DNA from: Singulisphaera sp. GP187
GTDB lineage: Bacteria; Planctomycetota; GCA-002687715
Assembly: GCA_945907755.1 (NCBI GenBank)
Contig: CAMDTN010000027.1
Span: 1-32,819 of the forward strand
Length of the DNA stretch: 32,819 bases
Direction: 5' to 3'
Position numbers and translations under genes: made by a program. Positions 1-32,819 of this stretch are shown here, piece after piece (within the stretch, counting starts at the first letter, position 1; every line of letters starts with the position of its first letter). The notes under the pieces were generated by a model. The model worked only from the letters and a program-made list of their open reading frames with translations, made no database searches and was not told where the DNA came from.

Positions 1-51
1 GCGCCGTCGACGGGCGGTCGCGCCCGCCATTCCGTATCCAGAGATTCACTC

Positions 52-498
52 ATGCAAAACTTGCAACAACGCCAGCGGACTCGCCGTGGCTTCACCCTTG
101 TGGAAGTTCTGATCGTGCTCGCCATCATCGCCCTGATGGGCGCGCTGGTGGGCACCAATGTCATCGGCGAGCTCTTCCGCAGCCAACGCCAGAAGGCCGA
201 ACTGGACATCGAGGTGCTGAAGCAAGCGGTCAGGCTCTACCAGACCACGGAGTTCGGCAAGCTGCCTCAAGAATCAGACTGGCCGGACTTCCTCTTCGAT
301 GGCAGCAAGAATCACTCAAGCCCCTTCATCGATGTTGACCGTTACGAGAATCGACAAGTCGACGACCCTTGGGGCAATCCCTACACCTACCGCAAACTCG
401 CCAGCTCGGATTTCGAGATCATGTCCTATGGCATGGACGGGCAGCCGGGAGGTGAAGGCGACGACGCCGACATTTCCAGCAAGAAGAGCAGAGAGTAA
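52..498 (+). CDS. gspG: Type II secretion major pseudopilin GspG
   Basis: This 148-residue protein is the major pseudopilin of a type II secretion system, the inner-membrane-anchored subunit that polymerises into the periplasmic pseudopilus. A short basic leader ends in Gly13, followed by the Phe-Thr-Leu-Val-Glu motif. Prepilin peptidase should therefore cut between Gly13 and Phe14, leaving Glu18 as the conserved Glu+5. A hydrophobic helix follows (about 14-36). The globular part carries the family's DPWGNPY motif (about 105-111) and a late acidic YGMDG...GGEGDDADI segment that matches the calcium-binding loop. The frame is open to the window edge, but the ATG at 52 gives a normal leader length; only a weak purine run (AGAG) precedes it. 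It leads a four-gene operon with gspH, gspI and gspJ. Length is normal for the family. Confidence 0.93.
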   Translation: MQNLQQRQRTRRGFTLVEVLIVLAIIALMGALVGTNVIGELFRSQRQKAELDIEVLKQAVRLYQTTEFGKLPQESDWPDFLFDGSKNHSSPFIDVDRYENRQVDDPWGNPYTYRKLASSDFEIMSYGMDGQPGGEGDDADISSKKSRE

Positions 499-501
499 GG
501 C

Positions 502-1158
502 GTGGTCACGCAGCGCACGCACCTTGCATCACGCGCGCGCCGCGGCTTTACCCTCATTGAAACCCTGATGGTGCTGGCTGTATTGGGCCTCATGGGTGCG
601 TTGATGATGACCAACATGGATGGCGTCACGCAGCACGAGCGTCTGCGCGCCGCTGCCCGCAAACTCGCCGGCACCAGCGATTATCTGCGTTCGGTGGCGG
701 CTGGCACCAAGCGCTCCTGCTGGCTGGACATCGACTTCGAGCGCAGCCGTTATCGCTTCCGCCAAGACCCGCCGCAAGATCCGTACGGCCGCTTCATGGA
801 TGTTGATGACGGCCATCTCTTGGATGAATCGGAAGTGACTGTTTGGCGCGAGAACCAAGAGTGGGAGAGCTTGCCCAGCGGAGTCTATTTCCGGCGCCAC
901 TGGATCAACTCCAAGCAGTTCTACGAGAAGAAAACAATCAGCGTTGAATATCAACCCGATGGCACCCTGGACAGTTTCATCCTGTGGTTGCAATCCGCTG
1001 CCGAAGAAGGCAGCAAGGACGGAGCTTGGTTCAGCGTTCAAGTGAACGGACTTTCGGGGCAATCGGAAACCCACGATTACGCAGCCAAGTTTGCCGAAGC
1101 GAACGAATCCGATTTCACCCAAGTTATGGGGAATGACGCACCAGGAGCTGGCAAATGA
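502..1158 (+). CDS. gspH: Type II secretion minor pseudopilin, GspH-like
   Basis: This 218-residue protein starts at a GTG three bases after the gspG stop. The purine-rich end of gspG (GAGAGTAAGG) serves as ribosome binding site. It has a classical prepilin N-terminus: Arg-Arg-Gly15 / Phe16-Thr-Leu-Ile-Glu20, then a hydrophobic helix to about residue 38. The remainder is a mixed basic and acidic globular domain without motifs I can assign firmly. GspH is inferred from the order (second, between G and I) and from the size, which is somewhat longer than the usual 160-200 residues. It would be a minor pseudopilin near the pseudopilus tip. It ends in an ATGA overlap with the next gene, so translation is probably coupled. 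Confidence 0.8.
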   Translation: MVTQRTHLASRARRGFTLIETLMVLAVLGLMGALMMTNMDGVTQHERLRAAARKLAGTSDYLRSVAAGTKRSCWLDIDFERSRYRFRQDPPQDPYGRFMDVDDGHLLDESEVTVWRENQEWESLPSGVYFRRHWINSKQFYEKKTISVEYQPDGTLDSFILWLQSAAEEGSKDGAWFSVQVNGLSGQSETHDYAAKFAEANESDFTQVMGNDAPGAGK

Positions 1159-1877
1159 TGACGAAACCGCGCCTCCACAAAGCTGGTCAAGCGGGCTTCA
1201 CGCTCGTGGAAGTGGTCGTAAGCCTCGTCATCGTCGCGGGTTCGATGATTCCGCTGCTAACGATCTTGGGCCAAGCGGGTGAAGATGTGCTGGTGACCAC
1301 CGAAGAGCGCAAGCTCCGTCACCTGATGCAGATCATCCTCGCGGATGTCGAATTGGGGCCACTCAGCGAAGCTGAAGCCGAGGACGAAGCCCACGAAGAA
1401 GGCGAGAGCGGCGATTTCTCTGGCTTTGGCTCCCCCGACAACCCGGACGAGTACGCCGACTTCGAATGGACCATCGACGTCCTGCGCGAGGAGATTGTGT
1501 TGGGTGGGGCCGACGAGGCCACCCTTGCAGATGCTGGCTTCAGCACCGACTCTTCGGGCCGCATGTTGGGCAGGCCAGTCAGCAGCGATCGTGGCAGCAT
1601 TGAAGAGGATGAAGCGGCAACGGACCCCGAAGGCGAAATCAAGCGCGTGCTCGTGGTGAGCGTGCGCATGATCGGTGAATCCACGGACACCGACCGCGTG
1701 CTGCGCGTCATGACGTACCTGCCGAATCCAGGCGAGGAAGAACGCGATCTTTCCGGCGGCACGGGCGGGGCCGAAGGCGGAGACCGTGGTGGTGCTGCTG
1801 CAGGCGGCGGTACTGACAGTGGTGGACGTGGCGGCGGTAGCGGCGGCGGGACAATCCCCGCTGGAGGACGCAAGTGA
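1155..1877 (+). CDS. gspI: Type II secretion minor pseudopilin, GspI-like, with Gly-rich tail
   Basis: A 240-residue prepilin-type protein whose ATG overlaps the gspH stop (ATGA). The leader ends in Gly14, followed by Phe-Thr-Leu-Val-Glu19, so the processing site and Glu+5 are present. Residues 15-40 form the hydrophobic helix. GspI is normally about 120-130 residues. Here an acidic insert (about 70-90, rich in Glu, Asp and Ala) and a low-complexity Gly-rich C-terminus (about 200-240) nearly double the length. The GspI call rests on its position third in the gspG-H-I-J order and the N-terminus; it could simply be called a minor pseudopilin. It ends in a GTGA overlap with gspJ. Confidence 0.75.
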   Translation: MMTKPRLHKAGQAGFTLVEVVVSLVIVAGSMIPLLTILGQAGEDVLVTTEERKLRHLMQIILADVELGPLSEAEAEDEAHEEGESGDFSGFGSPDNPDEYADFEWTIDVLREEIVLGGADEATLADAGFSTDSSGRMLGRPVSSDRGSIEEDEAATDPEGEIKRVLVVSVRMIGESTDTDRVLRVMTYLPNPGEEERDLSGGTGGAEGGDRGGAAAGGGTDSGGRGGGSGGGTIPAGGRK

Positions 1878-2932
1878 GTACAAACGCAGTGAGCCCCGCG
1901 CGCGGATTCACCCTTATTGAAGTGCTGTTGGCCATGGCCATCACCGCGTTGCTCTTCACGGGGGCGTTCTGGAGCCTGCACCAAGTAGTGCTGACGCGCA
2001 ACGCGGTCAGCAACCGCGCCACGCCGTACATCATGGGCCCAGCGGTGCTGGATGTGATCGCGGCAGATCTTGCCAACGCAGCGTTCTACGACTTGAAAGA
2101 CAACAACGCGTTTTACGCGACGAATGCTGATATCGCCGGGCGCGAAGCCGATGCGCTGTCGTTCGTCACTTGCTCGCGAGCCCATGCGCCCGAAGAATAC
2201 GACGACAAAGAAGACCTACGCGATTCGCATGTGAACGAAGTCGCCTACCTCCTGCGTCGCGGAGCTTCAGGCACCGACTTCCTCGAACTGTGGCGACGCG
2301 AAGACTGGAGTGTTGACGACAAACCGCACAACGAGGGCGACTTTGTGCTGCTCTATGACAAGGTGCACTCGCTTTCCATGCAGTTTGTGCCACGCAGTCC
2401 GAATGCCGAAGGCGCCGAGACACGCGAAGACGCCAACACGGACAACGGCGACCTCGTAGATGGATGGAATGCGGTGAAAGAGCAGAGCCTGCCACGTGCA
2501 GTTCAATTCACGCTGGTGATTTGGGCCCGCGACGATGTGCAAGAAGTGGATGCCAAGGAAGCCGCTGGCGAAGCACGGCTGTACACCTTCAAGCGCTTTG
2601 TAACATTGCCGCAGTTGCACATGTCAGCAGACTCCGAAGAGCAATTGACGGGCTGGGATGGCAAGCTCACAGAACCCACAGCAGCACGCGGCGGCGCTTC
2701 AGCGGCAGCTGCGGCCGCAGGCGCTGGCGGCCCACGCGGGCCAGCACCCGCTGGGCAGCCACCACGCGCTGCAGGCGCAGGCGGTGCTCGCGGGCGCGGC
2801 GGGCGCGGCGGCAGTCAACCCGGTGCAGGCCCTCAAGGCAACCCCTTCCTGCAAGCTCTCCAAGGCCACGGGCGCCCAGCAGGCGGCGGCGGTGGAGGTA
2901 TCAATCTAGGAGCGCTCTTCGGCGGGCACTAA
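1874..2932 (+). CDS. gspJ: Type II secretion minor pseudopilin, GspJ-like, with Gly/Ala/Pro-rich tail
   Basis: This 352-residue protein starts at a GTG overlapping the gspI stop, with a perfect GGAGG site at 1863-1867. The leader Ala-Arg-Gly11 / Phe12-Thr-Leu-Ile-Glu16 is a clear prepilin peptidase site, followed by a hydrophobic helix (about 12-33). The middle part (about 40-270) is a globular domain of the size expected for GspJ, a pseudopilus-tip subunit that binds GspI and GspK. From about residue 272 to the end the protein becomes a Gly/Ala/Pro/Arg-rich low-complexity tail ending in Leu-Gly-Ala-Leu-Phe-Gly-Gly-His. No gspK follows; the next gene, serS, is convergent. GspJ is assigned from order and N-terminus. 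Confidence 0.75.
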   Translation: MSTNAVSPARGFTLIEVLLAMAITALLFTGAFWSLHQVVLTRNAVSNRATPYIMGPAVLDVIAADLANAAFYDLKDNNAFYATNADIAGREADALSFVTCSRAHAPEEYDDKEDLRDSHVNEVAYLLRRGASGTDFLELWRREDWSVDDKPHNEGDFVLLYDKVHSLSMQFVPRSPNAEGAETREDANTDNGDLVDGWNAVKEQSLPRAVQFTLVIWARDDVQEVDAKEAAGEARLYTFKRFVTLPQLHMSADSEEQLTGWDGKLTEPTAARGGASAAAAAAGAGGPRGPAPAGQPPRAAGAGGARGRGGRGGSQPGAGPQGNPFLQALQGHGRPAGGGGGGINLGALFGGH

Positions 2933-2953
2933 GCGTGCCCGGTTCGGCGGGCA
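2923..2953. terminator. Alternative-hairpin junction between gspJ and serS
   Basis: The convergent gspJ and serS stops are 21 bases apart. Arm CGGGCAC (2923-2929) pairs perfectly with GTGCCCG (2935-2941) across a five-base loop holding the gspJ stop. The same middle arm can instead pair as TGCCCG (2936-2941) with CGGGCA (2948-2953). The outer arms lie in an 11-base direct repeat, TTCGGCGGGCA, at 2918 and 2943. There is no T-tract, so this is a candidate bidirectional terminator, not a proven one. Confidence 0.45.
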
Positions 2954-4237
2954 TCAGGCTGGTCGGCTTCGTGGCACCAGGCGCTCGCGGCCGCCCATGT
3001 ATGTGCGCAGTGCTTCAGGAATCACGACACTGCCATCTTCTTGTTGGTGGTTTTCCAACAGCGGAATGAGGATGCGCGGGCTGGCCACCACGGTGTTGTT
3101 GAGCGTGTGGCAGTAGCGCACCTTGCCAGCTTCATCGCGGTAACGCAGTTCCAAACGGCGCGCCTGATAGTCGTGGAAGCGTGAAGCGGAATGGGTCTCG
3201 CCGTAGCCGTTGCGTGAGGGCATCCAAGTTTCAATGTCGAACTTGCGCACTTGCGGGCGGCCAAGGTCACCGTCGCAGACATCCACTACCCGGTAGGGCA
3301 ACTCGAGTGCTTGCAGCAACTCTTCCGCGTTGTTCAAGATGGCTTCGTGCCACTGACGCGACTCGGCCTCGTCGTTCCTGCAAATGACCACCTGCTCCAC
3401 CTTTTGGAACTGGTGGATGCGATACAGCCCACGCGTGTCTTTGCCATAAGTGCCCGCCTCACGGCGATAGCACGGCGAAATCCCCGTCATCTTCAGGGGC
3501 AGTTCTGCGAGGTCCAATATCTCGCCCATGCGATAGGCCGTCACCGGAACTTCGCTGGTGCCGATGAGCCACAAATCGTCCTGCTGCGTGCGGTACGCCT
3601 GCTCCTCGCCACCCGGCAAATAGGCCGTGCCTTCCATGGCTTCCGAGCGCACCATGTGCGGCACAGTCATGGGCGTGAAGCCTTTGTCCATCATGCGCTC
3701 GATCGCGAAACGCAGCACCGCCATTTCCAACAGCACGCCTTCGTTGCGCAGAAAGTAGGTGCGGCTACCGGCAATGCGGGTGGCCCGTTCAATATCGAGG
3801 ATGTCCAAACCGAGGCCAAGGTCCACATGGTCTCGCGGCTTGAACGCAAACTCCCGCGGCACGCCCACGCGCTTCAGTTCCACATTCTCAGAATCGTCGC
3901 GACCACTCGGCACCGCTGGGTCCAACACATTGGGCACCAGCAACAGCAGACGCCGCAAGTCCGCATCCGCAGCAGCCATCTTGCCTTCCGCGGCCTTCAC
4001 ATCCTCTGACAACTGCTTGAGGCCTTCCAACGCTGCGCCGCGCTCCGAAGCTGCAACCTTGCCCAGCTCCTTTGAACGCCGATTCTGCTCGGCCTTGAGG
4101 TTGTCGAATGCTGTCTTGGACTCGCGGCAGGCCACATCCACAGCCAGCACTTGATCGATGTCCACGTCGATACGTTTGCGGCGACAAGATTCACGCACAG
4201 GTTCAGGGTTCTGGCGGATGAATTTGATATCGAGCAT
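2954..4237 (-). CDS. serS: Seryl-tRNA synthetase
   Basis: A 427-residue class II aminoacyl-tRNA synthetase that charges tRNA-Ser, and tRNA-Sec where present, with serine. The N-terminus (about 1-105) has the charged, Lys/Glu-rich composition of the SerRS tRNA-binding coiled coil. The catalytic core follows, with the motif 2 region (SPCYRREAGTYGKDTRGLYR) and the C-terminal motif 3 region around RILIPLLEN. THSASRFHDYQARRL and CHTLNNT are also typical SerRS signatures. Length is standard. The ATG at 4237 has an AGGAG site about 8 bases upstream. It is the last gene of a probable operon after mqnA (16-base gap) and the large secreted protein. Confidence 0.97.
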   Translation of the reverse strand: MLDIKFIRQNPEPVRESCRRKRIDVDIDQVLAVDVACRESKTAFDNLKAEQNRRSKELGKVAASERGAALEGLKQLSEDVKAAEGKMAAADADLRRLLLLVPNVLDPAVPSGRDDSENVELKRVGVPREFAFKPRDHVDLGLGLDILDIERATRIAGSRTYFLRNEGVLLEMAVLRFAIERMMDKGFTPMTVPHMVRSEAMEGTAYLPGGEEQAYRTQQDDLWLIGTSEVPVTAYRMGEILDLAELPLKMTGISPCYRREAGTYGKDTRGLYRIHQFQKVEQVVICRNDEAESRQWHEAILNNAEELLQALELPYRVVDVCDGDLGRPQVRKFDIETWMPSRNGYGETHSASRFHDYQARRLELRYRDEAGKVRYCHTLNNTVVASPRILIPLLENHQQEDGSVVIPEALRTYMGGRERLVPRSRPA

Positions 4238-4253
4238 GGGAATTCTCCTGCCG

Positions 4254-5024
4254 TCAGGCCCCTAGGCGGCGCGCCTCTGCAAGGAAGTGCGCCAAACCCG
4301 CAGCCTCGTCGTCGCCGAAACGGTAGCGAATTCTGCGCGTCAGATAAACCAAGCAGCGCGCTGGATTCAACGCCAAGCGCCGCGCCGCTTCCAGCGCGTG
4401 GCCTGCGATGTTGGCTGCGCCCCGCGCCGCCGCTGCGTCCAACCGAGCAGCAATCTGCGCTAACTCGGGATTCGTGCGCCGCACCGCCCAAACGGCGTAA
4501 ACAAAGGGCAAACCAGTCGCCGCAAACCACTCGGCTCCCAAGTCCAAGCACGGTGTGCCCTGATCCAACGCCAACAGCGCCTTGTCGCCAATCACCAGCG
4601 CCGCGTCGTCGCCGCATGAGAGCGCCTCTTCCCCAACCCTGCGCTCCGTTGGCACAGGACGCGCACCGTGGCGCTCTTGCAGCACCCACCGCGCAAGAAT
4701 CTGGCTGCTGCGCGATTCAGGGTCTAATGAAAGGCGCCGCACGCGCTGCGGCGCAGTGGATAAAAGCAACAGCACGGAATCCACCGCTCCAGCGGATGCA
4801 ATGCAGGCCGTGCCTACTGCCACCAATTCCTGGTTGTGCAGCAGCGCCGCTGCGGGCACCAAACCGGCGTCATAGCGGCCTTCGAGCAGCCCAACAGCCA
4901 CGCGCGCAGGTGGCTCCAAGTGCAGCGACACGCCTGGCGCGTCAGCCAAACCGTCCAACAGCGGCAGCGCATTCACATAGGAGACCGCGCCCAGCCGCAG
5001 CAGACTTAGCTCCCTGCAATCCAA
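4254..5024 (-). CDS. mqnA: Chorismate dehydratase MqnA (futalosine menaquinone pathway)
   Basis: A 256-residue protein of the MqnA/MqnD periplasmic-binding-like fold. MqnA converts chorismate to 3-[(1-carboxyvinyl)oxy]benzoate, the first step of the futalosine route to menaquinone. The N-terminal motif LGAVSYVNALPL, the DAGLVPAAAL segment and the later LVIGDKALL and LDLGAEWFAATGLPFVYAVW segments fit the family. The start is uncertain: the longest frame begins at a TTG (5024) with no obvious ribosome site and overlaps the upstream gene's stop by 19 bases. An AGGGAG within the first codons could serve a slightly later non-ATG start. No other mqn gene is in the window, so the rest of the pathway must lie elsewhere. 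Confidence 0.85.
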   Translation of the reverse strand: MDCRELSLLRLGAVSYVNALPLLDGLADAPGVSLHLEPPARVAVGLLEGRYDAGLVPAAALLHNQELVAVGTACIASAGAVDSVLLLLSTAPQRVRRLSLDPESRSSQILARWVLQERHGARPVPTERRVGEEALSCGDDAALVIGDKALLALDQGTPCLDLGAEWFAATGLPFVYAVWAVRRTNPELAQIAARLDAAAARGAANIAGHALEAARRLALNPARCLVYLTRRIRYRFGDDEAAGLAHFLAEARRLGA

Positions 5025-7111
5025 GCGGAGACGATCTTGCCGAGTGGCTTGTAGTCGGCTTCCATGCGCGCCTCGAAGCCACCGGAGAAATCCTTCTTCA
5101 TTTCCAGTGTCTTCGGCAGGAAAATGAGATCCGCACTCTCGCGGCTATCTTCGTTGTCGGGCTTCTTCATCTTGCCCGTGGCCACCACCGGACCATCCTT
5201 GGCTTTGCGGACAGTGATTGTGGGTAGCGGCGGGCCCATCATGGGCGATTCATACTGCTCGCCAAACGCGCCATAGATTTTTACTTCCTTGGCGGGAATC
5301 AGAATCGATTCCGTTGCGCCGTCTTTTTTCACAGTGGCCTTGAACACAAAGGTGAATCCTTCGTCGCCGGCCCCGCCCATTTTCCATGCAGTCAGCGCGC
5401 TCGGCTGCACATTCAACACCCCCGAGCGACCGCGCGTGATCCAAATGGTGTTTGCCTTGTCGCCGCGGCCTTCGATGATGTAGCCGTGTTGGAATGTGAG
5501 CGCCCCAGGCACCACCCACATGGCCTTGTCTTTGGCCTGCATCAGATCGAAGTAGTAAGTGCTGTCTTCACCGGACCCTGAACAGTTGAGGAACGCCGGA
5601 GTCAGCCCGCCTTTCCACTCGAGGCGCACAGCACCGAGCGGACCGTCGTAAGGCTTCGTGCGCAGCGTTCGACCATTGGCTTCGATCTTCAACTCGAAGA
5701 AATGCCCATCCAAATCGACGTAGCGCGACAGCGCTTGCACCTTCAGTGTCTTGCCCTTGCCTGTGACCAAGCAGTCGATGCCAAAATCGTTGAAGGCACC
5801 ATTGCCATTAACGTCGTGCACAACGACGTCGGCGCCGCGCAGTTTTCCTTTGCTCACCGTGGCGCCGCGGAACTTGAGCCCGATGGAATCTGCAGTGCCG
5901 CCAAAATTGAAGCCCATGAAATTGAACTGCGTGGGCACCGACATCATGGTCTGCCAGATCTTGCCCTTGCTGCCGTCGAGATACACCGCCTCTTTGAACT
6001 CTTGCAGTTCTGGCTTCGGCGCCAACTTGATGCGCAGGCCTTCGCCCTGGGTTTTCTGCTTGCCCTCGGGGTACAAGAACACTTTGCCGCCGTCGTTCAT
6101 GACTTCGCCGCTGCCTGGCAAGAAGGTGGCCTTCTGCGCGGCACCCTTGGCCAACGGAATGGCCGGCCACCAATACCAGTGCCCATTCACCCATCCGAAG
6201 GGGGTGAGATAGGGCGTGTCGCCGACCTTGTCGAGTTTGAACTCGGCGGAGTCTTCCCACTCAATGGGCACGGTGTGCACATTCGGAAGCGGGCCCATCG
6301 GCATGTCTGGACTTCCAGCGGCTCTGGGGGCGTTGCCAGCAGCAGCCGCTTCCGCCGCTGCTTTCTCCAGAGCCTCTTTGTATTTCGCTTTGCTCTCCAC
6401 CATGGGCACTGCGGTGTCCACCAACTCTGGGCGCAGTTTCGCAGCAGTGGCTGCTGCAGTGATGCCACTGTCCAAGTTGTTCTTCGCCATCTCCTGCTGC
6501 GTGTGCCCCTTGGCACCGATCTCCGCCGCACGCTTGTAGTGGTAGATGACCTCGTACCAGTTGGGCACAAGTTCGTGGATCATGGCCATGTAGATGTGGC
6601 CTTGAGCGCCCCAGAAATTGTCGCTGGCAGCTTCCGCCTTGGTCACAACTATCTCGAAATGTGGCAACAATTCGTCGAGCTTCTCGATCTTGCGGAGCTT
6701 GCGCGCCTGATCAAAGGCTGGCCCGCCGCGGCCAACGGCATCCCACATTTCCAGCTTGGCCTGCTTCTGCTCCGTTGTCAGTCCGCTCAGCCACGCGTAA
6801 CGCTTGGCAAGGTAATCGCTCTTCTGACCCACCAGTCGATAGATGGTGGCAAGCCCTTCCAACGTCTTTAGCGCTGCTTCGGCAGCAGCTTTCGACGCAT
6901 CGCCCTCGTCGATGCTGAGACGGCACCACTCGTGCTCGTACAGATAGAAGCCGTCCCTTGATGCGTCATAGTTGTTCGACACCAACTCGCGCTGCTTCAC
7001 GAAGTCATCCGCTTTGACGGCGGCAGCGAAGTCTTGAATGAAGCGTTGTGGCCCTTGGGCCACAAGGGAGGCCAGCGCGAAGAACACGAGTGCGATGGTG
7101 CGCAAAAGCAT
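5006..7111 (-). CDS. Large secreted protein of unknown function with TPR-like N-terminal half
   Basis: I do not recognise this 701-residue protein. The ATG at 7111 is chosen because it follows a GAAGGG site and opens directly into a signal peptide (MLLRTIALVFFALASLVAQG, cleavage near residue 20). The same frame extends 31 codons further upstream but without these signs. Residues about 25-260 are helical and Ala/Lys-rich. They include a segment resembling tetratricopeptide repeats (around IYMAMIHELVPNWYEVIYHY, then KRAAEIGAKG), so this half may be a protein-interaction scaffold. The rest (about 290-700) is rich in Gly, aromatic and polar residues, looks beta-rich and has many DG turns and short repeats of strand-like segments. 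It has no catalytic motif I can name. It is probably periplasmic or cell-surface. It heads a minus-strand operon with mqnA and serS. Confidence 0.7.
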   Translation of the reverse strand: MLLRTIALVFFALASLVAQGPQRFIQDFAAAVKADDFVKQRELVSNNYDASRDGFYLYEHEWCRLSIDEGDASKAAAEAALKTLEGLATIYRLVGQKSDYLAKRYAWLSGLTTEQKQAKLEMWDAVGRGGPAFDQARKLRKIEKLDELLPHFEIVVTKAEAASDNFWGAQGHIYMAMIHELVPNWYEVIYHYKRAAEIGAKGHTQQEMAKNNLDSGITAAATAAKLRPELVDTAVPMVESKAKYKEALEKAAAEAAAAGNAPRAAGSPDMPMGPLPNVHTVPIEWEDSAEFKLDKVGDTPYLTPFGWVNGHWYWWPAIPLAKGAAQKATFLPGSGEVMNDGGKVFLYPEGKQKTQGEGLRIKLAPKPELQEFKEAVYLDGSKGKIWQTMMSVPTQFNFMGFNFGGTADSIGLKFRGATVSKGKLRGADVVVHDVNGNGAFNDFGIDCLVTGKGKTLKVQALSRYVDLDGHFFELKIEANGRTLRTKPYDGPLGAVRLEWKGGLTPAFLNCSGSGEDSTYYFDLMQAKDKAMWVVPGALTFQHGYIIEGRGDKANTIWITRGRSGVLNVQPSALTAWKMGGAGDEGFTFVFKATVKKDGATESILIPAKEVKIYGAFGEQYESPMMGPPLPTITVRKAKDGPVVATGKMKKPDNEDSRESADLIFLPKTLEMKKDFSGGFEARMEADYKPLGKIVSAWIAGS

Positions 7112-7237
7112 GAGTGGGACCCTTCTCAGTGACGCGCGCTGCTCTTGGAAACTCGCAGCATCGGGTCGCCAGAAGTCTATACGCAGGGCCTGCGTCCGCG
7201 GCAAGCTCGGGGCTGCGTGTGATCAATGGCCGCTCTG

Positions 7238-8842
7238 CTAGGGCACTACCGGGGGCGCATGGCGGGCGCAGATGCTCCCGGCGGCACGCAAACCGTCCAC
7301 GGCAGCCGAGACAATTCCACCCGCATACCCAGCGCCTTCGCCCACGGGATACAAGCCGCCAATGTTGACGGATTCGATGCTGTCCGCGTGGCGCACAAAA
7401 CGCACCGGGCTGCTGGAGCGCATCTCCGGGCCCACTAACACTGCCTCAGGCTGGATATAGCCAGGCATCTGTCGGTGGAACACCGGTAGCGCCTCCCGCA
7501 GCGCCTTGTCCACTTGCGGCGGCAGAACGCTGCGCAAGTCCGCAGCCACCAATTCAGTCCGCGACGACGAGCGTGGCAAGTCGCCCCCTGATGCGCGATC
7601 CAGCCAATCCACCAAGCGCTGTGCTGGAATCGCCATTTCCTTGCCAGCGGCGTGTACGGCCGCTTCTTCGTAGCGCTGTTGCAAGTCCATTCCTGCGAAC
7701 ACTCCCTCGGCCCCGAATTCGTTCACTTCCAGCGTGGTCACCAAACCCGAATTGGCAAACCCTGTGTCCTTCGACGACCACGACATGCCGTTGGTGTTCA
7801 TGGTGTTGGCCGTGCTGATGGCAGGAATGATCTCGCCACCAGGGCACATGCAGAACGACCACACGCTGCGCCCAGTCACTCGCGCTGCGATGCGGTAGTC
7901 GGATGGAAACCCATCTGATTCTCCGGAACCGCGCACGCAGCGGTCAACAAACGCTTGCGGATGCTCAATGCGCAAACCCAATTGGAACGGTTTGCGTTCC
8001 ATGGCGACGCCATCCGCCGCCAACGCGCGCGTGAGGTCCCGCGCGGAATGCCCTGGGGCGAGCACTGCCACGCTGCATGGAATGTCGCCGCTGTTGGTGC
8101 GCACCGCGGTCAGTTGCCCCAGGTTGTGGCTGATGCCAACAACCTTACAGCGAAAGCGCATCTCGCCGCCCAGCTCTTGAATGCGACGGCGCATACGTCC
8201 CACCACCGCGCGCACGCGATCAGAGCCCAAGTGCGGACGGAAATCGTAGGACACCGAAGCGATGCCCGAAAACTCGCGCACTGTGGCCAGCACTTTGGCT
8301 GAGCGCGGATCTGCTGAACGCGAAGTCAGCTTGCCGTCTGAATAAGTGCCCGCGCCACCTTCGCCGAAAAGGTAATTCGATTCTGGATCCAGGACGCGCT
8401 CGCGCACCAGCCGCATGATCGCAGTAGCACGGTGGTTCATGGCGTCGCCGCGCTCCAGCACCAGCGGCCTGAACCCATGTTCTGCAAGTTCCAAGGCGGC
8501 GAAGAGCCCTGCTGGGCCGCTACCAATGACCACCGGCCGTAGCGCGAGCGTCGCGTCGCCTTTGCGCTGCGGAGGCGTGACCGTTTCCACCCAAGTGAGG
8601 CCGCGGCCCAAGTGGTTTGGCGCCCGCCACTCTGGGCGCGTCATCAAATCTACTGTCCACGAAACCACCGGATGCTGGCGGCGACGATCAACAGACCGAC
8701 GCACAATTTCATAGCCGGTCACATCGGCAGCTTTCAACCCAGCGCGGGCGAGAGCAAGTTCGAAAATCTCAGTATCAGACCCCTCACGGGGCAAGCGAAG
8801 TTCATGGACGCGTAATGGCAACGGTGGGGGCCTCGCGCACAA
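7238..8842 (-). CDS. NAD(P)/FAD-dependent dehydrogenase, COG2509 family
   Basis: A 534-residue flavoprotein of the uncharacterised 'NAD(FAD)-utilizing dehydrogenase' family. The N-terminal 95 residues form the family's small domain (ending near the TWVETVTPPQ segment). A Rossmann FAD site follows: VVIGSGPAGLFAALELAEHG (about 104-123, GxGxxG) with an acidic ribose-binding Glu in LVLERGD. Typical downstream segments are FGEGGAGTYSDGKLTSR, APGHSARDL and CMCPGGEI. The C-terminal GLYPVGEGAGYAGGIVSAAVDGL is a second flavin-binding motif. The substrate is unknown across the family. The start is probably the TTG at 8842, seven bases after the rhomboid stop, or a second TTG seven codons later. It is downstream of hpt and the rhomboid gene and probably co-transcribed. 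Confidence 0.88.
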   Translation of the reverse strand: MCARPPPLPLRVHELRLPREGSDTEIFELALARAGLKAADVTGYEIVRRSVDRRRQHPVVSWTVDLMTRPEWRAPNHLGRGLTWVETVTPPQRKGDATLALRPVVIGSGPAGLFAALELAEHGFRPLVLERGDAMNHRATAIMRLVRERVLDPESNYLFGEGGAGTYSDGKLTSRSADPRSAKVLATVREFSGIASVSYDFRPHLGSDRVRAVVGRMRRRIQELGGEMRFRCKVVGISHNLGQLTAVRTNSGDIPCSVAVLAPGHSARDLTRALAADGVAMERKPFQLGLRIEHPQAFVDRCVRGSGESDGFPSDYRIAARVTGRSVWSFCMCPGGEIIPAISTANTMNTNGMSWSSKDTGFANSGLVTTLEVNEFGAEGVFAGMDLQQRYEEAAVHAAGKEMAIPAQRLVDWLDRASGGDLPRSSSRTELVAADLRSVLPPQVDKALREALPVFHRQMPGYIQPEAVLVGPEMRSSSPVRFVRHADSIESVNIGGLYPVGEGAGYAGGIVSAAVDGLRAAGSICARHAPPVVP

Positions 8843-8849
8843 GAATACT

Positions 8850-9695
8850 TCACCCGCGGCGGCTTGCCTGCGATTTGCGCGAGCGCTGCTCTAAGAACGA
8901 ACGCTCAGCGTTCGTCAGTGCGGGCATCCCTTCCTGCGAAATCTTCGCGAGAATCCTGTCCAATTCGCGCTCATCACCAAGTTCTGTTTCCAGCCGACGC
9001 ACGGAATCGCGACGGCGCTGGCGCGCTTTGAAACGCTCGATGCGCGGTTGCAGTACGCGCGGCCAGAGCCATGCAAGGCTGAAGCCGCCGACGCCTCCGA
9101 ACAGATGGGTCCAATGCGCCTTGCCATCGCTGGTGGCGCCTGCCCCGCGTCCGTCGCCCAAGGCATAGGCCAAATCGATCAGCACTAACACCAGGACCAG
9201 CCACTTCATGCGCACGTCAATGACCAGCACGCGCACGACGAGGTTTGGCACCATCACCATGAGGATTGCGAGGACACCCATGATGCTGCCACTGGCGCCC
9301 ACAACCGGGGCGTGCCCGCCGCGTTCAAGGAATGCCCCGAGCGAGCCTGCAACGCCGCACAGCACATACATCCACAGGAAGCGCCGTGCGCCCACCATGC
9401 CTTCCAAGATGCGCCCTGCGAAGAACAGCATCAGGCAGTTCCAGAGCAGATGCCAAATGTCGGCATGCACAAACTGGTAGGTGAACACCTGCCAGAAGTG
9501 GCCTGCTTGAAGGCCCGCCACCGAAACACCCAGTTCTTCCTCGACGGTGCCTGCGGCCACAAAGCCCATGCCCGTCAGCAATACCTTCAGCAAGTGAAGT
9601 CCGACGGTGACGCCAAGGATGAGGAAAAGCCCATCCTGCGGCTGGCGCGGGATGAAACCGGAATCATCGTCGTAGCGGCGGTCGCTCCAAGCCAT
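8850..9695 (-). CDS. Rhomboid-family intramembrane serine protease
   Basis: This 281-residue polytopic membrane protein is a rhomboid, which cleaves membrane proteins within or near the bilayer. At least six hydrophobic segments lie between residues 22 and 212. The oxyanion-site motif HADIWHLLWN (77-86) precedes the catalytic-serine motif GASGS, with Ser135 as probable nucleophile. The partner His197 lies in THLFGGVGG of the last segment, so the enzyme should be active. The soluble C-terminal tail contains ELDRILAKISQEGMPALTNAE, a short conserved region often found after bacterial rhomboid domains. The ATG at 9695 lies 13 bases after the hpt stop, and the site GAGGT overlaps that stop. Its substrate cannot be told from context. 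Confidence 0.93.
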   Translation of the reverse strand: MAWSDRRYDDDSGFIPRQPQDGLFLILGVTVGLHLLKVLLTGMGFVAAGTVEEELGVSVAGLQAGHFWQVFTYQFVHADIWHLLWNCLMLFFAGRILEGMVGARRFLWMYVLCGVAGSLGAFLERGGHAPVVGASGSIMGVLAILMVMVPNLVVRVLVIDVRMKWLVLVLVLIDLAYALGDGRGAGATSDGKAHWTHLFGGVGGFSLAWLWPRVLQPRIERFKARQRRRDSVRRLETELGDERELDRILAKISQEGMPALTNAERSFLEQRSRKSQASRRG

Positions 9696-9696
9696 C

Positions 9697-9708
9697 GGTA
9701 GCGCTACC
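9697..9708. repeat. Perfect 12-bp palindrome between hpt and the rhomboid gene
   Basis: GGTAGCGCTACC is a perfect palindrome that fills almost the entire gap between the hpt stop and the rhomboid start. It overlaps the rhomboid's GAGGT ribosome site, so a small hairpin (4-bp stem, 4-base loop) could mask it. A chance palindrome is also possible. Confidence 0.35.
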
Positions 9709-10251
9709 TCAGGGGCGCTGGCACTCGGGTTTCAGTACCCCGATATACGGAAGATTGCGGTATCGGTCTGCAAAATCGAGCCCATAACCCACAACAAACA
9801 CATCATCGACCGGGAAGCCGGAGTAGTCGGCACGGATAGGCACTACGCGGCGGGCCATTTTGTCCAGCAGCACGCAAGTGCGCACTTCCCCTGCGCCATG
9901 TTCCTCTTTCAACCGTCGCACGACCGTGTCCAGCGTGCGTCCGGTGTCGAGGATGTCATCAACAACAACCACTGTTCGCCCTTTCAAATCTTCCTCGGGG
10001 AACACTTTCAAATGGATCTGCCCACTGGAACTGGTGGAGTGGCCATAGCTGGAGGCCCAAGCGAAATCCACTTTTACAGGAGCGTCGATCGATCGAATCA
10101 GGTCGGAGAAGAACAGCACACTGCCTTTCAACAAAGCCACCACCACCGCTTCGCGCCCAGCGAGGTCGTTCGAAATCTGCCGACCGAGGGCCTGCACCCG
10201 AGTGTTGATGGCTTCGGCGCTGAAGAGCACTTCGGCGATGTCGCGATGCAT
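9709..10251 (-). CDS. hpt: Hypoxanthine phosphoribosyltransferase
   Basis: A 180-residue purine salvage enzyme that joins hypoxanthine or guanine to PRPP. The PRPP-binding signature VVVVDDILDTGRTL spans about 95-108 and includes the two catalytic acidic residues. The LKGS loop is at 41-44, and DDVFVVGYGLDFADRYRNLP near the C-terminus is the purine-binding region typical of HPRT. Length is normal. The ATG at 10251 has a GGAGG site within 15 bases. It is first in a minus-strand operon with the rhomboid and COG2509 genes and is divergent from folD. Confidence 0.95.
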   Translation of the reverse strand: MHRDIAEVLFSAEAINTRVQALGRQISNDLAGREAVVVALLKGSVLFFSDLIRSIDAPVKVDFAWASSYGHSTSSSGQIHLKVFPEEDLKGRTVVVVDDILDTGRTLDTVVRRLKEEHGAGEVRTCVLLDKMARRVVPIRADYSGFPVDDVFVVGYGLDFADRYRNLPYIGVLKPECQRP

Positions 10252-10364
10252 GGGGCGATCCTCCAGTGGGGTGCAAACTGTAACGCCTGCGCGCAGTGCA
10301 GGGAGTGCCCGAGTCCACGACGCGCCACTGGTGTCCGGCGAACGCGGCGCAATAATCGGCGACC
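10252..10364. promoter_or_regulatory. Divergent promoter region between hpt and folD
   Basis: This 113-base gap separates divergent start codons and must hold the promoters of both genes. On the minus strand a TACAGT (10277-10282), resembling a -10 box, lies 25 bases before the hpt start, without a good -35. On the plus strand AATAAT (10351-10356) lies eight bases before the folD TTG. Neither is strong enough to call alone. Confidence 0.35.
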
Positions 10365-11225
10365 TTGACTCGGATCATCGATGGAAAAGCTCTGGCCCTG
10401 CGCATCGAGGCCGAAGTAGCGCGTGAAGCCGCAGCACTGGACAGCATGGGCGCCGCGCCGGTGCTCGCTTCTGTGCAAGCAGGCCGCACGCCCGCTGCCG
10501 AGATCTACATGCGCCACCAAGCCCGCGCTGCCGAACGCACAGGTATCGCCTACCGCCGCATCGAACTGCCTGCAGAAATCAGCGAGCGCCAATTGTTGCG
10601 CGAGCTCGAGCGCATCGCTCAAGACCCACAAGTGACGGGCTTGCTCCTGCAGACGCCGCTGCCGCCGCATCTATCCGCACGCGCCGTGCGCCGCGCGTTG
10701 GACCCGCTGAAGGATGTCGAAGGCGTACATCCAGCCAACCTTGGTTGGTTGCTATCCGACCGCCCCGGGTTGGTGCCGTGCACCGCCGCAGCCGCACTTG
10801 AGTGCATTCTCAGCACCGGCGTTGACTTGCGCGGCAAAGAAGCCGTGGTGGTGGGCCATTCTGAAACTGTGGGCAAACCCATCGCACTGCTGCTAATGGA
10901 ACGCCTCGCCACCGTCAGCGTTTGCCATCACGCTACGGTAAACCTGCAGGAACATGTGCGCCGCGCTGAAATCTTGGTGGTAGCCGCAGGCCAACCCGGT
11001 TTGGTGCGCGGTGCAGACCTGCGCGAAGGTGCCATCGTGGTGGATGTGGGCATCAACGAAATCGAACGTGATGGCAAGCGTGTGGTTGTGGGCGATGTGG
11101 ATGCCGGTACTGAGAACCGCGCGGCATGGATCACTCCAGTGCCTGGCGGCGTGGGGCCTGTCACCGTCGCCCTGTTGCTGCGCAACACCGTGCGCGCCGC
11201 AGCACGCCAAGTCCAAGCGGGCTAA
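10365..11225 (+). CDS. folD: FolD-type methylenetetrahydrofolate dehydrogenase, catalytic Lys replaced
   Basis: A 286-residue protein of the FolD family, which normally oxidises 5,10-methylene-THF to methenyl-THF and hydrolyses that to 10-formyl-THF. Family motifs are clear: VQAGRTPAAEIYMRH (37-51), LLLQTPLPPHL (93-103), LKDVEGVHPANLG (115-127), VVVGHSETVGKP (161-172) and TPVPGGVGPVTVALLL (257-272). The Tyr at 48 is kept, but the Lys four residues later, needed for the cyclohydrolase step, is Gln52 (codon CAA). The Gln in QTPLP (Gln96) and the Asp in KDVEG (Asp117) are kept. The usual GRS in the nucleotide-binding loop is GHS (164-166). The start is a TTG without a clear ribosome site. The dehydrogenase function is likely; the hydrolase function is doubtful. 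Confidence 0.92.
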   Translation: MTRIIDGKALALRIEAEVAREAAALDSMGAAPVLASVQAGRTPAAEIYMRHQARAAERTGIAYRRIELPAEISERQLLRELERIAQDPQVTGLLLQTPLPPHLSARAVRRALDPLKDVEGVHPANLGWLLSDRPGLVPCTAAAALECILSTGVDLRGKEAVVVGHSETVGKPIALLLMERLATVSVCHHATVNLQEHVRRAEILVVAAGQPGLVRGADLREGAIVVDVGINEIERDGKRVVVGDVDAGTENRAAWITPVPGGVGPVTVALLLRNTVRAAARQVQAG

Positions 11226-12203
11226 TTAGAGTTTGCGTTCCAGCACGTAACGGCCCACCGCCGCCAGCGCCAGCGAATCGCGACCGCATGCGCTGCGCAC
11301 CGCCAGCAAGCCTTCGGCCACATGAGCTTCGGCCCGCTTGACAGCTTCCTCCAACGCGCCGCTACTGCGCAGCGCGTCGTTCAAAAGCGCCACACCACCG
11401 GCATCTTCCTGCCCCAGAATCACGCGGCGCAAAAGCGCTTTCGTGGCTTCATCGGCCTGCTCGCGCAGGATCAGCAATGGCAAGGTCATCTTGCCGTTGC
11501 GCAAATCCGTGCCGAGGGACTTGCCCACTTGCGCTTCTTCGCCAGCAACATCCAAGCAGTCATCAATAATCTGGAAGGCGATGCCCAGCTTCAATCCGCA
11601 CAACGCAAACGCCTCGACCACACCGTCAGCAGCGCCGGCCAAGTGCGCAGCGAGCCCAGTGGCCGCAGCGTAGAGCTCGGCGGTCTTGCCGCTGATGATG
11701 GTGTAGTAAGTGGTTTCGGTCAGATCTGGGTCTTGCCGATGGCGGTTCTGCAAGATCTCACCCTCGCACACCGTGCTCACCGCCTGCGTTAGCGCCAGAA
11801 GTGCGCGACGGTTGCCCAACCTTGCCAACAAGTGAATAGCGCGCGAAAAGATGATGTCGCCTAAGAGCACCGCTTCGTAGTTGCCGTGACGCACGTTCAC
11901 CGTCTCTTGGCGGCGGCGCATGGTGGCCACATCAATGACATCGTCGTGTACCAGCGTGGCCAAGTGGATCAGCTCCACCACCGCGCCCAAGCGCGCATGG
12001 CCTTCGCAGACGCCGCCGGATTCCCGCGCCACCAGGAACACCAACGCCGGACGCATACGCTTGCCGCCATAACGGCCGCTCACTTCCAACAAACTCGCGA
12101 TGTCCGGGACCGGCGATTCCAATACCGCGCGGATTTCGGCCTCTACCTCCAACATGTCGCTGGCGATGTCACGGTAGATGAGTTCAAGGACGGCAGAGGA
12201 CAT
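11226..12203 (-). CDS. Polyprenyl (trans-isoprenyl) diphosphate synthase
   Basis: A 325-residue all-helical prenyltransferase that condenses isopentenyl diphosphate onto an allylic primer to make a long-chain polyprenyl diphosphate. It shows GGKRMRPAL (46-54), the first Asp-rich motif DDVID (87-91) and the second DDCLD (214-218), followed by GTDLRNGKMTLPLL. Ala80-neighbouring residues before the first motif are small or medium (HLATLVHDD), as in medium- to long-chain enzymes, but chain length cannot be read with confidence. It could supply the menaquinone side chain (hepta/octaprenyl), which would fit the futalosine gene mqnA nearby. Its stop codon abuts the folD stop directly (TAATTA). Confidence 0.9.
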   Translation of the reverse strand: MSSAVLELIYRDIASDMLEVEAEIRAVLESPVPDIASLLEVSGRYGGKRMRPALVFLVARESGGVCEGHARLGAVVELIHLATLVHDDVIDVATMRRRQETVNVRHGNYEAVLLGDIIFSRAIHLLARLGNRRALLALTQAVSTVCEGEILQNRHRQDPDLTETTYYTIISGKTAELYAAATGLAAHLAGAADGVVEAFALCGLKLGIAFQIIDDCLDVAGEEAQVGKSLGTDLRNGKMTLPLLILREQADEATKALLRRVILGQEDAGGVALLNDALRSSGALEEAVKRAEAHVAEGLLAVRSACGRDSLALAAVGRYVLERKL

Positions 12204-12290
12204 AGTGCGTTAGTTGCTCGCTCTCAGCGCACCGTACCAGCCGTTCTATAGGGGCTCAATCAAACTCCATGTGGACGCTTGCGCGCATGG

Positions 12291-12902
12291 TCATGCCTGC
12301 GCCGCAACCCGCGCCTGCGCCAAGCGCAACGATTCCGGGTCGTTCACGCCACCAAGGCCGATGCGCCAGTCGCTATTGGGATGCGCGACACTAAAATCCA
12401 CTGCGAAAGCAGTGCTCCACTGGCGCCACGCTCCGGCGCGCCGTTCGCCCGCAGCAACCAACGCGCACAGTTGTGGCAAGGCGGCCGCGCGCAGCAATAG
12501 GGGCAAAGGTTCGACGATTTCGCCCGCCAAGTAGCCAGCACAAGCTGCAGATGAAGGAGCAGCCGCGAGGACGCTCGCACAGGATTCCGGCAGAAAGGGC
12601 ATGTCGACGGGAACCACCAGCACACCGTCGGGGCATTGCTCTAGGAGGGCCAACATCGCTTGCAGCGGGCCACCGCCGGGGTCGGAATCGTGAACCACAT
12701 CCCAGCCCATTTGCACAGCTTGGGCAGCGCCAGGTCCATCAAGGCGCGTAGACACCAAAACTCGCGAACAGCGCTGGGAGAGGCGACGCACGGTGCGCAG
12801 CAGAAGCGTTTCGCCGCCCAAAATGGCCGCCGCTTTGTCTGCTCCCATGCGCCGCGAGAACCCGCCACACAGGATGCCTAAGGCCGGCAGCGTTTCAGTC
12901 AC
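12291..12902 (-). CDS. mobA: Molybdenum cofactor guanylyltransferase MobA
   Basis: A 203-residue nucleotidyltransferase that attaches GMP to molybdopterin to give the guanine dinucleotide cofactor. The N-terminal nucleotide-binding signature GILCGGFSRRMGADKA (9-24) is close to the MobA consensus. GPLQAMLALL (78-87) and VVPVDMPFL (about 97-104, metal-binding Asp100) follow, and the C-terminal GVNDPESLRLAQA matches the family's NxNTPEDL end. The GTG start at 12902 lies inside the upstream 61-residue gene (8-base overlap), so translation is coupled. A general MobA-like transferase (for example for other nucleotides) is the main alternative, but the tatA linkage supports molybdoenzyme maturation. 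Confidence 0.85.
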   Translation of the reverse strand: MTETLPALGILCGGFSRRMGADKAAAILGGETLLLRTVRRLSQRCSRVLVSTRLDGPGAAQAVQMGWDVVHDSDPGGGPLQAMLALLEQCPDGVLVVPVDMPFLPESCASVLAAAPSSAACAGYLAGEIVEPLPLLLRAAALPQLCALVAAGERRAGAWRQWSTAFAVDFSVAHPNSDWRIGLGGVNDPESLRLAQARVAAQA

Positions 12903-13080
12903 GCTGCACTTCGATCACCACATGCTGCGGCTCGCGCACATCTTTCAAAGCCTCGACAAGGCCCATGGTGGCACCGCCCAGCATGTTGTGCAGGAAGGGT
13001 TTCAAGGGGCGTTCGACACCGTCCACCACGAGTTTGACGCGGTAGGCCGGACGGAGTTCAGCCCCGTCCCCCGCAGTCAT
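12895..13080 (-). CDS. Small protein of unknown function (61 aa) between tatA and mobA
   Basis: I do not recognise this 61-residue protein. Its ATG overlaps the tatA stop as ATGA and its end overlaps the mobA start by eight bases, so it is locked into the operon; that is the main evidence that it is real. The first 12 residues are polar. The rest alternates hydrophobic and charged residues: a strand-like YRVKLVVDGVERPLKPF, a helix-like LHNMLGGATMGLVEALKDV and a final strand HVVIEVQ. It would fold as a small beta-alpha-beta unit. It has no signal peptide, membrane segment or cysteine. By context it may assist molybdoenzyme maturation or Tat export, which is speculation. Confidence 0.75.
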   Translation of the reverse strand: MTAGDGAELRPAYRVKLVVDGVERPLKPFLHNMLGGATMGLVEALKDVREPQHVVIEVQRD

Positions 13081-13319
13081 GGGGCGTTTTTGCGCACGCG
13101 CTCATCGACGCGCGTGTTCGTGCCGGTGCCATCGGGCAATTCGGTGTGCCCCGCTTCAGGAGCGCTGTCGTCCTTCATGCCCTTTTTGAACTCAACCACA
13201 GACTTGCCGAGGTTGCGCATCAGGTTGGGCAGGCGGCCTCCGAACAGCAACAACACAACCAACAGGATGACGATAAGCTCAAGCGGCCCGACGCCGAAGG
13301 CGAGCTGCAGTTGCGGCAT
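13077..13319 (-). CDS. tatA: Sec-independent translocase subunit TatA/TatE
   Basis: A TatA-family protein, the channel-forming component of twin-arginine export of folded proteins. GVGPLELIVILLVVLLLFGGRLP is the membrane helix with the FG hinge, followed by the amphipathic helix NLMRNLGKSVVEFKKGMKDD and a polar, charged tail. The start is uncertain: ATGs at 13367, 13343 and 13319 are all in frame and none has a good ribosome site. I chose 13319 (80 residues) because TatA proteins have a very short segment before the helix. It heads a coupled set with the 61-residue protein and mobA. TatB is possible but less likely from the short tail. TatC is not in the window. Confidence 0.85.
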   Translation of the reverse strand: MPQLQLAFGVGPLELIVILLVVLLLFGGRLPNLMRNLGKSVVEFKKGMKDDSAPEAGHTELPDGTGTNTRVDERVRKNAP

Positions 13320-13420
13320 AGCATCGTTCAAGGGCGCTTGCATAGGTGCACTTTCGGGCCACCCCATGGGTGGCCGCAGCACTGTAACAGACCGACCCTA
13401 CGCGCGGTGGACCCGCGATA

Positions 13421-14716
13421 CTAGGCGCGGTGGATAACCGCACCGAGGGAGCGCAGGCGCTCGTCGATGCGCTCGTAGCCACGGTCGATCTGGTGAGCGT
13501 TCTGGATGGTGGACTTGCCCTCGGCGCAGAGCGCCGCCGCTAGCAAAGCCATGCCAGCACGAATGTCCGGCGAACCCATAGTGGCTCCATGCAGTTTGCT
13601 GGGGCCGATCACCACTGCGCGGTGCGGGTCGCACAACACCACGCGCGCGCCCATGGTCAGCAGGCGGTCAACGAAGAACAGTCGACTCTCGAACATCTTC
13701 TCGTGAATCACCACGGTGCCAGTGGATTGCGTAGCCAGCACCAGCGCGATGGAGGTCAGGTCCGCGGGGAACCCTGGCCATACCCCATCATCCACTTTGG
13801 GGATGGCCCCATGTAAGTCTTCCTGAATGCGCAGCTCTTGTTTCCCTGGCACGATTAGGTCGTTGCCTTCGAAATGTGTCTGCACACCAAGCCTACGGAA
13901 GACCATGCAGATCATGCGCAGATGATCGGGCACAACTTGCTGCACACATAGTTCTCCGCCTGTCATGGCGGCGAGTGCGATGAACGAACCGATTTCAATG
14001 TGGTCTGGGTCGATGCGGTGCTCGACACCGCCCAGCTCGCGACATCCAACGACTTCAAGGCAGTTGCTGCCGATGCCGCCGATTTGCGCACCCATGCCCA
14101 CCAACATGTGGCATAGGCCTTGCACATGCGGTTCCGAAGCCGCGTTCATGATGCGCGTGCGCCCGTTGGCGACAGCCGCTGCCATCACCGCATTTTCCGT
14201 CGCCATCACCGAGGCTTCATCGAGAAACACATCGGCGCCAGTGAATCCGTCGCGCAGCGTCAGGCTGTACTGATCGGCGCCAACTTCGACTTCGGCCCCT
14301 AATGCTTGCAACGCCAACAAATGCGTGTCCACGCGGCGGCGCCCGATGCGATCACCGCCAGGACGCGGCAGCACGGCCTTGCCCGTGCGGTGCAGCAAGC
14401 CAGGTGCGAACAGAAATGAGCCTCGGATAGTGCGAGCTATTTCGCGGTCGGGGTTGCGTGTGGACAAATCCGACGCGTCGCAGCGCAAGCGTTGATCGTC
14501 TTGCCAACTGAGCTTCACCCCCAACCGCGTCAGAATCTCTTGCATGGATTCTGCGTCGCGAATGCGTGGCACATTTCCAAGAATGCATGGCTTGGATGTC
14601 AACAGCGTGGCGGCCAGCACAGGCAGCGCCTCGTTCTTGTTGCCCGCGCAAGTAACCGCACCGCTGATCGGCGCGCCACCTTCGACTTCAAAAACCCCTC
14701 CCGTTTCACTTCCCAC
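13421..14716 (-). CDS. murA: UDP-N-acetylglucosamine 1-carboxyvinyltransferase MurA, Cys-to-Asp type
   Basis: A 431-residue EPT-fold enzyme that transfers enolpyruvate from PEP to UDP-GlcNAc, the first committed step of peptidoglycan synthesis. The GTG at 14716 is chosen because AAGGAG lies six bases upstream and the family's N-terminus follows at once; the open frame continues 42 codons further upstream only as an overlap with metF. Visible residues are the Lys of GNKNEALP (Lys27), the active-site loop [16 protein letters not shown] with Asp122 where most MurAs have the Cys, the catalytic Asp319 in PGFPADLTS, and IRAG near the C-terminus. The Asp form is catalytically competent in known natural variants and insensitive to fosfomycin. 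It overlaps the metF stop by 11 bases and is probably co-translated. Confidence 0.95.
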
Positions 14717-15536
14717 GCGAAGCTCCTTGACGCCGCAGCTCTTGCAGCAACGCGATGCCTGCCTTGGCGCGACCAAATGGAAGCGCCACGTGGAAACCCG
14801 CTCGGTCCCCAACGCGGTCGGCCACTTCACGCGCAAGAGCAACGCCTTCGGCGGCGGGGTCTTCCGCCAAACGCAATCTCTCCGCTGCCCTCAGCGAGCC
14901 GCGGAACGAGTGCATTTCTTGTTCCAAATAGTGCAGCACTTCGACGCTTGGCACCGCCACCAACGCGACCACGGGACGCACGCCTGCGGCGCGGCATTCT
15001 TCCGCGACACGCACCGCCAATTCTGGTTCCAGCAGCGGCGTCGTGATGGCCACGCTGGCTCCTGCGCGCACCTTGTCTAAGAAGCGCACTTGAGAATCCA
15101 CACTGCCGGGGCCATCCAATCGATGCCCAATCACCACTTCCAAACCCACTTCTTCATAGGCCATGCGCGTCAGCGAAACGCTGTCTTCGTCCCACGATCC
15201 GGTGACGCCACGGCCCGGCAGCGGATCGCCTGTGACCACTTTTACTCCGTGCAGGCCAGCTGCCTTCGCAGCCCACAGCGCGCCTTTCAGCGCCACGCGG
15301 TTGCGGTCGCGGCAGTTGATGTGCGGAATGCAAGGCACGCCTAGCTCGCGTTGCAGCAGTGCCGCCGCCATCACCGATTCTAAGCGTGGAGTGCCGCCGG
15401 GCGCATCAGGGATGAACAGCGCTTCGGCCCCTGCCGCCACCAACGACAACCCTTCCAGCACAGTGTGGCTGATATCGGCGCTGCGCGGGGGCAGCAACTC
15501 GCTGAACAACCGAAACTGCGCGAGGCGGCCTGACAT
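14706..15536 (-). CDS. metF: Methylenetetrahydrofolate reductase (MetF-like)
   Basis: A 276-residue TIM-barrel protein of the methylenetetrahydrofolate reductase family, which reduces 5,10-methylene-THF to 5-methyl-THF with FAD. The N-terminal [11 protein letters not shown] (11-21) corresponds to the E-x-x-PPR segment of MetF, with Glu13 at the catalytic position. [10 protein letters not shown] (about 75-84) and [13 protein letters not shown] are further family signatures. Length is slightly below the usual 290. It starts four bases after the upstream zinc-ribbon gene's stop and has no ribosome site of its own, so it is probably translated by reinitiation. Its end overlaps murA. In some anaerobes similar short proteins serve the methyl branch of the Wood-Ljungdahl pathway, but nothing else here suggests that. 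Confidence 0.82.
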
Positions 15537-15540
15537 GGGT

Positions 15541-16029
15541 TTATATCGTGGGGCTCAGCAGACGTTGCTTTACAAGCTCTTCGCTGCGTTCCACCCGGCC
15601 TTCAAGTGCAGGATCCATACGCACCAAATCTGCGGCCACGAGGCGTGATGAAGCCACGATCCACAGCACGCGACCACGGCCACGCAACCCGTGATCCAGC
15701 AACCGAATCACTCCGAGAAGCGGTTCGGCCACTAGGGCGACATCTCCGAGATTCAAGATGATGTCGCCGGATTCGCGGCGCGCGAAACTCAGCACCTCGC
15801 GGAAGGCCGCGCGGAACAGCCGTTCATCGAAGATGTAGCAGTTTGGCCCACACTCGAGGCGCACAACGCCGCAGCTTTCCTGCACTTCGAAGCCGAGGCG
15901 CAGGCGTGTCTGCAGTGTGGCCACCACCATGTGGTGCCCAACCGGACATCTGTAGGCATGGTGCACAGCGCCGTCTTTGACAACGGTGCAGGCCAATTCA
16001 AGCGCTTTGCCACAGCGTTCGCAGGTCAT
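15541..16029 (-). CDS. Zinc-ribbon protein with STAS-like C-terminal domain
   Basis: A 162-residue protein of unknown function. The ATG at 16029 has a strong site, AAGGAGG (plus-strand 16037-16043), seven bases upstream; the frame runs further back but through sequence unlike a protein. The N-terminus carries Cys3-x2-Cys6 and a Cys28-x3-His32 pair (with His33 adjacent), a probable zinc ribbon. Residues about 65-150 alternate strands and helices around a segment, SGDIILNLGDVALVAEPLLG, resembling STAS (anti-sigma-factor-antagonist) domains, in which a phosphorylatable Ser/Thr would sit near the second strand; I see no certain one. A role as a regulator is inferred. It lies between sucD and metF on the same strand, with 55 bases to sucD. 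Confidence 0.72.
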   Translation of the reverse strand: MTCERCGKALELACTVVKDGAVHHAYRCPVGHHMVVATLQTRLRLGFEVQESCGVVRLECGPNCYIFDERLFRAAFREVLSFARRESGDIILNLGDVALVAEPLLGVIRLLDHGLRGRGRVLWIVASSRLVAADLVRMDPALEGRVERSEELVKQRLLSPTI

Positions 16030-16084
16030 CGACAGTCCTCCTTCTCCCCTGAGGAAACTCCGTACCCCGCGGTCCAGAGCGCTG

Positions 16085-16960
16085 TCACTTCCCGAGCAAC
16101 TTGACCAGTGTCGCTGCCATTTCGGAGGGGTTGGTGGCCATCGCCACTCCAGCCTGCTCCAGCGCAGCGATCTTGTCAGCAGCTTTACCACTGCCGCCGG
16201 AGATAATAGCACCAGCGTGACCCATGCGTTTTCCGGGAGGCGCAGTTTGGCCAGCGATGAATCCAACTACTGGCTTGCGCACAGACTTACGGATGAAGGC
16301 CGCTGCTTCTTCTTCAGCGGTGCCACCGATTTCGCCAATCATGATGATGGCTTCCGTGGCGGGGTCATCGTTGAACAAGCGCAGCGCATCCACATGAGTA
16401 GTGCCGATCAACGGGTCTCCGCCGATGCCGATGCAAGTGCTCTGGCCGATGCCGCGCTCTGACAACTGCCACACCGCTTCGTAGGTCAACGTGCCGCTGC
16501 GCGACACCACGCCCACTGGGCCTGGACGGTGGATATAGCCTGGCATGATCCCGATCTTGCATTCTCCAGGCGTGATAATCCCCGGACAATTCGGCCCGAT
16601 GATCCGCATGGTGCTGCCGCGCAAACGCAGCGCAGCGAAGGCCCGCACCATGTCGCTGATGGGAATGCCTTCAGTGATGACCACGCAAAGCGCGATGCCA
16701 GCAGCATCCGCTTCTAAGATGGAATCAAGGCAGCCGGCAGCTGGGACATACACCACCGACGCGTCAGCGCCCGTGGCTTTCACCGCTTCCGCCACACTAT
16801 CGAAGGCCGGAATGCCATCGATCGTTGTGCCACCCTTGCCCGGCGCCACTCCGGCAACCACTTTGGTGCCGTACTGCACCATCTGCGCCATGTGAAACCG
16901 TCCGGCCTTGCCCAAGCCCTGCACTAGGACTCGCGTGTTCTTGTTGACGAGAACGCTCAT
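16085..16960 (-). CDS. sucD: Succinyl-CoA ligase alpha subunit
   Basis: A 291-residue subunit that binds CoA and carries the phosphohistidine of succinyl-CoA synthetase (succinyl-CoA + ADP + Pi to succinate + CoA + ATP) in the TCA cycle. The N-terminal CoA-binding Rossmann region ([16 protein letters not shown]) precedes the [20 protein letters not shown] signature (about 121-140). The phosphorylated His248 is in [14 protein letters not shown], the hallmark of the alpha subunit. Length is typical. The ATG at 16960 has a GGAG site and follows the sucC stop by 17 bases, the usual beta-alpha order. Confidence 0.97.
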
Positions 16961-16977
16961 GACTTCTCCAGTTCCGC

Positions 16978-18144
16978 TCAGGCCTTCGCCGTTGCCTTGA
17001 CGATCTTCTCGGCCGCATCGGCCATGGTCGACGCCGTGGTAATCGCCAAGCCGGAATCCCGCAGGATTTGCCGACCTTGCTCTACCTCCGTGCCCTCGAG
17101 GCGCACCACCAGCGGCAGCGACAACCCCGTTTCCTTCACCGCAGCCACGATGCCTTCAGCCAGCGTGGTGCAGCGCAGAATGCCACCAAAGATGTTGATG
17201 AGAATGCCCGTAACTTTCGGGTCGGCAAGGATCAAACGAAACGCTTTCGCCACTTGGTCTTTGGTGGCACCGCCTCCGACATCCAAGAAATTCGCCGGCG
17301 CCGCGCCGTACAGCTTGATGATGTCCATGGTGGCCATGGCCAACCCGGCACCGTTAACGAGGCACCCAATGTTGCCGTCGAGGCTGATGTAGGTGATGCC
17401 CGCTTCTTGCCCCGCGATTTCGCTGGGGTCTTCTTCGTCGAGGTCGCGCAGCGCCACCACACCCGGCTGGCGGTACAGCGCGTTACTGTCGAAGTTCATC
17501 TTGGCGTCGAGGGCCAGCAACTGGCCGTCCTTGGTGACCACCAACGGATTGATTTCCGCGAGGCTCAAGTCCTTCTCGACATAGACGCGGCAGAGTGCCT
17601 GCAAAAACTGCGTTGCCTTTTCCCACAACGCGGGTGGCAGCCCAACTTCCTTGGCCAAGCGGCGCGCTTGGCTGGGCAGCAACCCCGTGATGGGGTCAAT
17701 AGGCTCCTTCAGGATCTTCTCGGGATGCGAATGCGCTACCACTTCGATCTCGACGCCACCTTCAGAAGACACCATCAGCACTGGCAGCTTGGAAGCTCGG
17801 TCCAAAGCGATGCCCGCGTACAGCTCGCGCTCGATGGCGCAGCCTTGTTCCACCAGCAGCGTCTTCACCTTCTGGCCATGCGGGCCGGTCTGATAGGTGA
17901 TCAGCGGCTTGGCCATGATGGCCGTCGCGGCAGCTTCGGCTTCGGCGGCCGAGCGCACAAGTTTCACGCCGCCGCCCTTGCCACGCCCACCGGCGTGGAT
18001 CTGTGCCTTCACCACCGCGATTGCGCAGCCGAGCTCGCTGAAAGCGGCCGCAGCGCCCTTGGCGGAATGCACCACGCGGCCTTCAAGAATGGGCACACCA
18101 GCGGCCTTGAGGATGGCCTTGGCTTGATACTCATGGATCTTCAT
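16978..18144 (-). CDS. sucC: Succinyl-CoA ligase (ADP-forming) beta subunit
   Basis: A 388-residue ATP-grasp subunit that binds nucleotide and succinate and forms the active enzyme with SucD. It begins [18 protein letters not shown], the family's near-invariant start, followed by [43 protein letters not shown] (about 196-218, metal ligands in the acidic part), [14 protein letters not shown] and [17 protein letters not shown] are further SucC signatures. Length is standard. The ATG at 18144 is preceded by GGAG about 11 bases upstream. It forms an operon with sucD. Confidence 0.97.
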
Positions 18145-18218
18145 GCGCGCGTGACTCCAATGGGCTCCGCAAGGGAGCGGGGCATGTTAGGCCGCGAGCA
18201 CGGGCAGCCCAACCGGTA

Positions 18219-19709
18219 TCAAAGTCCGGAGATGCCGGCGCCGGAGGCGCCGCTGCGAACGCCCCGAGGGGGCATCTTGTACAGCCGGATGGTGTCGGCC
18301 CCACTGCCATGGCTGCGCGCTCCGGACAATAAGACCACCACATCTCCGGCGCCAAGAGCACCCGCCTGCGCCGCAGCTTCAATGCCCAACGAATAAAGGT
18401 GTGCGATGTCGCGAGCGCTCGGGATCAGGAACGCGCGCGCCCCGCGGCACAACGCAAAGCGGTGGAATGCGCCGGGGTCGTCAGTCAGCGTGAACATCGG
18501 GCAGCCCGGCCGCCAAGCAGCGACGCCGAAGGCGGTCCAGCCCGTGGACGAAAACACCAGCAGTGCTTTAGCGCCGACTTCTTCCGCCGCCACACAAGCC
18601 GCCTTGATGGCCGCATGCGCGATGCCTTGATCTGCAGGCCGCTGAAACAGGCGGGCCTGGGCAACGAACAAATCGCTTTGCTCTGCATTCCAAGCGATCT
18701 TGCTCATGGTCGTCACAGTGGCCACCGGATACAGCCCCACGGCTGTTTCTTGCGAGAGCATCACCGCGTCCGTGCCGTCGAACAACGCGTTGGCCACATC
18801 GGTAGCTTCGGCGCGCGTCGGCGTCGGGTTATGCGTCATACTGTCGAGCATCTGCGTAGCGGTGATGACCAACTTCCCACGGCTGCGTGCTGCGCGGATG
18901 ATTTCTTTTTGCACCACCGGCAAGCGTTCAGGGCCGATTTCTACGCCGAGGTCGCCGCGCGCCACCATGATGCCATCGCTCACGGCGAGGATTGAAGCGA
19001 GGTTCTCCACCGCGATGGGCGTTTCGATCTTCGCGATGACGGGAGTGTGGCGGCCATGCAACGCGATCCGACGCTTCAAGTCCACCACATCGCGCGCGGT
19101 GCGCACGAAACTCATGGCGAAAAAATCAACGCCCACTTGCATGCCGAAATCGAGGTCCGCTTCGTCCTTCGCCGTGATGGCTGGAATGTTCAGCAGCACG
19201 CCGGGGATGTTGATGCCCTTGCGCGACGACAGCTCGCCACCGTGCACCACCAGCGCGCGCAAGCAACCGTCGCGGCGGCCCAAGGCACGCAGTTCGAAGT
19301 TGCCGTCATCCAACAGAATGCGCGCCCCCTCGGCAACATCATCCACCACCGCTGCATATGACACGCCGATGCGACCGCGCACCACATCGCGCGTGCGCGG
19401 GTCCAGTAGCACCTCTTGGCCTTCTTCCAGCGTGACGGTGCCGCCGCCCGCCACAACTCCGACCCGCACTTTGGGTCCTGAGAGGTCGCCGATGATTGCG
19501 ATGGGCGTACCCAGTTCCTGCGCCACTTGGCGGATACAGCCAACAACGCCACGCAAAATTTCCACATCGCCGTGCGAGAAATTCAGGCGGAAAGCACTAG
19601 CACCAGCGATGGCCAAATCGCGAATGCCCGAGGGCGTCCACGAAGCGGGGCCTAGGGTAGCGATGATTTTAGTGGCGGGGCGCCGCGTCGTTCCGTCGTG
19701 CTCGGTCAT
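18219..19709 (-). CDS. pyk: Pyruvate kinase
   Basis: A 496-residue glycolytic enzyme that converts PEP and ADP to pyruvate and ATP. The barrel starts at TKIIATLGPAS, and SAFRLNFSHG carries the substrate Arg and the Asn-x-Ser potassium site. GDLSGPKVRVG begins the B domain. VIAKIETPIAVENL holds the catalytic Lys and the metal-binding Glu, and MVARGDLGVEIG and TATQMLDSM...PTPTRAEATDVANA follow. The motif usually written MLSGETA is MLSQETA here. The C-terminal regulatory domain is complete. The ATG at 19709 gives a normal N-terminus; a GTG eight codons earlier (19733) is an alternative. A TACAGT lies about 22 bases upstream of the ATG. It is 72 bases downstream of the HEAT-repeat gene. Confidence 0.96.
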   Translation of the reverse strand: MTEHDGTTRRPATKIIATLGPASWTPSGIRDLAIAGASAFRLNFSHGDVEILRGVVGCIRQVAQELGTPIAIIGDLSGPKVRVGVVAGGGTVTLEEGQEVLLDPRTRDVVRGRIGVSYAAVVDDVAEGARILLDDGNFELRALGRRDGCLRALVVHGGELSSRKGINIPGVLLNIPAITAKDEADLDFGMQVGVDFFAMSFVRTARDVVDLKRRIALHGRHTPVIAKIETPIAVENLASILAVSDGIMVARGDLGVEIGPERLPVVQKEIIRAARSRGKLVITATQMLDSMTHNPTPTRAEATDVANALFDGTDAVMLSQETAVGLYPVATVTTMSKIAWNAEQSDLFVAQARLFQRPADQGIAHAAIKAACVAAEEVGAKALLVFSSTGWTAFGVAAWRPGCPMFTLTDDPGAFHRFALCRGARAFLIPSARDIAHLYSLGIEAAAQAGALGAGDVVVLLSGARSHGSGADTIRLYKMPPRGVRSGASGAGISGL

Positions 19710-19781
19710 GGGCCAGTGTGTGTCCGAGCGCACTGTATCAACCGGCCGCGCGCGTCCTGTGCACCGGCGCGCGCCGCAGCG

Positions 19782-20855
19782 CTAACTGCCCGAGAGCACA
19801 CGCACTCTGTTGGCTTCCCACCAAGTCTCCGTGTTCTTCACGGAAGACTCACGATCCTTAGGCGAGGCCTCAGGGTCAAAATCTAGCCGCGTGCTGGCGA
19901 GTTCTTCAAATGCAGCTTTCGCTGCTGAGCGCACGAAGGGGTCGCCGTCGCGCAGCACTTGCAAGATCAGCGGCAACGATGGCTTCGAACCCAAGCGCCT
20001 CAGATTCTGCACCACCGCGACGCGCAAGTACTCCTCGGAATCCTTGAGCATGCCTTCCAACGCTGCCACCACTTTGACGCCGCTGTAGCGACCGAGTTCG
20101 GTCACCGCCGTGTAGCGCTGGCCCGGGTCGGTGTCGCTCAACTGCAGCAACAGTGCGTTGACTTCGCGTTCCTCCACAGCGCTGCGCGCGCTGGGTTCGA
20201 CCACCGCGACGCCAGCCGGTGCGGCTGACACTGCTGCCGGTTGTGGCTTCGTCGCCGCTAATTCGCGCACCACTTCGAGCGCGGCCTTCAGCCCTTCGAG
20301 ACCAGCTTTCTGCCCCGCCAAATCCTCGCGCGTGCCTTGCGTCTGCGTGCGCAGCTCGCCCAGTGCCGCCGTGATCTTCGCGTCAAGCGTGCCAAGACGT
20401 TCATCCAGTGTGGCTCGCGCAGCGTCGGATTCTGTGCCCAATCTGCGGTCGAGTTCCGCATAGCGCTGTTGCGAGGCGTCGCGCAGCCCCGTCACGGCTG
20501 CCTTGAGCTCGCTGATCGTGGCTTCGGAGTTCTGCAAACTTGCCAGCGCGGTGTCGAGGCGGTTGGCCGTCACGCCAGCCACATTGCCGGCATCCACCAA
20601 CGACAGCTGGGCCCGCGTGAGATCTGCGCGCAGGCTGTCAATCAGCTGCCATCCCCAAAAACCCATGCCGATGAGCGCGACCACCAGCAAGAGCAGCGTG
20701 GCCACCAGCGCCGCTGATGCTCCCTGCTGCTTTTCTTGCGACATCGGTGCGCACTTGGGGCAAAAGAGCTTGCCGCCCTCAATGGTGATGCGGTGCTGGC
20801 TGAAGTCCCGTTGCGGGATGCTCTCGTTGCACGCATCACAGAAGAAGATCTTCAT
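19782..20855 (-). CDS. Membrane protein with zinc ribbon, coiled coil and HEAT repeats
   Basis: A 357-residue protein of unknown function with a clear domain order. A zinc ribbon uses Cys6, Cys9, Cys32 and Cys35 (FFCDACN and FCPKCAP). One membrane helix follows at about 46-68. A Leu/Ala/Glu/Arg-rich coiled coil with heptad-like spacing spans about 70-190. A linker rich in Ala and Pro comes next, then HEAT-like helical repeats (about 225-325; compare VNALLLQLSDTDPGQRYTAVTELG with the following repeat). The ATG at 20855 begins at the zinc ribbon and has a GGTGGGA sequence upstream. The ribbon should face the cytoplasm and the rest the periplasm. It may be a scaffold or sensor. The neighbouring HEAT lipoprotein shares its C-terminal repeat type, so the two may act together. 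Confidence 0.8.
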   Translation of the reverse strand: MKIFFCDACNESIPQRDFSQHRITIEGGKLFCPKCAPMSQEKQQGASAALVATLLLLVVALIGMGFWGWQLIDSLRADLTRAQLSLVDAGNVAGVTANRLDTALASLQNSEATISELKAAVTGLRDASQQRYAELDRRLGTESDAARATLDERLGTLDAKITAALGELRTQTQGTREDLAGQKAGLEGLKAALEVVRELAATKPQPAAVSAAPAGVAVVEPSARSAVEEREVNALLLQLSDTDPGQRYTAVTELGRYSGVKVVAALEGMLKDSEEYLRVAVVQNLRRLGSKPSLPLILQVLRDGDPFVRSAAKAAFEELASTRLDFDPEASPKDRESSVKNTETWWEANRVRVLSGS

Positions 20856-21053
20856 GCTCTGGTCCCACCTGCGGGAATCGGCTACAGCCTCGTTCGCGCT
20901 GCGGCATCGTAGCCGCAACCGCCCGCGTGAGGGGGCCGCCCCCGACACAGAGCAACGGCGCCATTTCTTGCGGACTCCTGATTACTAACGGCCCGCGAAC
21001 GCCCGTGTGAGACGGAATCTGATGTGCGCGCGGCTATAGCGCGCCAATCTTGA
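20856..21053. other. Non-coding gap upstream of the zinc-ribbon/HEAT gene
   Basis: In this 198-base gap I see no gene. On the plus strand GGGGG-CCG-CCCCC near 20932-20944 can form a five-pair hairpin, and GCGCG...CGCGC flanks a seven-base loop at about 21027-21043. Neither has a T-tract. They may end transcripts arriving from the HEAT lipoprotein and micropeptide, and a promoter for the downstream gene is probably here but I cannot place it. Confidence 0.35.
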
Positions 21054-21140
21054 TCACCGATGAGTGGATGCGCGGTAGGAGAACCCCACGATCACAGCGC
21101 TGAGCAACCACACGATGCCCACAATCCACAGCCAGCTCAT
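21054..21140 (-). CDS. 28-residue single-helix membrane peptide coupled to the HEAT lipoprotein
   Basis: A short reading frame whose ATG overlaps the TGA of the upstream HEAT lipoprotein as ATGA, so it can be translated by termination-reinitiation. It encodes 28 residues. It starts MSWLWIVGIVWLLSAV, continues with a short hydrophobic stretch to about residue 20 and ends in a basic tail (SYRASTHR). That is one membrane helix with a cytoplasm-positive end, the layout of known bacterial micropeptides. There is no ribosome site of its own. It is too short for homology-free certainty and could be a chance frame; the exact stop-start overlap and the purely hydrophobic composition argue for it. Confidence 0.5.
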   Translation of the reverse strand: MSWLWIVGIVWLLSAVIVGFSYRASTHR

Positions 21141-21736
21141 GGATTTTGGCCGGCTGTAACGCGGGCGGTGCTGCGTTCTTGCCACCACGAGCGGATGCGC
21201 TGCACGGCGGGTGCGCGCTCCGCGGGAGACGCCTTGAATTCATAGCCAAAGTTTTGGCCCGCAACGCCGACCAAGGCTTCGATGGACTTGTAGCGCACCC
21301 GCGCGTCACTGTCTTCCAGCAATTGGATCAGCACCGGCAAACCGGACACATCTCCGAGTTGCAGTAACGCTGCAGCGGCTTCGTAGCGCACTCCAGCATC
21401 GGTGTCTTGCAAGCGCTCCGACACCGCGACAGCGCCTTCGGGACCGCCGATGAAGCCCAGTACATACACGAGGCTTGCACGCACCCGAGGATCAGACGCG
21501 TTCAGGCCTTCGATCACAGGTTTGCGCGCCAAGGCGCCACACTTGATAAGGGTTTCGAGTGATGTGAGGAGTTGCGCGCCCTGCTGCGTCTGCAGCGCCC
21601 CGACGCGTGCGCGGATTTGCTGCTCGACATGACCGACCGGAGTCACGCTTGAGCGAGCGGCTGTTGGGCCTTCGCTCGTGGCACATCCAGCCAGCAGCAC
21701 ACTCAGCAAGAACAAACTTGGCAACGCAGGTTTCAT
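21137..21736 (-). CDS. HEAT-repeat lipoprotein
   Basis: A 199-residue protein with a lipoprotein signal peptide: hydrophobic LFLLSVLLAG ending in the lipobox Leu-Ala-Gly / Cys18, so Cys18 should be lipidated after cleavage. The mature part is a run of HEAT-like repeats (about 80-150). The pattern of Asp/Arg-Val-Arg (DPRVRASLVYVLG, DAGVRYEAAAALLQLG, DARVRYKSIEALVGV) recurs every 30-odd residues. It ends in a WW-containing helix after NFGYEFKASPAERAPAVQRIRSWW, a form often seen at the end of HEAT arrays. The ATG at 21736 has GGGAG about 9 bases upstream. The role is probably protein-protein contact at the envelope; the partner is unknown. It follows the VWA gene by 36 bases. Confidence 0.82.
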   Translation of the reverse strand: MKPALPSLFLLSVLLAGCATSEGPTAARSSVTPVGHVEQQIRARVGALQTQQGAQLLTSLETLIKCGALARKPVIEGLNASDPRVRASLVYVLGFIGGPEGAVAVSERLQDTDAGVRYEAAAALLQLGDVSGLPVLIQLLEDSDARVRYKSIEALVGVAGQNFGYEFKASPAERAPAVQRIRSWWQERSTARVTAGQNP

Positions 21737-21772
21737 GAGCAGGAACTCCCCGCTCCCTATCGGCCCACTGCG

Positions 21773-24001
21773 TTAGTTGGACTGAAACGGAACCCGACGA
21801 GGAAGCGCCAATCCGATGGCCAAGAGCAGTGCAGCCAACGCAGCCCATGGCCACCGCGCACTGTTTTCTGTAGCAATCCTGCCTACGGCAGGTAATTCCT
21901 GCGCGGGCCAACCCATTTCCTCATCGGCTGATTGAACGACGAATCCTCGCGCCAACACGGCGCCCAGTTCATCGATCAACTGGGCCGGACCGGCAGCAGC
22001 CGCCTCGACGCTGATGAACTCGCAGGGGTTGCACGCTCGCAACGACACACGCTTGCCGTCGCTGGTTTCGAGCGTCAGCGCCGCCTGCGCAAGTGGTTCC
22101 GCGCTGAAGGCACGCGTTCCTTCGGGCCCGCTGAGAATCCGGAGCGGTGGCTTCGAGCGCCGTGCCACCCGTTGACCGATGGCTGCCACTGCAGCGGTCC
22201 ATGCTGCGCCGCTGCCGCGCACTGCCATTGCGGCCACGGTGCCGCGGCCCACTTGGCGCAGCGCTGCCAGCGCCCCGCGCGTTTCATCTTGGGCACACAC
22301 CTCTGCGTCGGTCGCCGTCACCACCGGATTCCAGCCGTCGGCGTCAAACGCGAACGCAGCCATCCCGCTGCCAGCCCCACGCACAGGGAACTCTTCGGAT
22401 TTCCAGGCCGATTGACGCGCCGCGTGCAGCAAAGTCTCCGGGGCCAAGTTTTGCACACTCTGTACTTCGTCCGCAACCGCCGTAGCCGCTGCCATAGTTG
22501 TGGGCTGTGGATCTAAGACCACGGCCAGCACTCGCTCTGCAACGGCATGGGCCTGCGTCTTGGCCAAGGCCAGTGCAGCGACCGAACCAAGGTCGGCCAT
22601 GTCCCAGTCGCTCAAGATGAGCAGCACGCGTGCACGCTGGGCATCGTTCCGAATCTGCGCAGCGGCTTCCAACGCAGGCAGCAAGGCGGTGCCGCCTGAT
22701 GGCACTAATGCATCCAGCGCTCTTGCTGCTTCTTGCCATTGCGCTGCAGCTACCGGCGTCGCTGGAGTGGGCACGCCTGCTTTGGTGGTGAACGGCAGCA
22801 CTAACAGGCGGTCGTCTGCGCCCAGGCTCTGGGACAGCACGGTGCACGCATGCAGCGCGCGCCGCAAACGCTGGTCTTTGTCCATGCTGCCGGAGGCGTC
22901 GATCAACACCAAAAAGTCTTGCGCCGCACGCCGCGCGGGCATCAAGGGCGCGATGGATTCCAAGGGGCTCTCCGCCCAACCGCCCGCGCCAAAGGCTTGC
23001 GGCCCGCCCAATAGCAACAAGCCACAACCTGCGTTACGCACTTGCGCAACGATGGCTGTAAGTGCAGCGGTGGTCATGGATTGCCCGACGCTGACACCGT
23101 TGACTACCACCAAGTCCGCTTCAATCTGCACCACCTCCGCATCAGGAAACGCTGCGCGCAGCGGTGCCTCGTCGCCGATGACGCGCAAGGTCATGGCTGC
23201 GCGCGGCGCCACCGGCAAGCGCAGGGTTGCCCGCGGCGGGCCCGTGTCGCCCAGCATGTGCAACTGCACTTCCACGCATTCTCGCGGGACCAGCACTGGT
23301 AATTGCACCAGAGTTGTGCCGGCAGCAACGGTCAGTAATTGCCGCGAACCATTGGCGCTCAGCACAACTTCCACGGGCTGTGCGTTATCGCTGTGCAGCA
23401 GCAGGGGCAGATCCACTTGCGTGTCTGACACAAGCAGCACCGGCGCACCATTCAGTGCAAGCGTTGGTGCCGAGGCTGCCTTGCCCGGCAAGCGCCCCGC
23501 ATGAGTGAATGCAGCGCCACTCGTACTAAGCGCAGACCAATCGGCAGCGGCGTGCCGGCCATCACCGTGAAGCACCACGAGGAAGGGCTGCGCTGATTGT
23601 TGCAGGTGCAGCCCTGAAACGAGAGCATTGGCGAACCGTGTTCGCACGCTGAAGTCTGCTGGCAGTGCTTGCAGCGCAACGCGCGCGCTGCGCTCTGATA
23701 CGTCGCTCAAGAATTCGGAATGGTCAAGCGGCGGCAGCAACAAGCGGTTGGCGTTGGCGAAGCCCAGCAAGGCGTGTTGCCCACGGTGTTGCTGCGCACG
23801 CATCCGCAAGAAAAACGCTATGACCAAATCATCGGCGCGGCCATGCGAGCGCGACAAATCCAAAAGATGCACGGTCAACGGCTCGTTACCGAAACCGCTG
23901 TCCGCCCCAAGCGCACCCAGCAGCGCCGCCAGTGTCGCAGCGAGCACGACGCAAACACGAAGTGGCAGCGTGCGGGTGGAGCGTGAAACTCTGGAAGCCA
24001 T
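21773..24001 (-). CDS. Membrane-anchored von Willebrand factor A (VWA) protein with GATase-like region
   Basis: A 742-residue protein of unknown specific function. A basic start and a hydrophobic stretch (about 12-33) form a signal peptide or anchor. A second helix, ARWPWAALAALLLAIGLALP, ends the protein. Between them, residues about 325-357 (CGLLLLGGPQAFGAGG, then WAESPLESIAPLMP) resemble the glutamine-amidotransferase-like part of BatA-style proteins. A VWA domain follows, with a complete metal-dependent adhesion site: Asp368-Ala-Ser370-Gly-Ser372, Thr438 in SGGTALLP and Asp465 in LILSDWD. Most of the protein lies in the periplasm. Such proteins often work with MoxR-type ATPases, but none is nearby. 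The start at 24001 lacks a good ribosome site. Confidence 0.82.
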   Translation of the reverse strand: MASRVSRSTRTLPLRVCVVLAATLAALLGALGADSGFGNEPLTVHLLDLSRSHGRADDLVIAFFLRMRAQQHRGQHALLGFANANRLLLPPLDHSEFLSDVSERSARVALQALPADFSVRTRFANALVSGLHLQQSAQPFLVVLHGDGRHAAADWSALSTSGAAFTHAGRLPGKAASAPTLALNGAPVLLVSDTQVDLPLLLHSDNAQPVEVVLSANGSRQLLTVAAGTTLVQLPVLVPRECVEVQLHMLGDTGPPRATLRLPVAPRAAMTLRVIGDEAPLRAAFPDAEVVQIEADLVVVNGVSVGQSMTTAALTAIVAQVRNAGCGLLLLGGPQAFGAGGWAESPLESIAPLMPARRAAQDFLVLIDASGSMDKDQRLRRALHACTVLSQSLGADDRLLVLPFTTKAGVPTPATPVAAAQWQEAARALDALVPSGGTALLPALEAAAQIRNDAQRARVLLILSDWDMADLGSVAALALAKTQAHAVAERVLAVVLDPQPTTMAAATAVADEVQSVQNLAPETLLHAARQSAWKSEEFPVRGAGSGMAAFAFDADGWNPVVTATDAEVCAQDETRGALAALRQVGRGTVAAMAVRGSGAAWTAAVAAIGQRVARRSKPPLRILSGPEGTRAFSAEPLAQAALTLETSDGKRVSLRACNPCEFISVEAAAAGPAQLIDELGAVLARGFVVQSADEEMGWPAQELPAVGRIATENSARWPWAALAALLLAIGLALPRRVPFQSN

Positions 24002-24051
24002 GCGCTTGTAGCGTAGCGGCAGCGCGCGGCTAACGGTTCAATGCACTGCGT

Positions 24052-25179
24052 TCAAACGGGCATTGGTGCTTGCGCAACGAGGCGCTCGGTACTGCAGATC
24101 ACACCGCCAAAGAGGACGCAGCCATCTTGGTCATAGAGCACTGCCGATTGCCCTGGGGTCACCGCTTCGGCCGGGGCACCAAACGAGACTTGCACGCCAT
24201 GGGCGTCCTGTGCTGCGCTGGCAGCGACCGGCACATGATGCGCACGGATTTGCACAACGCCCGCTTGAGTTTCGCCGTGCGCAAGCTGGCCCACGCCCGA
24301 CCAAACGACGCCTTCCAGTCGGCACTTGGAGGCCACCAGCGCGCTGCGCGCTCCAACGATCACGCGGCGCGTCGAAGGATCGACTTCCAAGACATGCAAC
24401 GGCTGCGCTTGGCCGCCAGGCAGCCCGCGCCGCTGGCCCACTGTGAAGCCCGCGATGCCCTGGTGCTGTCCCAAGCTGCGTCCGGATTCATCGACAATCT
24501 CTCCGGGCTCGAACGCCGCCGGGCGCCGCGCGCGCACGATCTCGCGGTAGTCCCCGCCGGGCACGAAGCAGATTTCCATGCTCTCGGGTTTCTCTGCCAC
24601 GCGCAGCCCAAACCGCCGCGCTTCGGCACGCACTGTTTGCTTGGTCATGCCGCCCAGAGGCAGCAGCGTGCGGGCAAGAACCGCCTGTTGCAAAGGCCAG
24701 AGCACATAGGACTGGTCTTTTGCTTCGTCTGCACCACGCGCCACGCAAATGCGCTCGTTGCGGCGCGCGATGCGCGCGTAGTGCCCGGTGGCCACACTGG
24801 CGGCGCCGAGGTCGTCTGCCAACGCCAGCAGTGCCCCAAATTTGAACGAACGATTGCATTCGATGCAAGGGTTGGGCGTGCGCCCGGTTGCGTAGGAATC
24901 CGCGAAACCCTCGATGAGTTCGTCGAAACGGGCTTCTAAATCCACCGCGTAGAAGGGGATGCCAAGGCTGTCGGCCACCCGCCGAGCATCGTGGGCGTCA
25001 TCCACGCCGCAGCAGCCCTGACGGTGCGCCCGGCCGGCCCCCGCCTGCACCCCGTTGCGCATGAAGGCGCCGATCACTTCGTTCCCTGCTTCGCGCAAAA
25101 GCGCAGCCACCACCGAGGAATCGACTCCCCCGCTCATAGCCACCAAGATCCGTTTGGGACTGCTGCTCACAGGCTGCAC
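24052..25179 (-). CDS. mnmA: tRNA-specific 2-thiouridylase MnmA
   Basis: A 375-residue enzyme that puts sulphur on U34 of Lys, Glu and Gln tRNAs. The PP-loop SGGVDSS (16-22) binds ATP. Cys105 in NPCIECN and Cys204 in ICFVPGGDY are the catalytic pair, and DEAKDQSYVLW (151-161) and GFTVGQRRGL are family motifs. Length is standard. The start is uncertain: GTG codons at 25179 and 25170 are both in frame and neither has a ribosome site. A TACAGT sequence lies seven bases before the second, so a leaderless start is conceivable. It is divergent from yajC. Confidence 0.96.
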   Translation of the reverse strand: MQPVSSSPKRILVAMSGGVDSSVVAALLREAGNEVIGAFMRNGVQAGAGRAHRQGCCGVDDAHDARRVADSLGIPFYAVDLEARFDELIEGFADSYATGRTPNPCIECNRSFKFGALLALADDLGAASVATGHYARIARRNERICVARGADEAKDQSYVLWPLQQAVLARTLLPLGGMTKQTVRAEARRFGLRVAEKPESMEICFVPGGDYREIVRARRPAAFEPGEIVDESGRSLGQHQGIAGFTVGQRRGLPGGQAQPLHVLEVDPSTRRVIVGARSALVASKCRLEGVVWSGVGQLAHGETQAGVVQIRAHHVPVAASAAQDAHGVQVSFGAPAEAVTPGQSAVLYDQDGCVLFGGVICSTERLVAQAPMPV

Positions 25180-25316
25180 TGTAGCGAGGGATTCCGGATG
25201 CGTTTGGTGCTGCGAGCCATGCGGAGCACCGCGCGTTTTCGGCCCGAGAGCCTGACAACGCGGTTGGCTGCAGGCGGGCGGCTGCTACCTTCGGCCACCA
25301 TAGCGAGGTCTCTGTC
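25180..25316. promoter_or_regulatory. Divergent promoter region between mnmA and yajC
   Basis: This 137-base gap must drive both genes. On the plus strand, TTGGCT (about 25263) and TACCTT about 16 bases later are a weak candidate pair for yajC. Toward mnmA, only the TACAGT at 25178-25183 resembles a -10 element. No operator-like repeat was seen. Confidence 0.3.
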
Positions 25317-25631
25317 ATGCAAACTTCCAATCTCCAACTTGCGTTCGAAGATGCAGCCGCTGGTAGCGGCATCGTTGGAATGCTCCTGCCCATGGCGATC
25401 ATGTTCGCCATCTTCTACTTCTTGCTCATCCGCCCACAGCAGAAACAGCGCAAGAAGGAACAGTCCATGCGCGAAGCGTTGAAAGCTGGCGATGAAGTGC
25501 TCACCCAATCAGGCATCATCGGAACCATCCGCAAGGTGACCGACCAGCATTTCGTGCTGGAACTTGAAGAAGGCTCCATCAAGATCGCCAAAGCAGCGGT
25601 GGTTCAGATCATCGAACCATCCAAGAGCTGA
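25317..25631 (+). CDS. yajC: Preprotein translocase accessory subunit YajC
   Basis: A 104-residue membrane protein of the SecDF-YajC complex, which assists Sec-dependent export. A single helix (about 20-38, GMLLPMAIMFAIFYFLLIRP) is followed by the PQQKQRKK basic patch typical of YajC. The soluble part contains GDEVLTQSGIIGTIRKV, the family's most conserved segment. Length is normal. A GAGGT site lies about 8 bases before the ATG. secD and secF often follow yajC, but here yraN and a peptidase follow. Confidence 0.95.
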   Translation: MQTSNLQLAFEDAAAGSGIVGMLLPMAIMFAIFYFLLIRPQQKQRKKEQSMREALKAGDEVLTQSGIIGTIRKVTDQHFVLELEEGSIKIAKAAVVQIIEPSKS

Positions 25632-25677
25632 AGCGCAGTTCCTGCCAGCCGCCTGACGCAAGCTTCATGATGGGAGC

Positions 25678-26022
25678 ATGCGCGACTCAGCGAAGCACTA
25701 CGGGCGGCAGGCAGAAAACTTGGCAGCAGCACTGCTCGAACAGAACGGGCTGGAAGTGTTGGCGCGCAATGTCCGCGCTGGCAACGACGAAATCGATATT
25801 CTCGCGCGCGACGGCCCAGTGCTGGTGCTGGTGGAAGTCAAAGCCCGCTCGCGCGGTTTCGAGGCGGCAGACTTGGCCTTCACTCATGCCAAGCGCCAAC
25901 GCTTGATGCGCGCGTGGCGCCGCTTGGTTGCCGAACGCCGCGTGGGATGGAGCGCCGCAGTGCGTTGCGACCTCATCTTGGTGGCCACCAATGGGCTCAC
26001 GACACATATCCGTGATGTTTGA
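25678..26022 (+). CDS. yraN: YraN family (UPF0102) putative endonuclease-like protein
   Basis: A 114-residue protein of the UPF0102 family, with an endonuclease-like fold of the Holliday-junction-resolvase type; its biological role is not established. The family signature is complete: G...AENLAAALLEQNGLEVLARNVRAGNDEIDILARDG, then VLVLVEVKARS. The Glu-Asp-Glu-x-Lys arrangement (Glu59-Ile-Asp61 and Glu-Val-Lys) resembles the PD-(D/E)xK active site, although activity is uncertain. The ATG at 25678 has GGGAG one base upstream, which is too close, so initiation is probably weak. It is 46 bases after yajC. Confidence 0.92.
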   Translation: MRDSAKHYGRQAENLAAALLEQNGLEVLARNVRAGNDEIDILARDGPVLVLVEVKARSRGFEAADLAFTHAKRQRLMRAWRRLVAERRVGWSAAVRCDLILVATNGLTTHIRDV

Positions 26023-26048
26023 ATCAGTGTTGGTGCGGGCTCTACAAT
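26019..26048 (+). promoter_or_regulatory. Candidate promoter for a leaderless aminopeptidase transcript
   Basis: TTGAAT (26019-26024) and TACAAT (26043-26048) are separated by 18 bases; they match the -35 and -10 consensus at 4/6 and 5/6. Only six bases separate the -10 box from the ATG at 26055, and no ribosome site lies before that ATG. Transcription would therefore begin at or very near the start codon. The promoter overlaps the end of yraN. Confidence 0.5.
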
Positions 26049-26054
26049 CGGGCC

Positions 26055-27461
26055 ATGCGCATGCTTTCAATAGTGCTCTTGCTGGCCGTGGTTTGTCCGC
26101 TCAGTTTTGCCCAAGATGCTCCCGCCGCGTCGCGTTCCACCCAGAACAATCCGCGGCCATTCCCCTACCAGCATCCGCTGCGGCTGCCGGACGGCAGCGA
26201 ATTGAAATCGCGGCGCGAGGCACTGGCCGCGCGCATGGGCACTGGCGTGGCGCTGCTCCTGTCTCCTGAAAAGCCCTCGGATGTGGGCCTAATGCGCTAC
26301 CGCCCCGACAGCAATGTTTACTACTTCACCGGCGTCGAAACCGACCCGGTGGCGCTGGTGTTGGTGGCAAAGGACGGGCGTATTGCGGATGAGAAACTGT
26401 TCTTGCCGCCGGACTCTGCGTCGTACGCGCTGTGGAATGGCAAACGCACCACTGCGGGGCCCGAAGCCGCCGCAGCGGCTGGCCTCCAAGCTGACCAAGT
26501 TGTGACCATGAGCGCACCCCGTGGGCGGCCGGGCACGAACTTCACTGCGCTGGAAGAAGCCATCAGCGCAGGCCTGAAGGCCACTGGCGGGCCGTTGTTC
26601 TTGGACCATGTCAGTCGCGGCTCGCGGCCGAAAGCGGGCAGCTTCGACCCACGCACTTCAACGCGCGAAGAATCTGTGCGCGACCATTTCGTCGAAAAAC
26701 AAAAGGACTTGAAGGTCCAAGGGCTGGGCAACCTCGCAGGCACCGTGCGTTCGATCAAATCCCCCTACGAGATCGAGATGATTCAAGCAGCCATCGACGC
26801 TTCGGGCGACGGCGTCTGCGTAATGATGGCCAACGCGCGGCCGGGGCTTTATGAGTTCGAGTTCATGGGAATGGCGCTGGGCGCGTTTTTCGAGCGCGGC
26901 AGTTCCGGCACGGCGTATGCGCCGATTTGCGCTTCGGGGCCCAACGCCTGCGTGCTGCACTACGACGAGAACCGCCGCCGCACGGTAGAAGGCGACTTGG
27001 TGCTGTGCGATGTGGGTGCTGAATTCGGACGCTACGCCGCGGACATCACGCGCACTTTCCCCGTTTCAGGAAAGTTCAGTGACGAGCAGAAGCGCGTCTA
27101 CAGCACGGTGCTGGCGGCACAGGCCGCCGCAGCCGCGGCGCTGAAACCGGGTGTGTCGCTCAACGATCTTCATGGCGCCGCCATCAAAGTGATTCGCGAA
27201 GCAGGGTTCGATCCATTCCGCGTACTTCCCCACGGCGTCAGCCATCACGTTGGACTCGATGTGCACGACCCAGGTGATCAACGCATGGTGCCAGGCATGG
27301 TCATCACTATCGAACCAGGCATCTACATGCAAAAAGAGGGCTTCGGCGTGCGCATCGAAGACATTTATCTTGTCACCGCCGATGGGAACCGCTGTTTGAG
27401 CGCGCAGATCCCGAAGACGGTTGAGGCCGTGGAAGCGTTGTGCGGGCGCGTGGCGCGCTGA
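26055..27461 (+). CDS. pepP: Secreted Xaa-Pro aminopeptidase (M24B, PepP-like)
   Basis: A 468-residue metallopeptidase that removes N-terminal residues preceding proline. The ATG at 26055 (or 26061) opens a signal peptide ending near FAQDA, so it should act in the periplasm or outside the cell, unlike cytoplasmic PepP. The N-terminal domain begins at RREALAARM. All five metal ligands of the pita-bread fold are in place: Asp319 and Asp330 (CDVGAEFGRYAADITRTFP), His397 (HGVSHHVGLDVHD), Glu420 (TIEPGIYM) and Glu435 (GVRIEDIYLV). Expression may come from the promoter at 26019-26048, with a nearly leaderless message. It is the last gene of this plus-strand group. Confidence 0.93.
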   Translation: MRMLSIVLLLAVVCPLSFAQDAPAASRSTQNNPRPFPYQHPLRLPDGSELKSRREALAARMGTGVALLLSPEKPSDVGLMRYRPDSNVYYFTGVETDPVALVLVAKDGRIADEKLFLPPDSASYALWNGKRTTAGPEAAAAAGLQADQVVTMSAPRGRPGTNFTALEEAISAGLKATGGPLFLDHVSRGSRPKAGSFDPRTSTREESVRDHFVEKQKDLKVQGLGNLAGTVRSIKSPYEIEMIQAAIDASGDGVCVMMANARPGLYEFEFMGMALGAFFERGSSGTAYAPICASGPNACVLHYDENRRRTVEGDLVLCDVGAEFGRYAADITRTFPVSGKFSDEQKRVYSTVLAAQAAAAAALKPGVSLNDLHGAAIKVIREAGFDPFRVLPHGVSHHVGLDVHDPGDQRMVPGMVITIEPGIYMQKEGFGVRIEDIYLVTADGNRCLSAQIPKTVEAVEALCGRVAR

Positions 27462-27567
27462 AAAGTGGAAGCAGACGGCAACTCCGTGAGGCGCCACCGC
27501 CCGAACCGGAATCAACGCCAGCAGATCTTGCCGTTGGAACCGAGCTCAGCTGGAGCGCCGTCCGCCC

Positions 27568-27590
27568 CCTGTCCGCACGCTGCGGACAGG
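27568..27590. terminator. Perfect 10-bp stem-loop between the aminopeptidase and ribD
   Basis: CCTGTCCGCA (27568-27577) and TGCGGACAGG (27581-27590) pair perfectly over a three-base loop, in the gap between two convergent genes. There is no T-tract on either strand. A second arm pair, GAGCGCTT (27622-27629) and AAGCGCTC (27649-27656), surrounds the end of ribD. Either could be a terminator; no gene is seen in the rest of this 193-base gap. Confidence 0.55.
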
Positions 27591-27654
27591 ACCCTGAGTG
27601 CTCTGCCGCGTGCCGCGGCGCGAGCGCTTCGGAATCGCGCGAGGCTGCAAGCGC

Positions 27655-28791
27655 TCAGGCTTCGCGGTGGTTGCCGATGCGGCCTTCCATCAACAAGTCC
27701 GAGCCATGGTCGCCGACCACGCGCACGTGCACATCCTTCAGCCAAACCGCCTCTGTGAGGGATTGGAATCCGGGGCCTGCCACTGGGCTTGGCGCCGTGA
27801 TACCGCCAACTAAAAGCGGCGAAATATAAACGCGCGCCCAATCGGCCAAGCCTTGCGAAAGCATCGCGCCGTGCACAGTGGGGCCGCCTTCCACAAAGAT
27901 GCGGTGCAGACCTTCGCGGCGCAGCAATTGCAGCGCCTCACACAGGTTCAAGCGCCCATCATCGCCCGTGCCCACCGCGATCGTGCGCACTTGGAAAGCC
28001 TCCAGGGCATGACGCCGGTCATCCGCCTCGGGCCCTGAGCAGTGGAACACCCAAGTCGGTACCTCGCTGGCGGTCTGCACAATCTGTGCAGCGGGGTCGA
28101 GGTGCAATCCACTGTCCAGCACCACACGCACCGGTTGGCGGCGGTTGGACCCGTTGGTGCGCGCTGTGAGCATCGGATCGTCACTCTTCACAGTGGCGCG
28201 CCCCACCAGCACAACATCGGAACGCTGCCGCTCGGCATGCACTTCGGCGCGACTTTCCTCAGAGCTGATCCAGCGCGAATCGCCGCCCGCTGTGGCCACT
28301 TTGCCGTCAACGGTCATGGCCCACTTCAGCACTACCCACGGCAGCGTGCCGCGCATGTAGGCTGTGAAATCTTTGAGCAAGTCTTCGGTGGCTGGCGTTG
28401 CGCCCAACTCCACCACTTCGATGCCTGCTTCAGTGAGCACATCGCGCGCGCGGCGGCCGTTCACCGGGTTCGGATCGGTCATGGCGAAGAACACGCGTTT
28501 GATGCCCGTGGCGATGATGGCGTCGGTGCAAGGTTCCGTCTTGCCGTGGGCGGAACAGGGCTCAAGAGTCAGAATCAAATCGGCGCCGCGAGATTTCACA
28601 CCCGCTGCATTCAACGCCATCACTTCAGCGTGCGCACCACCGAACGCGCGGTGCCAGCCTTCGCCGACGATTTCCCCGTTGCGCACCACCACAGCGCCAA
28701 CGCGCGGGTTGGGCTCGACCATGCCGGTGCCTCGCTTGGCAAGTTGCACTGCACGATCGATCAAAGACGCGTGATTGTTGCTATTGGGCAC
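27655..28791 (-). CDS. ribD: Riboflavin biosynthesis protein RibD (deaminase/reductase)
   Basis: A 378-residue bifunctional enzyme that deaminates the GTP-derived pyrimidine and reduces its ribose side chain in riboflavin synthesis. The N-terminal deaminase domain has zinc ligands His54 (GGAHAEVMAL, catalytic Glu56), Cys79 and Cys88 (EPCSAHGKTEPC). The C-terminal reductase domain (about 150-370) starts at LPWVVLKWAMTVDGKVA and includes SRWISSEESR, VGRATVKSDDPMLT, PVRVVLDSG and FVEGGPTVHGAML. The GTG start at 28791 has AAGGAG about 8 bases upstream and follows miaB by 16 bases. No other rib gene is in the window. Confidence 0.95.
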   Translation of the reverse strand: MPNSNNHASLIDRAVQLAKRGTGMVEPNPRVGAVVVRNGEIVGEGWHRAFGGAHAEVMALNAAGVKSRGADLILTLEPCSAHGKTEPCTDAIIATGIKRVFFAMTDPNPVNGRRARDVLTEAGIEVVELGATPATEDLLKDFTAYMRGTLPWVVLKWAMTVDGKVATAGGDSRWISSEESRAEVHAERQRSDVVLVGRATVKSDDPMLTARTNGSNRRQPVRVVLDSGLHLDPAAQIVQTASEVPTWVFHCSGPEADDRRHALEAFQVRTIAVGTGDDGRLNLCEALQLLRREGLHRIFVEGGPTVHGAMLSQGLADWARVYISPLLVGGITAPSPVAGPGFQSLTEAVWLKDVHVRVVGDHGSDLLMEGRIGNHREA

Positions 28792-28807
28792 TGCGAATCT
28801 CCTTGAA

Positions 28808-30151
28808 TCACACTGGCTGACCGTGGAGGGTCAGCGCTGTCGTTCGTTCGATGCGAATCCGCATCGTGCTGCCTTCAGCGCCTTCGCGCATGGGGAAACA
28901 CACAATCTCGTTCCAGCGGGAACGGCCCATACTGCGCGACGCGTCGCGCTTGCTGGGGCCTTCCACGAGCACATCCAATTCGTGGCCGATACGCGCTGTG
29001 TGCTGCGCCAGAGACATGGCTGACTGCTGTTCCAGCAGCACCTGATTGCGCGCTTCCTTCACTTCGCGCGGCACATCGTCGGCGCTTTCGGCGGCACGCG
29101 TACCGGCCCGAGGCGAATACTTGAACACGAACGAGCCGTGGAAGCCCAGTTCCTGTTGCAGCGCAACGCTAGCGGCGAAATCCTCTTCGCTCTCGCCAGG
29201 GAAGCCGACGATCCAATCCGTCGCGATGGCGATGTCGGGCACGCGAGCGCGCATGGTGGCCACAGCGGCACGGTACTCGTCCACGCTGTAGCCGCGATTC
29301 ATCGCCTTGAGCACGCGCTCGCTGCCGGACTGCACCGGCAAGTGCAAGTAGCGCGAGATGCGTTCGTTGTCGGCGATGGTGGCGGCCAACTCATCGGTCA
29401 TGTGATTGGGGTGCGAAGTGATGAAATTAATGCGCACCAATCCGGGCACTTCAGCATGCATGCGGCGCAACAACAACGCGAGATTGCTGCCGTCGCGGAA
29501 ATCTTCGCCGTAGGTGTCGATGCGTTGCCCCAGCAGCGTCACTTCCACCACGCCGTCACCGACAAGGCGCCGTGCCTCTTCCAGCAGGTCGTTCACAGGG
29601 CGGCTGCGTTCGCGTCCTTGGGTGTATGGCACGATGCAAAATGTGCAGTATTTGTTGCAACCGCGCATCGCCGTGATGAAGGCTTGGTACTGCCGTGGGC
29701 GCACGCTGATGTCGCGCTCGAAGCTGAGCTCGCGCCTGTCCACCGCCAGCACTCGCTCGCCATGGCGCACTTCTTCGAGCAAGTCCACCACATCTTCGAA
29801 TCGCGATGTGCCGCAGACGAGATCGACATGTGGGGCGCGCTTAAAAATCAGTTCTTTGTGGTTCTGCGCCATGCAGCCCATCACGCCGATGACCAGATTG
29901 GGCTTCAGCGCCTTCAAGCGCTTCAAACTGCCGAGGCGCCCGAACACCTTGTCTTCCGCGTGCTCGCGCACGCTGCATGTGTAGTAGAGCACCACATCTG
30001 CGTCTTCCGTTGATTCGACGCGGCTGAAACCCGCCTGACGCAGCTTGCCCAAGACGATCTCGGAATCCAGACGGTTCATCTGGCAGCCCATGTCCTCGAG
30101 GAAGACCTTTGGCTGCGCGGTGGGAAGGGCTTGAAGGTGCGTCGGTTCCAT
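28808..30151 (-). CDS. miaB: tRNA-2-methylthio-N6-dimethylallyladenosine synthase MiaB
   Basis: A 447-residue radical-SAM methylthiotransferase that adds a methylthio group to isopentenyl-A37 of tRNAs. The UPF0004 domain carries the auxiliary cluster cysteines Cys23 (MGCQMN), Cys59 (YYTCSVRE) and Cys93 (GVMGCMAQ). The radical-SAM motif is CNKYCTFC (Cys165, Cys169, Cys172), followed by IVPYTQGRERSRP. A C-terminal TRAM domain (about 380-447) binds RNA. MiaB is preferred over RimO by FLEDMGCQMN and the PYTQGRERSR segment. The ATG at 30151 matches the family N-terminus; the frame continues upstream through non-protein-like sequence. No ribosome site is evident. It is cotranscribed with ribD. Confidence 0.95.
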   Translation of the reverse strand: MEPTHLQALPTAQPKVFLEDMGCQMNRLDSEIVLGKLRQAGFSRVESTEDADVVLYYTCSVREHAEDKVFGRLGSLKRLKALKPNLVIGVMGCMAQNHKELIFKRAPHVDLVCGTSRFEDVVDLLEEVRHGERVLAVDRRELSFERDISVRPRQYQAFITAMRGCNKYCTFCIVPYTQGRERSRPVNDLLEEARRLVGDGVVEVTLLGQRIDTYGEDFRDGSNLALLLRRMHAEVPGLVRINFITSHPNHMTDELAATIADNERISRYLHLPVQSGSERVLKAMNRGYSVDEYRAAVATMRARVPDIAIATDWIVGFPGESEEDFAASVALQQELGFHGSFVFKYSPRAGTRAAESADDVPREVKEARNQVLLEQQSAMSLAQHTARIGHELDVLVEGPSKRDASRSMGRSRWNEIVCFPMREGAEGSTMRIRIERTTALTLHGQPV

Positions 30152-30157
30152 AATGCT

Positions 30158-30189
30158 GCGCTCGCATGGTAGGAACGCTGCGCGAGCGC
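30158..30189. repeat. Inverted repeat in the miaB leader
   Basis: GCGCTCGC (30158-30165) and GCGAGCGC (30182-30189) form a perfect eight-pair inverted repeat spaced by 16 bases, ending six bases before the miaB start. It might be an operator or an RNA stem in the leader. Nothing identifies a binding factor. Confidence 0.35.
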
Positions 30190-30225
30190 TCAAGGAACGG
30201 CACCGTGGCACACGCACTTTCAGGC

Positions 30226-30255
30226 AAAAAAGAAACCAGGAGGAAGCCTCCAAGG
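30226..30255 (-). terminator. Rho-independent terminator candidate upstream of miaB
   Basis: On the minus strand, the stem GGAGG/CCTCC (plus 30239-30243 and 30247-30251, loop of three, extended by outer CC/GG at 30236-30237 and 30254-30255) is followed by a T-rich run (plus A-run at 30226-30235). It would end transcripts from the lone prepilin gene before miaB, implying that miaB has its own promoter just downstream of it. Confidence 0.6.
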
Positions 30256-30520
30256 CCGCCTCCCAGCTTCAGGAACTATCACCCAACACTTGCTTGGCCG
30301 CGTGAGCAACCAATCTCATGGCGCAAGCCCGAAGGCTCGTGCGTTGTCTTGCTCAACGCATCGCAAGTGCCGTGCCGCACCATTGGACCCCTCAAAGTGG
30401 GCCGGGGCGCGAGGAAACCGCAATAAAACGCTGGTTATTTGCGGTGCGGCGGCAGGTGCGCAGCTGCGCCCCCTGCCACCCAAATGTACACGTAAGCCAC
30501 GCGTTACGCGGGCCCAAGCT
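30256..30520. other. Non-coding gap with two hairpins downstream of the lone prepilin gene
   Basis: No gene is seen here. Two stem-loops lie close together: CCGCAATAA (30418-30426) with TTATTTGCGG (30435-30444, one bulged base), and GGCAGG (30451-30456) with CCTGCC (30472-30477) around a 12-base palindrome GCGCAGCTGCGC (30458-30469). Both lie just downstream of the prepilin stop and could slow or end its transcription or protect the 3' end of the message. Confidence 0.45.
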
Positions 30521-31174
30521 TCAGTTGTCTTCGTCGACCACGAGTTTCTGAAACTTCTCGACGGGCGATTCTGGCCCGATGATCGGATAGGGCTCGTCTT
30601 GGCCGCCGGCACTGCCGCCAAACAGCGAACTGTCGATGAAGTCCGTGGCCCCGCCTAAGGTCAAGAAACAGATGCCCTTGGCAGCGTGAGGCAGCGAGTC
30701 GAGGTGCTCTTTGTCGCCGTTGCCGGCGGGCACCTTGTCGCAAACAATGACTTTTTCGTTGGCGTTGCGGTCTTGCGGCGCCAAGCCCTTGCGTGAGCCC
30801 ACTTGGTCAGGCCCCGTGTAGCTGATCATTTCCGGCGTGACGTTGCCCAAGTCCGGATCGGGTCCAATGTTCATGGACGGGCAGAAAAAAATCTCCGCGT
30901 CTTTCTGGGTGTGATCCACGATCTGGGAATCCCAAACCGCCAGCACGAACTGCGCCCCAGAGGCGCGCGGGAAATACTTGTTGTTCATCTGGTAGATCAC
31001 CAGACTCTTGTAGACCGCGTCCAAGTGCGCGTTACACGCAGTGATGTTCGCTTGGCGCACCATGCGCGGGATTCCGACCATCCCCAAACCAGCCAACGTG
31101 GCGATGATGGCCATCACCATGAGCAACTCAATCAGTGTGAAACCACCATTCCGTGAACGCTTTTGCGGGCCCAT
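30521..31174 (-). CDS. Lone prepilin-like protein (type II secretion or pilin-type)
   Basis: A 217-residue protein with a prepilin N-terminus: Gly-Gly11 / Phe12-Thr-Leu-Ile-Glu16, then a hydrophobic helix to about 36. The ATG at 31174 is chosen because GAGGAG (plus 31181-31186) is six bases before it; an ATG at 31180 would abut the site. The globular part contains YKSLVIYQMNNKYFPR, as in pseudopilin-like proteins, and three Cys-containing segments (ACNAHLDA, FFCPSMN, VIVCDKVP) that could form a disulphide. It is unlinked to the gsp operon at the other end of the window. The role, whether type II secretion or a surface protein of the prepilin-type class common in planctomycetes, is not known. 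Confidence 0.82.
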   Translation of the reverse strand: MGPQKRSRNGGFTLIELLMVMAIIATLAGLGMVGIPRMVRQANITACNAHLDAVYKSLVIYQMNNKYFPRASGAQFVLAVWDSQIVDHTQKDAEIFFCPSMNIGPDPDLGNVTPEMISYTGPDQVGSRKGLAPQDRNANEKVIVCDKVPAGNGDKEHLDSLPHAAKGICFLTLGGATDFIDSSLFGGSAGGQDEPYPIIGPESPVEKFQKLVVDEDN

Positions 31175-31203
31175 ACACATCTCCTCGAATCAGTCGGCAG
31201 ACA

Positions 31204-31235
31204 GGGTCCCCCGGCGGTCAGGCTGCCGGGGCCCC
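31204..31235. terminator. Strong hairpin between metK and the prepilin gene
   Basis: CCCCGGC (31209-31215) pairs with GCCGGGG (31225-31231) over a nine-base loop and is extended by GGG/CCC outside a small bulge. On the minus strand it follows the metK stop and precedes the prepilin ribosome site. No T-tract follows. It could end metK messages or form a structured leader of the prepilin gene. Confidence 0.5.
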
Positions 31236-31238
31236 GTC

Positions 31239-31268
31239 ATGATACAGCGCTGATGCTGCCTGCGTCCA
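31239..31268 (-). promoter_or_regulatory. Candidate promoter of the lone prepilin gene
   Basis: On the minus strand TGGACG (plus 31263-31268) and TATCAT (plus 31239-31244) lie 18 bases apart; they match the -35 and -10 consensus at 4/6 and 5/6. The pair sits right after the metK stop. The resulting leader of about 60 bases would contain the strong hairpin at 31204-31235. Confidence 0.4.
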
Positions 31269-31271
31269 GAC

Positions 31272-32432
31272 TCACAGACCTGCGGCGCGGCGCAGCGCCT
31301 CGGCGCGATCGGTGCGCTCCCAAGTGAAACCATCCCCGTCGCGGCCAAAGTGCCCACCGGAAGCGGTTGCACGATAGATCGGACGCAACAGGTTCAGCCC
31401 CTCGATGATGGCCCGCGGGCGCAGGTCGAAATGCTCGCGCACCAAAGCGGAAATCTTGTCTTCGGCAATCTTGGCAGTACCGAATGTCATCACGCGAATG
31501 GACAACGGTTCTGCCTTGCCGATGGCGTAGCTCAATTGAACTTCGCAGCGGTCTGCCAAGCCGGCGGCCACTACATTCTTGGCCACATGACGCGCTGCGT
31601 AAGCCGCGGAACGATCCACCTTGGATGGATCCTTGCCGGAGAACGCACCACCGCCGTGACGGCCCATGCCACCGTAGGTGTCCACGATGATCTTGCGCCC
31701 CGTGAGTCCGCAGTCACCTTGAGGCCCGCCAGTCACGAAGCGTCCGGTCGGATTCACGTGGTAGACCGTGTTCTTGTCCACGAGATTCATGGGCAGTGTG
31801 CGCGGTGCCAAGTCCTTCTCGATGTAAGCGCGAATTTCTTCGTTGCTGACATCTGGGGAATGCTGCGTCGACACCAACACATTGTCGATGTGCACCGGGC
31901 GGTCGCCTTCGTACTCCACCGTCACTTGCGACTTGGAATCCGGGCGCAGCCACTTCACGCGGCCAGTCTTGCGGTCGCTGGTGAGGACATTGACCAACTT
32001 GTGCGCCAACATGATGGGCATGGGCATCAGTTCAGGCGTCTCGCGGCAGGCGTAGCCAAACATGATGCCTTGATCGCCTGCGCCTTGCTCTTTCTGCGCA
32101 TCAGAATCGACACCTTGCGCGATGTCGGGCGACTGCTTGTCTAATGTGACAATGACGGCGCAGGTGGCGCCGTCGATGCCAAAGCTGGCGTCGGTGTAGC
32201 CCACATCGCAGATGGCTTTACGCACCACCGCAGGGATGTCCACGATGGCCTTGGTGGTGATCTCACCGGCCACGAGACACAAGCCAGTAGTGACCAGCGT
32301 CTCGCAGGCCACGCGGCTCTTGGGGTCTTGCGCCAACATGGCATCCAACACGGAGTCGGACACTTGGTCCGCCAACTTGTCGGGGTGGCCCATGGATACA
32401 GATTCAGAAGTGAACAGAACGCGCTCAGCCAT
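31272..32432 (-). CDS. metK: S-adenosylmethionine synthetase
   Basis: A 386-residue cytoplasmic enzyme that makes S-adenosylmethionine from methionine and ATP. It begins with [20 protein letters not shown], with His16 and Asp18 of the GHPDK motif. The family signatures [16 protein letters not shown] (flexible loop and active site) and [19 protein letters not shown] (about 256-274) follow. Length is standard. The ATG at 32432 has AAGGAG about 10 bases upstream and overlaps the end of kdtA by eight bases. The nearby metF-like and folD genes serve the same one-carbon network but are not in the same operon. Confidence 0.97.
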
Positions 32433-32819
32433 GGCGGACAGGCTCCTTGGTCAAGGCAGCAAAAGTTGCAGCCATGGCCTTCATCGTCCTTGGCAACGAC
32501 CCGGAATGCGCCGCGAACACACGCGCGGCCCCGGCGCACGCGCGCCGGCCGGAATCAGGTTGCTGGAGGATGCGGTGGATCATCTTCTCACACTCGGAAG
32601 CGCTCGAAAGCTCCATGACACACATGGCCCCTTCGAGCACCAATTCGTCGCCCAACGCCTGCACGCTGCCAATATGCGGCCCCGTCAGGATGGGGATGCC
32701 AAAGGCCGCCGGCTCAAGCAGGTTATGGCCTCCGACAGGAACCAAGCTGCCGCCAACGAAAGCGAGGTCGGCCGCAGCATACAGCTCGGCCAGTGCTCCC
32801 ATCGCGTCAACGACAACCA
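32425..32819 (-). CDS. kdtA: 3-deoxy-D-manno-octulosonic acid (Kdo) transferase, C-terminal part
   Basis: The frame runs off the right window edge; about 130 residues of the C-terminus are visible. KdtA (WaaA) attaches Kdo to lipid A on the inner membrane. The visible part matches its C-terminal glycosyltransferase domain: [20 protein letters not shown], then [18 protein letters not shown], the nucleotide-sugar-binding region with the acidic Glu of HNLLEPA. It implies lipopolysaccharide and an outer membrane. It ends within metK (eight-base overlap), so metK is translated behind it. Confidence 0.9.

Follow-up and report, generated by a model that had tools for sequence, protein, structure and literature searches.

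The window (the whole 32,819-nucleotide stretch of Singulisphaera sp. GP187 DNA analyzed here) carries a folD gene whose product is a homologue of the FolD/MTHFD family, with both family domains and the FolD fold (Table 1). The two Pfam matches pass their cut-offs (PF00763, 105.8 bits against 32.8; PF02882, 191.4 bits against 27), and the AlphaFold2 model, computed from the window protein together with 13 homologues, reaches a pLDDT of 92.7 and a pTM of 0.90. Its top Foldseek matches are FolD/MTHFD proteins throughout, with a TM-score of 0.93 to C. jejuni FolD. Structures of bifunctional FolD and of the MTHFD1 DC domain (E. coli 1b0a and 5o22, P. aeruginosa 4a5o, C. jejuni 3p2o, human 1a4i) have the same two domains, superpose on the model with TM-scores of 0.87-0.94 at 35-44% identity in the fold comparison, and have the active-site Tyr and Gln in common with it. 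None of the curated models passes among the 25 NCBIfam models listed for the protein, all of which carry "bifunctional" in their names; the best score against the bifunctional FolD models is 277.6 bits, where 421 would be needed to pass. Elsewhere in the window we observe a gene for a rhomboid-family protein (8850-9695, minus strand) with a C-terminal DUF6576 and a rhombosortase match below cut-off, and a 732-aa ORF (5006-7204, minus strand) without a match in Pfam and NCBIfam searches.

Table 1. Position of folD in the window and of the codons for its active-site and nucleotide-binding residues
Feature	Position	Strand	Description
folD	10365..11225	+	286 aa, TTG start; PF00763 and PF02882; AlphaFold2 model with FolD fold
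Tyr48-Met-Arg-His-Gln52	10506..10520	+	replaces the family Tyr-x-x-x-Lys
Gln96	10650..10652	+	conserved Gln retained (E. coli Gln98, human Gln100)
Glu119	10719..10721	+	replaces pterin-binding Asp (E. coli Asp121, human Asp125)
Gly164-His165-Ser166	10854..10862	+	nucleotide-binding domain; uncoupled from Lys loss

Active-site residues of the window FolD

The initial annotation had read Gln, encoded by CAA, in place of the lysine of the family motif, and GHS in the nucleotide-binding domain; translation of the gene confirms both, the Gln codon lying at 10518-10520. Alignment to E. coli FolD (from MG1655) pairs Gln52 with Lys54, Gln96 with Gln98, and Glu119 with Asp121, and the window protein has KDVEGVHP where the E. 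coli enzyme has KDVDGFHP. The Asp-to-Glu change, which keeps the carboxylate but places it one carbon further out, was absent from the initial annotation and emerged from this alignment. Two features of bifunctional FolD, the Tyr-x-x-x-Lys motif and the pterin-binding Asp, are thus missing: Lys54/Lys56 and Asp121/Asp125 of the E. coli and human enzymes are Gln52 and Glu119 here, and several other group-specific columns differ as well.

The roles of these residues have been described in bifunctional enzymes. In human MTHFD1, Lys56 acts with Gln100 and may donate a proton during the cyclohydrolase reaction; the pterin head group is bound by Asp125 (PMC3368264, PMC6443876, PMC3338484). E. coli FolD K54N retains about 19% of its dehydrogenase activity, with cyclohydrolase activity undetectable (PMC5688156). 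From this literature, replacement of Lys by Gln is expected to remove the cyclohydrolase activity and to spare much of the dehydrogenase activity. We also considered the hydrophobic cage around the lysine and dropped it, since one cage position is Ser in the bifunctional Leishmania enzyme too (PMC3368264).

The proposal that GHS signals an altered cofactor preference finds no support, as GHS and GRS occur in both FolD types. Peregrinibacteria FolDs (L096, L115) combine GHS with the ordinary Lys/Asp pair, several FolDs of the window's type have GRS, and the NADP+-using enzyme of E. coli (PMC6443876) has GAS at this position. GHS is therefore uninformative as a sign of NAD use and independent of the Lys/Gln split. 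Two positions of the window protein are candidates for deciding between NAD and NADP, His165 and His189, the second of which is Arg191 in E. coli and mostly Ile among FolDs with the Gln/Glu pair.

Spread and phylogeny of the Gln/Glu form

Aligning near relatives at the lysine position had been proposed as a check; the FolDs of two other genomes of the genus, G001 and G002 (79% and 73% identical to the window protein), also have Gln and Glu at the Lys and Asp positions. The alignment of all collected FolDs contains 113 rows with Gln/Glu, 20 with Lys/Asp and 9 with other combinations, or 106 Gln/Glu against 20 Lys/Asp sequences once duplicates are removed, the named loci having been found with peptide patterns from the window protein, which biases the search toward the window's own type. 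The two groups also differ in further columns: 63 (Tyr or Phe), 121 (mostly Val, Met or Ile), and 141 and 143 (mostly Ala). Most Gln/Glu sequences belong to Planctomycetota or Omnitrophota, and some to Aerophobota and TA06.

When the diagnostic columns are left out of the alignment, a quick tree search gathers nearly all Lys/Asp FolDs into a single group with an SH-aLRT support of 98, which takes in E. coli, Listeria, and twelve planctomycetes, as well as the FolD of Fusobacterium (Gln, Asn, Asp). Because the Lys/Asp FolDs fall nearly all into this one group, the Gln/Glu form is for the most part a single old subfamily. The lysine was also lost in a few other places: in Fusobacterium, in Collinsella and Acetoanaerobium (both Ala/Phe), and in G054 (Ile).

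Several divergent sequences were seen along the way. G001 carries a second FolD paralogue (L122:5038-5925) of about 40% identity, in which Ile takes the Lys position and Glu the Asp position and which has GRS; part of a second copy lies at a contig edge (C125) in G002. Very divergent FolD-like proteins in G028, G053, and G087 (L132, L133, L234) form a further Lys-less type, in which the Lys is replaced by Ala or Thr, QxP by YYP or FYP, and the GRS motif by NRSEVVGR. In the FolDs of G031 and G055 (L014, L149), Leu occupies the Lys position, and KDVERIN is found instead of KDVEGVH. Finally, L103, from a record named Candidatus Kuenenia stuttgartiensis, shares its FolD motifs with G009 (2.4 Mb), which belongs to the same order as the window genome, and the record name may be a mislabel.

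FolD type and cyclohydrolase-family genes

In relatives, Lys-less folD genes are commonly found beside genes of the FchA family. At 41 of 46 Omnitrophota loci and at one TA06 locus, the Lys-less folD has a free FchA-family gene no more than 400 bp away, commonly in the order fhs-fchA-folD; among the remaining five Omnitrophota loci, L102 and L113 start at the edge of a contig, and at L084 fhs and fchA are located slightly further upstream. Planctomycetota provide fhs-fchA-folD in G043 and fchA-folD in G027. The folD of Collinsella aerofaciens, annotated as "bifunctional", has Ala for Lys and is placed after a cyclodeaminase/cyclohydrolase gene, and genes of the same family (PF04961) are also present in Fusobacterium vincentii and Acetoanaerobium noterae, both with Lys-less FolDs.

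FolD type was first compared with the presence of PF04961 (the FchA/cyclodeaminase family) across 59 Planctomycetota genomes; FolD could be typed in 52 of these (40 Lys-less, 12 Lys/Asp). The domain is found in 39/40 Lys-less against 6/12 Lys/Asp genomes (7 with a partial match in G023; Fisher p 0.0003). The sole Lys-less exception is G002, where the formiminotransferase-cyclodeaminase (FTCD) gene is cut by the contig end (match to 47,874 of 47,876). Genomes without detected urocanase were compared separately, as histidine degradation gives no reason there to keep a PF04961 domain, and all 9 Lys-less genomes have it as against none of 4 with Lys/Asp (p 0.0014).

A second set, overlapping the first, comprised 147 Planctomycetota genomes at least 85% complete. 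PF04961 was not detected in 26 of them, which divide into 21 with Lys/Asp FolD (sixteen typed by DNA signature and five by sequence), 2 without detected FolD, and 3 with Lys-less FolD, so that 21/24 FolD-bearing genomes without the domain are Lys/Asp. Gaps in the assembly, or a divergent domain that escaped detection, seem to account for the three Lys-less exceptions, which are G002; G135, 91% complete, with PF04961 present in G108 of the same genus; and G087, 86% complete, which has a very divergent FolD and weak PF04961 matches in other members of its family. Fisher p values are 7e-10 for all genomes and 3e-7 for those outside the first set, with related genomes treated as independent and with the Lys/Asp count among domain-bearing genomes taken from the DNA signature, and hence a lower bound. 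A tree-aware comparison of FolD type with PF04961 by independent pairs has almost no power, since the main split in the tree is a single deep one. In a tree of the PF04961 domains themselves (a quick tree with long branches), fused and free forms are not cleanly separated.

The window genome (G000) is a 2.68-Mb draft metagenome assembly of 94 contigs, 97% complete. Its single PF04961 match, at 178.6 bits, is the C-terminal domain of a 562-aa FTCD fusion (G000:C53:7016-8701), whose C-terminal part has the FchA model NF045657 as its best match (134 bits, below the equivalog cut-off of 275). The initial annotation had expected a separate cyclohydrolase, for example FchA, elsewhere in the genome. 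That expectation holds in kind, with the FTCD C-terminal domain as candidate, but not in its particulars: the 97% complete draft yielded one FolD only, no free FchA, and no Fhs, and no Fhs turned up in G001 or G002 of the same genus either. We accordingly discarded a second FolD as the cyclohydrolase of this genome and Fhs as its source of 10-formyl-THF. The presence of PurH and of one formyltransferase-domain protein (probably Fmt) indicates that 10-formyl-THF is needed, and the presence of urocanase indicates that FTCD also has its histidine-degradation job. FTCD fusions are kept without detected urocanase in G031 (80% complete) and G055 (88% complete), both Lys-less, which fits the C-terminal domain acting as cyclohydrolase.

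Proposed function and alternatives

Taken from its sequence and that of its relatives, the window FolD is very probably a dehydrogenase only, as the initial annotation suggested in the part of its inference that did not concern the cofactor; the adjoining fchA and folD genes, the complementary distribution of PF04961, and the K54N phenotype (PMC5688156) all argue for this. The enzyme would oxidize 5,10-methylene-THF to 5,10-methenyl-THF with NAD(P)+ and would have lost the hydrolysis of methenyl-THF. Gln52 and Glu119 may jointly hold the pterin ring for hydride transfer, and without the lysine amine hydrolysis to 10-formyl-THF would go uncatalyzed. A PF04961 protein, in many relatives a free FchA, would take over this step, and we consider the fuller reading, a dehydrogenase-only FolD with some such protein as partner, likely too, if by a little less. 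In the window organism, the FTCD C-terminal domain would most likely hydrolyze methenyl-THF and so supply the formyltransferase and PurH; the identification of this domain as the partner is one we favor with some reserve. Whether FTCD supplies methenyl-THF cyclohydrolase activity throughout the window genus and in many other Planctomycetota, paired with an old dehydrogenase-only Gln/Glu FolD, we regard as evenly balanced.

The strongest competing account agrees that the FolD is a dehydrogenase only, but has methenyl-THF hydrolyzed non-enzymatically in the window organism, with FTCD serving histidine degradation alone. Urocanase is indeed present in the genome, and spontaneous hydrolysis is what the authors of the E. 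coli study invoked for the survival of their viable K54N mutants; that strain nevertheless grows very slowly (PMC5688156), and PF04961 is kept in all nine genomes with Lys-less FolD in which no urocanase was detected, including the FTCD fusions of G031 and G055. We judge this account unlikely. Less probable again is that the Gln/Glu FolD is still bifunctional, with Glu119 and Gln52 forming a different catalytic pair for lysine-free hydrolysis. The strict coupling of the Lys-to-Gln and Asp-to-Glu changes in 106 sequences could mean a rebuilt active site, the catalytic role of the lysine was left unsettled in a computational study of MTHFD2 (PMC9173628), and no dedicated FchA was found in the window genome. 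Retained bifunctionality would, however, leave unexplained both the operons of Lys-less folD with fchA and the near-total predominance of Lys/Asp among genomes without PF04961, and it runs against the loss of cyclohydrolase activity in E. coli FolD K54N (PMC5688156). Even for a draft metagenome assembly in 94 contigs, we consider it a negligible prospect that the Gln codon arose by faulty sequencing or assembly or that the gene is decaying, as the 286-aa frame is intact with a confident predicted fold and the same residues are conserved in two genomes of the genus and in more than 100 relatives, which rules out a sequencing error at codon 52.

Separate FolD/FchA pairs are known in Clostridia (C. 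perfringens, acetogens), and Aluri et al., in work from 2016 cited by PMC7219735, reportedly described a dehydrogenase-only FolD with a separate FchA in C. perfringens. Such a pairing of Lys-less FolD and FchA in one genome is seen here in Acetoanaerobium noterae and in the actinobacterium Collinsella; their FolDs have Ala, Phe, and Asp at the Lys, Gln, and Asp positions, in contrast to Gln, Gln, and Glu in the window's type, a comparison in which the clostridial side is one sequence, that of Acetoanaerobium. In its proposed single activity the window FolD resembles the eukaryotic yeast MTD1 (1edz), an NAD-dependent, dehydrogenase-only enzyme that is very distant in sequence (34.5 bits). The presumed partner belongs to the FchA/FTCD C-terminal family, PF04961, and in the window genome it is fused to a formiminotransferase. 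We found no paper on the Gln/Glu subfamily among the open-licence papers searched. Judged by its residues, the Gln/Glu FolD is a distinct, widespread variant beside the known clostridial pairs. Because the lysine is absent and the genomes almost always carry a protein of the cyclohydrolase family, the label "bifunctional" is probably wrong for the Lys-less FolD group.

If this is true, the usual rule by which a folD gene stands for both reactions does not hold in much of Planctomycetota and Omnitrophota, groups that are mostly uncultured and whose metabolic models would need FchA or FTCD for a closed folate cycle. The Gln and Glu pair would offer a simple two-residue marker for re-annotation. 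Since carolacton does not bind E. coli FolD K54N (PMC5688156), Gln/Glu FolDs are predicted to be insensitive to it. The Gln/Glu FolDs would then represent a natural experiment on the separation of FolD's two reactions.
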